Source of the DNA: Ignavibacteria bacterium
GTDB taxonomy: Bacteria > Bacteroidota > Ignavibacteria > Kapaibacteriales > UBA2268
Direction: 5' to 3'
NCBI GenBank assembly: GCA_026416955.1
Contig: JAOAEE010000013.1
Span: forward strand, 62,001 to 126,000
Length of the DNA stretch: 64,000 nucleotides
The stretch's first letter is position 1. The number at the start of each line of letters is the position of its first letter. This document shows, piece by piece, positions 1-64,000 of this stretch. Both the position numbers and the translations under genes were made by a program. Under the pieces are notes generated by a model that ran no database searches, was not told the DNA's origin, and was given only the letters and a program-made list of their open reading frames with translations.

Positions 1-3000
1 TTTCCATAAATAAATATGATGAGCTACTCGATAAACTTTCGGCTTTAAGATTACTTGCTTACGATGGTAAACCAATATCAATTGAATGGAAAAACTTACC
101 AATTTGTAACCAATTAAGGAATATAAAGATTATTTTTAAGAAAACGGATACTTTATTCTTTTTCACAACAGTGCAAAATTCAAGTTTGCCAATTTTAAAC
201 GCTTATCCACCATTTTTAAGATATAGTTCAGTAATACCAGGTCAAAGTAAAGATTTAGAACTTACACTGGTCGCTCGAAATTTCAATATCAAAATAGATA
301 GTTTTAAATTACACAATCCTCACTTCAAAATTATTTCTGGGAACATTTCATCACCATTTATTCTTTTAAAGGATTCTTCTCATAAACTAACAATTAGATT
401 TACGCCTTCTGATTCTTCTATTGTTTTCGACAGCCTAGTTATTTATTCCGAGGCTTGTCAAGTAAAAAAAATAAACATCACTGGTGGTTTCCCCAACAAA
501 AAACCCAAAGAAAGAACACTTTCAATACTCCATCCAGCGTGTGGAGACCAATTCTTTATTGGTGATACAATACATATTCGCTGGGAAGGTTTACTCCCAA
601 CCGATGTCGTCCAACTTCAATACTCTACAAATGGTGGCGAAAGTTGGGATACACTTGCTATAAATGTTTTAGGTCTGGATTATAAATTCTACCTCGACCC
701 AAATAAATTCCAAGAAACCGATTCGTTTTTAATCCGTGTAATCCAAATTTGGCCTAATAATGCTGGGGAGACAATTGAGTTGCGCCATTTAAGTGCTATC
801 AACTCTGCCAATTTCAATAGAGATGCATCACTAATTGTAACATCAAGTAGCCACCCCGATGAATTTGCTTTAGTTTGGAATCCCGGTACTGGAAGCAAAA
901 TATTTAACCTTAAAGGGCATACAAAGCAAGTCAATTGGTCTTGCTTCGACAACCAAGATAGGTATGTTATTACTGCATCCGACGATTCGACTTCAATCCT
1001 TTACGATATCAAAAGCGGAGACTCTCTTTTCACTTTCAAAGGTCACAAAAGTAAAGTAACTTCAGCAAATTTTAGCCCAGACGGAAACTATGTCGTAACT
1101 TCTGGCACTGATGGAAAATGTATCGTTTGGGACCTTAACAGTAAAAAGTCGGTCTATACTTTATCTACAGGAATAAACCCAATTTATTTTGCAAGTTTTA
1201 CACCCGATACAAATTTCATTGCATACGCTTCCTACGATGGAAATATATATTTATTTGACATAAAAAAACTTAAAGTTACTAAAACCTTCATTACTAAATT
1301 TGGTAACAACCATATCCACCATTTTTCATTTCATCAAGGAAATAAGAAACTCGCTGCTGCATCGCACCTTGGCTTGATTTTCATTTTTGATTACAATCCA
1401 GACGACACTACGACGAAAGTCTTCCCAAATTTCATACTTTCGCACGATACTATAAGTTATCCAGCAATAAATTCTGCATACTTTAACTCCAATGGTAATT
1501 GGTTAATTACCTCGGGCAGCGATTCAAGAATATTAAGATGGAATCCATTCACTGGTGAACTCATTGATTCTATTGCAATTGGAGAACACTCAAACTCTGT
1601 AACTTCTGCTTCTTTTAGTTTCGACGATGCTATGTTATTGACTTCAAGTTGGGACAGTACCGCAAAAATTTTCAACAGAACAAAACTTGGCTTGCAAATT
1701 GATACTACAGATTGTCTTTTTTCTATTGTGAAACCTAAGGTTTTATCCTATGATATCAATTTTGGAAAGGTATTCCTTGGAAAAGCAAAAGATACTTTAG
1801 TAAATCCAATTATCATTAATAATTCGAAAATTCCTTTGGTGATTGAAGAAATTTTGCAAAAAGGAGCAAATGAAAAAGAGTTTTCAATATTAACTCCCTA
1901 CCCCAAAACTATACTCAATCCAAATGATACCCTAAGCCTTGTTCTTAAATTTTCACCATTTGATGTAGGAACCCGAATCTCCAAGTTGGTTTTCAAATTC
2001 AAAGGTGGAATGTTAGATGTAAATTTATTTGGTGAAGGTGTAATTCCGCCTATAACAATTGAACCCAATTTAGTCGAGATAGGAGAAGTTGTGGTTGGTG
2101 AATTTAAAGATACATTACTAAGGTACATAATTAGAAATCCCTCGACAAAAGAAATACGATTACTTTCAGTTAGAAACATTGGTCCAGATTCAGTTTTCTT
2201 TAGCATTATTGATGGAGGGGAAACAACTGTAATTAAACCCAAAGATTACCACCCATTAACCATACGATTTACACCTAATACTCTAGGTCCGAAAAATACA
2301 ATAATTGAATTCCAAACAGACTCCGAAATACCAAAATCCTTCCTTAACATTGTTGGTGAGGGGGTTATCCCAATCTACGACTCAATTACAATCTCGATAG
2401 GTAATTATTTTGCAAAACCAGGTGAAATAGTTAATATTCCAATAAAATTAAAAAACCAAAAATTCATTAATAAAAATTCGTTTTATTCTGGTCTTGGTTT
2501 CGACCTGAGTTTTAATAAAACAATTCTTGAACCAATAGATAATAAATTTCAGTCTATTATTTCTAATGACATACGAACCTTAAAAATTCTTGTTGAAAAG
2601 GAGAACTTGGACGATTCTGTTTTAACATTCCTAAGATTCAAAGTCGGGCTTGGAAACGATTCTGTTACATCATTAGTTATATCTAATAGTTTTCCATTGG
2701 GAAAAGGCAAAATTGTTATTAAAGAGGAATCTGGAAAACTATTTCTTAAGGACTTATGTAAAGAAGGTGGAATTAGACTTTTTGAACCCGATGGAAAGAT
2801 TGGAATCGGTCCAATTTCTCCTAATCCGACAGAAGGAATTACTTATATTAATTTTGAAACAGTTGAGGAAGGAAAAACAAAACTTGAACTTTTTAACAAC
2901 TCCGGAAATTTAGTCGATGTTTTATTAGATGAAATTTTAAAGCCAGGTAGATACGAAATAATTTTTGATGCAAACAGTTTGGAATCTGGAATATATTTAT

Positions 3001-3056
3001 TAATTTTACGAACACCGAACAATGTTTTGACAAAGATTTTGCAAGTTGTTAAATGA
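1..3056 (+). CDS. Secreted WD40 / choice-of-anchor-D protein with T9SS sorting domain (5' partial)
   Basis: The reading frame is open from base 3, so the gene begins left of the window; the GTG at 171 used by the ORF track is internal. Using the track numbering, residues about 210-500 hold WD40-like repeats (for example SGTDGKCIVWDL and TASDDSTSILYDI). Two ASH/choice-of-anchor-D-like modules follow at about 525-735, then a cohesin-like beta domain at about 740-860. The last 80 residues are a type A T9SS sorting domain (PISPNPTEG ... SGIYLLILRT ... KILQVVK). It is inferred to be exported to the cell surface by the T9SS. The next gene starts inside its stop codon (ATGA). The domain picture is clear; the biological role is not known. 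Confidence 0.85.
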   Translation, partial: SINKYDELLDKLSALRLLAYDGKPISIEWKNLPICNQLRNIKIIFKKTDTLFFFTTVQNSSLPILNAYPPFLRYSSVIPGQSKDLELTLVARNFNIKIDSFKLHNPHFKIISGNISSPFILLKDSSHKLTIRFTPSDSSIVFDSLVIYSEACQVKKINITGGFPNKKPKERTLSILHPACGDQFFIGDTIHIRWEGLLPTDVVQLQYSTNGGESWDTLAINVLGLDYKFYLDPNKFQETDSFLIRVIQIWPNNAGETIELRHLSAINSANFNRDASLIVTSSSHPDEFALVWNPGTGSKIFNLKGHTKQVNWSCFDNQDRYVITASDDSTSILYDIKSGDSLFTFKGHKSKVTSANFSPDGNYVVTSGTDGKCIVWDLNSKKSVYTLSTGINPIYFASFTPDTNFIAYASYDGNIYLFDIKKLKVTKTFITKFGNNHIHHFSFHQGNKKLAAASHLGLIFIFDYNPDDTTTKVFPNFILSHDTISYPAINSAYFNSNGNWLITSGSDSRILRWNPFTGELIDSIAIGEHSNSVTSASFSFDDAMLLTSSWDSTAKIFNRTKLGLQIDTTDCLFSIVKPKVLSYDINFGKVFLGKAKDTLVNPIIINNSKIPLVIEEILQKGANEKEFSILTPYPKTILNPNDTLSLVLKFSPFDVGTRISKLVFKFKGGMLDVNLFGEGVIPPITIEPNLVEIGEVVVGEFKDTLLRYIIRNPSTKEIRLLSVRNIGPDSVFFSIIDGGETTVIKPKDYHPLTIRFTPNTLGPKNTIIEFQTDSEIPKSFLNIVGEGVIPIYDSITISIGNYFAKPGEIVNIPIKLKNQKFINKNSFYSGLGFDLSFNKTILEPIDNKFQSIISNDIRTLKILVEKENLDDSVLTFLRFKVGLGNDSVTSLVISNSFPLGKGKIVIKEESGKLFLKDLCKEGGIRLFEPDGKIGIGPISPNPTEGITYINFETVEEGKTKLELFNNSGNLVDVLLDEILKPGRYEIIFDANSLESGIYLLILRTPNNVLTKILQVVK

Positions 3057-4165
3057 AAAAGTTATTAATTAACATCTTCATCCTTTCATTCATTATCCAA
3101 ATGTGGATTTATCCCAATGATAATTTGATTTCCCAATTTAATATTGTATTGGAAAATCCAAACAATTTAAAACAATTAAACGACCCGATAAATTTTTATT
3201 ACGTTAAAATTGGTGACACCAAGATAAAGAATTTCTACATTTCAAATGCTGGCACTACATCTTATTCAATAAATAAAATTCAATTTCAAAACGGGGGGCT
3301 TGGGGTTTTTTTCTTTTCTACAACACCAAAAATTCCAATAGTTATCAATCCGAATGAGTCAATTAATATAACTTTAACATTCCAACCCGATAGAGTTCAA
3401 TCCTTCTATGATACACTTCTAATTTTCTTTAATGAACCATTTAATTTTATCTATTCGATACCCGTCGAAGGACACTCAACTTGTTTAAACAAACTATTTG
3501 TAATCGACACTTCCTATTTTGTTGGGACCCCTAATTTTACTATTCCAGTTTTAATAAAAGGCGATTCAAATTTAGGGGAATCTTTCCCAATAGACCTTTC
3601 ATTCTACATAACAACAAATGCGAAAGTTTTCCATATCGACAGCATTCGCAATGGTTCAATTGTTGAAAGAACTTCTCACAAAACATTTATTACTTATAAA
3701 ATAAATATTAGCAACTTCACTCTGGACTCAACACAAAAGGAGGTATGTTATCTTATTGGCCAATTGTTTTTATCCGAGCAAGATACTACAATGCTTTCTT
3801 TTTACAATCCTCAATGCAATGTCGATGGTATTTTTTTCGAAACAGAGAATGGTAAAATAGGAACTTATGGAATTTGCATTTCAAATATTTCCTTAGTTAA
3901 TTTCGATACTGATTTCATCAAAATCAATATTCCAAATCAAGTAATTAGTAACGAATTGGAAATCCATTTTAATCAAAACAGAGAAAAGCAAAATTTGGTT
4001 TCCGTAAAAATCTATAATTCTCTTGGGAAAGAAATAATCTTCTTAACCTCTAAAACCCAAACAAAATTGACTATTCCAACTAATAATCTTTCCTCTGGTA
4101 TATACAAGGTAGAAATAATCACCGAATATCAAAAATATTCCAAATTAATTAGCGTTATTAAGTAA
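3053..4165 (+). CDS. Secreted ASH-like protein with T9SS sorting domain
   Basis: This 370-residue protein starts with a signal peptide (MKKLLINIFILSFIIQMWIY). An ASH/choice-of-anchor-D-like beta domain covers about residues 45-145 and a cohesin-like beta segment about 150-270. A C-terminal type A sorting domain ends in LSSGIYKVEIITEYQ. It overlaps the preceding gene by ATGA, so the two are translationally coupled. They share the same architecture minus the WD40 propeller, suggesting a pair of cell-surface proteins delivered by the T9SS. No enzymatic motif is visible. Substrate or partner is unknown. Confidence 0.8.
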   Translation: MKKLLINIFILSFIIQMWIYPNDNLISQFNIVLENPNNLKQLNDPINFYYVKIGDTKIKNFYISNAGTTSYSINKIQFQNGGLGVFFFSTTPKIPIVINPNESINITLTFQPDRVQSFYDTLLIFFNEPFNFIYSIPVEGHSTCLNKLFVIDTSYFVGTPNFTIPVLIKGDSNLGESFPIDLSFYITTNAKVFHIDSIRNGSIVERTSHKTFITYKINISNFTLDSTQKEVCYLIGQLFLSEQDTTMLSFYNPQCNVDGIFFETENGKIGTYGICISNISLVNFDTDFIKINIPNQVISNELEIHFNQNREKQNLVSVKIYNSLGKEIIFLTSKTQTKLTIPTNNLSSGIYKVEIITEYQKYSKLISVIK

Positions 4166-4183
4166 TCTTATTAATGATGCGAA

Positions 4184-5443
4184 ATGATAAGTTCTGTACG
4201 AGGCACCAAAGATATTTTACCAGAGGAGATGCCTATTTGGTATTTCATAGAAAAAACGCTACAAGAAGTTTCTTCGCTCTTTGGTTTTAAAGAAATTCGC
4301 TTACCAATATTTGAAAAAACAGAGGTTTTTCAGCGTTCAATAGGAGAAGCAACTGATGTTGTACGAAAAGAAATGTATACTTTCGTCGACAGAGGTGGAG
4401 ATTCAATTACATTGCGTCCAGAATTAACTGCTAGTGTTGTTCGCGCTGTTATTCAACACAACCTACTCTCCGAAAGCCCCCTTTTAAGACTTTGGTACTA
4501 TGGTCCCCTTTTCCGTTACGAACGCCCTCAAAAAGGAAGATTACGGCAGTTTCACCAATATGGAGCAGAAATAATTGGCTCGAGCCATCCAGAAGCCGAT
4601 GTGGAAATCCTTCTACTTGCAAATAGTATTATAAAAAAACTCGGAATTAGCGAATACACATTGCTTATCAACTCGCTTGGGAATCTAAAATCGAGACTAA
4701 AGTACAGAGAAATCCTTGTATCCTACTTGAAACAACATTCAAATGAATTGTCGGTAGAAAGTCGTGAAAGGCTTGGAAAAAATCCTCTACGAGTACTTGA
4801 TTCAAAAGATCCCAACGATTTGGAAATTATACAAAACTCCCCTCTTATATACGATTTTTTAGATGAAGAAAGTAAAGAACATTACAATAATACTAAAATG
4901 ATGCTCAAAGAATATGGAATTTCTTTCAAGGAGTATCCCTATTTAGTTAGAGGTTTGGATTATTATTCCCATACGGTTTTTGAGTTTCAAAGTTCTTTTT
5001 TAGGTTCTCAAGACGCTTTTGGTGGTGGGGGTAGATACAATGAACTTTTCACCCAGTTTTCCCAAAAAAATGATATTCCTTCAATAGGTTTCGCGTTAGG
5101 GATAGAAAGGATTGTTCTAATTCTTGAATCACAAGGTATTGAGTTTAAACAAGAAAATCCAAAAGTTTTTGTTGCATACAACGATTCAAAGTTCATTCCA
5201 AAAGTCCTCGAAATTGCACAAAAATTAAGAGAATTTGGAATTTCAACAATCTTCGACCTTCAAAGGCGCTCCTTAAAGGCACAGTTAAAAGATGCAAATA
5301 AAAAAGGAGTAAGTTATACAATAATTATTGGAGAAGAAGAAATCAACAACCAAACCATCTCAATTAAGAATATGCAAGATGGTAATCAATTTACAATTGA
5401 AATCAGAAAAGGAATTGAATTTTTGATTAATGAATTGAAATAG
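4184..5443 (+). CDS. hisS: Histidine--tRNA ligase
   Basis: Charges tRNA-His with histidine in the cytoplasm. The 419-residue length is normal for bacterial HisRS. The class II motifs are present: motif 2 around residues 110-130 (FRYERPQKGRLRQFHQYGAE), the histidine-binding signature RGLDYYSHTVFEF near 256-268, a glycine-rich GGGGRYN, and motif 3 SIGFALGIERI near 305. The C-terminal anticodon-binding domain is complete. It follows the two secreted proteins by 18 bases and is followed by a histidine kinase gene after only 2 bases, so it is probably co-transcribed with the kinase. Confidence 0.97.
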   Translation: MISSVRGTKDILPEEMPIWYFIEKTLQEVSSLFGFKEIRLPIFEKTEVFQRSIGEATDVVRKEMYTFVDRGGDSITLRPELTASVVRAVIQHNLLSESPLLRLWYYGPLFRYERPQKGRLRQFHQYGAEIIGSSHPEADVEILLLANSIIKKLGISEYTLLINSLGNLKSRLKYREILVSYLKQHSNELSVESRERLGKNPLRVLDSKDPNDLEIIQNSPLIYDFLDEESKEHYNNTKMMLKEYGISFKEYPYLVRGLDYYSHTVFEFQSSFLGSQDAFGGGGRYNELFTQFSQKNDIPSIGFALGIERIVLILESQGIEFKQENPKVFVAYNDSKFIPKVLEIAQKLREFGISTIFDLQRRSLKAQLKDANKKGVSYTIIIGEEEINNQTISIKNMQDGNQFTIEIRKGIEFLINELK

Positions 5444-5445
5444 TT

Positions 5446-6678
5446 ATGCCATTTATTAAAATAACAGATTCAAATAAGTGGCAAATAAAATTAATATTGA
5501 TTTCAATTGCCTCTGTTATCGTTTTGTTGATAATGCTGTTTACCAATAAACTTGTTTCCGAGTTAATTCAAAGGGAAAAAGAATCTGTCCAACTTTTTGC
5601 AGACGTTTACAGAAGATATACAAATTTAAACACCAATCCCGAAGACATCGATTTTCTTGTTACAAAACTTTCTACCCTCATAAAATTTCCAATGATAATG
5701 ACAGACGAAAAAGACAATCCTATCTACCCATTTGAATCATATACATTGAACATTAACTTCAACCCTAAATGGAGCACAGAAGAAAAGAGACGGTATTTGA
5801 AAAAATTAATCGAAAAGATTAAAACTGATTATCCACCAATAGTAATTTATAATGACAACGGAGAAATTTTTGCCAAATTTTATTATACCCATTCAACTTT
5901 AATAGAAAGGCTTAAATTCTTTCCTATAATTGAAATTCTTGTAGCGTTTGTTTTTGTGTTCTTTGGTTATTTAGCATTTAAAAATATCAAAAAAAGCGAG
6001 GAATCGAAACTTTGGGTTGGAATGGCAAAAGAAGCTGCCCATCAACTCGGCACCCCACTTTCATCACTACTTGCCTGGTTGGAAATTTTGAAAACTAACA
6101 ACAACCAAGAAATTCCAACCGAGGAAATAATAAAAGAAATGGAACAAGATATTATGCGGCTGCAAACAATATCGGAAAGATTTTCTAAAATCGGTTCTAA
6201 AACAGACAAAATTCGAGTAAATTTAATAGAATTAGTAGAAAATGTTGTCGATTACTTTGAAAAAAGATTACCTCATCTTGGGAAAAGAATTAGTATTGTG
6301 AAAAAATTTCCAGACAAACCAATTTTTGGAGACGTTAATCCCATTCTGTTTTCTTGGTCAATCGAAAATTTATTGAAAAACTCCTTCGAAGCAATAGAAA
6401 ACAAAGAAGGCAAAATTGAAATAAAAATTTTAGAGAGCAAAAAAAGAGTACAAATACTTCTAACCGACAACGGTAAAGGTATGACTTCCAGACAAAAAAG
6501 ATATGCTTTTCAACCCGGATATACCACTAAAACCCGTGGTTGGGGTATTGGTCTCACTTTTTGTAAGCGTATAATCGAGGATTACCATAATAGTAAAATT
6601 TTTATTAAGGAAACATCCCCTGGCAAAGGAACTACATTTGTAATCGAACTTCCAAACAAATTCCCAACTGTTCAATAG
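5446..6678 (+). CDS. Sensor histidine kinase, PorY-like candidate
   Basis: A 410-residue membrane kinase. TM1 lies at about residues 16-36, a small periplasmic domain follows, and TM2 is at about 153-175. The H-box is VGMAKEAAHQLGTPLSSLLAW with the phospho-accepting His in AHQLGTP. The ATPase domain has an N-box (NLLKNSFEAIEN), G1 (DNGKGM) and G2 (GWGIGLTFCKRII). From memory, the WVGMAKE-AHQLGTP H-box is typical of Bacteroidota kinases of the PorY group, which partner PorX. A PorX homologue is encoded at 38840, so a PorXY pairing is a reasonable inference but not proven. It starts 2 bases after hisS. Confidence 0.85.
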   Translation: MPFIKITDSNKWQIKLILISIASVIVLLIMLFTNKLVSELIQREKESVQLFADVYRRYTNLNTNPEDIDFLVTKLSTLIKFPMIMTDEKDNPIYPFESYTLNINFNPKWSTEEKRRYLKKLIEKIKTDYPPIVIYNDNGEIFAKFYYTHSTLIERLKFFPIIEILVAFVFVFFGYLAFKNIKKSEESKLWVGMAKEAAHQLGTPLSSLLAWLEILKTNNNQEIPTEEIIKEMEQDIMRLQTISERFSKIGSKTDKIRVNLIELVENVVDYFEKRLPHLGKRISIVKKFPDKPIFGDVNPILFSWSIENLLKNSFEAIENKEGKIEIKILESKKRVQILLTDNGKGMTSRQKRYAFQPGYTTKTRGWGIGLTFCKRIIEDYHNSKIFIKETSPGKGTTFVIELPNKFPTVQ

Positions 6679-6715
6679 TAAAACTTTCTTAATTTTGCTT
6701 TTTTATTAATTTCAA

Positions 6716-8371
6716 ATGAAAAAGATTTTAGTAATTATTTTTTTACTTTGTGTTGGGACACTTTATTCGATATTTTGCCAGAAACAACCTAAAGAAGAGC
6801 CCATCCTTAACTATATTATTACTGGAATTAGAGAAAACCAGATCGATACCCTCGCTTACCAAACAGGACAAAGAATTATTAAAGAGACAGAAGGTTTGGT
6901 GGAAAAAGAAATCGACCCCGATAAATATTTACTCGGACCACAAGACAGACTTACAATTTCAATAATTTCTACAAGACCCAGAGAGTTAGAAGTCGAAGTT
7001 TCCCCCGAAGGAAAACTTTCAATTCCAGAGGTTGGTGTTGTTAATGTCAAAGGTTTAACTCTTTCCCAAGCTCAAAAAGTAATTGTCGAAAAAGTAAAAA
7101 CAATTTTAAAAGCAACGGAAGTAAATGTGCTCTTAAAAAATATTCGAAAATTCAAAGTCTCTATTGCTGGTGCAGTCCAAAAGTCGGCAATAGTTTCTGC
7201 ATCAAGTACCGATAGAGTTTCAGAAATTATCGACAAAGCTGGTGGATTTAAAGAGAATGCATCCCTACGCAAAATACTACTCTACCGGAACGATGGAAAA
7301 GAAATAATTCGTGTTGACTTATACAAATTTTTCTTTCTAAACGATAGAGAATCTAACCCATTCGTTACTGGAGGAGACCATATTATTGTCCCCTTTGCCT
7401 CGGAAAACGAATATATTGAAGCCCAAGGAGAAGTTTTACGCCCCGGTAAATTTGAATTCCTTGAAGGAGATTCTCTTTCAACACTACTTCGCTTCGCCCA
7501 AGGTTTCACTGAATTAGCATTACTTGATTCTGTCGAATTTGTTCGTCAAAAAGATGGAAACATTTTTGAAACAAGAATCCTAAATGTCTCATCTTGGAAA
7601 GAGAAAATAAGACATACTTATGAAAAGATACCAGGGGATTTTCCACTGAAACTGGGTGATAGAATATTTATCCGAAAGATTGGAAGTTGGAAAAAACCAA
7701 GTTCAGTAATAATCGAAGGTGAAGTTTTATACCCCGGACGCTACGCAATCGACGAACATACAGTCCGAATCTCTGACTTACTTGCCAAAAGCGGTGGATT
7801 CACCAAAGATGCTGATATAGAAAAAGTGAGATTTATTCGACAGTCACTATTGAACGTAATAGACCCAGAAATGGAACGACTTTCAAGAATTCCACCATCT
7901 GAAATGTCGAAAAATGAGTATAGGTATTTCCTTTCTAGAGTTAATGAGAGAAAAGGTTTGATGTCCATTAACTTCTTAAGAATTCTGGAAAATCCAAACA
8001 GCGACGATAACATTGTTCTTCAAGACTTAGATTCTATTTATGTTCCAAAGAAAAATGAATTTGTAAATATTCAAGGTAGAGTAAACAATCCCGGGTTAGT
8101 AGCATATAAGCCCGGATATAATTATTTGGATTATATACAATTGGCCGGTGGATTTGGATTTCGTGCAGACGAAGATGCAACGCTAGTTGTAAAATCAAAA
8201 GGCGAGCAATTTCGTGCTCGCGACCTAAATTATAAAATTGAACCGGGCGATAATATTCTTGTGCCACCTCAAGAGGAAGTTACCTTCTTCGAAATCTTTA
8301 CTACTGCACTCACAATTACAACACAGATACTTACAATCGCAGGGGTGGTTTTAGCATTTATTAAATTATAA
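6716..8371 (+). CDS. Polysaccharide export protein with SLBB repeats (Wza-like)
   Basis: This 551-residue protein has an N-terminal hydrophobic signal (ILVIIFLLCVGTLYSI). A poly-export domain (GPQDRLTISIISTRP) covers about residues 75-150. At least four SLBB-like repeats follow, recognisable by G-x-V-x-x-P-G and AGGF patterns (GEVLRPGKF, GEVLYPGRY, GRVNNPGLV). The C-terminus is one hydrophobic helix (TITTQILTIAGVVLAFI), as in outer-membrane Wza-type channels. It most likely forms the outer-membrane exit for capsule or exopolysaccharide, with the Wzz-like protein encoded 9 bases downstream. The sugar-synthesis genes are not in this window apart from the nucleotidyltransferase fusion at 23.6-26.1 kb. 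Confidence 0.9.
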   Translation: MKKILVIIFLLCVGTLYSIFCQKQPKEEPILNYIITGIRENQIDTLAYQTGQRIIKETEGLVEKEIDPDKYLLGPQDRLTISIISTRPRELEVEVSPEGKLSIPEVGVVNVKGLTLSQAQKVIVEKVKTILKATEVNVLLKNIRKFKVSIAGAVQKSAIVSASSTDRVSEIIDKAGGFKENASLRKILLYRNDGKEIIRVDLYKFFFLNDRESNPFVTGGDHIIVPFASENEYIEAQGEVLRPGKFEFLEGDSLSTLLRFAQGFTELALLDSVEFVRQKDGNIFETRILNVSSWKEKIRHTYEKIPGDFPLKLGDRIFIRKIGSWKKPSSVIIEGEVLYPGRYAIDEHTVRISDLLAKSGGFTKDADIEKVRFIRQSLLNVIDPEMERLSRIPPSEMSKNEYRYFLSRVNERKGLMSINFLRILENPNSDDNIVLQDLDSIYVPKKNEFVNIQGRVNNPGLVAYKPGYNYLDYIQLAGGFGFRADEDATLVVKSKGEQFRARDLNYKIEPGDNILVPPQEEVTFFEIFTTALTITTQILTIAGVVLAFIKL

Positions 8372-8380
8372 AGTAAAACA

Positions 8381-9547
8381 ATGGACGAAAAAGAAACTCA
8401 AAGAATCGAATTTAATTTTACCAGAATATTGAAAGTTGCTATTAAACACTACAAATTCATTCTTTTATTTACAATTCTTACAAGTATTTTAGTAGTGGGA
8501 ATTTCGTATCTATTACCTCATAAGTACGAATCGAAGTCTACATTACTTCCACCAGAAGAAATTATCGGAGGTAGTTTGACCGAATTTCTAAGGGCTTTTT
8601 CCAATTTACCAACTTTTGGTTCTGGAAGGGCAACCAAAATTCAATTATATTATGAGATGCTTAAAAGTAAAGAACTGGCAAAATTTATTGCCCAAAAGGA
8701 TGAAATAAAAAAATTAAAAATATTTAAAGATCTAGATTCTATCGACTTACAAAGAACAATCTATCAAATTCTTAATGTAGACTTAAAACAATCAGGTTTA
8801 TTTATCATTACAGCAAAAGTACCCACAGGTTTTTTCCCTAATAAAGAAGAAAAGAACCTTGCAGCTAAAGCATCTGCATTGGTGGTAAAATTTGCTTTGG
8901 AAGGATTAGATACACTCGTCCACACTAGAATTTCCACACGCTCTAAAAGAAAAAGAGTTTTGATTGAAAATCTTCTTGCAGAAAAAAAATTCCAACTTGA
9001 TTCTATCGAAAAAGAAATTGAGGATTTCCAGAGAAAAAACAAAATAATAGGCCTCGACGAGCAGAGCAAAGCAATCCTTTCTTCTACTATTAATATTGGA
9101 AGCGAACTTGCCAAGGCAGAAATCGAATTATCCTTGTTTCAAACAGAATATGAACAAAATTCTCCATACATAAAAGCTCTTAGGGACAAAATTCAAAAAT
9201 TGCGTGAGCAATATTCAAGAGTTCAAACTGGTGGCTTAACTGGTACTGAAGCATATTCTATTCCCTTGGAACAAATCCCTTCGCTTTATCGCCAGTATAT
9301 GAATCTGCTTCGCGAACAAAAGATACTTGAACAAGTTACAATTTTCCTTGAAACTCAGAAATATACCGAAACAATTCAAGAAAGCACTGAAATTCCCGGT
9401 GTTGATGTACTCGATACTCCCACTATTCCAATTTCCCACTCATCTCCAAACAGAAAAATTCTCCTTCTTTTTTCTTTAATAATTTCCTTCATAGTCTCAG
9501 TTGCTATTGTAACAATAAAATCATATAAAAAGGGGGAAATTAAATAA
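8381..9547 (+). CDS. Wzz/GumC-type polysaccharide chain-length protein
   Basis: A 388-residue inner-membrane protein of the Wzz/PCP family. TM1 lies at about residues 25-48 and is followed by the typical HKYESKSTLLPP segment. A long periplasmic coiled-coil region covers about 185-320 (LLAEKKFQLDSIEKEIEDF, then RDKIQKLREQYSRV). TM2 is near 360-380. There is no C-terminal tyrosine kinase domain, so it is the short, kinase-less form. It directly follows the Wza-like gene, and together they would span the envelope for polysaccharide export. Its stop codon lies inside the T-tract of the opposite-strand sod terminator. Confidence 0.87.
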   Translation: MDEKETQRIEFNFTRILKVAIKHYKFILLFTILTSILVVGISYLLPHKYESKSTLLPPEEIIGGSLTEFLRAFSNLPTFGSGRATKIQLYYEMLKSKELAKFIAQKDEIKKLKIFKDLDSIDLQRTIYQILNVDLKQSGLFIITAKVPTGFFPNKEEKNLAAKASALVVKFALEGLDTLVHTRISTRSKRKRVLIENLLAEKKFQLDSIEKEIEDFQRKNKIIGLDEQSKAILSSTINIGSELAKAEIELSLFQTEYEQNSPYIKALRDKIQKLREQYSRVQTGGLTGTEAYSIPLEQIPSLYRQYMNLLREQKILEQVTIFLETQKYTETIQESTEIPGVDVLDTPTIPISHSSPNRKILLLFSLIISFIVSVAIVTIKSYKKGEIK

Positions 9548-9572
9548 AAAAATGGGGGCAAACAAACCCCCA
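9546..9572 (-). terminator. Rho-independent terminator of the superoxide dismutase gene
   Basis: On the minus strand TGGGGG and CCCCCA pair around an 8-base loop and are followed by seven T residues. The T-tract overlaps the stop codon of the convergent wzz-like gene. On the plus strand the hairpin is not followed by a T-run, so it should act mainly on sod. Confidence 0.8.
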
Positions 9573-9601
9573 ATTGCTATCAAAAAATTTTAATTATTTT
9601 T

Positions 9602-10330
9602 TTATTTGTTTTGTAAAAACAATCTTGAAACTTCGTCCCAATTAACAACATTCCACCAGTTCTCAATGTATTCATTTCTTCTATTTTGGTATTTAAGATA
9701 ATAGGCGTGCTCCCAAACATCTAAACCTAAAATTGGAATTCCTTTCACTTCTGCAATATCCATTAATGGATTGTCTTGATTTGGTGTTGAAGCAACAACT
9801 AACTTACCATTAGAAAGTAATAGCCAAGCCCAGCCAGAGCCAAATCTGCCCATTGCAGCATCGAAAAAAGTCTTTTTAAAATTCTCAAATGAGCCAAAAG
9901 TGGAATTAATTGCATTTGCCAATTCTCCACTCGGTGCACCACCACCATTTGGTTTCATAATATTCCAAAAAAACGTGTGGTTCCAATGCCCACCACCATT
10001 GTTGCGAACTGCAACTGGTGCTTTAGAAACATTTTTGAGCAAATCCTCGAGGCTTTTCCCGGCCATTTCCGTTCCTTCAATTGCTTTGTTCAAATTGTTT
10101 ACATATGCTTGATGATGCTTTGTGTGATGCAATTCCATTGTCCACTTATCGATGTATGGTTCCAAAGCATCGTAGGGATAAGGTAAAGGTGGAAGTTCAA
10201 ATTTTCCATTCATAGTAGACCTCATTGTTTTGTCCAACAAATTATTATTAACATTAACTTTCGAAAAAGATGAAAAAGTTGTTAACCCAGTTAGCAATAA
10301 TGAATTTAAAATAAAATCTCTTCTTTTCAT
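9602..10330 (-). CDS. Superoxide dismutase, Mn-type, predicted Tat-exported
   Basis: A 242-residue Fe/Mn superoxide dismutase. Metal ligands are visible in [20 protein letters not shown] and [23 protein letters not shown] (Gly at the Fe-type Gln position) together with STPNQDNPL (the Mn-type Gln) points to a manganese or cambialistic enzyme rather than an iron one. The N-terminus [16 protein letters not shown] is a good twin-arginine (Tat) signal, about 30 residues longer than cytosolic enzymes. It would therefore detoxify superoxide in the periplasm. It is a single gene with its own terminator. The metal assignment is from sequence motifs only. Confidence 0.93.
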
Positions 10331-10407
10331 ATTTGTTGCCTATTTAAAATTTAGAGACTATAAACTTTTAATTTTATTTTATCTAACTTTTTATTGAGTT
10401 AAAAAAA

Positions 10408-12660
10408 TTAAGAATGGATTCCTACTCTTTCAATGTTTATATCTAATTTATTGGTTTGAATAATGTTTTTCATTTTATTTATAAGCGAATTATCTTTTAC
10501 ACGTAAGTAAAACTTATAAACAAAGTAACCTAACCCAAAAGATTCATTGATAATATGGGTGATATAAATATCTTTTTCTTCTTGAAAAATTTGACCGAGT
10601 AGGATATGAATATGTTCGGAAATTAAAGAAGTCAATTTTACCCCAAGTTCAAATAAATCCCTATCGATAGCATCCCATTTAAACTCAATTTTACGGGTAA
10701 CAGAATTCCCTATTTGTAGTAAACCGCTTTTACAATCTTGTCTATGAATTACAATTTTGTCGCCATAGGCATAAGCCACCGCATCATCACCTCTAACCGG
10801 CAAACAACATTTTGCAAAAACAATTTCGTAGGTCTTGTCGTCCAACAACATCCTATTTTGGGTGAAATCCCAGATTTTTTTAAGTTCAATATCCTTTTCA
10901 AAATCTTTGGGATTAATTTTAAAATTATTTGCTTTTAATACTTTAAGCAATAACTTTACAATACTTTTAAGTTCATCCGCTTTACTTAATTCAATAAAAA
11001 AGTCGTTCGAGGTTGGATATTTCAGAATTTTAAGACATTGATTCAATACTTTATTTTTGTTCCTCTCAAGCTCGTATTCCAAAAGCAAAGACTCAAAAAA
11101 ATCTTTGCCTTTCTGTTGGTGTTCACTTCTATTCTGATTAAAATATTTTAAAATCGAATTTCTTGCTTTGCTTGTAACAACCTTTTCGAGCCAAGCTAAT
11201 TCAGGTTCAAGATTTTCACCTAAAATCACCTCGACAACATCACCGTTCTTTAATGGGGTAAAAATACTACTTGTTTTACCATTTATTTTGGCACCAGCAC
11301 ATCTATTTCCAACATCAGTATGGATGCTATAAGCAAAGTCTAAAACGATTGAACCTTTGGGCAATATTTTTAGCTCTTGTTTGGGGGTTAATACATAAAT
11401 TTCATTGCTAAAGATATCATATTTAAAACTTTCGAGCAACTTCTCTACTGGAATCTCTTCCTTCTTTGCTAAAAGGTCGCGAATATCTTGAACCCATTTG
11501 TCGATTTGTGGGTCATCGAAAACAGAATCCATTGAAATTGTACCAGATTTATACCTATAATGAGCGGCAAAACCCTTTTCGGCAATTAGATGCATTTTCT
11601 TTGTTCTTACTTGAACTTCTACCTTTTGCCCACCAGTTCCAATAAACGCACAATGTATAGACTTATAACCATTAGGTTTAGGATTTTTTATGTAATCCTT
11701 ATAGGTCTCGGGAACGAATGGATAAATCTTCTTTATCTCCTCAATAACTTTCTCGCAAATTGTTTCATCCTCGGTATCTAAAATCAATCTTAAACCAATC
11801 AAATCGTAAAGTTCTTCAACAGGCTTACCACGAAGTAAAGTTTTATTATAGATTGAATAAATGTGTTTCACTCGACCGTGAACTTCAAACTTTATCTGTT
11901 TATCCCTAAGCAAACTCATTTTCTTCAAAGTTTCAATAATTGGTTTTGCGAATTCTTTTAAGTATTCGTCTCTTTCTTTTTTGGTCATATTCAACTTTCG
12001 AACTATTTTATCGTAGTTCTCCCTGTCCAAAATCCTAAAACAAATATCCTCTAATTCGCTTTTAATTAGATAGAAACCAAATCTATGGGCCAATGGAACA
12101 TAAATTTGCAAAGTATCTTCGGCAAATTTTCTTTGAGTTTCTGGCGACAAATAAGATATTGTTTTCATATCGTGAAGTCTATCAGCAATTTTGATAAAAA
12201 TTATTCTCACATCCGTTGTCAATGCAAGTATGAGTCTTCTGAAATACTCTATATCTCCGATTTCTTTTCTTTCGAGATTAGTAATTCTGTGAATATTATC
12301 TACCATTTGTGATATTACATTCCCAAACTCTGATTGAATATCATTTAATGTTAATCTGCCCTCTTTGCCAAGAACATCGTGAAGAATAGCCGAGGCTACC
12401 ATTTCATTATCATACATAATATATTGAACCAAAAAAGTTGCAACTTCAAGTGGATGTATGTAAAAGGGTTCGCCCGATTTTCTAAACAAATTCTTATTTG
12501 CATTAATATTGAATTCGTAAGCTTTTTTCAACAAATCTAAATTAATATTATCACCAACCTGTTGGCAAAACTCTAAGAAAGCTTCAAAATCGGCCTCTTC
12601 TCCTTTGCCATATTTAGGAAAAGTTACCTCTTTTATTTTCTTTTCTGGATAAAGTAGCAT
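10408..12660 (-). CDS. RelA/SpoT family (p)ppGpp synthetase with degenerate hydrolase site
   Basis: A long stringent-response protein (750 residues) with HD, synthetase, TGS and C-terminal regulatory domains in order. The synthetase region is well kept (RVKHIYSIYNKTL, NPKPNGYKSIH, EVQVRTKKMHLIAEKGFAAHYRYK). The TGS domain lies around 415-475, and a conserved CC pair (AKCCLPVRGDD) near 617. In the HD hydrolase domain the His of YIHPLEVA and the HD pair are present. However, the usual HDxxED reads HDVLGKEG, and the usual DRLHN reads DRLHD. The protein may therefore make but not hydrolyse ppGpp. ATG at 12660 is preferred over the track's TTG at 12669. Confidence 0.92.
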   Translation of the reverse strand: MLLYPEKKIKEVTFPKYGKGEEADFEAFLEFCQQVGDNINLDLLKKAYEFNINANKNLFRKSGEPFYIHPLEVATFLVQYIMYDNEMVASAILHDVLGKEGRLTLNDIQSEFGNVISQMVDNIHRITNLERKEIGDIEYFRRLILALTTDVRIIFIKIADRLHDMKTISYLSPETQRKFAEDTLQIYVPLAHRFGFYLIKSELEDICFRILDRENYDKIVRKLNMTKKERDEYLKEFAKPIIETLKKMSLLRDKQIKFEVHGRVKHIYSIYNKTLLRGKPVEELYDLIGLRLILDTEDETICEKVIEEIKKIYPFVPETYKDYIKNPKPNGYKSIHCAFIGTGGQKVEVQVRTKKMHLIAEKGFAAHYRYKSGTISMDSVFDDPQIDKWVQDIRDLLAKKEEIPVEKLLESFKYDIFSNEIYVLTPKQELKILPKGSIVLDFAYSIHTDVGNRCAGAKINGKTSSIFTPLKNGDVVEVILGENLEPELAWLEKVVTSKARNSILKYFNQNRSEHQQKGKDFFESLLLEYELERNKNKVLNQCLKILKYPTSNDFFIELSKADELKSIVKLLLKVLKANNFKINPKDFEKDIELKKIWDFTQNRMLLDDKTYEIVFAKCCLPVRGDDAVAYAYGDKIVIHRQDCKSGLLQIGNSVTRKIEFKWDAIDRDLFELGVKLTSLISEHIHILLGQIFQEEKDIYITHIINESFGLGYFVYKFYLRVKDNSLINKMKNIIQTNKLDINIERVGIHS

Positions 12661-12711
12661 AAAATACAATCGTCAACAAAACAAAAGCAATATAAAAAAA
12701 TTACATTATTC

Positions 12712-12743
12712 TTTTGACATTTAAAAAAAATTTACGAATTTTG
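12712..12743 (+). promoter_or_regulatory. Candidate promoter of tRNA-Pro
   Basis: TTTTGAC at 12712-12718 and GAATTTTG ending at 12743 resemble the Bacteroidota -33 (TTG) and -7 (TAnnTTTG) elements at roughly the expected spacing. They would place transcription start about 9 bases upstream of the tRNA. The -7 match is imperfect. Confidence 0.35.
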
Positions 12744-12758
12744 TATTTTGAAATTTTT

Positions 12759-12835
12759 CGGGGCGTAGCGCAGGTGGCTAGCGCGTCTGTTTTGGGAGCA
12801 GAAGGTCGCAGGTTCAAGTCCTGCCGCCCCGACCA
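12759..12835 (+). tRNA. tRNA-Pro (anticodon TGG)
   Basis: A full cloverleaf can be drawn. The acceptor CGGGGCG pairs with CGCCCCG and the D stem GCGC pairs with GCGC. The anticodon stem TCTGT/GCAGA encloses loop TTTGGGA, giving anticodon TGG. The T arm is GCAGG/CCTGC with loop TTCAAGT. The discriminator A is followed by an encoded CCA. The 3' end overlaps, on the opposite strand, the end of the J-domain protein gene. Confidence 0.97.
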
Positions 12836-13083
12836 TTCCGGGTAATTAACCCACTTTGACCACGCATTAAAAACTTTTGATATTCAATACTATATTTCAA
12901 ACGGGTTTCCAATTTGCTCAATACTTGATATGCTTCGTTAATCTCATAAAAAACCTCGCTTGCTTTCGGATTATTTTTTGCTATATCTGGATGGTAAATT
13001 TTAGCAAGTTCATAAAAGGCTTTTTTTATCTCCTCTTGGGTTGCTGTTCTTTTTACTCCTAATATTTTATAATAATCCTTCAT
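12814..13083 (-). CDS. Small J-domain (DnaJ-like) protein
   Basis: This 89-residue protein is essentially a lone J domain: YYKILGVKRTATQEEIKKAF, the HPD motif in YHPDIAKNN, and helix 4 around YQVLSKLETRLKYS. It lacks the G/F, zinc-finger and substrate-binding regions of DnaJ, so it would stimulate an Hsp70 without binding clients itself. It lies 55 bases downstream of flhA on the same strand and may be co-transcribed with the flagellar export genes. Its last seven or so codons (RNGRGGRT region) are read antisense through the 3' part of tRNA-Pro, so the tail is dictated by the tRNA sequence. The true stop may be used as shown, as no earlier stop exists. Confidence 0.8.
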   Translation of the reverse strand: MKDYYKILGVKRTATQEEIKKAFYELAKIYHPDIAKNNPKASEVFYEINEAYQVLSKLETRLKYSIEYQKFLMRGQSGLITRNGRGGRT

Positions 13084-13138
13084 AATCCACTAACTTTTTT
13101 TCCAATTTATTCGCAAAAAAATTAATAAGAATAAGTAA

Positions 13139-15256
13139 TTATACGGATACGGTCGCAACAATATCAATTTCTGTTTCTGGAGGCAACTCCGTATAACTTA
13201 TCACACTTATCATTGGGAATTGGGTTCGTACCATCCTATAAAAATATGGCCTAATCTGTGCTGAACATATAACCAAAGGCAAGTATCCCATCATTGTAAT
13301 TTCATCAATTGCTTTTGACAAGGATTCTTGTATCCTTTTTATTGTGTCAACAGAAAGACCAAGTGTCTGCATAGTTGATGCTTGGGTGTTTGTTTGCAAT
13401 ACATTTGAAATCATTTGCTCAATTTCTGGACTTAAAGAAATGCAATGAATAACTCCGTTTTGGTCTTGGTATAACCTTTTGATTGTCTCAGAAAGATTGT
13501 GACGAACATATTCGGTCAATACATCAACATTTTTAGTCACCTTATAATATTCCAACAACGATTCCAAAATCAATGGTAAATCTTTTATAGGGATACCCTC
13601 TTTCAAAAGATTTTGCAACACCTTTTGTATAATCGATAAAGGTAAATTTTCGGGGGTTATTTCCTCGACCAATGCCGGATAATCCTGTTGGAGATTTTCC
13701 ACCAATCTCTTTACTTCTTGACGTGTCAGTAGCTTATCGGCATTTCTTTTTAAAAGTTCTGTCAAGTGGGTTATTAAAACAGTAGAAGATTCAACAACAG
13801 AATAACCCATAAGTTCGGCATTTTCTCTCTCAGCATATGATATCCAAACGGCGGGAAGTCCAAAAACTGGCTCTGTAACGTGAATACCAGAAATTTCTCC
13901 CATTGCTGTCCCCGGATTCATCGCTAAAAGCATTCCGGGTTGAAGGGTGTTGCGTCCGACTTCGTTTCCACGAATTTTTATCACATATTCTTCTGGTTCC
14001 AAATTTAAATTATCTCTAACTCTTACTGGTGGTAAAATAATTCCTAGCTCAAGAGCAAGTTGCTTACGAACATTCATAATTCTCCGGAAAACGTCTCCAC
14101 CTTGCGTTTCATCAACCAATGGAATTAAGTTGTAACCTAATTCCAATTCAACTGGGTCTACTTTTAATAAATCTTCAACTGGGGCTTCTTCGACCTTTTT
14201 GGGAACTTCCGCCTCGACTAATTCTTGGCGTAACCTTTCCTCTTCCTCCTTTTTCATTTGTCTGTATCTAACATAGGCAAGTGCTCCTGTCAATAAACTC
14301 AACAACAAGAAAGGAATTGTAGGAAAGCCGGGAACAAAGGCCATAACAAACATTGCAAACGAAGCCAAGGAAATAGCAGTAGGCTTACCACCAATCTGTT
14401 TCCCAAGTTCTATGTCTAACTTATCTGCCGATGCAGACCGAGTGACGACAAAACCAGCAGCAACCGAAATCAACAAAGAAGGGATTTGTGAAACTAAACC
14501 ATCGCCAATAGTTAATATTGTATATGTAGAAAGTGCCTCTGTGATTTGCATTCCCCGTTGTGCAATACCAATGGCAATTCCACCAACAATATTAATTCCA
14601 GTAATGATAAGTCCAGCAATCGCATCACCACGAATGAACTTCGCCGCACCATCCATAGCACCGTAAAAATCAGCCTCTTTTGTTAAGTTCTGTCTTCGTA
14701 TCCTTGCTTCTTTTTCGTCAATATAACCAGCATTCAAATCTGCGTCTATGCTCATTTGTTTTCCGGGCAATGCGTCTAATGTAAAGCGAGCAGCTACTTC
14801 TGCTATACGGGAGGAACCTTTTATGATAACTATAAAGTTAATTACCATTAGGATGATAAAAATTATTAAACCAACTATGTAGTTACCTCGGATAACAAAA
14901 GTTCCAAAAGACTGAATAATTTCCCCAGCGTATGCTTCTGTAAGAATTAATCTCGTGGTAGCAACATTCAATCCTAATCGAAAAAGAGTTGTAACAAGCA
15001 AAACTGTTGGAAAAGCAGAAAATTCCAGTGGATTTCTTAAATATAAAGAAACTAAAAGAATTAGGACTGCAAGGGATAAATTCATTGCAATTAGCAAGTC
15101 CATTAATATTGGAGGAAGGGGAAGGATAAGCAAACTAATTATTACAAGAATAGCTAGGGCAAGTAAAATATCTTTATTTTGCAAAATGTAAATTATTGCC
15201 CTTCCAACAATATTATTCCCAATGTTTCTCCTTACAAAATCCTCGACTTTACTCAT
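13139..15256 (-). CDS. flhA: Flagellar biosynthesis export protein FlhA
   Basis: A 705-residue core membrane protein of the flagellar type III export apparatus. The N-terminal half carries about eight membrane helices (residues 25-330) and the family signature region (FPTVLLVTTLFRLGLNVATTR, then DALPGKQMSIDADLNAG). The C-terminal half is the large cytosolic ring domain (AVWISYAERENAELMGYSV, VVESSTVLITHL). It starts 5 bases after flhB, completing a fliP-fliQ-fliR-flhB-flhA operon. Flagellar rather than injectisome assignment rests on the gene order, sequence character and the presence of FlbD elsewhere in the window. Confidence 0.95.
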   Translation of the reverse strand: MSKVEDFVRRNIGNNIVGRAIIYILQNKDILLALAILVIISLLILPLPPILMDLLIAMNLSLAVLILLVSLYLRNPLEFSAFPTVLLVTTLFRLGLNVATTRLILTEAYAGEIIQSFGTFVIRGNYIVGLIIFIILMVINFIVIIKGSSRIAEVAARFTLDALPGKQMSIDADLNAGYIDEKEARIRRQNLTKEADFYGAMDGAAKFIRGDAIAGLIITGINIVGGIAIGIAQRGMQITEALSTYTILTIGDGLVSQIPSLLISVAAGFVVTRSASADKLDIELGKQIGGKPTAISLASFAMFVMAFVPGFPTIPFLLLSLLTGALAYVRYRQMKKEEEERLRQELVEAEVPKKVEEAPVEDLLKVDPVELELGYNLIPLVDETQGGDVFRRIMNVRKQLALELGIILPPVRVRDNLNLEPEEYVIKIRGNEVGRNTLQPGMLLAMNPGTAMGEISGIHVTEPVFGLPAVWISYAERENAELMGYSVVESSTVLITHLTELLKRNADKLLTRQEVKRLVENLQQDYPALVEEITPENLPLSIIQKVLQNLLKEGIPIKDLPLILESLLEYYKVTKNVDVLTEYVRHNLSETIKRLYQDQNGVIHCISLSPEIEQMISNVLQTNTQASTMQTLGLSVDTIKRIQESLSKAIDEITMMGYLPLVICSAQIRPYFYRMVRTQFPMISVISYTELPPETEIDIVATVSV

Positions 15257-15261
15257 ATCAT

Positions 15262-16356
15262 CTATGCATTGCTTGTCTTAGTTTCTTTTAAATAGTAAAC
15301 AAATGCAAGAACTTGTGCTACAGCTTTAAAAAGGAATTCCGGAATTTCTTCATCAATATCGACAGAATAATACAATGCTTGTGCAAGTGGTGGTTCTTCT
15401 ACAACTGGTATTCCATTTTCTTCGGCAATTTCCCTAATCTTCAAGGCAAGAAAATCGACACCTTTTGCAACAACAACTGGTGCATTCATTTTATAAGGTT
15501 TATATTCCAGAGCAACAGCAAAGTGGGTCGGGTTTGCAACAACCACATCTGCCCTTTTTTGTAGATTTTTCAGTATTATCTTTCGTACCCTTTGTCTCAT
15601 CAAACCTCGAATTCTAGACTTCACCATTGGGTCGCCTTCCGATTGCCTTCCCTCCTCTTTGACTTCTTCTTTTGTCATCTTCAGATCTTCTTTGTATCTG
15701 TATTTTTGGTACAAAAAGTCGGCAGCAGCAATTAATACATAGATTGCGCCCACTTTAGCAATCAACTCAAAAGTAACAGTAAACATTATTTGTGGTATTT
15801 CCCATATTGGCTTTTCAACCAAACTCAAATCCCAAATGATATACTTTTTTAGAACAGAATACACAACCCAACCCAAGATTATCAGTTTTATCAAACTTTT
15901 GACCAACTCGAAATATGCACGCCCAGAAAAGAAAATTCTCTTTATTCCTCCTAATAGATTAAAAAGAGTTCTAAAATTCAAACCTTTAGTAAATTTTTTA
16001 GTAGCAAGATGAAAACCTACTTGAGAAATTTCTGATACCAATACAATAAAATATATTAAGCCAAGCAATGGCAATATCGTTTGGGCAAGGAAGAAAAGAG
16101 AATTCAAGAAAATCTTGATTACTTCTTTGTCGGTAATATTTGTAAAAAAAGAAGAAGATATTGATTGTTGAAAATAACCTTGAAGATTTTTAACTAAAAC
16201 ATTAATAAACAATAAAGTAATAAACCCTCCGATGAAAATCATCACAGCAGTCGTAACATCAATACTCTTTGCAACTTGACCCCTTTGTCTTGCTTCGCTT
16301 AACCTTCGCGGGGTCGCTGGTTCTGTTTTCTCCCTTCCTTCTGGTGTCTCTGCCAT
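15262..16356 (-). CDS. flhB: Flagellar export switch protein FlhB
   Basis: A 364-residue substrate-specificity switch of the flagellar export gate. It begins with the characteristic polar stretch (EGREKTEPATPRRLSEARQRGQV). Four hydrophobic segments follow between about residues 30 and 215. The autocleavage site NPTH lies at about residue 275 in VVANPTHFAVALEY, within the cytosolic domain. All features of an active FlhB are present and the length is normal. It is flanked at 5-6 base spacing by fliR upstream and flhA downstream. Confidence 0.96.
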   Translation of the reverse strand: MAETPEGREKTEPATPRRLSEARQRGQVAKSIDVTTAVMIFIGGFITLLFINVLVKNLQGYFQQSISSSFFTNITDKEVIKIFLNSLFFLAQTILPLLGLIYFIVLVSEISQVGFHLATKKFTKGLNFRTLFNLLGGIKRIFFSGRAYFELVKSLIKLIILGWVVYSVLKKYIIWDLSLVEKPIWEIPQIMFTVTFELIAKVGAIYVLIAAADFLYQKYRYKEDLKMTKEEVKEEGRQSEGDPMVKSRIRGLMRQRVRKIILKNLQKRADVVVANPTHFAVALEYKPYKMNAPVVVAKGVDFLALKIREIAEENGIPVVEEPPLAQALYYSVDIDEEIPEFLFKAVAQVLAFVYYLKETKTSNA

Positions 16357-16362
16357 AACTAA

Positions 16363-17148
16363 TTACGTTATAGATAATATTAAATTAAAGGTTTGTTTTT
16401 GAAAGATTTCGAGAAACTGTTTGGTTGCAAAAACGAAAAAAGAAATACCAAGAAAGAAAACTAAAAGAGCAACTGCAATCTTTATTTGAAAACTAACCAC
16501 AAAAATGTTTGTTTGTGGAGCCATCCGTGCTAACATTGCAAGTGAAACATTTACCAAAAAAGTAGAAACTATGACTGGTGCAGCGATCTTGAGTGCAATG
16601 ATTGTTGAAATGGTTAAGAACTTACCAAGCTCACTCATTGTTGTTAATGTAAGATTTCCAGAGCCAATTGGAATTTTTGCGTAACTTAAATACAAGGCTT
16701 CGAAAATTTGATGGTGACCGTTCACAAAAAGAAAAAGCATAAGAGCAACCAACTCCAAAAATTGACCAAAAAGAGAAGGCGAGGATTCTTGAAAAGCCAA
16801 AAGGGTTGCAGCTTGGAATCCAAGTTCGAAATCTATTATTCCACCTCCAAATCTTAAGCCCCAGAATACAAGATTGAAAACGAAACCAATAACTAAACCA
16901 ACTAAAATTTCACGGCTGACAACTATCGCAAGCGTTATTAATTCAAAATCTAAATTAACTTTTATATTCAACGTAATAGTCAAAATAATGGAAATCATCA
17001 AAGCAATAAATACTTTCAACATAATTGGTATTACTTGTACCCTAAACAAAGGAGAAAGAATAAAAACCCCAGATATTCTTGCAAATACAAGCAATACAAT
17101 AATCCATTTTTCTATAAACAAGCCTATAATTCCTTCAGTAAGTTCCAT
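16363..17148 (-). CDS. fliR: Flagellar export gate protein FliR
   Basis: A 261-residue, very hydrophobic protein with about six predicted membrane helices. The FliR-like core is visible in VVSREILVGLVIGFVFNLVFWGLRFGGGIIDFELGF. The segment LVNVSLAMLARMAPQTNIFVVSFQIKI matches the conserved C-terminal part of the family. With FliP and FliQ it forms the export gate complex. Its start codon coincides with the end of fliQ at 17148, showing tight coupling. Confidence 0.94.
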   Translation of the reverse strand: MELTEGIIGLFIEKWIIVLLVFARISGVFILSPLFRVQVIPIMLKVFIALMISIILTITLNIKVNLDFELITLAIVVSREILVGLVIGFVFNLVFWGLRFGGGIIDFELGFQAATLLAFQESSPSLFGQFLELVALMLFLFVNGHHQIFEALYLSYAKIPIGSGNLTLTTMSELGKFLTISTIIALKIAAPVIVSTFLVNVSLAMLARMAPQTNIFVVSFQIKIAVALLVFFLGISFFVFATKQFLEIFQKQTFNLILSIT

Positions 17149-17414
17149 TATTTAATGTTTGAAATCATATTGATAATCTCTGTTGTAAAAAACTTCATCT
17201 TTTGAATAATAAATGGAACAAGTAGAACAATTGTTACAAAAACAGCAACTATCTTTGGCACGAAGGTTAAAGTTTGTTCAGATATGGTAGTTGCCGCTTG
17301 AAAAATTGAAATAAGTAACCCAACCACAAGTGAGACTAAAAGAATAGGCCCGCTTATTAGTAAAACATAATAAAAAGCATCTCGAACAATATTTAAAATC
17401 ATTTGGTCTGTCAT
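17148..17414 (-). CDS. fliQ: Flagellar export gate protein FliQ
   Basis: An 88-residue protein with two membrane helices, the normal FliQ size. Conserved sequence such as LLVSLVVGLLISIFQAATTISEQTLTFVPKI identifies the family. It assembles with FliP and FliR in the export gate. It lies 7 bases after fliP and touches fliR. Confidence 0.95.
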   Translation of the reverse strand: MTDQMILNIVRDAFYYVLLISGPILLVSLVVGLLISIFQAATTISEQTLTFVPKIVAVFVTIVLLVPFIIQKMKFFTTEIINMISNIK

Positions 17415-17421
17415 AAACCAC

Positions 17422-18219
17422 CTAACTTGTCATTAATCCTTTTAATAATGAATCTATAACCAAATACCAACCATCAACAAGAACAAACAGAAGAATTTTT
17501 AAAGGCAAAGATATTAATTGTGGAGGCAACAAAAACATACCCAAAGACATCAGCACACTCGCAATTATCATATCGAGAACTAAAAAAGGAACAAATAGTA
17601 AGAACCCAATTTGAAAAGCAATTCGCAGCTCACTCAGAGTATATGCTGGTATTATGGTCCAAATTGATAGTTCCGAAGGGTCTTTTGGTCTTTCCTTACC
17701 CGACAATTTTAGAAAAAGTGCTATATCCTCTTGGCGAGTATATTTCAACATAAATTCCTTGAAAGGATTGACTATATTATCTAATGCTTGCTGTTGGCTG
17801 ATTTCCTCGCGAAGGTACGGTTGAAGTCCTTCCCGATTTGCTCTATCCAAAACAGGTTGCATCACAAAAAAGGTCAAAAACAATGCAAGACTTACTAACA
17901 ATTGGTTTGGTGGCTGAGTTTGAGTTGCTAATGCTTGACGTAAAAAATGAAGGACTACAATTATTCTTGTAAAACAAGTCATCATAATAAGAATGGAAGG
18001 AGCAAGCGTCAGAACGGTCATTAAAAGCAGTATTTGAATGCCTATCGATAGGTCATTCTTATTCTCCGAATTGCCAATAGTTAAGGTTACTTGCGGAAAT
18101 TGCAATCTGTTACCAGTAGGATTTTGCACAGTTGGTTGCGAATAACAAACTTGATTGAGGGCAACCAACAAAAGGGAAACAAAAAATATCCTCTCTATTT
18201 GTTTAATTATCTTTTTCAA
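17422..18219 (-). CDS. fliP: Flagellar export gate protein FliP
   Basis: A 265-residue protein with a cleavable signal peptide (FFVSLLLVALNQVCYSQ), which is usual in FliP. Family motifs include MTCFTRIIVVLHFLRQALATQTQPPNQ near residues 80-105 and the C-terminal PAYTLSELRIAFQIGFLLFVPFLVLDMI. It is the first gene of the five-gene export operon, with a 165-base upstream gap that presumably holds the promoter. No chemotaxis, motor or filament gene is adjacent, so the rest of the flagellar regulon must lie elsewhere. Confidence 0.96.
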   Translation of the reverse strand: MKKIIKQIERIFFVSLLLVALNQVCYSQPTVQNPTGNRLQFPQVTLTIGNSENKNDLSIGIQILLLMTVLTLAPSILIMMTCFTRIIVVLHFLRQALATQTQPPNQLLVSLALFLTFFVMQPVLDRANREGLQPYLREEISQQQALDNIVNPFKEFMLKYTRQEDIALFLKLSGKERPKDPSELSIWTIIPAYTLSELRIAFQIGFLLFVPFLVLDMIIASVLMSLGMFLLPPQLISLPLKILLFVLVDGWYLVIDSLLKGLMTS

Positions 18220-18343
18220 TATCTCTTCAAATAAAAAAAGAAGGTTTACAATTAATATACCAATAAAAAATATAAATTAAATAATTTGAAATCAATGGGT
18301 TACTAATCGAATAAACTAACGGAATGGTTGAAAAGAACAATTA

Positions 18344-18361
18344 TAACCAAGCTTTTGGTTA
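18344..18361 (-). terminator. Possible terminator after rsmE
   Basis: TAACCAA and TTGGTTA form a 7-base-pair stem with a 4-base loop just downstream of the rsmE stop on the minus strand. The following sequence is only moderately T-rich. The rest of the 18220-18384 gap holds no gene and no other clear structure. Confidence 0.35.
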
Positions 18362-18384
18362 AAATCGCTCAAATGATCAAAATT

Positions 18385-19089
18385 TTACACTTTCAACAGT
18401 TGATGGCTCAAAATAGAAAGAACACTTATTGCTGCTGTTTCAGAACGCAAGGGGTAATCGCAAATTCTAAGAATTTCAACATTTTTCTTCTTTGAGAATG
18501 TTCTTAACTCGGTAGGAGAAAAACCACCTTCTGGACCAATGACAATGAGTAATGAATGAAATTCATTAATAGTTTGGAAGTTATTTCCCTCTCTATCAAA
18601 AACCAATACCTTATCGTACTCTTTAAATTTTTTCATTAACTGGGGTAATTTAATTGGAGAATTAATTTTTGGAATTACGCTTCTAAAGGTTTGCTTAATT
18701 GCAGAAATTCCTTTTCGAACCAATCTTTCCAAATCAATGGATTCTTTTTGTGTGAATTTAGTAATCAAAGGGAAAAATTCCGAAACTCGAAACTCAACAG
18801 CTTTTTCAAAAGCAAATTCAAAACGCTCCTTGTTGCCGAGAATTCCAAGAGCCAAATCTATCTTTTGTTCAATTTCTCCAAGTTTTTCTACAAAATTCAT
18901 TATTTTAATTTTGTAATTGAGTTTTGTTATGTCAGTAACATATGCAAAAGCAGAAAGTCCCTTGCCATTTACAATGCATACTCTTTCACCTTTTTGAATT
19001 CTCAATGCCTTCAAATGTTTAAATTCCTCGCCAGAGATGACTATTTCTGAATCTTTAAAAGAAAGATTTTCGTAAAAGAAACATTCCAT
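18385..19089 (-). CDS. rsmE: 16S rRNA (uracil-1498-N3)-methyltransferase
   Basis: This 234-residue SPOUT-class methyltransferase modifies U1498 of 16S rRNA. The S-adenosylmethionine-binding knot is seen in LIVIGPEGGFSPTEL (about residues 180-195) and RSETAAISVLSILSHQL near the C-terminus. An N-terminal PUA-like region contains GEEFKHLKALRIQKGE. Its ATG overlaps the stop of the upstream GWxTD gene by one base (TAATG), indicating coupling. It ends the 26.1-18.4 kb minus-strand operon. Confidence 0.93.
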   Translation of the reverse strand: MECFFYENLSFKDSEIVISGEEFKHLKALRIQKGERVCIVNGKGLSAFAYVTDITKLNYKIKIMNFVEKLGEIEQKIDLALGILGNKERFEFAFEKAVEFRVSEFFPLITKFTQKESIDLERLVRKGISAIKQTFRSVIPKINSPIKLPQLMKKFKEYDKVLVFDREGNNFQTINEFHSLLIVIGPEGGFSPTELRTFSKKKNVEILRICDYPLRSETAAISVLSILSHQLLKV

Positions 19090-20417
19090 TATAATTCGGT
19101 AATGTTAATCAACTCAAACTTTTTAAATTTCATTTCGAAAGTAAATTTCTTTTTTAAACGATAATAAATCCACTCCTCACGAACAATACCATTTTTTTCG
19201 ATAACACGCTGAACATCCGATGGTTTGCCAAATAATATAAATATCTTTCCACGTTCAGATTTTGCTCCGTCTTCTTCACCAACAGTTTGAAAATTTAAAA
19301 AGGCAAAATCTACACGTTTATAATACTCATCCATTGCCTCGTTGAAAAGAGTTGTTGTATCTGTATCGAATTTCTTCCATTCTTCGAAAAACAATTGCCA
19401 CTGTTGGTCTTTTTTTGCACTTAAAATTTCATTATACTTTTCATCGGTTAAAATGTAATACATTAATTCAATAGCATAATGAATAGACCTCAATGATATC
19501 GGGGGATTTTCCCAATGGATACGAAAATCCAAATTTAAAGTGTCCCGAAGGATACTATGATAGATATTCAATGAATAATTTTGCAAATAGGCAAATTTTT
19601 CTGGAAAATCAATTAAAAGAAAATTAAGTGGTGATTTTGAACCAACCATTGCTTTGTGCTCGAAATCAATTACTACTCTCTCTGTATCGAGTAAATAATT
19701 AAAGTGGGAAGTTGATAATAAAACTGTTCTTACATCGAAAGCAATATCCTTTTGCCAATTCATTTGATTTGTTTTAATGTTATTCGATTTGATTTGAAAA
19801 TTCAAATTTCCTAATCCATCGATTGAAAATGTTGGAATAATAATTACTTTATCCTTTTTAGTAAAATCTAAGGCATTATTCAATAGAGAAAGAGCAAAAT
19901 TATTACTGTTATTAGTTCTTGAAGCAAAAATAGGTTGGAAAATTAAAAAGTTTCCAATCCTACGGAATCTTATTTCTGTTTTAATTGATTTAACTTTGAA
20001 TCTTTCTTTGTCGAATAGAGATACTTCCAACGAGAAATTTTGCAAAGGTAATTTTGTTGTGATTAAACTTAAATAATTCTTAGTATTTATTAATTCTTTA
20101 TCTGCGAAAGGGAAAAACAAAGTATCACGAAAATTCATTGATTTTCTAATTATTCCACTTGAATCGCGAAATACAAATTCCACAAGGAAATTGCAAGATA
20201 ATTTTTGTTGCTCCCCAGACTTTTCGAATGATAAAAAATTCAAAGAGAACCTAAAAGGAACAATAATTTGAAGTGAATCTCCCGAAAGTGTTGGATAACT
20301 AATTGGCTGAATAGTAAAAGACTTGCGATAATCGTTGATATAATTAATATCAAATTCGGGCTGACAAAAAACATATAAGTTTGTAGCGAAAAACAAAACT
20401 AAGACAAAAAATTTCAT
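19089..20417 (-). CDS. Secreted GWxTD-domain protein
   Basis: A 442-residue protein with signal peptide MKFFVLVLFFATNLYVFCQ. The C-terminal ~110 residues match the GWxTD domain: a helical segment (FEEWKKFDTDTTTLFNEAMDEYYKRV) followed by SERGKIFILFGKPSDVQ and REEWIYY. The GW-x-TD signature itself is altered (GAKSERGK). The N-terminal ~300 residues are beta-rich and unassigned. GWxTD proteins occur in Ignavibacteria, Acidobacteria and relatives; their function is unknown to me. A good Shine-Dalgarno-like AGGTG precedes the ATG. It sits between ruvX and rsmE. Confidence 0.8.
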   Translation of the reverse strand: MKFFVLVLFFATNLYVFCQPEFDINYINDYRKSFTIQPISYPTLSGDSLQIIVPFRFSLNFLSFEKSGEQQKLSCNFLVEFVFRDSSGIIRKSMNFRDTLFFPFADKELINTKNYLSLITTKLPLQNFSLEVSLFDKERFKVKSIKTEIRFRRIGNFLIFQPIFASRTNNSNNFALSLLNNALDFTKKDKVIIIPTFSIDGLGNLNFQIKSNNIKTNQMNWQKDIAFDVRTVLLSTSHFNYLLDTERVVIDFEHKAMVGSKSPLNFLLIDFPEKFAYLQNYSLNIYHSILRDTLNLDFRIHWENPPISLRSIHYAIELMYYILTDEKYNEILSAKKDQQWQLFFEEWKKFDTDTTTLFNEAMDEYYKRVDFAFLNFQTVGEEDGAKSERGKIFILFGKPSDVQRVIEKNGIVREEWIYYRLKKKFTFEMKFKKFELINITEL

Positions 20418-20429
20418 AAAAACACCTAC

Positions 20430-20870
20430 TCACAAATTATTTTCTTGAATAAAATCGCGAAGGATAATAGCAGCAGATATCAAATCTTTATTCTCCTTCC
20501 TTCTTCTTTCTTTCTTTTTCTTGCCTAAATCAATCATCAACCGCTCGGCTCTTTTGGTAGAAAAAGACTCGTCGAAAGTAAAAACCATCAACCCTAGTTT
20601 TGATTTTAATATTTCCAAAAAATTGTCTATTTCCCTAGTTACCTCGGTGGACAAATTATCTTTGCGAAAAGGGTATCCAACAACCAGTGCTGAAATATTT
20701 TCTTTTTTAACAAAAGTAATGAAATCTTCCCAAAAATTTTTCGATGTATAATCAAAAACTTTGTATGGTGTTATTGAAATATGAAGTTCATCACAAATTG
20801 CAACGCCCACCCTTTTTAAACCAAAGTCTATAGAGGCAATTCTTTTACCCTTCAAAAAATCAACTTCCAT
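20430..20870 (-). CDS. ruvX: Putative pre-16S rRNA nuclease / Holliday junction resolvase YqgF
   Basis: A 146-residue RNase H-fold protein of the YqgF/RuvX family. Motifs are RIASIDFGLKRVGVAIC at the N-terminus with the first catalytic Asp, VVGYPFRKDN in the middle, and FDESFSTKRAE with a catalytic acidic residue. It is believed to mature 16S rRNA ends or resolve Holliday junctions. It lies 7 bases downstream of the kinase gene and 12 bases before the GWxTD gene. Confidence 0.92.
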   Translation of the reverse strand: MEVDFLKGKRIASIDFGLKRVGVAICDELHISITPYKVFDYTSKNFWEDFITFVKKENISALVVGYPFRKDNLSTEVTREIDNFLEILKSKLGLMVFTFDESFSTKRAERLMIDLGKKKKERRRKENKDLISAAIILRDFIQENNL

Positions 20871-20877
20871 TACTTCT

Positions 20878-23136
20878 CTATGTCCCTTTTTTCGATTGTT
20901 TCAATTTCCTTTGCTCATTAATAAATGGAATAATAAATAACAGTTCAGTTCCCTTCCCCTTTTCGGAAGAAACCTTCAAAGTTCCTCCGTGCAACTCTAT
21001 CACGTGCTGAATAATCATAGTCCCAATTCCAGTACCACCAGTTGTAAAATAAGGTTTCATAAACTTTTCGAGAATAGTTTTGTCCATTCCAGGACCATTA
21101 TCCTTAATTGAAATATAAGCGTTTCTTATATCTTTCCAATTTCTAATTGAAATCTTACCATTTTTGCCTTGAAAAGCCTTGATTGCATTTTCTATTGCAT
21201 TTCTAATAGCTCTTATCATCTTTGGCTTGTCGCAAAAGATTTCAAAATGCTGAAGTTCCAATTCAAATTCAACATTTGGAAACATAGTTTCATCGAATTC
21301 CATTCTTGCTTCCATACACAAATCGTACGAATCAACATTTTGGCGAACAATTTCCCCACGACCAACTGTTACAATATCCCTTACTCTTTGCATCAGCAAA
21401 CCCACCTGATGAATTATTTTCCTTTTCCTTTCATCATTCTTAGCAGAACCATTTATTTCCAATTGCTCTGCATTTAAACGTATGGTCGACAAGTTTGTTT
21501 GCATATCGTGGGCAAGTTGAGCAAGATTGCTCAACTTTTGCCTTCCTAAAACTTCAGTGATATCAATACCAGTAACTACCGCACCCTTAAAAGCACCAGT
21601 AATGCTTTTCAAAGGCAAAAGAGTAAATAACCATTCATAATCAGTTTTATTTTTGACAAATGTAATTTTTTGGACGAAAGATTCCCGAGTTGCTATTATT
21701 TTTTCCACTAATTCATTTAAGGACTTAAGATATTCCAACCCACAATAGTAACTAAAAATTTTGTTTAACGGAACGCTTTCGGTTATTCCAAGCATTTCTT
21801 TTCCACTATTGTTGGCTGTTACCAAGCGCCCATATTTGTCCACAATAAATACTACCCCAGTCGTGGGAACTTCGATAAGAGCTTTTAGCAATCTTTTCTG
21901 TTTGTAGTATTTTCGAAGTACAAAGAATAAAATAGAGATAAGTATTAGCGGAACAACAATATTTCCAAAATTTTTGTAAAATCTCGTAATATACCAAAAT
22001 TTATGTCGTTTTTCCTCTAAAACAACAGAAGCGGACTTTGAAGTTAATAACAAAAAATTATCCAACCTTTTTAAATCTACACTTTCAGGGAAATATTCGC
22101 CAAGAGTTATAAAGTCCATTGCCTGAATTTCACCTTTTAAATCTACAACAGAAATTCCATTACGAAACAAGGCAAAAATTCTGTCTTCAAGTAAAAAAAT
22201 CCCATATGGTTCCGAAAGTTCTTTTGGTAAATTTATGTACTCTTCGTTTATTTTGTCTCTTAATCCATCGTAAGTATATATTGCTAATAAATAATTTGTT
22301 CCAATGTTCCTAATAAAATATATGAGTTCTTTGTTATCTTGCTCTAGAATAATAATATTCGATGCCCTAGTTTCTATCCAAAATTTATTTACAATTCCCT
22401 GTTCAAAACTCGCAACTTGAAACAATGAGCTGTTGTAGAACTTGGACGAAGAGAGAACAACTATTTTATTTGAGACTTGTTTAATCGAAATGTAATCACT
22501 TAGGTCTACTCTACACAATAACTTTTCAACATTCAAACTATCCTTTAAATAAACAAAACCATTGCCTTCTTCGAACTTTACCAAAGCAAATTTATAGTCC
22601 TTACGACTTAGAAAACAAGCAGCAAGAACATTCTTGGAAAGAAATTCACTATGCAGTTTTTTATTATCAAGTTTCAAAAGAAACAAATAATCATTAATAA
22701 GTATCAAAATTTCGAAACTTTGTTCATTGGGAATAAATTGAATTTTATCAAATGAGTAGAAACCATCTTCATTGTTCAATTCAACAACAGATTCAACTTT
22801 CAAAGATGTATTCATCAAAGTAGCAAACACACGATTTGCATCGGTAGAAATTATCAGAAGCCTACCTAAAAATTCAAAAGAACCTACTATTGAAGGTGGA
22901 ACAGAGGGAACACCAAAAACACTATCCCTCTTTATTCCCTTCCAAAAAAAAACAGATTCAGAAAAATCTCCAAATGTAGGCTTTACAAAAAACGATTTAT
23001 AGCTGTCGTTATCTTCAAAAGTAAAAAGTTTACCACCAGTGTAAGTTTCTATGAGTTTGTAAGAAAAAGGAAAAGTTTCATCAGCATTCAAATATATCGG
23101 TATCAAAAACACTATTAAGATAACAAACTTACTCAA
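20878..23136 (-). CDS. PAS-domain sensor histidine kinase with large periplasmic sensor
   Basis: With the corrected TTG start at 23136 the protein is 752 residues and begins with a clear signal peptide (KFVILIVFLIPIYLNADE). The track start at 23214 would run 86 bases into ispF. Residues about 20-395 form a beta-rich periplasmic sensor, possibly a propeller. A TM helix at about 402-424 is followed by a PAS domain (TTGVVFIVDKYGRLVTANNSGKEMLG). The H-box is LAQLAHDMQTNLSTIRLNAEQ, and the ATPase has NAIENAIKAF, KDNGPGMD and GTGIGTMIIQHVIELHGG. It is probably an active kinase; its response regulator and signal are unknown. It lies within the ispF-ruvX-rsmE operon. Confidence 0.87.
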   Translation of the reverse strand: MSKFVILIVFLIPIYLNADETFPFSYKLIETYTGGKLFTFEDNDSYKSFFVKPTFGDFSESVFFWKGIKRDSVFGVPSVPPSIVGSFEFLGRLLIISTDANRVFATLMNTSLKVESVVELNNEDGFYSFDKIQFIPNEQSFEILILINDYLFLLKLDNKKLHSEFLSKNVLAACFLSRKDYKFALVKFEEGNGFVYLKDSLNVEKLLCRVDLSDYISIKQVSNKIVVLSSSKFYNSSLFQVASFEQGIVNKFWIETRASNIIILEQDNKELIYFIRNIGTNYLLAIYTYDGLRDKINEEYINLPKELSEPYGIFLLEDRIFALFRNGISVVDLKGEIQAMDFITLGEYFPESVDLKRLDNFLLLTSKSASVVLEEKRHKFWYITRFYKNFGNIVVPLILISILFFVLRKYYKQKRLLKALIEVPTTGVVFIVDKYGRLVTANNSGKEMLGITESVPLNKIFSYYCGLEYLKSLNELVEKIIATRESFVQKITFVKNKTDYEWLFTLLPLKSITGAFKGAVVTGIDITEVLGRQKLSNLAQLAHDMQTNLSTIRLNAEQLEINGSAKNDERKRKIIHQVGLLMQRVRDIVTVGRGEIVRQNVDSYDLCMEARMEFDETMFPNVEFELELQHFEIFCDKPKMIRAIRNAIENAIKAFQGKNGKISIRNWKDIRNAYISIKDNGPGMDKTILEKFMKPYFTTGGTGIGTMIIQHVIELHGGTLKVSSEKGKGTELLFIIPFINEQRKLKQSKKGT

Positions 23137-23593
23137 TTTGACATACGCAGAATGCAGCAATTCCCTCTCCCCTTCCAATAAAACCCATCTTTTCGTTTGT
23201 TTTTGCTTTAACATTAACGCAATCGATATCTAAACCAATAATATTGGCGAGATTCTTTCGAATTTGTTGTTTATAAGGAGAAATTTTTTTCAATTCATAC
23301 ACTACTGTAATGTCGATATTCACAATTTTCCTATTAAAATTCGACAATAAAATTAATACCTCTTTAAGCAACAATTGACTGTCGATATTTTTATATTTTT
23401 CATCATTGTCTGGAAAGAGTTCGCCAATATCTCCTTTCCCCAAAGCACCAAGAATAGCATCTATTAAAGAATGAATAACTACATCACCATCACTGTGGGC
23501 AATTGCTCCAAAATCTTCGTCGACAACAACACCTCCTAATACTAGCTTTCTTCCCTTGCCTACTCTGTGAGAATCATAACCAAATCCAACCAT
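23129..23593 (-). CDS. ispF: 2-C-methyl-D-erythritol 2,4-cyclodiphosphate synthase
   Basis: The enzyme forms the cyclic diphosphate in the MEP isoprenoid pathway. Starting at the ATG at 23593 it is 154 residues, the normal length, opening MVGFGYDSHRVGKGRKLVLGG. The track's 164-residue version extends into the upstream gene. The zinc ligands are in YDSHRV and AHSDGDVVIHSLIDAILGA, and GDIGELFPDNDEKYKN is the next conserved block. The C-terminus holds KMGFIGRGEGIAA. It lies 8 bases after the fusion gene. IspD is not in the window. Confidence 0.95.
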   Translation of the reverse strand: MVGFGYDSHRVGKGRKLVLGGVVVDEDFGAIAHSDGDVVIHSLIDAILGALGKGDIGELFPDNDEKYKNIDSQLLLKEVLILLSNFNRKIVNIDITVVYELKKISPYKQQIRKNLANIIGLDIDCVNVKAKTNEKMGFIGRGEGIAAFCVCQIE

Positions 23594-23601
23594 AAAACAA
23601 C

Positions 23602-26109
23602 CTAGAAATCTTCTTGCATCCAAGTTTGGACATAGGTTTGAAACTTTTTCGATAATGTTACAGCCGTTTCATAATCATCGCTTTCTCCAATGATTAAGAA
23701 TTCTGGTTTTTCAAGGTCTGGATACAAAAGCACCGAATCACCATTTTTAAATATCTTTACTCCTTCGACTAACTGGCGTTCGTAACCTTCGGAGAACTCC
23801 AAAGCCCTTCGAATGACTTTGCCTTTATTTTCCCAAGGACAATCAACTTTTATAGTGTGTTGAAATCTTCTTGGGAGCATTTCATCAAGCTGTTCCATTG
23901 AATATCCAGTTTTGGCAAGCATTTCGAGAATTTTCCCAATTGAATACATTCCATCACTTGCAAATAGAAAGTCGGTAAAAATAAAACTACCCCAGACACC
24001 ACCAACAAATTTAATTTTCTCGTCTCTTGTTGCCTCCATCATTGCAGAATGAGAATTCTTAATTCGAACCACTTCAATACCATACTCGTTCGCAACCTTT
24101 TCGACTTCTGATGAAGCAACTATCGAGACTGCAATTTTATAGTCCTTTTGTGTTCTATTCGTTTCTAGGAATAATTTAGTAACAATTGTAAGAAGTCTTT
24201 GAGGATGGTAAAGAACTCCTCTACTATTAATGACAAGAATTTTTTCAGCGCCCGGTTCAATAATAAAGCCAAGTTCGTAACCCAAAGACTTCATAATTCT
24301 ACAAGCCTCGGGGCTTTCTATTAATGTACCTTCAGCCATTGGTTGATGTTTCATAGCATCAACATAATCGTGAAGCGAAAGAGTCTCGGCGTTTAATTTA
24401 CCCAAAATAATCGGGAAAATAGTAGCCGCTAAACCATAGGAATAATCCATAAGTATTTTGAAGCGCCTACTTTTAATAATATCAACATCCAATGAACTTA
24501 AGTACCGATTAATATAAATCTCGTTTGTTCGCTCGGGATAATATAGCTGCCCAACCTCACTATAATGTACTCGTTTTATGTCCTCGCCAAAAAAGTATCT
24601 CTCTATAGTTTTAGCCTTTGAAAGCCCAATGTCTCTTCCATCGCTACTAAAAATAATTATGTCGGTTTTATCGGGATTCCGAGGGGAACGACGAACGTGG
24701 ATTCCACCAGAGTACTTACCGGTTCTCAACTCTTGCCTTGTTTGTGGAATTGAAGTAGTTTGCAAATCGTTAACATTAACACCAACTGAAGCAAGTCCAG
24801 CAGTGATGGAGCGTTTAATTATTCTTGATACTCTATCGGGGTCTCTGCTCGCAATAACATTAGAATTTTTTCCAAAAGTCATTCCAATAGCCATACCCAA
24901 CTTGGAACCAAATTCTGGATGAATTTCTGTGTTCGACAATCCAGAAATCCTTGCTCCTGTGAATAGTTCTCGTTGCCACTTTTCTTCCTGCACAAGCGAA
25001 CGCGACAATTTTGCTCCGTCCTCAATATGTTTAAGTGGCCATAATTTAATATTTGGGGCAAGAGTAACATTATTTCCAATGGTGCATCCTACTGAAACAA
25101 AAACATTTTCCCCTATTGTTACTGATTCACCGATTGTGCAATCATAACAAATAACATCGTCGGTAAGTTCGGAAAAAGAGCCTATTCTAACATTATCCCA
25201 AATTGAAACTCCTTTCATACGGACTCCTTTTCCAATCCTCACATTACTACCAATAACACAATCGGTCAACTCAGTAAAATCCTCAATAATTGTATTATCT
25301 CCAATTACAACTTTACCCTTGAATTTAACATTAGGTGCAATTGAACAATTGCTACCTAAAATAACATTGCCTTGTTTTTCTCCTTTAAAAAGAACATTAA
25401 CATTTCCTCTCAATGCGTCGATTTGCCCGTTTTGATATTCCTCTAAATTCCCAATGTCCTTCCAATAACCATCAGCAACAAAACCATACAGAGGCATTTT
25501 GTTCCTTAGCATTAAAGGAAATAGGTCCTTACTAAAATCAAATTCCTCTTGATATGGAATAAGTTCCAAAACTTCTGGTTCCAAAATGTAAATTCCTGTA
25601 TTTATGGTATCAGAAAAAACTTCCCCCCAGGATGGTTTCTCTAAAAAACGAACTATCTTTCCCTCTTTATCTGTGATAACAATACCATATTGAAGAGGAA
25701 CTTTTACACGAGTTAAAAGAATTGTTGCAAGTGAATTCTTCGACAAATGAAAATCAATTGCCTCTTGCAAATTGAAGTCAGTAAGTACATCCCCACTAAT
25801 TACAATGAACCTTTGGTCGAGATATTGATAAGCATTTTTTACAGCACCAGCAGTTCCATAATCTGCTGTTGCAAGAACGTATTTGATATTCACACCAAAT
25901 TTACTACCATCCTTAAAATACTCAGTAATAACTTCTGGCTGAAAGTAAAGTAAAGCAACAATTTCCCTGATGTTGTACTTCTTTAATAGATTGATAACGT
26001 GCTCCATAATTGGAATGTTGACAATTGGTACCATTGGTTTTGGAATTGTCATAGTCAAAGGTCGAAGCCTTGTTCCAAAACCACCAGCCATCAAAACTGC
26101 CTTTTTCAT
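23602..26109 (-). CDS. Sugar nucleotidyltransferase fused to phosphomannomutase-like domain
   Basis: An 835-residue fusion. Residues 1-235 are an NTP-transferase domain (VLMAGGFGTRLRPLT, PKPMVPI), about 250-365 a left-handed beta-helix of hexapeptide repeats, and about 385-835 a phosphoglucomutase/phosphomannomutase-like region. Such fusions are annotated as mannose-1-phosphate guanylyltransferases. In the mutase half the metal loop DGDADR reads EPGAEK (near 618) and the sugar loop GEESGH region reads GGVWGSF (near 705). Mutase activity is therefore doubtful, while the transferase half looks intact. It could supply GDP-mannose or a related sugar for the exported polysaccharide. It is the first gene of this minus-strand operon. 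Confidence 0.88.
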   Translation of the reverse strand: MKKAVLMAGGFGTRLRPLTMTIPKPMVPIVNIPIMEHVINLLKKYNIREIVALLYFQPEVITEYFKDGSKFGVNIKYVLATADYGTAGAVKNAYQYLDQRFIVISGDVLTDFNLQEAIDFHLSKNSLATILLTRVKVPLQYGIVITDKEGKIVRFLEKPSWGEVFSDTINTGIYILEPEVLELIPYQEEFDFSKDLFPLMLRNKMPLYGFVADGYWKDIGNLEEYQNGQIDALRGNVNVLFKGEKQGNVILGSNCSIAPNVKFKGKVVIGDNTIIEDFTELTDCVIGSNVRIGKGVRMKGVSIWDNVRIGSFSELTDDVICYDCTIGESVTIGENVFVSVGCTIGNNVTLAPNIKLWPLKHIEDGAKLSRSLVQEEKWQRELFTGARISGLSNTEIHPEFGSKLGMAIGMTFGKNSNVIASRDPDRVSRIIKRSITAGLASVGVNVNDLQTTSIPQTRQELRTGKYSGGIHVRRSPRNPDKTDIIIFSSDGRDIGLSKAKTIERYFFGEDIKRVHYSEVGQLYYPERTNEIYINRYLSSLDVDIIKSRRFKILMDYSYGLAATIFPIILGKLNAETLSLHDYVDAMKHQPMAEGTLIESPEACRIMKSLGYELGFIIEPGAEKILVINSRGVLYHPQRLLTIVTKLFLETNRTQKDYKIAVSIVASSEVEKVANEYGIEVVRIKNSHSAMMEATRDEKIKFVGGVWGSFIFTDFLFASDGMYSIGKILEMLAKTGYSMEQLDEMLPRRFQHTIKVDCPWENKGKVIRRALEFSEGYERQLVEGVKIFKNGDSVLLYPDLEKPEFLIIGESDDYETAVTLSKKFQTYVQTWMQEDF

Positions 26110-26213
26110 ATTTTCGAAATTCTTTTATACAACAAATTATAATATACAAAAAATGTATTAAATTACTTCTTAAATCGTTTTCTAATATTGTTTAACTTTA
26201 ATAATGGTGAAAT

Positions 26214-27590
26214 ATGAAGAAATTTCTATTACTTTTGATTTTAGTTCTTCTCGCTCAATTAGAGATATTTTCACAAGCAAACAAACCTATTCCAATCACT
26301 GTTGGCCCGAAACCTACATACGTTAATGGTTTCTTTAATTTTTTAGTAAATGATTATAGGTTAATTGTTACAACCTTGGGGATCGACAAGAACTTCAATG
26401 GTAAAGAAGATTCAGGAGATGTCAAACCAGCTCTTTATCAAATTTCATTAAACCAAATTATGAATGGTAACTTTACCGGCTCATTACTTACAGAACTCGA
26501 CTTTGGCTCTCTTCCTTTCCCCACCAGAATAGCAATTGATAATATCGGAAATTTTGCATACATACCAAACAAACTTACTATTTCGAAAATTCTGCTTGAA
26601 TCTGGGGATATAATAACCACAATCAATCCTTTTAGCAAGCTAAATCTTCCGCCGGATGCTTATATTTCATCTGTGGACTTCGTAAATGGGTACCTTTTCT
26701 TAAGTGTAAGAGCTAAAAACTATAATAATTTTTTCATTGTCAAAGAAAGCACACTCGATATTATATTCGAAACAGCAACTGAACCTAACCCTCAGCAATC
26801 AGTAGTCGTTGGCAACTATCTCTTTATTCTTTGTGAAGGAACTTTGGGTCAGAACAATTCTAAACTTTGGGTCTACGAAATCAAAAGTTTCGACCAATGG
26901 GAAATAGCTTTCGTTAAAGAATTTGAAATAGGCGACACTGGCAACCATCTTAGGAAAGTCGGAAATGATAAACTTTTAATTACAATGAATGGCTCCCATC
27001 AAATTCATATTCTAAATGTTACAACCTTGCAAATCGAAAAAACTATTCAATTGCCAACAAGTGGATACGATGGACCAAGAGAATCTGGAATAATTGGTGA
27101 TAAAACAATTGTCACTACTGCTTACGATGGCAACTTATATATTTTCGATACAAATGGCAATCAATTGGGGAGGATATCAATCGCGAACAAATTGGAAGGT
27201 ATTTTTACATACACTTTCCCAAATCCAAATATGAATTTCTCAATCGTAGTAGCAACTAGCCCATTTTTACCAAACTACCAACCAAACGATAAAATCTACC
27301 TTTTTGTAAATTTCTTATCAAATGTAGAAAACAATATTTTTTTGAACAATTTCAAAATTTTCCCCAATCCAGCTAATGACTACATAGTTTTGTCTTTGAA
27401 CTCAGATAGTGAATTTCCAACAAAGTTGAGTATTTTCGATAAACTTGGCAACAAAATTAAAGAATTCAATTTCTCCTTTGTCGGGAAAGACTTACTAATT
27501 CCAATTTCCGACTTACCTTCGGGTTCCTACTTAGCTAAAATTTACGGAACAAATGTTGTACAAACATTACCCTTTGTTGTCGTTAAGTAA
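26214..27590 (+). CDS. Secreted propeller-like protein with T9SS sorting domain, coupled to a TonB receptor
   Basis: This 458-residue protein has signal peptide MKKFLLLLILVLLAQLEIFSQA. A repetitive beta region at about 30-365 resembles YncE-like propellers (NHLRKVGNDKLLITMNGSHQ, GNLYIFDTNG). A type A T9SS sorting domain lies at about 380-458 (FKIFPNPANDYIVLSL, LPSGSYLAKIYG). Its stop overlaps the start of the TonB-dependent receptor gene (TAATG). It may act as a surface partner that binds substrate for that receptor, by analogy with propeller proteins next to receptors in Bacteroidota. The ligand is unknown and I saw no riboswitch in the 104-base upstream gap. Confidence 0.78.
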   Translation: MKKFLLLLILVLLAQLEIFSQANKPIPITVGPKPTYVNGFFNFLVNDYRLIVTTLGIDKNFNGKEDSGDVKPALYQISLNQIMNGNFTGSLLTELDFGSLPFPTRIAIDNIGNFAYIPNKLTISKILLESGDIITTINPFSKLNLPPDAYISSVDFVNGYLFLSVRAKNYNNFFIVKESTLDIIFETATEPNPQQSVVVGNYLFILCEGTLGQNNSKLWVYEIKSFDQWEIAFVKEFEIGDTGNHLRKVGNDKLLITMNGSHQIHILNVTTLQIEKTIQLPTSGYDGPRESGIIGDKTIVTTAYDGNLYIFDTNGNQLGRISIANKLEGIFTYTFPNPNMNFSIVVATSPFLPNYQPNDKIYLFVNFLSNVENNIFLNNFKIFPNPANDYIVLSLNSDSEFPTKLSIFDKLGNKIKEFNFSFVGKDLLIPISDLPSGSYLAKIYGTNVVQTLPFVVVK

Positions 27591-29509
27591 TGAAATTTGC
27601 TTTCATTATCTTTGTATTAATACTTAATATTAATCAATTACTATCCAGCGATACTATCGAGACAAAGATTAAAAACGAAGTAATAGTTCAAGAAGAAAAA
27701 GATAAACCAGCTGGTTTAAATAAATTATCGTATTACAAAATTAATTTAAGTAAACAAAGATTTTTTGGTACAAGTTCAATAACCGAAGTTTTAAAAACAC
27801 TACCCGGTGTTTACTTACGAGACTATGGGGGTATCGGAGGGATAAAAACAATATCCCTCCGAGGTTTTTCTTCGCAAGATGTAACTATACTTCTTGACGA
27901 ATGTAAAATAAATAATCAACAAAACGGAGTATTCGACCTTACTTTAATTCCTATCGATATTTTTGAAGAAATAGAATTATTTAAAGGAGGTTCTTCATTT
28001 TTTTGGGGCAACAATTCTGCATCTGGTTCTCTTAATTTCGATATTAGCAATTCGGCTAACAAAAGTTTCGTCAAACTCTCTTACGGTTCATTTGCTCAAT
28101 TTAGTTTATCTTCAATTTTTTCGTTCAAACTCAAAAAATTTTACTCTGGAAAAATTGCTTACAATTTTTTTAACTCTAATGGAAATTATCCAATTAAAAT
28201 CAATGAATTTGGGATAACCAAAGAAATAAAAAGACAAAACAGTAAAATTTCAAAAACTTCGCTTTATTTTAACAACCAATTCTTAACTGATTACTTCTTA
28301 ACTAATTTAAATATTATATATACTCATTCAAACAGGGGTGTTCCAGGTGCTGTCTTGCAAAACAACATTGAAAACAAAAAAGCCACTCTTACAGACGATT
28401 TCCTTTTTATCAACTTAAAATTCCATCCAATATTCATAGATACAAATCTTTATCTTGTAGGTAAAACAATTTTTTCAATGAACAAATACTACGACCCAGA
28501 AGTGAATAAACTTCTTTTGCAGAAAGAAACCGCAGTTTACGAAAACAAAGATTTCGAATTAAGACTTAACTACAATAATTACCTCCTTTGGAACAAAATT
28601 AATTTTATGCTTGAAACAAGTTATTATTTTTTTAAAGGGGATATGCTCGAAAAAAAGGAAGGCAATAACATAGTACGTAACAATTTAGGTTATGGTTTAA
28701 GTATATCAAAGGATTTCCTTTATAAAGAAATTACATACGGTTACGAGATAAACTTTAGAACAGATATTAACTCCAAGTTCTCTCCAAATTATGCTTATTC
28801 GATTGGTTTGCTTCTTTCCAACAATTCCAATACTCCAAGCACAAAAATAATGTTTTCAAACAATTATAGATTGCCAACATTCAACGAAATGTACTACCTA
28901 AATTATGGGAACCAAAATTTACGACCAGAAAAAACACAATCGTTCAATTTTGAAATCAACTTTGATTTATTTAATGCTATTCAACCTACTTTTGTCATTT
29001 ATTATTATACCACAATAGACAAAATAGTTTCGGTTCCGAAATCCCCAGTACAATGGACCGCGATGAACATCACCAAATCCCGTTCTTTTGGATACGAAAT
29101 AACACTCAATTCAAACAATAAATATTTGGAAGGCACTCTCTCCATCTCATATACTAACGCCACTGATAGAACAAAAAATTCACCCACATTTGGTAAGCAA
29201 ATTATTTACACGCCTAAAATAATTACAAATATATCAATTTCCTCTCCAATTCTAAAATATTTGAACATTGCAAGCAAACTTATCTATGTAGGAGAAAGAT
29301 ACTCTCTCCCAGATAATTCTCCTAATTCCAAATTAAACAACTACATTCTATGGGATATTGTGATTTCGAAAGAAATATCTTTGAAAAATTTCCAAATATT
29401 TATTAGTTTTGAAGTTTTGAACATTTTAAATAAACAATACGAAGTAATATTTAATTATCCTATGCCCGGTAGAAGTTTTTCAATTAATCTAATAACCAAT
29501 TTCCTTTAA
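27590..29509 (+). CDS. TonB-dependent outer-membrane receptor
   Basis: A 639-residue receptor. After a short signal peptide the plug domain spans about residues 55-155 (TSSITEVLKTLPGVYLRDYGGIGGIKTISLRGFSSQDVTILLDE), followed by a 22-strand-type barrel rich in alternating hydrophobic residues. The conserved late-barrel segment LRPEKTQSFNFEINFDLFN and the C-terminal aromatic ending are present. There is no N-terminal carboxypeptidase-like extension, so it is a plain BtuB/CirA-like transporter rather than a SusC protein. It would import a metal complex or cofactor using TonB energy. It is coupled to the upstream surface protein and 6 bases ahead of the response regulator. Confidence 0.9.
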   Translation: MKFAFIIFVLILNINQLLSSDTIETKIKNEVIVQEEKDKPAGLNKLSYYKINLSKQRFFGTSSITEVLKTLPGVYLRDYGGIGGIKTISLRGFSSQDVTILLDECKINNQQNGVFDLTLIPIDIFEEIELFKGGSSFFWGNNSASGSLNFDISNSANKSFVKLSYGSFAQFSLSSIFSFKLKKFYSGKIAYNFFNSNGNYPIKINEFGITKEIKRQNSKISKTSLYFNNQFLTDYFLTNLNIIYTHSNRGVPGAVLQNNIENKKATLTDDFLFINLKFHPIFIDTNLYLVGKTIFSMNKYYDPEVNKLLLQKETAVYENKDFELRLNYNNYLLWNKINFMLETSYYFFKGDMLEKKEGNNIVRNNLGYGLSISKDFLYKEITYGYEINFRTDINSKFSPNYAYSIGLLLSNNSNTPSTKIMFSNNYRLPTFNEMYYLNYGNQNLRPEKTQSFNFEINFDLFNAIQPTFVIYYYTTIDKIVSVPKSPVQWTAMNITKSRSFGYEITLNSNNKYLEGTLSISYTNATDRTKNSPTFGKQIIYTPKIITNISISSPILKYLNIASKLIYVGERYSLPDNSPNSKLNNYILWDIVISKEISLKNFQIFISFEVLNILNKQYEVIFNYPMPGRSFSINLITNFL

Positions 29510-29515
29510 AATATT

Positions 29516-30523
29516 ATGGAGCAGTTCAATATACTAATAGTTGAAGATGATTTTGCTGCACTCCAAGTACTTAAAAGAGTACTTGAAAAAGAAAACTACA
29601 TAACAATTCCTGTTGACAATGTTGAAGATGCATTTTCAATATTAAAAAGAGAAAAAATAGACCTTATTGTTAGCGATTGGATGATGCCAAATATTGATGG
29701 AATAGAATTTCTTTTTCGTCTAAAAGCAAATTTTTCAGACCCACCACCAGTTATCATTGTTACTGCTTTAACCTCGGATATGGCTAAAGAGTATGCTCTT
29801 CGCTCTGGTGCTGCCGAATTTATCGAAAAACCAATTAACATTCCAAGCTTCATCCAGTCCATAAAGAAAATTCTTGAAACTCAAAAGTCTAAAAATTTGG
29901 GTTTTGTCCAAACTTCAACTTCTTTTCCCCCTTTTATACCAATTGCTTTTTTGTCGGGCAACGGAGGTGTAAATCCTTTACTCGAGATACTTACATCACT
30001 GAAAAACATCAAAGAAAAGATTGTCTATACAATAATCCAACAAGGTAATAAATTTCTTGTAGACTCTCTTATTACAAAAATTAAGGAAAAATGTAGTAAA
30101 GAAGCAATTATTCCACAAAATTTAATTTATCCAAAAGAAAATAATGTTTATATTGCGCCACACGATTATCATCTCTCATTCACACAAAATTATGAATTAT
30201 TGATTGACAAAGGTCCAAAGGAAAATTACCAAAGACCTTCTGCTGAACCTCTTTTTAGAACTATGGCAAATTATTTTGGAAATTTCTCAATAGTAGTTAT
30301 TCTTTCGGGCTTGGGTGCTGATGGCATACAAGGTGCTATGAAGATAAAATCCAATGGGGGGCACATAATCTGCCAAGAACCATCAAGTGCAATCGCTCCA
30401 ACTTTACCGCAGTCATATATCAACTCTTCTATCGAACCAATAGTATTAATTCCTGAAAAAATCCCAAAAGAAATTGAGAAGATTGTCAATGAATTAAGTT
30501 GTATAAAAATGAAAAAACAATAG
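29516..30523 (+). CDS. Response regulator with catalytically degenerate CheB-like domain
   Basis: A 335-residue protein with a receiver at 1-125 and a CheB methylesterase-like domain at about 140-330. The receiver looks functional (VEDDFAA, phospho-Asp in VSDWMMPNIDG, Lys in EKPI). The C-terminal domain keeps the CheB scaffold: YIAPHDYHLSF, RPSAEPLFRTMA and LSGLGADGIQGAMKIKSNGG with the third triad residue, Asp. In contrast the GASTGG serine aligns with Gly in FLSGNGGVNP, and the QHMP histidine is Gln in IIQQGN. Esterase activity is thus unlikely; it may bind receptors or another target as a pseudoenzyme. It sits downstream of the TonB receptor, not next to chemotaxis genes. Confidence 0.85.
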   Translation: MEQFNILIVEDDFAALQVLKRVLEKENYITIPVDNVEDAFSILKREKIDLIVSDWMMPNIDGIEFLFRLKANFSDPPPVIIVTALTSDMAKEYALRSGAAEFIEKPINIPSFIQSIKKILETQKSKNLGFVQTSTSFPPFIPIAFLSGNGGVNPLLEILTSLKNIKEKIVYTIIQQGNKFLVDSLITKIKEKCSKEAIIPQNLIYPKENNVYIAPHDYHLSFTQNYELLIDKGPKENYQRPSAEPLFRTMANYFGNFSIVVILSGLGADGIQGAMKIKSNGGHIICQEPSSAIAPTLPQSYINSSIEPIVLIPEKIPKEIEKIVNELSCIKMKKQ

Positions 30524-30585
30524 CAAAAATAACAATTAGCATATTTCGTTATATCTTTTACATTTCATCAAAAAATGGAGGTTTT

Positions 30586-31353
30586 ATGAAAAAGTATCAT
30601 CATTTCTTTATTATTTTTTTAAGTGTTTTTCCTCTTCTGTTACTTTTGTCTTGTTCCGACTCCTCTACCAATAACAGTGAACCCTCAAAGAAAACCTATT
30701 TCCCAACTTCTGTTGGCTCTTTCTGGAAATATCTTCAATATGAAATCGACTCCCTTGGAGTTAAAGTTCCTAACACAGAAGATACTATTACCTCTACTAT
30801 TGTTTCTAACCAAATGATTTTAGGAAAAAATGCTTCGATTTTCCTAAGTAAATCGAGCAAAAACCAAACAACAGACACATTAATTTATGCTTACGAAAAC
30901 GATAAAGTTTATTCGTTTTTATCTTTATTTGATAATGAATTTATCCCAATTGGTGAAGGTAAACAATGGATTTTGCTTGCTGACTTCAATTCACCCCAAT
31001 GGACAATTTTAAGCGACACTACTTTGGATACCCTCGATTTTCAAGACTTTGCCAAAATGATACCAACCATTAGTGTTAAAGGGAAAAAAGGTAATAAATC
31101 TGACCTTGCTATTAAAAATAAAGCAGTACCTTCGCAAGAAATAATACTTACAATTTCATTTAAAATTAAAATGCTCCTTCCAAATGTTCCCTTACCAGTC
31201 AACTTAAACTTCGATGTCGTTCAGCACTATTGGTTTGGAGAAGGAATTGGGATCGTTAAAGAAAGACTTGACCCCTTTAAATTCAGTGTGCTAGTTATGG
31301 AACAAAGCTTCAATGGCAATCAATCCGATTTAATCGATTACAACATTAAGTAA
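30586..31353 (+). CDS. Predicted lipoprotein, function unknown
   Basis: The start is moved to the ATG at 30586, preceded by a perfect GGAGG; the track start at 30499 would overlap the upstream gene. The 255-residue product has a lipoprotein signal ending LLLLLSC, so Cys would be lipidated. A Ser/Asn-rich linker follows, then a beta-rich domain (TSVGSFWKYLQYEID, HYWFGEGIGIVKERL). This arrangement resembles small periplasmic or surface lipoproteins in Bacteroidota, but I do not recognise the family. The 147-base gap downstream shows no gene. Confidence 0.7.
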   Translation: MKKYHHFFIIFLSVFPLLLLLSCSDSSTNNSEPSKKTYFPTSVGSFWKYLQYEIDSLGVKVPNTEDTITSTIVSNQMILGKNASIFLSKSSKNQTTDTLIYAYENDKVYSFLSLFDNEFIPIGEGKQWILLADFNSPQWTILSDTTLDTLDFQDFAKMIPTISVKGKKGNKSDLAIKNKAVPSQEIILTISFKIKMLLPNVPLPVNLNFDVVQHYWFGEGIGIVKERLDPFKFSVLVMEQSFNGNQSDLIDYNIK

Positions 31354-31500
31354 TTTATTAGGTGAAAATTATTAAATCAAAAAGTATACATTAGTTGTAT
31401 TAGTTTTTATATTATTTAGTTTTTTATCGATATAAAATCATTAATTATACATATTAATCAAAGGTAAATTTTCCTTTTGCTTTGTTATTATTTATTAATT

Positions 31501-33663
31501 TTAATTTTTGGTTGTATTTTCTATATACTTAATATTAAGTATCTGCACAGAGGTAATTATTTCATTTTCAATTTTTTCGATTTCATCTAAAAGTTCCGAA
31601 AGCTCGATTTCGAATTGTTTCAATGTACTCTTATATTCATTTAAACATTCTTTTAGTTCCGATAATTTCTCTTCCTGTTGTTGAATAAAGTCCTCAGAGC
31701 GTTGCATTGCTTGTTTCTTTTCTTTAGAGGAAAAAAAGTCTATCAACAAAAAAATCATAATACCAAAAATAAGTAGGGAAATTATTTTCAATGCAGTTCC
31801 AAGTCCCCTAATGGATTCAATATTTATTGTTTCGTTAAAAATGTAAAAAATGTTGTTACCAGCAAGAAAGAGAAGAATAGAGAATAAGGTCAGAAATAAA
31901 AATGGAAACCAAATGTGTTTCGGGTGGGAGGTGAATTTTTTTGAATTTAAATCAATTAAATAATTTTCGTTTGCTACAATACTCTTTTGCAATTCTTGTA
32001 TTTCAACTTTGATTTTAGATTTAATAATTTGAATTTTTTGTATCTTTTTATTGATAATTTCTTTATTTTCTTTCAATTTTTCAACTTTTTTCGATAAACT
32101 ATCTAATGTTTTTCTTACTATCCCAGAAATAATATCTAATTTTTCATTATACCTAAAGTTATCAACCAATTTATTAAAATTTAACAACATCTCTCTGGTA
32201 TCATCTGGTAAACTATAAGTTAAATTTGATTTGATAAATAAATTCTGATTACTTTTTACAAACTGCTCGACGGTTTTATAATCTTCTTGAAATATTGCTT
32301 GGAGTGTTGCTCCTAAATCAAACTCCTTGAAGTATGCAATATTTCTTAAAACTTTTCTTTCTTCTGGGTTAAATTTTCTTAATGGTTCAAAAAATTGCAT
32401 AAACTTGGAGTAAAAAGTAGAAAAATCTTTAAACTTATCTTCTTCAAAAAATTGAAGGTAATTATAAATGAAAAATTTATAAGTGGCTTTCACTTCAAAG
32501 AAGCCCATTGTATCGGAAATTTTCCGAGTTAGCTCTGTTTCATTGCATAAATACTTAAAAATCTTACCATAAAAAGGGAAATTTTCTGGGAGACACCGAA
32601 TAGCTTCTTCTGGAAAATAATCGAATAAACTCAAAAGTTTAATTGTATCGTAAAGTTTTGAATTAATTCTCTCGAAAATTTTTTGGGCAATAATATTGAA
32701 ATATTCTTTTTTCGTTTTGTCCTCAATGTTACCGTCGAACTTTTCAGCTAACAATTCCAATGCAAAAGGTATACCAAAAGTCATAGAATAAATTTCTCGG
32801 TTTTCCTTATTGATGGTATGTTTTCCAAGGAAGCTAGAAATCTCCTCCTCGTTCAAAGGGCTAACAACAAGTTCTTTAACTTTATCTTCAGAAACTGTAT
32901 TGAAAATCTTTTTGCAAGTTAATTCATACCTGGTTGCTAATAAAATCTTAAACTCAATAAAATCCGAAACTTTTTTCGTTTTCAAAGAATCAACAACTTC
33001 ATAAGAAATAAAATCATTTAGGGACTTATGTTCAAGATAATCGTACAAATGATTTACTATCCAGTAATCGACAATTCCAGAGCCCAATTCATAATTGTCG
33101 AAAATGAAATATGCTCTTATCTTAGTTTCGATTTCATTTTGTATGTGGACATAAACAAGGAAATGGATTATCGCTTCTGCTAAAACATCAAACAATCTCA
33201 GAAGAACTCTTTTATCAATATTGCGTTCAAAAATGGTATCTATCTTGTCAATAAAATTGGGAAGCAAGGCAAACTGGTTTTGTCCTACAAACTCAGTTTC
33301 AAAATAATCCCTAAAACTTAAAGCATCGAAAAAAAACTGCCCAAGTTCCTGATTCTTGCTTGCTAATTTAGTAATAATTTCATTGTACCGTAAAAGGAAA
33401 AAATTTAATTCTTCGAAAAGGTACTCAATTTTATTAAGTGAAGAATAGCATTTTAGGAAATTATTAATTTGGGAAAAATGGTTGCAACCAAACAAATCGA
33501 AATACAACGTGATTGAATTAATCTCCTTGCTCAGAAAATCATTAATTACCTGCTTTATTAAATATGTTTTTCCAACTCCAAAAGTTCCCTTCAACAAAAT
33601 AAATTCACAATTTGGGTTAGATAATTCACTCTGCAACTGGTTAAGTATGGGTCTATATATCAT
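31501..33663 (-). CDS. Membrane-anchored STAND-like P-loop ATPase with two coiled coils
   Basis: A 720-residue protein. Walker A is GTFGVGKTYL near residue 27 and a Walker B-like IFDNYELGSG follows near 185-195. A sensor-like LLATRYELT lies near 240 and helical winged or TPR-like sequence at about 260-500, the layout of AAA/STAND switch ATPases. Residues about 510-575 are a coiled coil (KKVEKLKENKEIINKKIQKI). Two TM helices at about 582-645 follow, then a second coiled coil (about 655-710, rich in Glu/Leu). No nuclease, TIR or protease effector domain is visible. It starts 10 bases after the RsbW-like gene and ends a six-gene operon. The family is not recognised. Confidence 0.72.
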   Translation of the reverse strand: MIYRPILNQLQSELSNPNCEFILLKGTFGVGKTYLIKQVINDFLSKEINSITLYFDLFGCNHFSQINNFLKCYSSLNKIEYLFEELNFFLLRYNEIITKLASKNQELGQFFFDALSFRDYFETEFVGQNQFALLPNFIDKIDTIFERNIDKRVLLRLFDVLAEAIIHFLVYVHIQNEIETKIRAYFIFDNYELGSGIVDYWIVNHLYDYLEHKSLNDFISYEVVDSLKTKKVSDFIEFKILLATRYELTCKKIFNTVSEDKVKELVVSPLNEEEISSFLGKHTINKENREIYSMTFGIPFALELLAEKFDGNIEDKTKKEYFNIIAQKIFERINSKLYDTIKLLSLFDYFPEEAIRCLPENFPFYGKIFKYLCNETELTRKISDTMGFFEVKATYKFFIYNYLQFFEEDKFKDFSTFYSKFMQFFEPLRKFNPEERKVLRNIAYFKEFDLGATLQAIFQEDYKTVEQFVKSNQNLFIKSNLTYSLPDDTREMLLNFNKLVDNFRYNEKLDIISGIVRKTLDSLSKKVEKLKENKEIINKKIQKIQIIKSKIKVEIQELQKSIVANENYLIDLNSKKFTSHPKHIWFPFLFLTLFSILLFLAGNNIFYIFNETINIESIRGLGTALKIISLLIFGIMIFLLIDFFSSKEKKQAMQRSEDFIQQQEEKLSELKECLNEYKSTLKQFEIELSELLDEIEKIENEIITSVQILNIKYIENTTKN

Positions 33664-33673
33664 ATGTAGTGAA

Positions 33674-34093
33674 TTATATTTTGAATTCCATCTTTACAAC
33701 AGTGCCGGATTTACCGGTAACAATAGAAGTTGAGTCGGAAAGTTCCTTGATAATAAAAATCCCCCTACCTCTTTCTTTCAAAATATTTTCGGGAGTGCGT
33801 GGGTCTTGCAATGTTGATGGGTCGAATCCTTCTCCCTCGTCTTCAACAAGAATTTGAATAGTTTTATTTTCTGCAATAATTTTAACTGTCACCTTTTTTT
33901 GGGGGTCGTTTTTGTTCCCGTGTTGAATTGCATTGATAACTGCTTCGGTTGTAGCAACAAGAATATTATGGAATTTGTCTTTTCCAAATGGAAATTTAAG
34001 TTGAATTGAGGTTAAGATTTCTTCCAATTCCGATATTAATTTTCTATCCGATGTAAATTCCCTTATTATTTCTATTTTTTCTTTTTTCTTCAT
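33674..34093 (-). CDS. RsbW/SpoIIAB-like anti-sigma factor or serine kinase ATPase
   Basis: A 139-residue GHKL ATPase domain standing alone. The N-box is NILVATTEAVINAIQHGN, G1 is VEDEGEGFDP and G2 is ERGRGIFIIKEL. Such proteins bind sigma factors or phosphorylate anti-sigma-factor antagonists (STAS proteins) in partner-switching modules. No STAS or PP2C gene is adjacent, so the partner is unknown. The gene abuts the barrel-protein stop codon with no gap and lies 10 bases before the STAND-like ATPase gene. Confidence 0.87.
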   Translation of the reverse strand: MKKKEKIEIIREFTSDRKLISELEEILTSIQLKFPFGKDKFHNILVATTEAVINAIQHGNKNDPQKKVTVKIIAENKTIQILVEDEGEGFDPSTLQDPRTPENILKERGRGIFIIKELSDSTSIVTGKSGTVVKMEFKI

Positions 34094-35995
34094 TTACAAA
34101 GCAACCTTTGTAGTTAAAATCAAGTTTGGATTTTCGCCCGCAATTTTATAATTCCAAAATTTTAATTCATACCAACCTTGCAAAAATATTACTTTATCTT
34201 TTCCTAAAAAAACCTTTATTTCAGTTTCTGGAGAAAATGAATAATAAGAATATTCCTCGTGAAAACTCGACTTGCCCAGTGGTACTTGCTTAATGTTGTA
34301 AATTCTTGCTCCAAAACCAAATTGCAACTTCGGTTTAGTCGAAACGTAAAGGAGTGCCCGCATAAAAAACTCTTTAATACCCAGTTCTTTTGTCATTGAA
34401 AAAGTATTCCAAAAAAGTTTCCCTCGTTCAGAAAATTTATAAACTAAAATACTTGAAAGCATAAAAATGTTGGAAAAGAATAATTCAAGGGAATCGCGAT
34501 AAACAAATTGGCGAAAGGCAAAACTTTTCGTACTATTTGAAGCAACTTCAAAATCATAAACCAAATAGTTTGAATAAATTTCAAGGTTAGGCTTCCATAG
34601 AAAAAATTCAGTATTATACTGTGAACTTGCTGTTAATTTGATTATCCTATTCCAATTATTCAAAGAACTTTTTGTCGACTTTAAAAAAACAAGGTGGTTA
34701 AGTTGAATATCAAAAGATATAGAAAGTGTATAATATTCAGAAAACTTTTGTATAGTAGACAATGTTGTTAAAAATGAAAACTCGTCCCTATCATCATCAT
34801 TTAATTGTGATGGTGTATCATAACGAAGAATACTAAGGTTACCGTTAAGAAAGGTTAGATTATTTTTACTTGGTCTAAAAACGAAATTGTAAAATAATCT
34901 CAATCTATTTTGAAAATTATTCTTTTGTAATTCAGTAGAAGCCAATTGACTAAAAGTTTGATTATCTATTTCATACTTTTTGTCGATAGTATTTTCCTCG
35001 TTTCGTAAATAATAATTTAGCCCAAAGCGGGGTGAAAAATACTTATTCTCCGCGAAAAGTTCAATATTAAATTCAGTAGATTGCTCTAATAATGTTCTTT
35101 CTATTGCTGAATATTGATTCGTAGGGTCAAACAAATTATAATAGCGATTAATTGAAAAAAGGTTCAATTGTCCAGTGAAATTAACATAGGTTTTTCCAAA
35201 AAGATTATAGCTCAAACCAAATGTCGGAAATAATCTATTTTCCTTCCTTGTTTCGAAAAAATTGTCAAGATAGATTGGATACACTATATAATCACGTCGA
35301 AGATTACTATAGTCAAGCGAAATAAAAAGGGAGTTGTTTTCTTCGAATTGACCGTCAAATTTTAGATTAAAAAAAATATTTGAATTTTTTCTTCCATCTT
35401 TTAAATTAATCTCTTCTAAAAAAAGTTTTGAGTTCAAATTTACATCGATAATATTAAAATTTTCTACATTTGCCCCCAAACTAAGTCTTGGTCCATATTG
35501 TTCAATCGACACTTGCTTGATTTTTTCCATCCCATATGTAAACAAAACTTTCGAAATAGGAGGCAATTTTAGTACCAACCCAACACTCCCATTAATTTTT
35601 TCTGCTTCATATAGTCCGATAGTTTTCGTGTCGGAATTAAATAGATAATTCGACTGTATGCTTAAATCGAGAAAATGAAAAAGACTTTTATCTACTTCGA
35701 GGAACAATTTTTCTTGGTCTTTTTTCGAAATTTCATTTCCTCTGATAATGAAACCTTCGTAATCATTTAGAAATGAAACATTAAAAGAAGAAAATTTTTG
35801 GGCAAAAGATAAGGAACTACTTAGACGATAAATGTTAAATTGTTTGTCGAAAATTTGAGAAATATAGTTTTTCTTTAATGAAGTATCTTGAAAAACGGAT
35901 AGAACTATTTGGGAACGTATTTCGTAGAAAAAAATAAGCAAAAAAGTTGATAAAATACAAAGTCTAAGAGGTCTGTTTTCCTTCGACTTTAGCAT
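34094..35995 (-). CDS. Predicted outer-membrane beta-barrel protein, unknown
   Basis: A 633-residue protein from the ATG at 35995; the track's TTG at 36025 is less likely. A signal peptide (LRLCILSTFLLIFFYEIRSQ) precedes roughly 600 residues of alternating amphipathic strands rich in Phe, Tyr, Asn and Ser. Examples are LFISLDYSNLRRDYIVYPIY and FLQGWYELKFWNYKIAG. There is no TonB plug or Por secretin signature. The best reading is an outer-membrane porin-like barrel of unknown role. It overlaps flbD by 32 bases and is directly followed by the RsbW-like gene. Confidence 0.65.
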   Translation of the reverse strand: MLKSKENRPLRLCILSTFLLIFFYEIRSQIVLSVFQDTSLKKNYISQIFDKQFNIYRLSSSLSFAQKFSSFNVSFLNDYEGFIIRGNEISKKDQEKLFLEVDKSLFHFLDLSIQSNYLFNSDTKTIGLYEAEKINGSVGLVLKLPPISKVLFTYGMEKIKQVSIEQYGPRLSLGANVENFNIIDVNLNSKLFLEEINLKDGRKNSNIFFNLKFDGQFEENNSLFISLDYSNLRRDYIVYPIYLDNFFETRKENRLFPTFGLSYNLFGKTYVNFTGQLNLFSINRYYNLFDPTNQYSAIERTLLEQSTEFNIELFAENKYFSPRFGLNYYLRNEENTIDKKYEIDNQTFSQLASTELQKNNFQNRLRLFYNFVFRPSKNNLTFLNGNLSILRYDTPSQLNDDDRDEFSFLTTLSTIQKFSEYYTLSISFDIQLNHLVFLKSTKSSLNNWNRIIKLTASSQYNTEFFLWKPNLEIYSNYLVYDFEVASNSTKSFAFRQFVYRDSLELFFSNIFMLSSILVYKFSERGKLFWNTFSMTKELGIKEFFMRALLYVSTKPKLQFGFGARIYNIKQVPLGKSSFHEEYSYYSFSPETEIKVFLGKDKVIFLQGWYELKFWNYKIAGENPNLILTTKVAL

Positions 35996-36179
35996 CGATG
36001 TGGTAAACCTTCTTTTTGTATTCAATCACAAGATTTGTTAGTTCTTCGTGAGTTTCCCTAACAAGATATTTCTTACCACTTTTCAAGGAAATTACTGAAT
36101 TTGGCCCAATCTCGATAGTTTCGATTTCTTCTGCATTAATAACTATTTTTTGACCGTCAAGTTTAGTCACGAGTATCAT
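35964..36179 (-). CDS. flbD: FlbD family flagellar protein
   Basis: A 71-residue protein matching the short FlbD family: MILVTKLDGQKIVINAEEIE, then PNSVISLKSGKKYLVRETHEEL and a C-terminal VIEYKKKVYH. FlbD proteins are usually found among flagellar hook/motor genes, and their role is poorly defined. Here it lies between the degenerate receiver protein (ATGA overlap) and the barrel protein (32-base overlap), 18 kb from the flagellar export operon. Confidence 0.85.
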   Translation of the reverse strand: MILVTKLDGQKIVINAEEIETIEIGPNSVISLKSGKKYLVRETHEELTNLVIEYKKKVYHIDAKVEGKQTS

Positions 36180-37387
36180 TGAATTTTAACATATATTTTA
36201 CCAATAATTGGGTCGGTTTTGGCAATTGTTTGTATCCTTTCAACAGATTCTTGGGAAAGTAGTGTACCAGCAACAGCAATTTTTAAACCAGAGTCGGTAA
36301 CTATGTTTCTGGCCAGTGTCATACCTTCCTTCAAATCTTCTATTTCTATTTGTCTTTCCGTTGGTATTTTGAGCATTGTAGCACGGTGTGCAAGATATTG
36401 GTCCAAAAGAACTACTACCCTAAAATCGTAAAGCCTTCGCGATTCGACTTCGAGCATAGAAACGATTTTGTTGGTTTCGTACTTTTTCTGTTGGAAATAG
36501 TCATCGTAATCAATGACTACTCTTAGTATTCGCGAGGCAAGAGGAATATTGCCCTTTTCAAGTTTATCGGGCATCCCACTTCCATCGTAATTTTCGTAAA
36601 TGTGTATTACAACATTGGCAACATCTTCGTAGGAACGAAAGAAAGAAAATAATTCTTTTGCGAATAACGGAATTTTTTCCATTTTTTCATTTTTCAAGTA
36701 ACCATTTTGGGTAGGAATTTCCCCTATATTTCTTTCGGGAAGTTGCAATCGGCCAATAAAACATAACTTAGCAGCATCTTTAATCAAATTTTGTAATTCT
36801 TCATTGTTTGGGTCGTATTCATTGGCTATCCAAAGAGCAATTTCCGTTATCCTACCAATTCTTTCTGCACCATCTGGAATTTTTAAGCATTCGAAAAGGT
36901 ACAAAAGGTCGCGCATTCTTAATTTATCTTTTCTTAACTCCTCGCGTAGTTCATCAATAGTTTTTTTATGATTATGAATTGTTTTATAAAGGTGCATTAT
37001 CCGATAAGCATTTTGAAACTTAGCAATTACCTCATCAATTAAGAAAGGTTTATTTATGAAATCATCTGCACCAACCTGAAGGGCTTTGAAATTAAGTTCA
37101 GCGTTAGAATTAGAAGTGATAAAAATTATGAAATTATTTTTTATGCTTGGATTGTACGACTCTCGAATATTCTTTACTAATTGCTCAGTATGATATTGGT
37201 CTTCGAGATAATTTGCAACTATAACCATTAGGTCTTGATATTTTTGAACCAAATCCCAGCATTCTATTCCATTATCAACAGTAAAAATTGGTGACTTTCT
37301 GAAAATTCTTTCTATAACTTTTTTTAGTGAGTTTTTTGTTGATTCATTTTTTTCAACTATGCAAAATGGAATGAAAAGTTCTTCCAT
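36176..37387 (-). CDS. Degenerate receiver plus HD-GYP-like protein
   Basis: This 403-residue protein has a receiver-like domain (1-125), a coiled-coil linker (about 130-160) and an HD-GYP-like domain (about 165-320), then about 80 residues of unknown fold. The receiver lacks the usual acidic pair (VEKNES) and phospho-Asp (VIVANYLED), though the Lys of NKPF remains. The HD-GYP region keeps the frame of the family (YENYDGSGMPDKLEKGNIPLASRI). The metal-binding HD pair is instead CF (KLCFIG) and the HHE motif is IYE. Both catalysis and phosphorylation look unlikely, so it is probably a binding or scaffold protein. It overlaps the half-ClpB stop (TAATG) and flbD (ATGA). Confidence 0.8.
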   Translation of the reverse strand: MEELFIPFCIVEKNESTKNSLKKVIERIFRKSPIFTVDNGIECWDLVQKYQDLMVIVANYLEDQYHTEQLVKNIRESYNPSIKNNFIIFITSNSNAELNFKALQVGADDFINKPFLIDEVIAKFQNAYRIMHLYKTIHNHKKTIDELREELRKDKLRMRDLLYLFECLKIPDGAERIGRITEIALWIANEYDPNNEELQNLIKDAAKLCFIGRLQLPERNIGEIPTQNGYLKNEKMEKIPLFAKELFSFFRSYEDVANVVIHIYENYDGSGMPDKLEKGNIPLASRILRVVIDYDDYFQQKKYETNKIVSMLEVESRRLYDFRVVVLLDQYLAHRATMLKIPTERQIEIEDLKEGMTLARNIVTDSGLKIAVAGTLLSQESVERIQTIAKTDPIIGKIYVKIQ

Positions 37388-38709
37388 TAAATCTCAACCC
37401 CTTTGCTCTTCAATTCACGCATTAATGCTTCGCGTTCAATTTCGAGTTGGCGAATTTTTCTTTCAATTGTGTCAATTTCCTCTGGCAAAGATTCTATCTC
37501 GAGTTTAATTTTGCTTGCTGCTTCATCTATCAAATCAATTGCTTTATCTGGCAAAAACCTATCGGTAATATATCTATGAGAAAGCTCGGCAGCGGCTACA
37601 ATAGCTGCATCAGAAATTTTTACTCCGTGGTGAACTTCATATTTTTCTTTTAAACCACGAAGAATGGAAATAGTCTCTTCGACTGTTGGTTCATCAACAA
37701 ACACTTTTTGGAATCGTCGCTCTAATGCTGGGTCCTTCTCAATATATTTTTGATACTCATCAAGAGTAGTAGCCCCAATACATCGAAGTTCTCCTCGAGC
37801 AAGAGCAGGTTTAAGAATATTTGCAGCATCCATACTTCCTTGTGCTGCACCAGCTCCAATAAGTGTGTGGATTTCATCAATGAAAAGTATTATTTGGCCA
37901 TCGGAACTGGAAACTTCTTTAATAACTGCTTTCAACCTTTCTTCGAATTGACCTCGGAACTGAGTTCCAGCAACAAGTGCTCCCATATCAAGCATTACAA
38001 CAATTTTGTTCTTTAAATTTTCTGGCACATCACCCGAAACTATCATTTGGGCAATTCCCTCAACTATCGCAGTTTTCCCAACCCCAGGCTCCCCAATTAA
38101 CACTGGATTGTTTTTTGTTCGTCTTGAAAGAACTTGCAAAACCCTCCTAATCTCTTCTTGTCTTCCAATAACGGGGTCGAGTTTACCTTCCCTAACTTCG
38201 TCATTTAATATTCGCCCATATCTCCTTAAAGCCTGGTACTTTTCCTCGGGAGTTTGGTCTGTAACTCTATGTCCTCCACGAATTTCTTTAAGTATTTTCA
38301 AAACATCTTCTTTTGTTACATTAAAACTTTTCAACAAGTCGGCAACATTAGAACGAACGGTTATCAATGAAAGTAGAAGATGCTCGACACTAATGAATTC
38401 ATCGTGCATCTGTTTTGCTTCTTTAAATGCTACGTCAAATACTTCGTTTAAGGAAGGACTAAGATACAGATTGGTACCATATCCAGTAACTTTTGGCAAA
38501 CTTTCAAGAAGTTCATTAACTTTTATTCTAATTCTTGGAATATTAACCTCTAGTTTTTTTAGAATTTCAACAACTATGCCTTCTTCCTCTTGGATAAAAG
38601 CAGCAAAAAGATGAATTGGCTCTAAAGTTTGATGGTTATAGTTTGTGGCAATTTCTTGTGCTGTTTGAATAGCTTCTTGGGACCTTAAAGTAAATTTTTG
38701 TAGGTTCAT
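37387..38709 (-). CDS. Half-length ClpB: N domain plus first AAA+ module only
   Basis: The sequence is strongly ClpB-like. It has a Clp-N repeat domain (residues 1-145), then NBD1 with Walker [10 protein letters not shown], Walker [23 protein letters not shown] sensor and Arg-finger ALERRFQ. It continues into the first turn of the middle domain ([20 protein letters not shown]) and stops at residue 440. A normal ClpB is about 860 residues. The missing middle domain and NBD2 are not in any frame downstream, because an intact regulator gene begins at the stop codon (TAATG). It may remodel specific partners or act as a hexameric adaptor. A full ClpB may exist elsewhere. Confidence 0.88.
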
Positions 38710-38798
38710 CTTTCACCAAATCTTAAACAGTAATTAATAAAAACAATAATTTTACTTGCAAATATTCTTTTAAATATGCAACTTAATAAAATTTATGG

Positions 38799-38810
38799 AA
38801 ATTTGATATT
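38799..38810 (+). promoter_or_regulatory. Shared AAATTTGATATT box upstream of porX
   Basis: The 12-mer AAATTTGATATT lies 29 bases upstream of the porX start. The identical 12-mer occurs upstream of porU at 57426. The AATTTG part resembles the Bacteroidota -7 element (TAnnTTTG), so it could be a promoter core. No convincing -33 box is visible. Confidence 0.3.
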
Positions 38811-38839
38811 CTCTGCACAATTTGTTTTTCGAGGGAAAA

Positions 38840-40420
38840 ATGGAAAAAAATAGGGGAAAAATACTTTGGATTGACGATGAAATCGAACTTTTGAAGCCAC
38901 ATCTAATACTACTTAGACAAAAGGGATACGAAGTAGATACTGCAACTAATGGAGAAGATGGTATTGAACTCGTAAAGAAAAATCTTTACGACATTATCTT
39001 TCTCGATGAAATGATGTTAGGTATGAGTGGGCTGGACACACTTGTCGAAATTAAAGACATTAACCCATACTTACCTGTTATCATGGTTACAAAAAACGAA
39101 GCAGAAACTTTAATGGAAGAAGCAATAGGCCGAAAAATAGATGATTACTTGACTAAACCAGTCAATCCAACCCAAATATTAGCAATTTGTAAAAGATATT
39201 TAGAATCGGAGAGAATAAACCAAGAAAAAATTATCCAAAACTTTCTTATCGACACAACAAATATTAGAACAAAACTTAACGAAAATCTTGAATGGGAGGA
39301 TTGGAAAGAAATTTATTTAAAACTTGTATTTTGGTCGTTGGAATTGGACAAGTACCCATCCATAGGTTTTTCGGACTCACTTCGGGATATTTTTCGGGAG
39401 GCAAATACTGTTTTTTCGGATTATATTGAAAGGAATTACAAGGAATTAATAAATACTTCACCAAGCGATAATCGCCCATTATTATCTCCCGAAATTTTCG
39501 AAAAATTTGTAATACCAAACATAAATTCCAAAACCAATCTTTTCTTCTTTGTAATTGATTGCTTACGCTTGGACCAATGGTTAGTTTTTGAAGAAATTCT
39601 TCAACAATTCTATAAAATTCATAAAGAATATTATCTTTCTATTCTTCCAACAGCAACTCCGTATGCAAGAAATTCAATTTTTGCCGGATTGTTTCCCTAC
39701 GATATTCAAAAGTACTACCCACAATTTTGGGTCGGTGAACTAAACACAGAAGACCACAAACAAAATGCATTCGAAAAAGATTTACTTATCGAACAATTGA
39801 CAAGAAAAAAAGTTAAACTCCAAACTCCCTTAACTTATATCAAAATCCACGAGACTGAATTCGGAAAAAAAGTTGAAAGCGAAATACATAAGTATACAAA
39901 AAATCAACTTACAGCAATCGTTGTAAACTCCGTAGATATGATTGCACATTCAAGGTCAGACTTTGCTATTTTGAAGGAAATCGCCCCAAATGAATCAGCA
40001 TACCGTTCGCTGACACGTTCTTGGTTCAGTCATTCAAGCCTTTTGGGAATGCTACAATCTTTATCGCAATATCCAAATGTAAAAATAATTCTTACTACCG
40101 ACCACGGTTCGATAAGATGTATGCGTGGTGTAAAAGTCTTAGGTGATAGAGAAACTTCAACTTCTCTTCGATATAAGTTTGGCAAAAATGTAAAGTGCGA
40201 ACCGCGTTATGCTATGCAGGTTCAAGATTTGACAGAACTAAAACTACCCAAAATATCAATTACAGTTAATAACATAATAGCAAAAGAGGATTATTACTTT
40301 GTTTATCCAACCGACTATCACTATTATCTTCAAAGATATAAAGATAGTTTTCAACACGGTGGTATTTCTTTGGAAGAAATGATTATTCCAATTGTTACTT
40401 TGGAACCGAAAAACACCTAA
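38840..40420 (+). CDS. porX: T9SS regulator PorX: receiver plus PglZ domain
   Basis: The ATG at 38840 with GAGGG five bases upstream gives 526 residues; the track start is a TTG 18 bases earlier. The receiver (1-125) has ILWIDDE, the phospho-Asp in IIFLDEMMLGMSGLD and the Lys in TKPVNP. The remainder is a PglZ alkaline-phosphatase-superfamily domain (FFVIDCLRLDQW, LPTATPYARNSIFAGLFP, VVNSVDMIAHSRSD, LTTDHGS). This matches PorX, which in Porphyromonas works with PorY and the SigP sigma factor to control T9SS genes. It is divergent from the half-ClpB operon. An alternative label would be a PorX paralogue. Confidence 0.9.
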   Translation: MEKNRGKILWIDDEIELLKPHLILLRQKGYEVDTATNGEDGIELVKKNLYDIIFLDEMMLGMSGLDTLVEIKDINPYLPVIMVTKNEAETLMEEAIGRKIDDYLTKPVNPTQILAICKRYLESERINQEKIIQNFLIDTTNIRTKLNENLEWEDWKEIYLKLVFWSLELDKYPSIGFSDSLRDIFREANTVFSDYIERNYKELINTSPSDNRPLLSPEIFEKFVIPNINSKTNLFFFVIDCLRLDQWLVFEEILQQFYKIHKEYYLSILPTATPYARNSIFAGLFPYDIQKYYPQFWVGELNTEDHKQNAFEKDLLIEQLTRKKVKLQTPLTYIKIHETEFGKKVESEIHKYTKNQLTAIVVNSVDMIAHSRSDFAILKEIAPNESAYRSLTRSWFSHSSLLGMLQSLSQYPNVKIILTTDHGSIRCMRGVKVLGDRETSTSLRYKFGKNVKCEPRYAMQVQDLTELKLPKISITVNNIIAKEDYYFVYPTDYHYYLQRYKDSFQHGGISLEEMIIPIVTLEPKNT

Positions 40421-40437
40421 GATAATAAAATTTTTTT

Positions 40438-40445
40438 TAAATTTG
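40438..40445 (+). promoter_or_regulatory. Candidate -7 promoter element of tRNA-Ala
   Basis: TAAATTTG matches the Bacteroidota housekeeping -7 consensus TAnnTTTG and lies 10 bases before the tRNA 5' end. The -33 region shows no clear TTTG. Confidence 0.4.
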
Positions 40446-40455
40446 CAATTGCTGT

Positions 40456-41202
<747 letters not shown>

Positions 41203-41260
41203 AAACAATAAATAATAAATTATTTAGTAGAAGTAATAATTATTTCTTTTTTATGACATT

Positions 41261-44200
41261 TCAATATCTAATAAACATAATGTTACGAAAATTATCCCCT
41301 ACTTGGATAAAAGCAAAATAAATCCCATTTGGTAAATTAGATAAGTCAATTTCGTATTCGTTCCCTATTTCGTTTAATAGGGATTTTTGGTTGAACACTT
41401 TATTTCCTAAAATATCAAACAAACTAACAGAAAGTATCGGATTTTCAAAGTTATCTGGAACACGAATAAAAAGGGTCTTCCCAGAACAAACTATATTAAT
41501 TGTTTCGATGGAAATCGGAAAGTTAATTTTTGCCACATTTGTATCAATAGTAACAATAATTGGTTTCGAAGTGTCACTCCCACAAGTACCTTCAACCACA
41601 CAATAATAGTTACCCCCATCCAAAGAAGAAACCTTTGTTAATTTTAAAGTATTATTTTTTTCACCTAAAAGCTTAATGTCATTTTTGTACCACTGATATT
41701 TCAGATTTCTCCCTTCACTTTGGACATAAAGTATCAAACTTTCATTAACTTTTACAATAGTATCTTTGGTTTGTGAAAGAATTTTGGTTTTAGGAATAAC
41801 CTCCACGGTGACTTCTTTGCTTTCTAATTTCGGGGGACAAACACCAGAAACGGTCACCTTATATTTTCCGGAATGAACTGGTAAAAGTTTTCTAAGAACC
41901 AAAACTGAATCAATAGCACCTTCAATCGTTTGATTATTAAATAACCATTGGTATTTAATTCGGGAACCTGTTGCAGAAACATTAAACACTATTGAATCGC
42001 CTTCGCATAATTCTATGAATTCAGTCAATGGATTGAAAGAAACTAACTTTGGGGGTTCGAGAATAATAATTGGAGATTGTATTGTTGCAATCATACCTTT
42101 GGGGTGGGATACTCTTATCCAAACCTTTCCAATAATGTTATTCGGGATTGTAATATTAGTCGACAATCCCTTAATTGCATTAGCAACCAGTATCCATTCG
42201 GATGAATTGTCCTGTCGTATTTCTACATCGAAGGAATCGGGTTGTGTAATACCTTCTACCCCCCATTTGACTTGGACACTAGAACCCGGACAATATTCTT
42301 CATTTCCAAAGGGAGCTTCGAAGCGTAATGTTGCTTCAACATTTTTTAAAATAAACCCATCTGGAAATGAATTAGAGGAAACATTTTTTAAAGGATTAAC
42401 AATCGGAAAATTCGATGAAGATGTTTTACCAACAATATAATAGTCTCCAACATAATTAATAAATATCTTGTTAGGGATATCATCTTCATTACCACCTAAA
42501 ATATTACTATACGAAATTCCACTTCCATCGCTCAACATTGAAACAAAAAATATATCATTCTTAAGGAACTTTTTTCCAGAAGGGTTATTCACTATTGGAA
42601 AATTAGTAGAACTTGTGTAACCAACAATGTAAAAGTTTTGAGTGCCTTTGTGAAATCCAATTGATTTCGGAACATCTGTTCCAGAACCACCAAGGAAAGT
42701 CGAAAAAACAAGGTTCTGGCTTTTATAAGTCCAACCATATTGAGTGGTAGTATTAATATTTGAAAGAGAAGCAACAAAAGCCTCTTCTTGCCCTTTAATT
42801 GTATTTTGGTATGCAGTTTGGGTAAGAGGAAAAGTAACACTCGAAGGTTCTTTAAAAGTTTTTCCAGCAAAAACGACTTTTTCATCTGTTCCATAATACC
42901 AAACAGTAGTGACAAAATCATCCGCGATACCACCAAAGAAAGATGCATATTCTAATCCACCGCTGGAGCCAAGAATTTTGATAACCACTCCATCAAAATT
43001 CCCATTATATGTCCTATCGAATGGTGATTCCAAAATATATTCATAGGAACCGTAATAGTAAACTCTAACTGGAAAGGCAGGAAAGTCGTTAGATTTTGTT
43101 GCACCACCTATATAAACATATTCAGAAGGAGAAACACACATATCATAAGCAAAATCATCTTCTATTCCACCAATATAAGTACAAGTCCTAATTGCTTGAC
43201 CAGTATTGGAAATTTTTGCAAAGAAAATATCATTTTTACCTTTCAAAGAACCTTGGTACGCACCGCCGGTAACTGGCAAATCTGGGGAATTTGTATACCC
43301 TAACAAATAAATACCATTGTCACCTGAAAGTTTAACAGAAGTAAGAATATCATCTTTGCTGCCACCAAAATAAGTAGAGAAAATCAATTCATTGCAATCA
43401 GAATTAAATTTGCATATATATGCATCTTGCAATCCATATGATGACTTTGACATTGAATTTACAAGGGGAAGGTCGTTAGAATTCGTGAGTGCCCCAATAT
43501 AAATGAAATTTTTGTCATCTACAAGAACATTAGTTGGGCTCTCGCTGGAGCTACCCCCAATTAAAGTAGAAAAAATTAGTTCTCGTTTTGAGCCTTTCAC
43601 ATTGAATTTAGAGACAAAAATATCTTTTTCCCCCTTATAACTTTGCGAATAAGAACCCGGGGTCGTAATAAAATTGAATGATTCGGTCCAACCAGTCACA
43701 ACAATTATTCCTTGCGAAATTTCAACAAGGTCTACAATTTCTTCGGAGCTAGAACCACCTACTAACGTGCTAAGAACTAAAGGGTCAACAATTAACTCTT
43801 TTTGTTTATCGTAATTACCAATTTCAAAAGTAAATGTATTTTTGTTAATCTTTTTGAATGATGCATCAACACGAGAAATTTTTTGATTTTCATCCTGATA
43901 AACAAATAGATTCCTATGAATAATTTCTCCCAAAGATGTCACTAACACTATCTCATCGGAGTTACATTTTAATATCTCTGCACCCTCGATTTTTATTTTT
44001 ATATTCTCTGGATTAGCATTTGGGTGCACCACAAAATCGTATCTAGGTTGTTCATTACAAGTTAATACAAGGTCTATTCCCGGTAATATATTTGATATTT
44101 TTATTTTTTCATAACCTTGAACGTTCTTTATCCATTTCTTTGGATTATTACCATAAAAGAAATTTAGTTTCCAATCACTAAACTTAAATTCTTCGAAATC

Positions 44201-44458
44201 TTGAAAAACACTCCCTTCAATTTGAAATTTGATTACATCCCCAACCTTTGAAAAAGAATCACCATCTTTTCGATTAGAAAAATAATTGAAGTAAATTGCA
44301 TCATTTGTTACATAAAAAGCAAGGTTGGGATAAAAAACTGCATACTTTATTGGTAAATCCCATTGTCCATAGTTTTTAATAAAATAGTTATAAGGAATTT
44401 GGGAAAACAAACCAGTATTCAGCAAAAGAACCAAAAAAAACATTTTTAATTTTTTCAT
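41261..44458 (-). CDS. Giant secreted SBBP-repeat and Ig-like protein with T9SS sorting domain
   Basis: The ATG at 44458, with GGAGGT a few bases upstream, is preferred over the TTG at 44470, giving 1065 residues. After the signal peptide an N-terminal domain (NYGQWDLPIKYAVFYPN) covers about 20-230. At least seven SBBP-type propeller repeats follow (STLIGGSSSESP, STYFGGSKDDIL, STFLGGSGTDVP and others) at about 235-690. A beta domain and two Ig-like domains follow at about 800-985 (YQWLFNNQTIEG, YQWYKNDIKLLGE). The end is a type A sorting domain (LPNGIYFAFIQVG). It is presumably a cell-surface protein secreted by the T9SS. Its ligand is unknown. Confidence 0.85.
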   Translation of the reverse strand: MKKLKMFFLVLLLNTGLFSQIPYNYFIKNYGQWDLPIKYAVFYPNLAFYVTNDAIYFNYFSNRKDGDSFSKVGDVIKFQIEGSVFQDFEEFKFSDWKLNFFYGNNPKKWIKNVQGYEKIKISNILPGIDLVLTCNEQPRYDFVVHPNANPENIKIKIEGAEILKCNSDEIVLVTSLGEIIHRNLFVYQDENQKISRVDASFKKINKNTFTFEIGNYDKQKELIVDPLVLSTLVGGSSSEEIVDLVEISQGIIVVTGWTESFNFITTPGSYSQSYKGEKDIFVSKFNVKGSKRELIFSTLIGGSSSESPTNVLVDDKNFIYIGALTNSNDLPLVNSMSKSSYGLQDAYICKFNSDCNELIFSTYFGGSKDDILTSVKLSGDNGIYLLGYTNSPDLPVTGGAYQGSLKGKNDIFFAKISNTGQAIRTCTYIGGIEDDFAYDMCVSPSEYVYIGGATKSNDFPAFPVRVYYYGSYEYILESPFDRTYNGNFDGVVIKILGSSGGLEYASFFGGIADDFVTTVWYYGTDEKVVFAGKTFKEPSSVTFPLTQTAYQNTIKGQEEAFVASLSNINTTTQYGWTYKSQNLVFSTFLGGSGTDVPKSIGFHKGTQNFYIVGYTSSTNFPIVNNPSGKKFLKNDIFFVSMLSDGSGISYSNILGGNEDDIPNKIFINYVGDYYIVGKTSSSNFPIVNPLKNVSSNSFPDGFILKNVEATLRFEAPFGNEEYCPGSSVQVKWGVEGITQPDSFDVEIRQDNSSEWILVANAIKGLSTNITIPNNIIGKVWIRVSHPKGMIATIQSPIIILEPPKLVSFNPLTEFIELCEGDSIVFNVSATGSRIKYQWLFNNQTIEGAIDSVLVLRKLLPVHSGKYKVTVSGVCPPKLESKEVTVEVIPKTKILSQTKDTIVKVNESLILYVQSEGRNLKYQWYKNDIKLLGEKNNTLKLTKVSSLDGGNYYCVVEGTCGSDTSKPIIVTIDTNVAKINFPISIETINIVCSGKTLFIRVPDNFENPILSVSLFDILGNKVFNQKSLLNEIGNEYEIDLSNLPNGIYFAFIQVGDNFRNIMFIRY

Positions 44459-44491
44459 CTTTACCTCCAAAAATTATAAGGGAATATAATG

Positions 44492-44520
44492 AAAAAAAAT
44501 TTATTTTTTGTAAAATAAAT
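44492..44520 (-). terminator. Probable terminator of the priA-lipoprotein operon
   Basis: On the minus strand ATTTATTTT and AAAATAAAT form a 9-base-pair stem with a 4-base loop, followed by a run of seven or eight T residues. The stem is all A-T, so it is weaker than a classical terminator, but its position just after the lipoprotein stop fits. Confidence 0.5.
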
Positions 44521-44554
44521 CTTAACAACAATGTAGTACTATTTGTTACAAAAT

Positions 44555-45169
44555 TCATTGGTTACAATTTGGAATGGGTAAAACTGTTGACGAAGGAAAT
44601 TCTTTCCTTAAGAGTTCAAAGTAGAAATTTGCCTTTTCTACTTCTTTTTGTTCACAATATATTTTACCAAGTTTCAACAAAGTTTTTTCTTTTATTTCTT
44701 TATCAACATTCTCGTTATGATATAATTCTGTTAAATCTTGGATACTTGCTGAAATCTGCTTCATTTCGTAAAGGCATTCTGCTGCTCGAAACCTTGCATA
44801 CCAAAAATAAAAATCTCTAATATTTGCACGATTAATAAAAGCAAGAAATATTTGTAAAGCACTCTTGTAATCGCCAGCCTCGAAAAGTTCATTCCCTCGA
44901 CTAATTTCTTTGGGAAAATCACCTTTGTTGGAAAGTTCAATTTCTAATGTATCAAAATTTCTTTTATTACCTTCTCTTAATGGTGGAAGGATTTTTTCAT
45001 TTGGTTTAGTTTGGTCGATAATTGTGTAGTTTCCAGCAGTATCAATATTACTCTCTTCACTTTTTTGAACTTTGGGTAACTTGATGTTGTAACGTGTTTG
45101 TACAGTGGAAGTACAATTTTGAAAAATCAAAGACGCAAGCAAAATTAAAACAATTTCCTTATATCTCAT
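44555..45169 (-). CDS. TPR-like lipoprotein
   Basis: The start is moved to the ATG at 45169, which gives a lipoprotein signal (YKEIVLILLASLIFQNC) and 204 residues; the track start at 45220 overlaps priA. After a disordered Lys/Glu-rich linker the C-terminal ~110 residues form TPR-like helical repeats (FEAGDYKSALQIFLAFINRA, AAECLYEMKQISASIQDL). The shape resembles YbgF/BamD-type outer-membrane helpers, but is too short and divergent to assign. It follows priA by 19 bases. Confidence 0.7.
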   Translation of the reverse strand: MRYKEIVLILLASLIFQNCTSTVQTRYNIKLPKVQKSEESNIDTAGNYTIIDQTKPNEKILPPLREGNKRNFDTLEIELSNKGDFPKEISRGNELFEAGDYKSALQIFLAFINRANIRDFYFWYARFRAAECLYEMKQISASIQDLTELYHNENVDKEIKEKTLLKLGKIYCEQKEVEKANFYFELLRKEFPSSTVLPIPNCNQ

Positions 45170-45188
45170 ATCTTCAAAGTTAAAAAAT

Positions 45189-47726
45189 TTACAACAAAGA
45201 AAATTGTGCATCGACATCAATTATTAATTTAATTCCTTTTGTATGAAATTTCCTTATGAATTCGTATTGAAATTCCTTCAACAAATTCGAGGTTCTTTTC
45301 AAATTTGGGTCCCTTGACCGATTTACCTTCAAAAGGAATACTTTTCTATTCCAACCTCTTACCTTGTGCAAAATTGGTGTCACCGGACCTAATACAAACA
45401 CATTTTCAAAAGTATCTAATTTAGATTTAACAAAGGCAAGTATCTCGGGGTCTATTTCTTCACTTTTCCACCGAATTTCTAAAGAAATTAAACGGTAAAA
45501 AGGAGGATAATGAAGTTCCCTCCTAAAAAAAATTTCTTTATGATAAAACGATAAGTAATCGTTATTGATAAATGCTTCAATAGGATATGACTTAGGGCTT
45601 GTAGTTTGTATTATTACCTCTCCTGGGAACGAAGACCTTCTCCCCGCTCTTCCGGCAACTTGAGTAAATAATTGGAATGCTCTTTCATTTGCAGAATAAT
45701 CTGGAATATTAAGTTGAAGGTCTGCATTAATAATTCCAACAAGCGTTACTCGTTCGAAATCAAGACCCTTTGCAATAAGTTGTGTTCCAACAATGATATC
45801 GATTTCGCCGTAATAAAATTTCTGTAAAATTCCATTTCTTTCTGGTGCTTTTAAAACCACATCAAGGTCAAATCTTTCAATTTTTGGGTAATAACCAAAT
45901 TCGTTCAAAATTTTTTTCAACTCCTCTTCCACCCTTTGTGTTCCATAACCCAAAACCAGCATTGGAGATTTCCCACAAATCGGACACGAGGGTTGATAAT
46001 ACTTTTCAAACCCACAATAGTGACATTTTAATTTTTGGTCAATTTTATGAAAGGTTAACGAAACTTCACATTCAGGGCACTTTGGAATATATCCACAATA
46101 TCGACACTCAAGAAGTAGACCAAAACCTCTTCTATTCTGAAACAATATTACCCCTTCCTTTTTATTTAGCCTATCAATTACTTTATGGATTAAGGCGTCG
46201 GAAAACTGACCAAACACTTTCCTTTGAGTTCTCTTTTCAATCATATCTACAAGCACAACATTTGGAAGTTTAGCCCCATCGGCTCTTTGGTCGATAGTTA
46301 AAAGTTTATGTTTACCTTGCTTAGCAGCAAAGAAAGAATTTACCGAAGGGGTTGCACTTCCAAGCAAAACTACACAATTTTCAAATTTTCCTCGAATCAA
46401 AGCAACATCTCTTGCATTGTATCTTGGGGCTGGTTCATCTTGTTTATATGTAGGTTCGTGTTCTTCATCGACAATTATTAAGCCAAGATTTTGCGTAGGT
46501 GCAAAAATTGCTGAACGAGCCCCAACGACAATTTTTTTCTCACCTTCTAATATCGACAACCATTGTTGATTTCTTTCTAACTCGCTTAATCTTGAATGTA
46601 AAACCGCTATTTGATTAGGAAAAGCATTTTCGAACCTTTCAATAAGTTGAGGAGTTAATGAAATTTCTGGAACTAAAACAATCACAGATCTCCCCAACTC
46701 GAGACACTTTTTTATGCAATGCAAGTAAATCAAAGTTTTTCCACTGCCAGTTACCCCAAAAAGCAGAAAAGAAGAAAATTCTTCCTTACCTATTTTTTTC
46801 ATTACATCAGACAAAACACTATTTTGTTGTTCGGTCAATGGAATCTCGAGTTCGTTAGGAAAATTGAAAATCTTTTGAGATTCTAATTTAGTTTCATAAT
46901 CAGTAAAAGATTCTGGAATTAGAAAACCCATATCAACTAATTCATTAATATATTTCCCAATACTTCCCCTTCCTAAAACTTCCTTTAATCTTTTAATTGT
47001 GAATAAATTTATTCCTAGGTTTGACTGTTCATACAAATAATTGAGCAAACTAACCAAGTTTTTTTTCTTTTTTAAAATTTCAAGGAATTCAGAAAATCGT
47101 TCCCCACAAAACAATTCTTTATTGATTTTATAAACTTGTTTTTTTAGAATAGACTTATCCTCCTTTCGAAAAATTTTGATAATACCTTTTTTTTGAAGGG
47201 TCTCCAAAGTGGTTTCAAGATTAGGAATTTTTAACGATTTGCTAATAGTTCTTAAAGAAATTCGAGTTTTCCTACTTTCCAAAAAATCAATGATTTTTTT
47301 CTCAAACTTGTTAAGCAATAACTTTTCAAATTTCTGAATTCCAATTAATTGGACATACCTCGTTTCAATATTCTTTAAACGGCTTGGTACAACTGTTTTG
47401 ACAACCTCTCCAATTGGAGTAACATAATATTCCGAAAGCCACTTGCACAATTCCAACATTTTTGAAGATACAATTGGTCTTTCGTCCAATACTTTGATTA
47501 CTTTCTTAAGCAGACTTTCGTCAAAGTCCAATTCACCTTCGTGTTCTTTGAATATTATGCCTAAAATCCTTTTACTTTTAAACGGGATTAATACTCTGTA
47601 TCCAACTAAATCAACGTTTTGTGGACATTCATATACATAAGTAAAAAGACCATCTATTGGGTAAAAAGGAACAACATCTACCAAATATTTTTTTATTACA
47701 CTTTGTGTAATGTTTTTCATATTCAT
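45189..47726 (-). CDS. priA: Primosomal replication restart helicase PriA
   Basis: An 845-residue helicase that restarts stalled replication forks. Walker A is LFGVTGSGKTLIYLH, the DEAH-type motif is IIVDEEHEPTYKQDE, and GSATPS and QVAGRAGRR are helicase motifs. The two zinc sites are in CRYCGYIPKCPEC and CHYCGFEKYYQPSCPICG. The N-terminal DNA-binding region is present. ATG at 47726 (or 47720) is preferred over the track GTG at 47738. It is divergent from the HtrA-like gene with only about 32 bases between the two starts. Confidence 0.95.
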   Translation of the reverse strand: MNMKNITQSVIKKYLVDVVPFYPIDGLFTYVYECPQNVDLVGYRVLIPFKSKRILGIIFKEHEGELDFDESLLKKVIKVLDERPIVSSKMLELCKWLSEYYVTPIGEVVKTVVPSRLKNIETRYVQLIGIQKFEKLLLNKFEKKIIDFLESRKTRISLRTISKSLKIPNLETTLETLQKKGIIKIFRKEDKSILKKQVYKINKELFCGERFSEFLEILKKKKNLVSLLNYLYEQSNLGINLFTIKRLKEVLGRGSIGKYINELVDMGFLIPESFTDYETKLESQKIFNFPNELEIPLTEQQNSVLSDVMKKIGKEEFSSFLLFGVTGSGKTLIYLHCIKKCLELGRSVIVLVPEISLTPQLIERFENAFPNQIAVLHSRLSELERNQQWLSILEGEKKIVVGARSAIFAPTQNLGLIIVDEEHEPTYKQDEPAPRYNARDVALIRGKFENCVVLLGSATPSVNSFFAAKQGKHKLLTIDQRADGAKLPNVVLVDMIEKRTQRKVFGQFSDALIHKVIDRLNKKEGVILFQNRRGFGLLLECRYCGYIPKCPECEVSLTFHKIDQKLKCHYCGFEKYYQPSCPICGKSPMLVLGYGTQRVEEELKKILNEFGYYPKIERFDLDVVLKAPERNGILQKFYYGEIDIIVGTQLIAKGLDFERVTLVGIINADLQLNIPDYSANERAFQLFTQVAGRAGRRSSFPGEVIIQTTSPKSYPIEAFINNDYLSFYHKEIFFRRELHYPPFYRLISLEIRWKSEEIDPEILAFVKSKLDTFENVFVLGPVTPILHKVRGWNRKVFLLKVNRSRDPNLKRTSNLLKEFQYEFIRKFHTKGIKLIIDVDAQFSLL

Positions 47727-47758
47727 TCGTTTATTCACTTTTATTGAAAAAATTAAAT

Positions 47759-48961
47759 ATGAATACTAAAATAATTATCTTTGTCTTAACATTATTTCTT
47801 TTTTTGGGAAATTTTGGATGTACTGCCAAGGAAAAAAACGAAGAAAATTTTTCAAACAAAAAGAAAATTTACGAAGAAAGTAAGAGTTCCTCTGTCGATT
47901 CACTTACAAGAGACATTTACAATTCTCGCCAAAATGCAATTACAAGAGCAGTAGCGAAAGCTTCACCTGCTGTTGTTGGTATTAATGTTATTCAATACGT
48001 CGAAGTTCCATACAGAATTTACGACCCATTTTTCGACCCACTTTTTGAGTATTTCTTAGGCAAAAGACCAAGAGACTTCTTTTACGAAAAATTCAAAGTC
48101 CAAGGTTTAGGTTCTGGGTTTATTATTTCCCCTAATGGTTATATTCTTACAAATCACCACGTTGCTGGCAATGCATCTAAAATTGTTGTAACAACAACAG
48201 AAGGCAAAAAATACGATGCAAAATTAGTAGCAACAGATGAAGTTAGCGATGTTGCCCTACTTAAAATTGAAGGAGAAAATTTTCCTTACTTAAAACTTGG
48301 CAACTCTGACGACGTTATAGTCGGAGAGTGGGTTATTGCAATGGGAAATCCTTTTGGTCTTTTCGACTTGAATATGAAACCCACAGTTACAGTTGGTGTC
48401 GTTTCCAACAAAGGAATTAATATTATCCAAGACAACAAAATTTACAAAGGTATGATACAAACAGATGCTGCCATTAGTTCCGGCAATTCTGGTGGACCAC
48501 TATTAAATTCGCTTGGGGAAGTTATCGGTATAAACACTATGATTTACTCCACAGCAACAAGTAGGCAAGGTGCAGGAAGCATCGGCATTGGGTGGGCAAT
48601 TCCAATAAACCGTGTGAAAAAAATCGTAGACAAAATAGTAGACAAAACCGAAATACAAAGAAATTTCGACTTGGGTCTAACTTTAATTGAACCTGGAACC
48701 TACGAAGCTCAAAGATATAGAATTGAATTCGACGAAGGTCTGCTTGTTGTCGAGGTACATAGAAATTCTCCGGCAGCAAAAGCTGGATTTGAACCCGGCG
48801 ACATTATCTTGGAAATCAATGGGACAAAAATAAATTCTCTTGACGATTACAAGTTAATAGTCTTCGATTCTTTTCTCGAAGACGAGCTAAACTTTAAAGT
48901 AAAGCGGGGTGGTAAAGAAATCAACTTAACAGTGAAAGTTTCTAAATTTAAAAGACGATGA
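47759..48961 (+). CDS. HtrA/Deg-type serine protease, predicted lipoprotein
   Basis: Beginning at the ATG at 47759 (the track's TTG is 15 bases earlier) the product is 400 residues with a lipoprotein signal ending FLFLGNFGC. The trypsin-like triad is visible: His in [10 protein letters not shown], Asp in [11 protein letters not shown], Ser in [12 protein letters not shown]. One PDZ domain follows at the C-terminus ([22 protein letters not shown]). It is therefore a one-PDZ, DegS-like envelope protease anchored by lipid rather than a TM helix, presumably for protein quality control. It overlaps lptB by ATGA. Confidence 0.92.
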
Positions 48962-49704
48962 GCATATCTTTCCTCGAAACTTTTAATTTAGTAAAGAAAT
49001 TCAAAAGCAGAACAGTTGTCCGCGGAGTTTCTTTAAATATTAAGCAAGGGGAAGTCGTAGGTTTGCTTGGTCCAAATGGTGCGGGAAAAACCACAACATT
49101 TTATATGATAGTAGGAATGATAAGACCTAACTTTGGCAAAGTTACCCTCGATGGTGAAGATATAACTACTTACCCAATGTATAAAAGAGCAAGAATGGGT
49201 ATTGCATACCTTCCACAAGAAACTTCAATTTTTCGAAAACTTTCTGTCGAAAACAATATTATGGCTATTCTTCAACTCCAAAAAATTCCAGAAAAAAGAA
49301 GAAAAGAGAGATTAGAAGAATTACTTGAAGCATTTGGATTGCAAAACATTAGAAAGCAAAAGGGCTATATGTTGTCTGGTGGGGAACGAAGAAGGTGCGA
49401 GATTGCACGCTGTCTTGCCTCGAACCCAAAGTTCATTCTACTCGACGAGCCATTCGCTGGTATCGACCCTCTTGCAGTCGAAGATATTATGAAAATGATC
49501 CTCAATTTAAAAGAAAAAGGAATTGGTGTGTTAATTACCGACCACAATGTCCACGAAACTTTAACCATTACAGACCGTTCATATATACTAATCGATGGAA
49601 ATATCTTTTGTTCTGGAACAGCCGAAGAAATTGCGCAAAACCCAGAGGTTAGAAAACTTTATCTTGGAGAATATTTCACTTTAGAAAGATACCAAATCAA
49701 ATAG
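48958..49704 (+). CDS. lptB: Lipopolysaccharide export ABC ATPase LptB
   Basis: A 248-residue ABC ATPase. Walker A is [19 protein letters not shown], the signature is [19 protein letters not shown], and Walker B is [16 protein letters not shown] with the switch His in [11 protein letters not shown]. The sequence [22 protein letters not shown] is characteristic of LptB. It powers LPS transport with LptF/LptG, which are not in this window. It overlaps the htrA-like gene by four bases and converges on the CorC/HlyC-type gene with a 7-base gap. Confidence 0.95.
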
Positions 49705-49711
49705 TTCCCTA

Positions 49712-51004
49712 TCAAATTAAAACAAGTTTGACTTTTCCTACTTTTCTTTCCGAAGCAGAAACAACCTCGATGTAAAAATCCTCGAAATAAAACCTTTCCC
49801 CAACTACTGGTATTCTACCAGCCAAAAAAGCGATGTAACCACCAATTGTTTCGTATTCCTTGGACTTAGGAATTTCAATAGACAAACTTTCTAAAATTTC
49901 ATCTATCGGGGTTTCAGCATTAATCTCGTATTCATTTTCATTCAACTTTTTAATTAGCGGCTGTTCTTCATCAAACTCATCTTGTATCTCGCCAACAAGC
50001 TCTTCAAGTATATCTTCAATTGTTATTAAACCAGCAGTCCCGCCAAATTCATCGAGCACAATTGCAAGATGAACTTTCTCTCTTTGCATCAATTTCAAAA
50101 TGTCTTGTATCCTTTGAGTTTCTTTAACACAAAGAGGTTTACGAAGTATTCTACCAATCTGAAAATCATCGTAATTGCTTTGATTAAATAAATAAAGAAG
50201 GTCTTTAGCGTATATTACACCAACAATATCATCTATAGTATTTTCATAAACAGGCATTCTTGAATAACCTTCGGTTCTAAATTTTTCAAATATTTTTTCA
50301 ATACTCATATTTTTTTCTATTGCTACTATTTTATTTCTTGGTACCATTATTTGCTTTGCTGTAATAAATGAAAAATCGAATACATTTTGAAGAAGTTTTT
50401 CCTTTGTTGCCTCCAAAGTCCCCAGTTTATAGCTATATTTTAATATTTCCCGTATTTCTTCCTCGGAGTGAATATCTCTATTTTCCCTCACTCCTATACC
50501 TAAAAATCTTAAAGTTGAATTTGCAAACTCATTTAAAAGCCAGATAAAAGGTTTAAAAAGAAAATAAAATATTCGCAAAGGTATTGAAACAAGGAGAGCG
50601 GTTTTTTCTGCACGCAAAATTGCATAAGATTTTGGTGCAAGCTCCCCGAAAACGATATGCAAAATCGTAATCAAAACAAATGCAAGTGGCAATGATATTT
50701 TTTCCGCTGTCTCAATAGGTATATTTACACCAAGAAATAAAAAGATAGAAAAGATAATTTTCGAAACAACTGGTTCGCCTATCCAACCCAAAGCAAGACT
50801 TGCAATTGTAATTCCCAATTGACAAGCGGATAGATATTCATTTAAATTTGCAACTAAACTTGAGGCAATTTTTGCAGCAAATGACCCTTTTTTTGCTTTA
50901 AGTTCAATTTGGGTACTCCTTACTTTTACTATAGCAAATTCTGCAGCAACAAAAAATGCATTGAGAAAAACAAAAAACAAAGTTATGATAATATTAAGAA
51001 CCAT
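49712..51004 (-). CDS. CNNM/CorC-HlyC family membrane protein
   Basis: A 430-residue protein with an N-terminal DUF21/CNNM membrane domain (about 1-190; GELAPKSYAILRAEKTALL). Paired CBS domains follow at about 200-330 (MVPRNKIVAIEKNMSIEKIFEKF, VHLAIVLDEFGGTAGLITIEDILEELVGEIQDEFD), and a CorC/HlyC C-terminal domain completes it. Relatives are Mg2+/Co2+ efflux-related transporters, and the Bacteroidota GldE gliding protein has the same layout. I cannot separate those options from sequence alone. It overlaps the end of recO by 11 bases on the same strand. Confidence 0.88.
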   Translation of the reverse strand: MVLNIIITLFFVFLNAFFVAAEFAIVKVRSTQIELKAKKGSFAAKIASSLVANLNEYLSACQLGITIASLALGWIGEPVVSKIIFSIFLFLGVNIPIETAEKISLPLAFVLITILHIVFGELAPKSYAILRAEKTALLVSIPLRIFYFLFKPFIWLLNEFANSTLRFLGIGVRENRDIHSEEEIREILKYSYKLGTLEATKEKLLQNVFDFSFITAKQIMVPRNKIVAIEKNMSIEKIFEKFRTEGYSRMPVYENTIDDIVGVIYAKDLLYLFNQSNYDDFQIGRILRKPLCVKETQRIQDILKLMQREKVHLAIVLDEFGGTAGLITIEDILEELVGEIQDEFDEEQPLIKKLNENEYEINAETPIDEILESLSIEIPKSKEYETIGGYIAFLAGRIPVVGERFYFEDFYIEVVSASERKVGKVKLVLI

Positions 51005-51731
51005 AGCCGAAAAGATTAATTATGTTGAATTTTATAGTTTTACTTAAATAATACGATAAATAGTGTTCAACAAAATTTATGAAATCAATTAACTTGAACG
51101 ACTTGAGAAAATCATTTTTAATATTATTTAGTTCTTCCTTACTAATTTTTACAATTTGCTCTACTGTATCCTTATCAATCTTGGGAAATAACTTTTTTTC
51201 ATTCAAAATTTCAACTTCTCCATTTGTGTTGTTGAACCCTATGAAAATGAAATTTTTATTTAATAAAGGGATTAATTTTTCTGCAAGATCTATACCTAAA
51301 TCGAATGTAAGCTTAAGAATAAAATAAACTAAAATAACTATTGGATTTATATCTTTAGACTTTAAATTCTCTAAACAAGATAAAGTGAGATGAAACAAAT
51401 AAAGATTGGGATTTTCGGTGGGCTGAGTTTGCCTAACAATATCTAAAATTGCAAGACCAACTGTCAATTTTTCGAAAGATTTTGTTAAAGAATGAAATGA
51501 AGAGATTGTTTCCATTTTAGAAAGTAAATGCAATTGCAAGGCCTTCTTTTTGTAGTAACTCACAAAAATAAAGTTCATCGGCTCGAGTATTCCAATAAGT
51601 TTTGGTTGCTTTCGAATTCCTTTTGCAATTAAGGAAACAATCCCATCATTTTCCGTAAATATTTCAACAATTTTGCTCGTTTCCCTATAGTTAAAAGTTC
51701 TTAATACAATTCCTCTTGTGGAAACAATCAC
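50994..51731 (-). CDS. recO: DNA repair protein RecO
   Basis: A 245-residue recombination mediator. It opens with the typical RecO N-terminus after a GTG start at 51731 (IVSTRGIVLRTFNYRETSKIVEIFT, then IRKQPKLIGILEPMNFIFVSYY). The track start at 51749 is a TTG six codons earlier. RecO loads RecA at gaps with RecR and RecF. The C-terminal region is less conserved and no zinc finger is seen, as in many RecO proteins. It overlaps the downstream CorC-type gene. Confidence 0.88.
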   Translation of the reverse strand: MIVSTRGIVLRTFNYRETSKIVEIFTENDGIVSLIAKGIRKQPKLIGILEPMNFIFVSYYKKKALQLHLLSKMETISSFHSLTKSFEKLTVGLAILDIVRQTQPTENPNLYLFHLTLSCLENLKSKDINPIVILVYFILKLTFDLGIDLAEKLIPLLNKNFIFIGFNNTNGEVEILNEKKLFPKIDKDTVEQIVKISKEELNNIKNDFLKSFKLIDFINFVEHYLSYYLSKTIKFNIINLFGYGS

Positions 51732-51823
51732 ATTATATATACAAATCAAATATAAATCAACAAAACCAACACAAATTTACAACCAATTTTCTTAATTTGC
51801 ATATTGTTTTTTAAATAAGTCAA

Positions 51824-52936
51824 ATGAAAAAGATTTTGGTTGTAGATGACTCTGATTATATATTGGAAAGTACTTCGGTTCTATTGTCACTCGAAGGTTA
51901 CGAAGTATACACTGCAACAAATGGTGAAGAAGGATTCCAAAAGGCATTAGAGGTACTTCCAGATTTAATCCTTTGCGATATTCAAATGCCTATTATGGAT
52001 GGCTACACAATGCTCGAAAAGATTCGCTCCAACCCAAAAACTGAATTTATTCCATTTATCTTTCTTACTGCCTTTGGTGAAAAACAAAATATCCGCGAAG
52101 GAATGATTAGAGGAGCAGACGATTATATTACAAAACCTTTTACGCACCAAGAAATCATTGAAGCATTAAACACGCAATGGAAAAAACTTGAAACTCTAAA
52201 AAAACAAGTTAAAGAAAAAGTTGAATCGGTTGGGCGTGCAATCTCGTTTGCTCTCCCCCACGAGTTTCGTACAGTTCTAAACGAAGTTATTGGTTCAGCA
52301 AAGTTTATTTTATCATCATACGACGACTTACAAAAAGAGGACATTCTCGAAATTGCCTCCGATATTGTAAGGTCCTCGAATAGACTAATGAAAATCACCG
52401 AGAATTTTTTAATATATTCAAAGATAGAAGCCTTAGCAAACAATCCAGAAAAGAAGTCGCAACTTCGTTTACATTTCACAGATGAACCTTATGCAATAAT
52501 TCAAGACATAGCAACAATTAAATCAGAAACCTACGGGAGAACAAACGACTTAGTATTTGAAAAGCCTACTTACAATCTCTCTCTCGAAATTTCCTCCGAT
52601 AGTTTTTACAAAATAGTCGACGAATTGATTGACAATGCATTAAAATTTTCTGAAAAAGGTCAAAAGGTGAAAATAAGTTCTGGAATCGAAAAAGGTTTGG
52701 CTTTTTTTGAAATAGAAGATGAGGGTCGTGGTATTAGCAAAGATAAACTAAAATATATCGACACATTAACCCAATTTGAAAGAGAAGTTTACGAACAGCA
52801 AGGTGTTGGAATGGGATTAGTTATTGCTAAGAGACTTGTTGAACTGCACGACGGAAGAATGGAAATTAAAAGTGAAGTTGGAAAAGGAACAAAAATAAAA
52901 TTTTTGCTTCATTACCAAAAAAAAGATAATTATTAA
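51824..52936 (+). CDS. Receiver-histidine kinase hybrid
   Basis: A 370-residue soluble protein with a receiver first (1-125; VVDDSDY, phospho-Asp in LILCDIQMPIMDGY, Lys in TKPF). A kinase follows: H-box SFALPHEFRTVLNEVIG near 143, N-box VDELIDNALKF, G1 EDEGRGISKD and G2 QQGVGMGLVIAKRLVELHDGR. There is no membrane segment. It would relay or sense a phosphate signal inside the cell. The neighbouring butyrate kinase gene is 11 bases downstream and may be co-transcribed. Confidence 0.9.
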   Translation: MKKILVVDDSDYILESTSVLLSLEGYEVYTATNGEEGFQKALEVLPDLILCDIQMPIMDGYTMLEKIRSNPKTEFIPFIFLTAFGEKQNIREGMIRGADDYITKPFTHQEIIEALNTQWKKLETLKKQVKEKVESVGRAISFALPHEFRTVLNEVIGSAKFILSSYDDLQKEDILEIASDIVRSSNRLMKITENFLIYSKIEALANNPEKKSQLRLHFTDEPYAIIQDIATIKSETYGRTNDLVFEKPTYNLSLEISSDSFYKIVDELIDNALKFSEKGQKVKISSGIEKGLAFFEIEDEGRGISKDKLKYIDTLTQFEREVYEQQGVGMGLVIAKRLVELHDGRMEIKSEVGKGTKIKFLLHYQKKDNY

Positions 52937-52953
52937 GTTAACAAGGTGTGAAA

Positions 52954-54027
52954 ATGTCGTTTTATATTTTGTCAATTAATCCCGGGTCAACATCAACTAA
53001 AATAGCACTTTATAGGGATTTACAAGAAGATTTCACACTTACAGTAAGGCATTCAGTTGATGAGTTAAAGAATTTCGACAGAATTATCGACCAATACGAA
53101 TTCCGAAAAAATGTAATCCTTAAAGCATTGGAGGATGCAAGAATCGACCTTAAAAAAATCAATGCGGTGGTTGGAAGGGGTGGTTTAGTTCGCCCAATTC
53201 CTAGTGGAGTATATCGAATCAACCAAAAGATGCTCGAAGATTTAAGAAACGAAATTTACGGGGAGCACGCGTCAAACCTGGGTGCAATTTTAGCTTATGA
53301 AATCGCTAAAACTATAGGACCACAGATACCATCCTTCATTGTCGACCCAGTTGTTGTCGATGAACTTGATGATATCGCCAGGATTTCTGGGCATCCCGAA
53401 TTACCCCGAATTAGTATTTTCCACGCTTTAAACCAAAAGGCTGTTGCTCGTAGATTCGCAAGAGAACATTCAAAACGATATGATGAATTGAACTTAATAG
53501 TTGTACACTTAGGTGGAGGAATCACCGTTGGTGTTCATCACAATGGAAGGGTCATTGATGTAAACAATGGATTAGATGGAGAAGGACCTTTTTCTCCAGA
53601 ACGCTCGGGGACTTTGCCAGTTGGCCAATTAGCAAGATTATGTTTTTCGGGAAAGTACACTTACTCCGAAATCCGAAAAATGATAACTGGTAAAGGTGGA
53701 TTGGTCGCTTATCTTGGTACAAATAGTGCTCTGGAGGTTGAAGAACGAATTGCTTGCGGTGACAATTATGCAGAATTAATTTACAAGGCTATGGCATATC
53801 AAATTGCAAAAGAAATTGGTGCCGCAAGTACAGTTTTAAAAGGCAATGTAGATGGAATTATTATAACCGGAGGATTGGCAAATTCTCCTCTTCTTGTTAA
53901 ATGGATACAAGAAAGAGTGTATTTCATTGCACCAATTCACGTCTATCCGGGCGAAGACGAAATGCTTGCTTTAACAGAAGGAGTTTATTACGCTTTGAAA
54001 GGCGATATTCCAATTTTCGAATATTGA
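52954..54027 (+). CDS. buk: Butyrate kinase
   Basis: A 357-residue acetokinase-family enzyme that interconverts butyryl phosphate and butyrate with ATP/ADP. Motifs are ILSINPGSTSTKIALY (phosphate loop), VVGRGGLVRPIPSGVYRIN, VVHLGGGITVGVHHNGRVIDV and IIITGGLANSPLLVKWI. The ATG at 54 (52954) has AAGG seven bases upstream and is preferred over the track GTG at 52948. A branched-chain-acid kinase activity cannot be excluded. No phosphotransbutyrylase gene is adjacent. Confidence 0.92.
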   Translation: MSFYILSINPGSTSTKIALYRDLQEDFTLTVRHSVDELKNFDRIIDQYEFRKNVILKALEDARIDLKKINAVVGRGGLVRPIPSGVYRINQKMLEDLRNEIYGEHASNLGAILAYEIAKTIGPQIPSFIVDPVVVDELDDIARISGHPELPRISIFHALNQKAVARRFAREHSKRYDELNLIVVHLGGGITVGVHHNGRVIDVNNGLDGEGPFSPERSGTLPVGQLARLCFSGKYTYSEIRKMITGKGGLVAYLGTNSALEVEERIACGDNYAELIYKAMAYQIAKEIGAASTVLKGNVDGIIITGGLANSPLLVKWIQERVYFIAPIHVYPGEDEMLALTEGVYYALKGDIPIFEY

Positions 54028-54099
54028 GTATTTTTACTTATTTTTTTGTTTTTTACACCTATTATTTTTGTATTTGTTATTAACTTTTTTGAGTTATTT

Positions 54100-54471
54100 A
54101 TGAAAAATATATTAATCATAACCTTAGCATTCACAGTTATAATGATTGCAAACTCTTGTACGCAATCCCCAACAAACTCTGAAATCAGCTCATACAACCC
54201 ACAAGGTATTACTCTTCCTCCGCAACCTTCAGCAATTATTATAGTTGATAAAAATGGCAAACAATATGAAACTGGAATAGAAGATAAAACACTTGAGGAT
54301 GGAAAGAAAATTTCGCAAAAAATTCAAGAATGTATCGAAAATGCCCGTAACCACGGCGATTTTGTAAGTTGTATGGCTCATCTAACAAATTGGCTTATGA
54401 AAAAAGGTTACATAACTAACAAGGAAAAAGGTATTTTAATGAATATTGCTGCACGCGCCGATATTCCATAA
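54100..54471 (+). CDS. Small predicted lipoprotein, unknown
   Basis: The ATG at 54100 gives 123 residues with lipoprotein signal MKNILIITLAFTVIMIANSC; the track's TTG start at 54046 adds an implausible hydrophobic stretch. The mature part is short and polar, with two cysteines (QECIENARNHGDFVSCMAH) that could form a disulfide. I do not recognise the family. It is followed by a clear bidirectional terminator. Confidence 0.65.
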   Translation: MKNILIITLAFTVIMIANSCTQSPTNSEISSYNPQGITLPPQPSAIIIVDKNGKQYETGIEDKTLEDGKKISQKIQECIENARNHGDFVSCMAHLTNWLMKKGYITNKEKGILMNIAARADIP

Positions 54472-54492
54472 ATCAACTCTCTCTTATTAAGT

Positions 54493-54524
54493 AAAAAAAC
54501 CTCGAATTCAATTCGAGGTTTTTT
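54493..54524. terminator. Bidirectional rho-independent terminator
   Basis: CCTCGAAT and ATTCGAGG form an 8-base-pair stem with a 3-base loop. It is flanked by seven A residues on the left and six T residues on the right, so it can terminate both the plus-strand lipoprotein gene and the minus-strand leuS. Confidence 0.9.
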
Positions 54525-54648
54525 ATTTGGTTTAAATTGTTAATATCTTCTCAATAAATAAGTTTCTCTGGTAAAAAGTTTATTTTTATTCAAAAAGACT
54601 TACATAAGGATAAAATTGAAATAATAAATTTCAAAGCGCAAAAAAAGT

Positions 54649-57201
54649 TTAACAAATTATATTAATAAGTTTATTGGGAACGAAAATAACTTTTTTTATC
54701 TCCTTTTGTTCTAAATGTTTCTTTACATTAGGTTCATTTAAAGCAAGGTTTAGAATAACTTCTTGCGATGTATCTATTGGAGCGTATATTCTTGCTCTAA
54801 TTTTACTATTAACTTGGATAACAAATTCCACATCTCTCTTTATTGTTTTCTCTTCTTCATATTCTGGAAATTTTTGTAAAAATATAGATTCTTGGTATCC
54901 CAACTTAAACCACAATTCCTCGGCAATATGGGGCGCAAAAGGAGCAAGACAAAGTAAAAATTTTTCCAAGGCTTCTTTGGGTTTAACTTCGTATTTGTAA
55001 AATTCATTAACAAAAATCATCATTTGGGCAATTGCAGTATTAAAACGAAGGTTTTCAATATCTTCGCTTACTTTCTTAATTGTGTAATGTAAAATATACT
55101 CTTGTTCAGGATTAAGAGGGATGTTCCTAATATTAGTTTGTAAATTATTATTGTCGTCCAAAAATAATCTCCAAACTCTATTAAGGAAACGATTAATTCC
55201 CTCGATACCAGTTGTAGACCAAGGTTTCGAATCTTGAAGAGGTCCAAGAAACATCTCAAACATTCTTAGCGAGTCTGCCCCGTATTTTTTTATCACATCA
55301 TCTGGATTGATTACATTTCCGAGAGATTTAGACATTTTTCTACCATCTTCGCCTAAAATGAGACCTTGATGGAACAGCTTGTAAAATGGTTCAGGGGTCG
55401 AAACATAACCATAATCATATAAGACTTTATGCCAGAAGCGAGCATAAAGAAGGTGAAGAACTGCGTGCTCCGCACCACCAACATACAAATCGACACCACG
55501 AGGTTGCATCCAATAGCGTTCTTTCTCGGGCGAGCAAAAAAACTCGTCATTATTCGGGTCGAGATATCTCAGATAGTACCAACAAGACCCAGCCCATTGT
55601 GGCATCGTATTTGTCTCGTACCTTCCTTTTTTCCCAGTCTTTTTATCGATAAAATTAATCCATTCTTCAACATTTGCAAGAGGCGATTCCCCAGTCCCAC
55701 TTGGTTTAAAATCCTTAATCTCGGGTAATAACAATGGCAATTCGTCTAAATCCAACGCTCTTTTGGTTCCATCTTCGAAGAAAATTATTGGAATTGGTTC
55801 TCCCCAGTATCTTTGCCGGGAGAACAACCAGTCGCGAAGTTTATATTGGACTTTTCTTTTTCCAATCCCTTTTTCCTCCAACCAAGAAATTATTCTACTT
55901 TTAGCTTCTTTAGTAATTAAACCATCGAGAGAAACTTCCGAATTAGTAGAGTTGATGCTGACACCATCATCCTCAAAGGCGGAAAAGGAGAAATCCCAAT
56001 CTCCATCGATTGGCTTTACTACTGGAACTATTGGCAAGTTGTATTTTTTTGCAAATTCAAAATCGCGTTGGTCGTGGCCCGGAACAGCCATTATCGCCCC
56101 AGTTCCGTAGTGAAAAAGAACATAATCAGCAATCCAAATTGCTATTTTCTCGTTTGTAGCGGGATTGATAGCATAAGCCCCGGTTGGTACCCCAGTTTTA
56201 TCTTTACTTAAATCTGTTCGTTCAAGGTCAGTTTTTTGGGAAGTCTCTTTAATGTATTTTTCAACGGTTTCCTTTTTTTCGGGTGTTGTAATAATAGGAA
56301 CTAAAGGATGTTCGGGAGCTAAAACCATATAAGTGGCTCCAAAAACTGTATCGGGGCGAGTTGTGAATACTGTAATTTTCTCATCTATACCAAATAAAGA
56401 GAAATTTATTTCAGCACCTTCGCTGCGCCCAATCCAATTTTTTTGCATCTCCATTGTAGACAAAGGCCAATCAACTAAATCAAGGTCATCGAGTAATCTC
56501 TGGGCATATTTAGTAATCCTAATCATCCACTGTCTCATAGGTCTTCGCTCAACAGTATAACCCTTTTCGCGCCATTCGTCAACTTCTTCATTTGCGAGAA
56601 CCGTACCTAATTCTTCGCACCAATTCACTGGAATCATAGCAATATAGGCTAATCTATGTTTGTCTTTGTACTCTTCAATTTCTAAAGGGTCATTCAGATT
56701 GTCTGGTATGGGAAGTTCATCAATATGCCTTGCCCGTTTTTCTTCATCATCGTACCAGGAATTGTATATTTGAACAAACATCCACTGTGTCCATTTAAAA
56801 TATTTTGGGTCTGTAGTATTAATCTCTCTCGACCAATCGTAACCAAACCCAAGCATTTTTAGTTGGTTCCGAAACACTTTTATATTGTTTTCAGTTGCAA
56901 TTCGGGGATGAATACCTGTTACCATTGAATATCTTTCAGTAGGTAATCCAAAAGCGTCGAAACCCATTGGATGAAGAACATTATAACCCTTCATCTTTTT
57001 GTACCTGGCAATTATGTCGGTTGCAGTGTAACCTTCGGGATGACCAATATGAAGGCCAGCACCACTTGGGTATGGAAACATATCGAGAACATAAAACTTT
57101 GGTTTGGTATAATCTTCTTCCGTTCTAAAAATTTGTTTCTCTTCCCAGAATTTTTGCCATTTCTGTTCTATTTCCGAAAATGGATAAGTTGACATAAGCA
57201 T
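54649..57201 (-). CDS. leuS: Leucine--tRNA ligase
   Basis: An 850-residue class I synthetase. The HIGH motif is in [21 protein letters not shown] near residue 42-60, and the KMSKS motif in [14 protein letters not shown] near 625. The CP1 editing domain is present ([36 protein letters not shown]). The anticodon-binding and C-terminal regions are complete, so it is full length. Starts at 57201 or two codons later are both possible. It is the only gene of its transcript here, ending at the bidirectional terminator. Confidence 0.97.
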
Positions 57202-57425
57202 TAATTTTAAGAAAACTACAAAATTAAGAATTTATCAAGTCTTTTCACAAGAAAAAATCTCCCGAGTTCAAAAACAATTTCAAACAAAAAAAGAAAATGA
57301 ACAAAACCAAAAAGTTTGGCCTAATAAACAAAATAAAATAAATTTCTTTCAAATTTGTCCTTGATTTTTGGTTATGGGGAAAAAAATACAAAAATCGCCT
57401 ATCGATATTTTTACAACTTTATTGT

Positions 57426-57437
57426 AAATTTGATATT
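57426..57437 (+). promoter_or_regulatory. Shared AAATTTGATATT box upstream of porU
   Basis: The same 12-mer is found upstream of porX at 38799. Here TAAATTTG (57425-57432) fits the Bacteroidota -7 consensus. It lies only 17 bases from the ATG and next to GGAGG, so a promoter here would give a very short leader. No clear -33 box was seen. The rest of the 247-base leuS-porU gap contains no gene. Confidence 0.3.
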
Positions 57438-57448
57438 TTGGAGGTTTA

Positions 57449-60400
57449 ATGAAGAGCAAAGTTTTTCTTGTTCTTCAATTAATTTGCTTTACTTTTGGTT
57501 TTTGTACTTCTGTTTACTCTGAGGATAATAATATTTCTATTACATTGGAAAATCAATCTAATCTAAATTTTGTATATAAACCATCGTTCCATAAATTTGA
57601 TACAATCATAGTCCAAAATGATAAATACTTAATTCCAATTTTTAATGAACCAACCTACTTAATTAAAAATCAAGATGGTAGTATACTTGTTGCAATCCAG
57701 AAACTTATTGCAGTTCCAGATTCAAATTCATTTCAAATAATAAAGGCTTTTCCAAACAATCTATCTCTTTTCGAAGGGAAAATACCTTCACCCGAAATTT
57801 TGGCTTCGCTTAATAGCTTACTGATGAGCAACAGTTTGCCAAATGAAATTAATCTCTTTGATGATTTTTGGGCATTTGCCCAGTATATTGGTATTGGTAG
57901 AAATCTACCTCTTGCCCAATTATTCATTGTTGTTGCAAAATATTATCCACAAACAAATTCAATTTACATCCCAAATTCAATAGACATTGACATACAATTT
58001 AAACCTACATATCGTTTATCTACGCAAGAGATTTACCAAGACATCATTAATGTCAAGCAAGCCAAAGATTGGTTAATCGAACTCGATAAACCAAATCCGA
58101 TCAAAACAAAAAAAGAAGATGAAATTTTATCGCAAAATAATACTTTTGTAAAAATTAAAATTGGTAAAGAAGGAATATATCGAATCGATGCTTCAATGTT
58201 GTCTTCAATAGGAATTAACATTCCTTCAAATTTGATAAACACTATCAAAATTTACGGTGGGGATGGAAAACCATTAATTGAACCACCTACGGACCCAAAA
58301 AACAACTCGTTAAATCAAATTCCTATTATTGTTAGAACTAAACAAAATGGAGAGCTGGACTATATTTTGTTCTATGGTATCGGAACACAAGGTTTCGAAT
58401 ATTCTTCTGGAATTTTCAGATTTTACCAAAATCCATATTCTAACTTCAATTATTACCTATTAACTTGGGGTGGAGACACCGGACTAAGAATCCAACCTAT
58501 TCAAGAACCAGAGAAGTGCGACAATCCTATTATTCCACAATCCTACGTCGAGAGAATATATTATTTAGAGGAAATTACAAATCCGTTTAATAGTGGTTCT
58601 GGCAACATCTGGTTTGGAGCGAGTATTTTTCCAAGATATTTTGCCAATCCTTTGCACGACCTAAATAGGAATGGAGAAATACTTTATCGATTTTACGTTG
58701 CACAAAATTACACAGACGAAATGGATAATCTATTTGGACAATTTACCTTTTTCGAAGGAAATAACAAAATAGGTGAAGTTTATATTCCTAAATGTGTTAC
58801 TTACGAGGAAGCGAAAGCCAGAATTTTCGAAGGCAAGTTGTCTGCTATGTTGCTTCCTTCCGATAATAGAAGTTATCTAAAAATTGAGTACAAAACACCA
58901 ACTGGTGCAACTAGTAGTGCTACTCCATTTTTCAATAGATATGAAATTCATTACCCAAGACAATTTAAAGCAATTGATAAATCTATTGGTTTCTTTACGG
59001 ACCCCAAAACTCAAGGTTGCTATGAATATCAAATATCAGGTTTTGATGGTGAAATTGTCGGATTAGATGTTACGGACCCAACTTATCCATTACAAATAAA
59101 CAATCGCTCCGTTGTGTTAAATGCTTTTAACTTTCGCGTGCAATTAGATTCAAACCAAATTAAAAGATTTTACATCTCATCGAATTTCATCAAACCAGAA
59201 ATTCAAAAAATTGAAATTGCAGGATTAAGAACAAATCCACTGAACTCGGAAGTTCTTGTTATTACTCATAGTTCCCTTTTAAACAGCGCAAAAAAATATA
59301 AAGAATTTCGAGAAAAAACTACCAACTTGAAAATCTCCGTAGTCAATATTGAAGACATCTACAATGAATATTCTTACGGAATTCCCGACCCAATGGCAAT
59401 AAGATACTTTCTTTCCGACGCTTTAATGAATTGGTCCGTTAAGCCATTTTATGTAATACTCTGGGGCGATGGTCATTATGATTTTCGAAATATTGCTACA
59501 AAAAAGACCAATTTCGTCCCTGCATTTCAAGTTTCCGACAATTTATACTCATTCACTTCGACAGTAAGTTACACAAGCGATGACTTTTATGCTTTTCTAA
59601 TTGGAAACGATTGGGTTATTGATGTAGCAATTGCAAGAATTCCAATTTATGATGACCAAACTGGAATGATATATGTCGATAAATTAATCAATTACGATAC
59701 AAGCCAAGATAAGTCCAGATGGAGAACAACAGTACTATTTTGTGCAGACGACAGCCCTCAGTCTAAAAACAGTTACGATGGAACTCTGCATACGCGCGAT
59801 TCGGAGTTGATTGCCAATAACTATGTTCCTTCGGATTTCCTAGTGAAGAAAATTTACCTTCCAGAATATCCGACTGAAAATATTCCCGGGGGACGACGGA
59901 AGCCATTGGCAACTGCTGATCTAGTAAGAACAATTAACGAAGGAACATTATTGGTCAATTGGTTAGGACACGGAAATCCTAGGGTTTGGGCACACGAGGA
60001 ATTATTCGACCGCGACCAAACAATTTCTTTGTTTTCTAACAAAGATAAACTATTTGTTGGAATTGCAGCAACTTGTGACTTTGGTCGTTACGATATGACC
60101 GACATTAAAAGTGGTACAGAAGAACTCCTATTTTACCGAAAAGGTGGAGCAATTGCTTATTTTTCTGCTACAAGGGCAGTTTATACAACCGACAACAGAA
60201 TTTTCAACGAAAATATAATTAAGGAAATATTTAAGCGCAATAAAAATGGGAATTATCAAACTTTAGGAGAAGCCTATTTTCAGGTAAAACAAAAATCAAT
60301 TGGGGACAATCATCGAAAGTACCTACTTTTTGGGGACCCATTGATTACTCCAATAATACCAGAAAACATTGTTAGATTAAATAAAATAAATCAAATTAAT

Positions 60401-61450
60401 CTTTTGCGGTACCCTATTGACTCTACTGTTTATATCAATGCAAACACTCGTTTAATATTCGAAGGCCAGATTATCAATCCTAAAGATTCCTCATTAATTA
60501 AAAATTTCAATGGTTTTGTTGAAATTGTTGTAAACGATGTAGGATATTATAAAATTGTTACTGATATCGATAATTCAAAGCATTCAATTTACAAAGAGGG
60601 AGGAATAATAGCAAAAGGAACGTTTGCTGTAAAAAATGGCACATTTAATGGTGAATTTTTTATTACAGATGAATTAAGTTTTCTGAAAGGAAATATCTCT
60701 ATTAAATTCTTTGCATCGGATACTGCAAACAATATTTTCGCCAAAGGTTACGAAAATCGGATAAAAATTGCTGGTATAGATACCACAAATACATTTTTCG
60801 ATTCCGAACCACCAATAATTTCTATTTATATTGATGATACTACTTTTAATAATGGCGATGTAGTAAGCAATCCACCAACCTTAATAGTGAAACTTTACGA
60901 CAATACTGCAATAAATACTACTGGAGTAGGAATTGGCCATTTGATTGAGGCTTGGATTGACGACAATCCGGAATCTATCGACTTAACAAACTTCTACGAA
61001 AGTTCCACTACCAATCCAAAGGAAGGTATTATCAAGAAACCATTGAATATCTTACCTCCCGGAAAGCACATAGTTAAAGTTCGCGCTTGGGATATTTTCA
61101 ACAACTTTTCGATTCAATCTGCAGAATTCACAATTTTAGACCCCTCCGCTGGTATTATTCTTCTAAATCCACTTGTTTTGCCTAATCCCGCACAGGGACA
61201 ATTGGCCATTAGAGTACAACATAATATTAACGAACCATACGAAGTTACTTTAAAAGTTTATAATTATTTTGGTCAAACAATATTCGAAAGTTCAAAAGAT
61301 TTTAATAAACTTAAGAATTTTGAAATTAGTTACGATTGCAAAGATTTTTCTGGAAATATCCTTCCTTCTGGTATTTACATTTATTCAATAAATGTAAAAA
61401 CAAACACAAAAAATGCATCAATTTCTGGCAAATTTGCAATTGTTAGATAA
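57449..61450 (+). CDS. porU: T9SS sortase PorU (C25 family peptidase)
   Basis: PorU removes the C-terminal sorting domain of T9SS cargo and attaches it at the surface. This 1333-residue protein has a signal peptide (FLVLQLICFTFGFCTS) and long beta-rich N-terminal regions. The gingipain-like C25 catalytic core is at about 600-960. The catalytic His is in WLGHGNPRVW (about residue 841) and the Cys in IAATCDFGRYD (about residue 876). It keeps a C-terminal sorting-like domain (LPNPAQGQLAIRV, ILPSGIYIYSINV) as known PorU proteins do. GGAGG precedes the ATG. porV follows in the same operon. Confidence 0.9.
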   Translation: MKSKVFLVLQLICFTFGFCTSVYSEDNNISITLENQSNLNFVYKPSFHKFDTIIVQNDKYLIPIFNEPTYLIKNQDGSILVAIQKLIAVPDSNSFQIIKAFPNNLSLFEGKIPSPEILASLNSLLMSNSLPNEINLFDDFWAFAQYIGIGRNLPLAQLFIVVAKYYPQTNSIYIPNSIDIDIQFKPTYRLSTQEIYQDIINVKQAKDWLIELDKPNPIKTKKEDEILSQNNTFVKIKIGKEGIYRIDASMLSSIGINIPSNLINTIKIYGGDGKPLIEPPTDPKNNSLNQIPIIVRTKQNGELDYILFYGIGTQGFEYSSGIFRFYQNPYSNFNYYLLTWGGDTGLRIQPIQEPEKCDNPIIPQSYVERIYYLEEITNPFNSGSGNIWFGASIFPRYFANPLHDLNRNGEILYRFYVAQNYTDEMDNLFGQFTFFEGNNKIGEVYIPKCVTYEEAKARIFEGKLSAMLLPSDNRSYLKIEYKTPTGATSSATPFFNRYEIHYPRQFKAIDKSIGFFTDPKTQGCYEYQISGFDGEIVGLDVTDPTYPLQINNRSVVLNAFNFRVQLDSNQIKRFYISSNFIKPEIQKIEIAGLRTNPLNSEVLVITHSSLLNSAKKYKEFREKTTNLKISVVNIEDIYNEYSYGIPDPMAIRYFLSDALMNWSVKPFYVILWGDGHYDFRNIATKKTNFVPAFQVSDNLYSFTSTVSYTSDDFYAFLIGNDWVIDVAIARIPIYDDQTGMIYVDKLINYDTSQDKSRWRTTVLFCADDSPQSKNSYDGTLHTRDSELIANNYVPSDFLVKKIYLPEYPTENIPGGRRKPLATADLVRTINEGTLLVNWLGHGNPRVWAHEELFDRDQTISLFSNKDKLFVGIAATCDFGRYDMTDIKSGTEELLFYRKGGAIAYFSATRAVYTTDNRIFNENIIKEIFKRNKNGNYQTLGEAYFQVKQKSIGDNHRKYLLFGDPLITPIIPENIVRLNKINQINLLRYPIDSTVYINANTRLIFEGQIINPKDSSLIKNFNGFVEIVVNDVGYYKIVTDIDNSKHSIYKEGGIIAKGTFAVKNGTFNGEFFITDELSFLKGNISIKFFASDTANNIFAKGYENRIKIAGIDTTNTFFDSEPPIISIYIDDTTFNNGDVVSNPPTLIVKLYDNTAINTTGVGIGHLIEAWIDDNPESIDLTNFYESSTTNPKEGIIKKPLNILPPGKHIVKVRAWDIFNNFSIQSAEFTILDPSAGIILLNPLVLPNPAQGQLAIRVQHNINEPYEVTLKVYNYFGQTIFESSKDFNKLKNFEISYDCKDFSGNILPSGIYIYSINVKTNTKNASISGKFAIVR

Positions 61451-61489
61451 TTATTTCGTTAATAAATGAGATTTGGAGGTGTTATGTAT

Positions 61490-62584
61490 ATGAAAAAATT
61501 TGCTTTAGTTATTATTTTACTTATTTTCTTGCCAAAGACCTTCTTGTTTTCCCAAGCTGGTGGTGCATCAGTTCTTTTTATTTCAATCCCACCAGATGCT
61601 CGTTCTAGTGGTATGGGCGAAGTAGGAACAGCCGTAGCCGACGACATTAATGCTATATACTGGAACCCGGGTGGATTAGGTTTCCTTAATTATGTGCAAA
61701 AAGGATTTGACCCCGAAGACTTGGTACCATTCCGACAAATCTCACTCTCATTTTCTAAATGGCTTCCAATGTTCAACGCAGACTTATATTATAGCTACGG
61801 CACTGTCGGGCAATTCTTCGAGGCGCTCGACGGAACTTTAACATTCAATTTTATCTTTATGCATCTGGGAGAATTTACAAGAACCGACATAAATGGTAAT
61901 GCTTTAGGAAAATTCCGTTCCAACGAATTCTCTGTTGGAATCGCATATGGTACAGAAGTTGCAAAAGACCTCGGAATTGGTGTTCAACTACGATACATAC
62001 AATCAAATCTTGCACCAGCAAGTGCTCTTGCTGGTGGAGATGCTGGTATTGGTAGAACTGCTTCTTTCGACCTTGGAATTCTTTGGAAACCAAAGGAACT
62101 TTATGTATTTGGAACAGATATTGGTAACATTTTCTCGCTTGGTTTAAACTTACAAAATGTAGGTCCGAAAATCACATATAGAAAAGAATCCGACCCAATA
62201 CCAACAACTTTGAGAATTGGAACCGCTTTCAATATTTTGAAAGATGAATATAACGATTTAAAATTTGCATTAGACATTTCCAAACTTTTAGTTTACAGAA
62301 CTGAACTCACAAGCGACCCAGTTCCAAAATCATTCATTACTGCTTGGAGAAATCCCGGTGTGGAACTTGCTTTCGGTGCAGAGTACTGGTACGAAAATCT
62401 AATAGCATTGCGTGCTGGTTACTTCACTGAACCTTCCGCTCTTGGCAATAGAAAATATTGGAACTTTGGTGCTGGCTTGCGTTACGACATTTTCAGACTT
62501 GACTTTAGTTTTATTAATACCATCGAAGAAAATCACCCCCTTGCAAATACAATGCGTTTCTCTCTGCTGATTGATTGGAAGTAA
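61490..62584 (+). CDS. porV: T9SS outer-membrane protein PorV
   Basis: A 364-residue member of the PorV/PorQ (FadL-like) family. After signal peptide MKKFALVIILLIFLPKTFLFSQ the family opening GGASVLFISIPPDARSSGMGEVGTAVADDINAIYWNPGGLGF is evident, followed by an amphipathic barrel. PorV carries cargo from the translocon to PorU in the attachment complex. The start at 61490 sits 9 bases after GGAGGT; an ATG at 61484 is also possible, while the track start at 61466 lies before that site. It is about 30 bases after porU, supporting a functional pair. Confidence 0.88.
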   Translation: MKKFALVIILLIFLPKTFLFSQAGGASVLFISIPPDARSSGMGEVGTAVADDINAIYWNPGGLGFLNYVQKGFDPEDLVPFRQISLSFSKWLPMFNADLYYSYGTVGQFFEALDGTLTFNFIFMHLGEFTRTDINGNALGKFRSNEFSVGIAYGTEVAKDLGIGVQLRYIQSNLAPASALAGGDAGIGRTASFDLGILWKPKELYVFGTDIGNIFSLGLNLQNVGPKITYRKESDPIPTTLRIGTAFNILKDEYNDLKFALDISKLLVYRTELTSDPVPKSFITAWRNPGVELAFGAEYWYENLIALRAGYFTEPSALGNRKYWNFGAGLRYDIFRLDFSFINTIEENHPLANTMRFSLLIDWK

Positions 62585-62640
62585 TTATCTACTTTTTTAA
62601 TTCATTATTATTTTTAGTAAAATAATATACCAATAAAAAT

Positions 62641-63021
62641 TTATCTTAATAATTTCTGAATGGGTTCTTTATTCTGTTGTTTGCTTATATTATTTATTTT
62701 GTGTACTGATTTTTGTTTATCCACTAAATGAAGCATAGCTAAAATTGGATGATACCGCAACATTCTTGGACCAGAAAAACGCATCACAGCTATAACCTTT
62801 GCTCTCATCTCTTTTTTATAACAATGAATTGGACATTTATTACATACTGGTTTGAGGACAGAATAAGGACAATGTTCAATTCTGTCGATAGCATATCTTA
62901 GTAGTTTTTCGCATTCGTTACATATTCTACCATTAGAATAGTGCTTAAATTTACAGAATAATTTTATCATTTTCTCAATTGTAAGCTTTTCGCGATATAG
63001 TCTCGAAAAGAGTAATTTCAT
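62641..63021 (-). CDS. YgbA-family (nitric-oxide-responsive promoter-named) protein
   Basis: This 126-residue cysteine-rich protein matches the YgbA family. It contains MIKLFCKFKHY, CNECEKLLRYAIDRIEHCPY, KPVCNKCPIHCYKKEMRAKV and VMRFSGPRMLRYHPILAMLHL. The Cys pairs suggest metal or iron-sulfur binding. In enterobacteria ygbA is strongly induced by nitric oxide through NsrR, and its biochemical role is unclear. The C-terminal 25 residues are a polar extension. It converges on porV and is 48 bases from the metalloprotease gene upstream. Confidence 0.85.
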   Translation of the reverse strand: MKLLFSRLYREKLTIEKMIKLFCKFKHYSNGRICNECEKLLRYAIDRIEHCPYSVLKPVCNKCPIHCYKKEMRAKVIAVMRFSGPRMLRYHPILAMLHLVDKQKSVHKINNISKQQNKEPIQKLLR

Positions 63022-63069
63022 ATAATTTTAGAAATAAAAAAAAGCAAAATAAGAATTTTTTATCTTATT

Positions 63070-63756
63070 TTAAACTAAGAGGTCAACTTTTCGTTTCAAA
63101 CTTTGAACCGATGGAGTTGGAATAATATCGTTATTATTGCGGGTTTCTTTGGATTGATGGGAACTATTTTGCTCGAAGTCAAGGTAGGTTTTGTAAACAC
63201 TTTTCAATTTATTTTGTTGTTTTGTTTTTTCCTCTAAAAGTTTTGCTCGCATTTGAGACTCAATATTCGAGGCTTGTTGAGCTACACTTCTATCTTGTGG
63301 TGATGGGTCTACAGGGGCAAGTGCAGCTCTACGAACTTGTTGCATTTTCTGTATAGCACCTTCAGGGTCATCTGGATTTACACTCATATCGATTTTTACT
63401 TCTCCAGCCACAGCATACTGCTTACCATCTGGTCCAATTTCATAGGTAAAAGTTGCTCCACCTCGAACAATTCCACCCCCAGCAGCTAAATGTGCCATTT
63501 CGTGTGCCCTGACTTTTGCATCAGTCTGTTTTAATTGCTCTACCCGCTTTTGTTCTTCGGGGGTAAGTTCCTTGGTTCCAAATTTACTTACTTGATTATT
63601 TTCCTTTTTTTGATTTGTACTTTGAGTGTTATCTTTAACATTAAAACCTATAGGAGTAACTTGGTCTTTTATAGGCGATACAATGTTTACACTTTCCCCG
63701 TCATAATTACGGGGAAAATTAGAAGAGTCCGCTACACTTACTCCTCTAATTTCCAT
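63070..63756 (-). CDS. SprA-related family putative metalloprotease
   Basis: A 228-residue protein with the zinc-protease motif HEMAH in KVRAHEMAHLAAGGGIVRGG. It continues FTYEIGPDGKQYAVAGEVKIDMS and PEGAIQKMQQVRRAALAPVDPSPQDRSVA, the conserved block of this family. The N-terminal ~80 residues are polar and low complexity and there is no signal peptide. Substrate is unknown; the family name does not mean the SprA translocon. It is the last complete gene on the right. Confidence 0.85.
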   Translation of the reverse strand: MEIRGVSVADSSNFPRNYDGESVNIVSPIKDQVTPIGFNVKDNTQSTNQKKENNQVSKFGTKELTPEEQKRVEQLKQTDAKVRAHEMAHLAAGGGIVRGGATFTYEIGPDGKQYAVAGEVKIDMSVNPDDPEGAIQKMQQVRRAALAPVDPSPQDRSVAQQASNIESQMRAKLLEEKTKQQNKLKSVYKTYLDFEQNSSHQSKETRNNNDIIPTPSVQSLKRKVDLLV

Positions 63757-63806
63757 TTTTTTTCTGCTTCATTACAATTAATTTATCGTCAAAATTTTAA
63801 AAAACT

Positions 63807-64000
63807 TTAAATATTTGGAGATTCATTATAAGCAACCGCTGCTGCTTCCATAATTGCTTCGCTTAATGTTGGATGTGGATGTATCGTTTTAATAAGGCTA
63901 TGAGCAGTAGCTTCAAGGTTTCGTGCCAAGGTAAGTTCGGCTACCATTTCTGTTACATCAGGACCAATTAAATGTGCCCCTAATATTTCTCCGTACTTAT
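63807..64000 (-). CDS. lpdA: Dihydrolipoamide dehydrogenase, C-terminal end (partial)
   Basis: This gene is absent from the ORF track because its start lies beyond the window. The minus-strand frame ending at 63807 reads [20 protein letters not shown], then [22 protein letters not shown] and stop. HPHPTLSE is the hallmark interface motif holding the active-site His of dihydrolipoamide dehydrogenase. Only the last ~64 residues are visible, so the complex it serves cannot be told. Confidence 0.9.

Follow-up and report, generated by a model that had tools for sequence, protein, structure and literature searches.

A CheB-like response regulator with lost catalytic residues in a Kapabacteria-type bacterium: a candidate phosphorylation-gated binding module

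A receiver-CheB protein of an Ignavibacteria bacterium retains the residues of a phosphorylatable receiver and has lost the catalytic serine and histidine of its methylesterase domain. The gene lies in the analysed window, a stretch of 64,000 nucleotides (assembly GCA_026416955.1, contig JAOAEE010000013.1, positions 62,001 to 126,000). As read from its sequence, the protein combines an intact receiver, a dead triad, a loss common to three species, descent from an active ancestor and continuing purifying selection. The best explanation, to which about an even chance is given from the sequence and by analogy with CheB, is that it acts as a phosphorylation-gated, non-catalytic CheB-fold binding module.

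Domain layout and catalytic site

The open reading frame starts with ATG and encodes a receiver-CheB protein, whose parts are listed below with their evidence in brackets (the trio denotes the window protein and its counterparts in two sister species).

29516..30523 (+), CheB-like pseudo-methylesterase response regulator, 335 aa (ORF and translation; Pfam Response_reg and CheB_methylest)
29516..29890 (+), receiver domain, residues 1-125 (Pfam; alignment; normal evolutionary rate)
29675-29677 (+), codon of the phosphoacceptor Asp54 of the receiver (alignment)
29891..29929 (+), short low-confidence linker, residues 126-138 (pLDDT <50 at 127-135; 14-31% identity within the trio)
29930..30490 (+), CheB methylesterase-fold domain with catalytic residues lost, residues 139-325 (Pfam; alignment; 3sft match)
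29957..29962 (+), Gly148-Asn149 replacing catalytic Ser164 and Thr165 (alignment)
30041..30043 (+), Gln176 replacing catalytic His190 (alignment)
30320..30322 (+), Asp269, kept equivalent of catalytic Asp286 (alignment)

Both domains of the CheB family (PF00072 and PF01339, in receiver-CheB order) exceed their gathering scores: Response_reg matches residues 6-116 (E 2.7e-25, 89.1 bits against a cut-off of 30.2) and CheB_methylest residues 148-320 (E 1.8e-28, 99.9 bits against 24). The NCBIfam models PRK00742 (136 against 293 bits) and PRK12555 (119.6 against 342 bits) remain below cut-off for this protein. The initial annotation regarded the receiver as active, and at the level of residues this holds: the acidic pair Glu10 and Asp11, the phosphoacceptor Asp54, Thr83 at the Thr/Ser position and Lys105 are all intact in the alignment, as expected of a response regulator that should be phosphorylatable.

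The catalytic site was aligned with Salmonella CheB, the canonical CheB of the same genome and orthologues found in further genera of its bacterial family. Salmonella Ser164, Thr165 and His190 correspond to Gly148, Asn149 and Gln176, and Asp286 to Asp269; the Ser-His-Asp triad of a functional CheB methylesterase thus reads Gly148, Gln176 and Asp269, just as the initial annotation had stated. The aligned orthologues of other genera all keep Ser and His, one of them having Tyr in place of Asp. A contig search with the window protein alone returned close full-length relatives in the two sister species only; among named relatives, two Candidatus Kapabacteria genomes come nearest, the complete chromosome CP058732.1 and CALBDO010000019.1. 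Both sister-species copies have the same Gly, Asn and Gln, indicating that the triad change is fixed in this lineage, and the conservation of the Gly/Gln change that the initial annotation proposed to look for is therefore found in its closest relatives. An assembly error was rejected as the source of the loss, as three assemblies agree and one is a complete chromosome. A shifted triad, named at the outset as one finding that would overturn the loss, was likewise sought and rejected: the sole candidate nucleophile nearby, Ser147, is replaced by Ala in the third species, and no His lies near position 176.

The catalytic-site loops are the most altered part of the protein. The loop that formerly carried Ser keeps 2 of 10 family-conserved columns and the loop that formerly carried His 1 of 11, as against 14 of 19 in the distal segment DKGPKENYQRPSAEPLFR (residues 229-257). 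The earlier statement that the substrate-binding segments remain hence stands for the distal segment and fails for the two loops; judging from their strong divergence, the original substrate surface may be lost.

Parent family, evolutionary rate and predicted structure

The trio is nested within the active family, a clade of 53 members (support 100 each for the trio and the entire family), and adjoins G020 in the class tree (support 86), which indicates that its ancestor was active. It is monophyletic with the active orthologues and separate from canonical CheB. Orthologues that keep both Ser and His, one copy per genome, are spread over many genera of the bacterial family and more widely in the class, mostly as orphan genes in differing neighbourhoods; isolated cheB genes are known elsewhere (19 of 352; PMC2829493). 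The window protein is orthologous to these orphan receiver-CheBs (e.g., L104, L105, L112), with 32-38% identity over the full length, and differs from them in that the relatives aligned from other genera of the bacterial family have Ser and His intact (one Asp to Tyr), and in that the relatives share no common gene neighbourhood and in some cases occur in genomes without a detected MCP. A search across genera for conserved neighbours of the active orthologues, as a possible clue to their substrate, found none; M16 peptidase genes (beside three orthologues) and a histidine kinase gene (beside two, in one genus) were set aside as lineage-specific.

In G009 and G022 (each about 96% complete), there is no CheB besides the active orthologue, and neither an MCP nor CheR was detected; G060 and G007 likewise gave no MCP; intact-triad orphan genes in such genomes include L105 (G022), L112 (G009) and L123 (G060). 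If this absence is real, an active CheB in a cell lacking chemoreceptors must have a different target. Pairing the family phylogenetically with MCP number gave no simple relation. A triad census over genomes of the bacterial family found Ser-His-Asp in 82 of 89 CheB domains, a count that leaves out the canonical CheB of the window genome and whose underlying tally also counts the Salmonella reference. Seven domains depart from this triad: the three of the trio (Gly-Gln-Asp), one in which Asp is changed to Tyr, one with Asn for Asp and, in another lineage, two degenerate receiver-CheBs from genomes G011 and G008, in neither of which an MCP was found:

L199 3468-4505 (-), degenerate receiver-CheB, His to Ser
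L200 7244-8284 (+), degenerate receiver-CheB, Ser to Gly without His

The receiver of L199 also looks degenerate. The reverse decoupling is seen in L247 and L261, which have an intact triad and a receiver without the acidic pair and Lys (SPDVP and SPDIP at the five key positions).

Separate trees of the two domains locate the change of rate. In the methylesterase domain, the root-to-tip distance of the trio is 1.8-2.3 against 1.02 +/- 0.20 in the active orthologues, about twice as fast, whereas in the receiver it is 0.96-1.22 against 1.10 +/- 0.17, the normal rate of the family. Synonymous sites are saturated within the trio (domain pS 0.71-0.75, with an expectation of about 0.69 at four-fold sites), and pN of the dead domain is 0.27-0.34, close to the value for the propeller gene of the operon and lower than in the receptor gene, so that its constraint resembles that of its operon neighbours. 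These values indicate that the dead domain is still under purifying selection, by its sequence, and constrained otherwise than in its active relatives. Being accelerated and yet under purifying selection, it would be a folded pseudoenzyme and not a relic.

The predicted structure (pLDDT 90) has the CheB catalytic-domain fold, and the domain matches 3sft with a TM of 0.91 and an rmsd of 1.8. The placement of the domains relative to each other is unreliable in the model (pTM 0.64), and the full-length rmsd of 14.6 to Salmonella CheB (1a2o) is dominated by domain orientation. With that protein (PF00072 and PF01339), the window protein has in common the domain order, the receiver, the catalytic-domain fold and the equivalent of Asp286, at 22% identity over the structural alignment; it differs in the lost Ser164, Thr165 and His190, in a shorter linker and in its location outside a che locus. 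Lost catalytic residues, a kept fold, an active ancestor and selective maintenance are together what is expected of a pseudoenzyme, as far as sequence and model can tell, and the proposal of a phosphorylation-controlled pseudoenzyme is in this respect well supported by the intact receiver, the dead triad in three species and the purifying selection.

Operon context and further inactivated clades

The gene is part of an operon whose order (beta-propeller, BtuB-like receptor, CheB-like gene, lipoprotein) is common to three species. Its other members are:

26214..27590 (+), beta-propeller-like protein with a type IX secretion sorting tail (Por_Secre_tail; PDB propeller matches; conserved in five congeners)
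27590..29509 (+), BtuB-like TonB-dependent receptor, 6 bp upstream of the CheB-like gene (Plug; BtuB1 8blw, E 2.8e-35; conserved in five congeners)
30586..31353 (+), putative lipoprotein (conserved in five congeners, directly after the CheB-like gene or, where this is missing, after the receptor gene)

The initial annotation was right in placing the gene next to a TonB receptor and away from che genes. No che genes were found near it, and it is not encoded alongside cheA, cheR or MCP genes; the canonical CheB of the genome, with a Ser-His-Asp triad, adjoins CheA on another contig. The same genome has CheR and one MCP, with no obvious C-terminal pentapeptide on the latter. A cobalamin riboswitch was sought upstream of the BtuB-like operon and none was found. 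In two congeners, G003 and G004, the operon is kept but the CheB-like gene is missing, and about 69 and 111 bp stand in its place; the gene is dispensable in them, and its link to the TonB (BtuB-like) neighbourhood is therefore weak. In a tree of the flanking genes, the three carriers group together (support 100), so that a single gain in their ancestor fits as well as two losses. Among the other genes of the window, the one at 23602-26109 (-) encodes an 835-aa fusion of a nucleotidyltransferase bearing a left-handed beta-helix with a phosphomannomutase-like domain, and is conserved in five congeners. The gene at 31501-33663 (-) encodes 720 aa that match a STAND/AAA-type ATPase weakly at the N-terminus and include a coiled coil and a likely membrane segment, and had no family match above cut-off; the gene at 36176-37387 (-) is a fusion of a receiver (weak match) and HD_5.

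A class tree built with the triad loops masked recovers three supported clades in which catalytic residues are lost and receiver residues are intact. The window trio forms one (support 100), G385b (Ser-Gln-Asp) and G357b (Gly-Asn-Asp) the second (support 98), and G199, G166b, G166c and G395 (Gly-His-Asp) the third (support 100). The second and third clades belong to the same family as the trio, keep the receiver residues and have lost Ser and/or His; they differ from the trio in that SQD, GND and GHD arose by independent losses, and the class has at least three such supported losses of catalytic residues. An active paralogue is also kept in G385, G357 and G166, and in G385 about 600 bp of one contig separate the active from the His-less paralogue (L268 6013-7026 and 7626-8621). 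In the third clade, three of the four members (G166c, G395, G199) have che genes nearby and the fourth has a kinase-like gene: G166c is directly 5' of an MCP-signal protein, followed by a CheY-like receiver and CheA, and G199 has as neighbours a hybrid kinase, CheD, CheB, a CheR-looking gene (identified by eye) and an MCP. The corresponding stretches are:

L270 1989-7398; L271 5971-11793; L272 3355-4410, Ser-to-Gly pseudo-CheBs by CheA, a CheY-like receiver and an MCP-signal protein, or by a hybrid kinase and CheD-CheB

These clusters indicate that inactive CheBs can belong to chemosensory systems, a link that the window gene does not show, and they favour a receptor target for that clade. A search of open-access papers found no description of a natural catalytically dead CheB.

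Possible functions of the inactivated protein

In the favoured reading, a histidine kinase would phosphorylate Asp54, phosphorylation would rearrange the receiver relative to the CheB-fold domain, as it does in CheB, and the opening would expose a binding surface whose partner is neither demethylated nor deamidated, with sequestration, occlusion or scaffolding as the output. Because the model places the domains unreliably, the gating is taken from CheB. The closest experimental parallel is the Salmonella CheB S164A mutant, which still binds its receptor; phosphorylation brings CheB into an open form that binds more strongly (PMC8609364). That mutant is a catalytically dead CheB with a functional receiver that keeps target binding (PMC8609364), traits that the window protein would share; it differs in that its single substitution was engineered and in having the chemoreceptor Tar as its target. 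The ancestor of the trio was, by the tree, a catalytically active receiver-CheB of a mostly orphan kind, with a substrate that is not necessarily a chemoreceptor, and the partner would presumably lie outside the chemoreceptors. The initial annotation had proposed chemoreceptor-like or other targets; the former are not supported for the window gene, given active orthologues in genomes with no detected MCP or CheR, a location outside che loci and an MCP with no obvious pentapeptide, although a separate inactivated clade of the same family does sit in che clusters.

The same evidence bears on an unlikely alternative, a dominant-negative CheB that binds the single MCP without demethylating it, competes with the canonical CheB and CheR and shifts adaptation. 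The genome has all three players (one MCP, CheR, and the canonical CheB with its triad beside CheA), relatives in G166c, G395 and G199 lie by CheA, CheY and an MCP-signal protein or by CheD-CheB-CheR and an MCP, and S164A retains receptor binding (PMC8609364). However, beyond the points just raised against a chemoreceptor target, the catalytic-site loops are the most changed part of the protein, and G003 and G004 retain an MCP without the gene; the active family in genomes without detectable chemoreceptor or CheR also weakens the chemoreceptor reading. That the receiver alone matters, draining phosphate from a kinase beside a vestigial CheB domain, would fit a receiver evolving at the normal rate and an acceleration confined to the CheB-fold domain. 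This phosphate sink is nevertheless improbable, with a dead domain whose pN stays far short of saturation and close to or under the values for the propeller and receptor genes, an intact frame in three diverged species and three clades that lost catalysis but kept the domain.

New chemistry or the binding of a small ligand in a remodelled pocket (Gly148, Asn149, Gln176, Asp269) draws on the invariance of the new residues in the trio despite saturated synonymous sites and on the kept Asp, but such a pocket has no conserved nucleophile, Ser147 being Ala in one species, and the invariance may reflect mere shared descent and structural constraint; it is considered quite improbable. A functionless gene on its way out would explain the dead active site and the operon of G003 and G004, where only about 69 and 111 bp occupy the place of the gene, but it is contradicted by purifying selection on both domains, by a frame undisrupted in three species and by a flank tree in which one gain fits as well as two losses, and its probability is very low.

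Extending the phosphorylation-gated binding module to the class gives a more tentative proposal, possible though short of an even chance: Kapabacteria-type bacteria may have a receiver-CheB system outside chemoreceptors, from which at least three non-catalytic, phosphorylation-gated CheB-fold binders evolved. CheB is the textbook response regulator with an enzyme as its output, and the repeated loss of catalysis with an intact receiver would show that the CheB fold is usable as a switchable binding output. Intact members are present, in turn, where no MCP was detected in the genome, and this points to signalling by protein methylesters or deamidation beyond chemotaxis.

What the first reader, a model, noticed from the sequence alone, without database searches (positions are those of the whole stretch)
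31501..38709. Six-gene coupled cassette of half-ClpB, pseudo-regulator, FlbD, barrel, RsbW-like and membrane STAND-like ATPase
All six genes are on the minus strand. Junctions are TAATG (half-ClpB/regulator), ATGA (regulator/flbD), a 32-base overlap (flbD/barrel), a direct abutment (barrel/RsbW) and 10 bases (RsbW/STAND-like). Such tight coupling suggests a common purpose. Two members look like non-catalytic versions (receiver/HD-GYP-like; ClpB without NBD2), and one is a P-loop ATPase in the membrane. My reading is an envelope- or flagellum-linked signalling or switch complex; I know of no described system with this composition.
Basis: partly seen in the sequence, partly recalled or inferred. 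Interest (0 to 1): 0.75.

Follow-up and report, generated by a model that had tools for sequence, protein, structure and literature searches.

The report
Split ClpB gene heading conserved operon
The 'half-ClpB' in this gene cluster is one of two separate genes that together encode the whole ClpB protein-rescue machine, cut at the same loop in a large group of related bacteria, so a machine thought to need one chain per subunit seems to be built from two.

Summary
The six coupled minus-strand genes are real. Gene order is identical in 5/5 genus members and one other genus; shorter versions occur across the family. The main finding is that the 'half-ClpB' is not a degenerate ClpB. It is the N-terminal half (N domain, NBD1, middle-domain helix 1) of a ClpB encoded by two genes. 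The other half (rest of the middle domain plus NBD2, 439 aa, catalytic motifs intact) lies 87 kb away on the same contig, outside the window. Together the halves cover the 853-position ClpB model; neither alone passes NCBI's cut-off. The cut falls at the same residue (E. coli ~432, the middle-domain distal loop) in all sampled families of this order, four other families of the class, and three of another class (probably green sulfur bacteria). Helix 1 stays as conserved as in intact ClpB up to the break, so the halves very probably assemble through the coiled coil. This is inferred, not shown. The regulator is a degenerate receiver/HD-GYP. FlbD tracks flagella and sits directly before the barrel, but the barrel is order-wide, including flagellum-less families, so a flagellar reading of the whole cassette fails. 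I found no description of natural ClpB fission in the papers searched.

The parts
37387..38709 (-). clpB-N: N-terminal half of a split ClpB (440 aa; N domain, NBD1, middle-domain helix 1, stop in the distal loop)
   Evidence: TIGR03346 positions 1-428 of 853; E. coli ClpB 1-433; same 436-507 aa frame in all sampled families of the order
36176..37387 (-). REC + HD-GYP-like regulator (403 aa), degenerate: receiver Asp replaced by Ala in this genus, HD dyad lost in all compared relatives
   Evidence: Pfam; alignment of 30 homologues
35964..36179 (-). FlbD family protein (71 aa)
   Evidence: PF06289 73.8 bits over cut-off; immediately upstream of the barrel gene in 33 of 41 FlbD-positive genomes
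34094..36025 (-). outer-membrane beta-barrel of unknown family (about 633 aa from ATG at 35995; signal peptide read from the sequence); order-wide
   Evidence: no Pfam/NCBIfam/PADLOC family; in 96/100 relatives; long antiparallel strands in a low-confidence model
33674..34093 (-). RsbW/SpoIIAB-like HATPase (139 aa), possible anti-sigma factor or switch kinase
   Evidence: PF13581 90.3 bits; NCBIfam RsbW 50.6 bits, below its cut-off of 145
31501..33663 (-). P-loop NTPase with C-terminal coiled coil and two transmembrane segments (720 aa), fast evolving
   Evidence: invariant G26, G29, G31, K32, D189, R245 in 9 homologues; NB-ARC just under cut-off
38822..40420 (+). PorX, type IX secretion response regulator (REC + PglZ), divergent neighbour of clpB-N; not part of the operon but neighbourhood conserved
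   Evidence: NF052313 675 bits, cut-off 300; divergent next to clpB-N in several genera and in family f2

Best explanation
The first gene of the cassette (clpB-N) encodes the N-terminal half of the ClpB disaggregase, and a second, unlinked gene (clpB-C, G000:C54:11186-12502, about 87 kb away, outside the window) encodes the rest. The gene was cut at the turn between helices 1 and 2 of the middle domain, with essentially nothing lost. Shown from sequence: the split, its exact and conserved position, retention of both ATPase centres, joint presence, and unrelaxed conservation of middle-domain helix 1 up to the break. Inferred: the two polypeptides pair through the middle-domain coiled coil and the broken NBD1 lid, and six such pairs form the two-tiered ring that threads aggregated protein with DnaK. 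Also inferred: breaking the distal loop, which in intact ClpB makes an autoinhibitory contact with NBD2 and is needed for DnaK cooperation, changes how the machine is held back. The other five genes form a conserved module in which FlbD pairs with the barrel (flagellated lineages) and the RsbW-like and STAND-like genes follow. Sharing a transcript with clpB-N is likely from the overlaps, but functional linkage to ClpB is not shown.
For: TIGR03346: clpB-N matches positions 1-428 (681 bits), clpB-C 430-852 (627 bits); cut-off 1232, sum 1308. E. coli ClpB 1-433 and 431-850. The own genome's only long homologue (863 aa) is 47% identical and looks like ClpC; no intact ClpB found. In 100 relatives the N-half frame is 436-507 aa in families f1-f10 and the C-half a separate frame of about 440-610 aa; same in f13, f15, f19, f22 and f33, f35, f48 of another class. 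Junction at the same residue in every split lineage. NBD1 Walker A, Walker B and pore loop present in 37/37; NBD2 Walker A 35, Walker B 36, pore loop and Arg finger 37. Helix 1 conservation 0.83 in split against 0.80 in intact ClpB, tail after the break 0.18. Halves co-occur: 81 both, 7 and 7 one only, 6 neither, Fisher p 0.0015; complete genome G036 lacks both. [quoted passage not shown] distal-loop role (PMC3887210); motif 1 role (PMC4023160).
Against: No experiment. The halves are in separate operons with no shared CIRCE site. 14 of 101 genomes show only one half, mostly fragmented MAGs, but G046 (99% complete) lacks C and G092 (100%) lacks N. A few halves deviate in NBD2 motifs (G012, G081, G028). 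Single origin of the split is neither shown nor rejected (AU p 0.114); several intact ClpBs of the class nest among the split ones.
Confidence: 0.86

Rival explanations
1. The N-half is a stand-alone single-ring AAA+ protein recruited to a new envelope or flagellar role with its operon partners; the C-half acts elsewhere or is a relic.
For: clpB-N is translationally coupled to the cassette in this genus and lies within 1.5 kb upstream of flbD and/or the barrel in 25 genomes of the family; the halves are unlinked.
Against: Middle-domain helix 1 and both catalytic centres are as conserved as in intact ClpB; clpB-N and clpB-C exist outside the cassette in other families and another class; the halves tend to be lost together.
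Confidence: 0.08
2. Cassette as an envelope- or flagellum-linked signalling complex, with the RsbW-like protein and pseudo-regulator acting on a membrane NTPase and barrel. Compatible with the split ClpB; it concerns the other five genes.
For: Conserved order; FlbD tracks FlhA (p 1e-4); degenerate receiver/HD-GYP; PorX next door.
Against: The barrel persists in FlhA-lacking families f2 and f7; the regulator is missing from between clpB-N and flbD in G024, G028, G009; clpB-N is in a different place in many genomes with the barrel; no partner tested.
Confidence: 0.25
3. The truncation is an assembly error, frameshift or pseudogene.
For: The genome is a 78-contig assembly.
Against: Same cut in dozens of independent genomes, including single-contig ones (G001, G045, G231, G267, G275, G284); strong protein conservation (pN 0.06-0.12 at saturated pS).
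Confidence: 0.01
4. The two genes give one protein by RNA trans-splicing or split-intein ligation.
For: The break is precise and both halves are conserved.
Against: The halves carry own stop and start codons with variable short tails, no intein sequence, no group II intron or other Rfam family at either gene.
Confidence: 0.01

Closest known systems
ClpB/Hsp104 disaggregase (TIGR03346)
   Same: N domain, NBD1, middle domain and NBD2 all present across the two genes with intact motifs; residue-level alignment to E. coli and T. thermophilus ClpB
   Different: encoded by two unlinked genes, cut in the middle-domain distal loop; the conserved loop motif (REKDEAS in intact relatives) is lost at the break
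Engineered two-fragment ClpB (Beinker et al. 2005, pmid 16162497; known here only through citations)
   Same: NBD1 and NBD2 not covalently linked, reported to retain chaperone activity
   Different: man-made; PMC2689388 says complex formation needed NBD2 extended to include the last helix of NBD1, so the cut was elsewhere (C-terminal to the middle domain)
Naturally split proteins from gene fission (e.g. split Doa10, PMC3464245)
   Same: two genes encode fragments of one ancestral protein that may reassemble
   Different: a eukaryotic membrane protein; here a ring ATPase across a large bacterial clade
FlbD flagellar proteins (PF06289)
   Same: passes the family cut-off and follows FlhA occurrence
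   Different: paired with a barrel gene that also occurs without flagella

Membership tests
ClpB chaperone (TIGR03346) | single protein above the curated score cut-off (1232 bits) | tested here: not met
   681 and 627 bits separately; sum 1308
ClpB chaperone (TIGR03346) | N domain + NBD1 with Walker A/B, pore loop, Arg fingers | tested here: met
   Clp_N, AAA, AAA_lid_9; motifs
ClpB chaperone (TIGR03346) | ClpB-type middle domain with DnaK-contact tyrosine | tested here: met
   divided between the two polypeptides; RYG retained in clpB-C
ClpB chaperone (TIGR03346) | NBD2 with Walker A/B, pore loop, Arg finger, sensor 2 | tested here: met
   in clpB-C, outside the window
ClpB chaperone (TIGR03346) | hexameric DnaK-dependent disaggregase activity | not testable with these tools
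   needs biochemistry
HD-GYP phosphodiesterase response regulator | receiver Asp and HD/GYP catalytic residues | tested here: not met
   IVANYL in place of a receiver Asp; CFIGR in place of HDIGK; GMP in place of GYP
FlbD (PF06289) | Pfam cut-off and flagellar occurrence | tested here: met
   73.8 bits vs 24.7; 39/41 with FlhA
RsbW anti-sigma B factor | NCBIfam equivalog cut-off; cognate sigma and anti-anti-sigma | tested here: not met
   50.6 bits vs 145; partners not tested; general HATPase_c_2 fold met
STAND NTPase (NB-ARC/NACHT/nSTAND) | family cut-off for the NTPase domain | tested here: not met
   NB-ARC 21.6 vs 23.5 bits, nSTAND_NTPase5 15.8 vs 34; P-loop itself invariant
PorX (NF052313), neighbour gene | equivalog cut-off | tested here: met
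   675 vs 300 bits

The most novel reading that the evidence does not exclude
A clade including green sulfur bacteria and many Ignavibacteria-like lineages runs on a trans-encoded ClpB, in which breaking the middle-domain distal loop replaces or alters the normal autoinhibition and DnaK switch. Activity is then set by the ratio of two independently transcribed subunits, with the N-half tied to an envelope/motility operon and the C-half to an OmpA-domain gene.
Probability: 0.3. Interest if true: 0.85.

Novelty: new variant of a known kind. Interest (0 to 1): 0.62.

Why it matters
ClpB is a textbook single-chain, two-ring machine, and what the covalent link and middle-domain loop do is argued mainly from mutants. 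A natural version cut at exactly that loop, kept across many families, lets the question be tested with evolved rather than engineered fragments: is the loop needed for DnaK cooperation, and how are the rings held together? It also means that genome surveys scoring ClpB with full-length models can miss or miscount it here; a 2007 survey listed only one Chlorobi species as containing ClpB (PMC1887533).

Tried and rejected
Insertion of the cassette into clpB as the cause of the split: rejected. In f22 the halves are 5.8-7.6 kb apart on one strand, but the genes between are unrelated to the cassette. Co-regulation by CIRCE/HrcA: no site at either half in 37 genomes. Trans-splicing/RNA element: none. 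Relation to known anti-phage defence: only weak PADLOC hits for the STAND-like protein, none for the barrel. Structure models of the STAND-like protein and the barrel: mean pLDDT 46 and 41, too poor for fold search. Counting fission events: the tree favours several changes (4), but single-clade constraints are not rejected. Most intact class members keep the canonical REKDEAS-type motif, which argues against simple re-fusion; f20, f23, f24 and f29 have short insertions exactly at the junction, unexplained. dN/dS: synonymous sites saturated, not usable. Promoter/terminator scan: no more sites than shuffles.

Full report
OBSERVATION. Gene order clpB-N, regulator, flbD, barrel, RsbW-like, STAND-like is identical in all five genus members and in G022 of another genus. 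G024 shows clpB-N, flbD, barrel, RsbW, STAND without the regulator; G028 and G009 show clpB-N, flbD, barrel, RsbW; G008 shows regulator to STAND without clpB-N. The proteins diverge at different rates: clpB-N 85-93% identity inside the genus, barrel 43-58%, STAND-like 32-45%. A conserved cassette is therefore established.

THE HALF-CLPB. The 440-aa protein has Clp_N, AAA and AAA_lid_9. It aligns with E. coli ClpB residues 1-433 and with positions 1-428 of the 853-position NCBI ClpB model. The only long homologue in the genome is 863 aa, 47% identical and ClpC-like in sequence. Searching the genome for the ClpB C-terminal domain gave a 440-aa frame at C54:11183-12505. Its 439-aa protein aligns with E. 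coli ClpB 431-850 and model positions 430-852. Neither half reaches the ClpB cut-off of 1232 bits, but together they score 1308. So clpB is present in full, cut between model positions 428 and 430, with the halves 87 kb apart and in separate gene contexts.

DISTRIBUTION. In 100 relatives, the N-half frame is 436-507 aa in all ten families of the order wherever it is not cut by a contig end, and a separate C-half frame of the complementary length is found. In the class, families f13, f15, f19 and f22 are also split; the other families sampled have 870-930 aa frames (f17 is undetermined, cut by a contig end). In the phylum, f33, f35 and f48 of another class are split and all other families sampled are intact. 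Genome lengths of G231 (3,293,456), G284 (2,364,842) and G275 (2,289,249) match my recollection of Chloroherpeton thalassium, Pelodictyon luteolum and Chlorobaculum parvum, so f33/f35 are probably green sulfur bacteria; this is memory, not a tool result. I also recall UniProt entries 'ClpB 1' and 'ClpB 2' of about half length for Chlorobium tepidum, so the annotation may have been seen before; I could not check it. Both halves are present in 81 of 101 genomes, one only in 7 and 7, neither in 6 (Fisher p 0.0015; incomplete genomes inflate this).

WHERE THE CUT LIES. In all split lineages the N-half ends 4-16 residues after (Q/R)LEIEREAL, and the C-half starts just before RLxEIEKEL. That is the distal loop between middle-domain helices 1 and 2. 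In intact ClpB/Hsp104 this loop makes an autoinhibitory contact with NBD2 and is needed for DnaK/Hsp70 cooperation (PMC3887210). E432A at this tip is repressed, and deletion of motif 1 (410-455) is hyperactive and toxic (PMC4023160). Catalytic and pore motifs are kept in essentially all 37 pairs. Conservation of helix 1 is 0.83 in split and 0.80 in intact proteins up to the break, then falls to 0.18 in the tail. A lone N-half would have no obvious reason to keep half of a coiled coil; this is the best sequence evidence that the halves still pair. An engineered split of ClpB at another place is reported to retain chaperone activity (Beinker 2005, cited in PMC4239642 and PMC2689388).

HISTORY. 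The FastTree tree puts all split ClpBs inside one clade (support 1.0) made of the other class plus most of the own class, with 15 intact sequences nested within. IQ-TREE with a mixture model needs 4 changes, at least 2 forced by well-supported branches. Forcing all split sequences, or those of the own class, into one clade is not rejected (p-AU 0.114 and 0.275). Repeated fission at one permissive loop and a single fission with later replacement both remain open.

THE OTHER GENES. The regulator has lost its receiver Asp in this genus (distant homologues mostly keep it), and the HD dyad throughout the compared relatives. FlbD occurs in 41 of 100 relatives, 39 of them with FlhA, and lies within 220 bases upstream of the barrel in 33. 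The barrel is found in 96 of 100, including f2 and f7 without FlhA. The barrel is thus an order-wide envelope component to which a flagellar accessory gene is attached in motile lineages. clpB-N lies within 1.5 kb upstream of flbD and/or the barrel, on the same strand, in 25 genomes, all in family f1; in 7 of them the regulator lies between. RsbW-like and STAND-like proteins are recognisable only at fold or P-loop level. Their role, probably a signalling switch at the membrane, is inference. PorX is the divergent neighbour of clpB-N, also in family f2.

VERDICT. Observation confirmed, interpretation partly supported. The important discovery is a naturally split ClpB. I rate it a new variant of a known kind, with the split shown and the reassembly inferred.

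Noticed in passing
L100:9328-11223 (-), directly downstream of clpB-C: An OmpA-domain protein follows clpB-C in 11 genomes of six families; so both ClpB halves precede an envelope gene. Function unknown.
   Followed up: partly
window 13139-18219 (-): Flagellar export genes flhA, flhB, fliR, fliP lie in the same window about 13 kb from the cassette, so the genome encodes a flagellar system alongside PorX/T9SS.
   Followed up: partly
L173, L174, L175, L176 (family f22): The two clpB halves lie on one strand 5.8-7.6 kb apart; in L173 the genes between include a lipid-kinase-like protein, a phosphoesterase and sugar enzymes on both strands. Possibly a less rearranged stage of the split.
   Followed up: partly
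intact ClpB of families f20, f23, f24, f29 (L192, L245, L253, L250, L252, L244): Short insertions sit exactly at the position where the gene is cut in split lineages: a permissive site or re-fusion scars.
   Followed up: no
G036 (order, family f2; 100% complete): Lacks both clpB halves (and FlhA), keeping only ClpC: apparent joint loss.
   Followed up: no
G003 contigs C4 and C24 (L038, L039): The whole cassette appears twice, nearly identical: strain duplicate or contamination in that assembly.
   Followed up: no
window 40456-40529 (+) and 40495-41208 (-): tRNA-Ala overlaps the 3' end of the thiamin pyrophosphokinase ORF on the other strand; the ORF's last residues (SGPDEIRTHDL) are antisense tRNA.
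   Followed up: no
window 29516-30523 (+): CheB methylesterase with receiver near the cassette, following a TonB-receptor-like gene.
   Followed up: no
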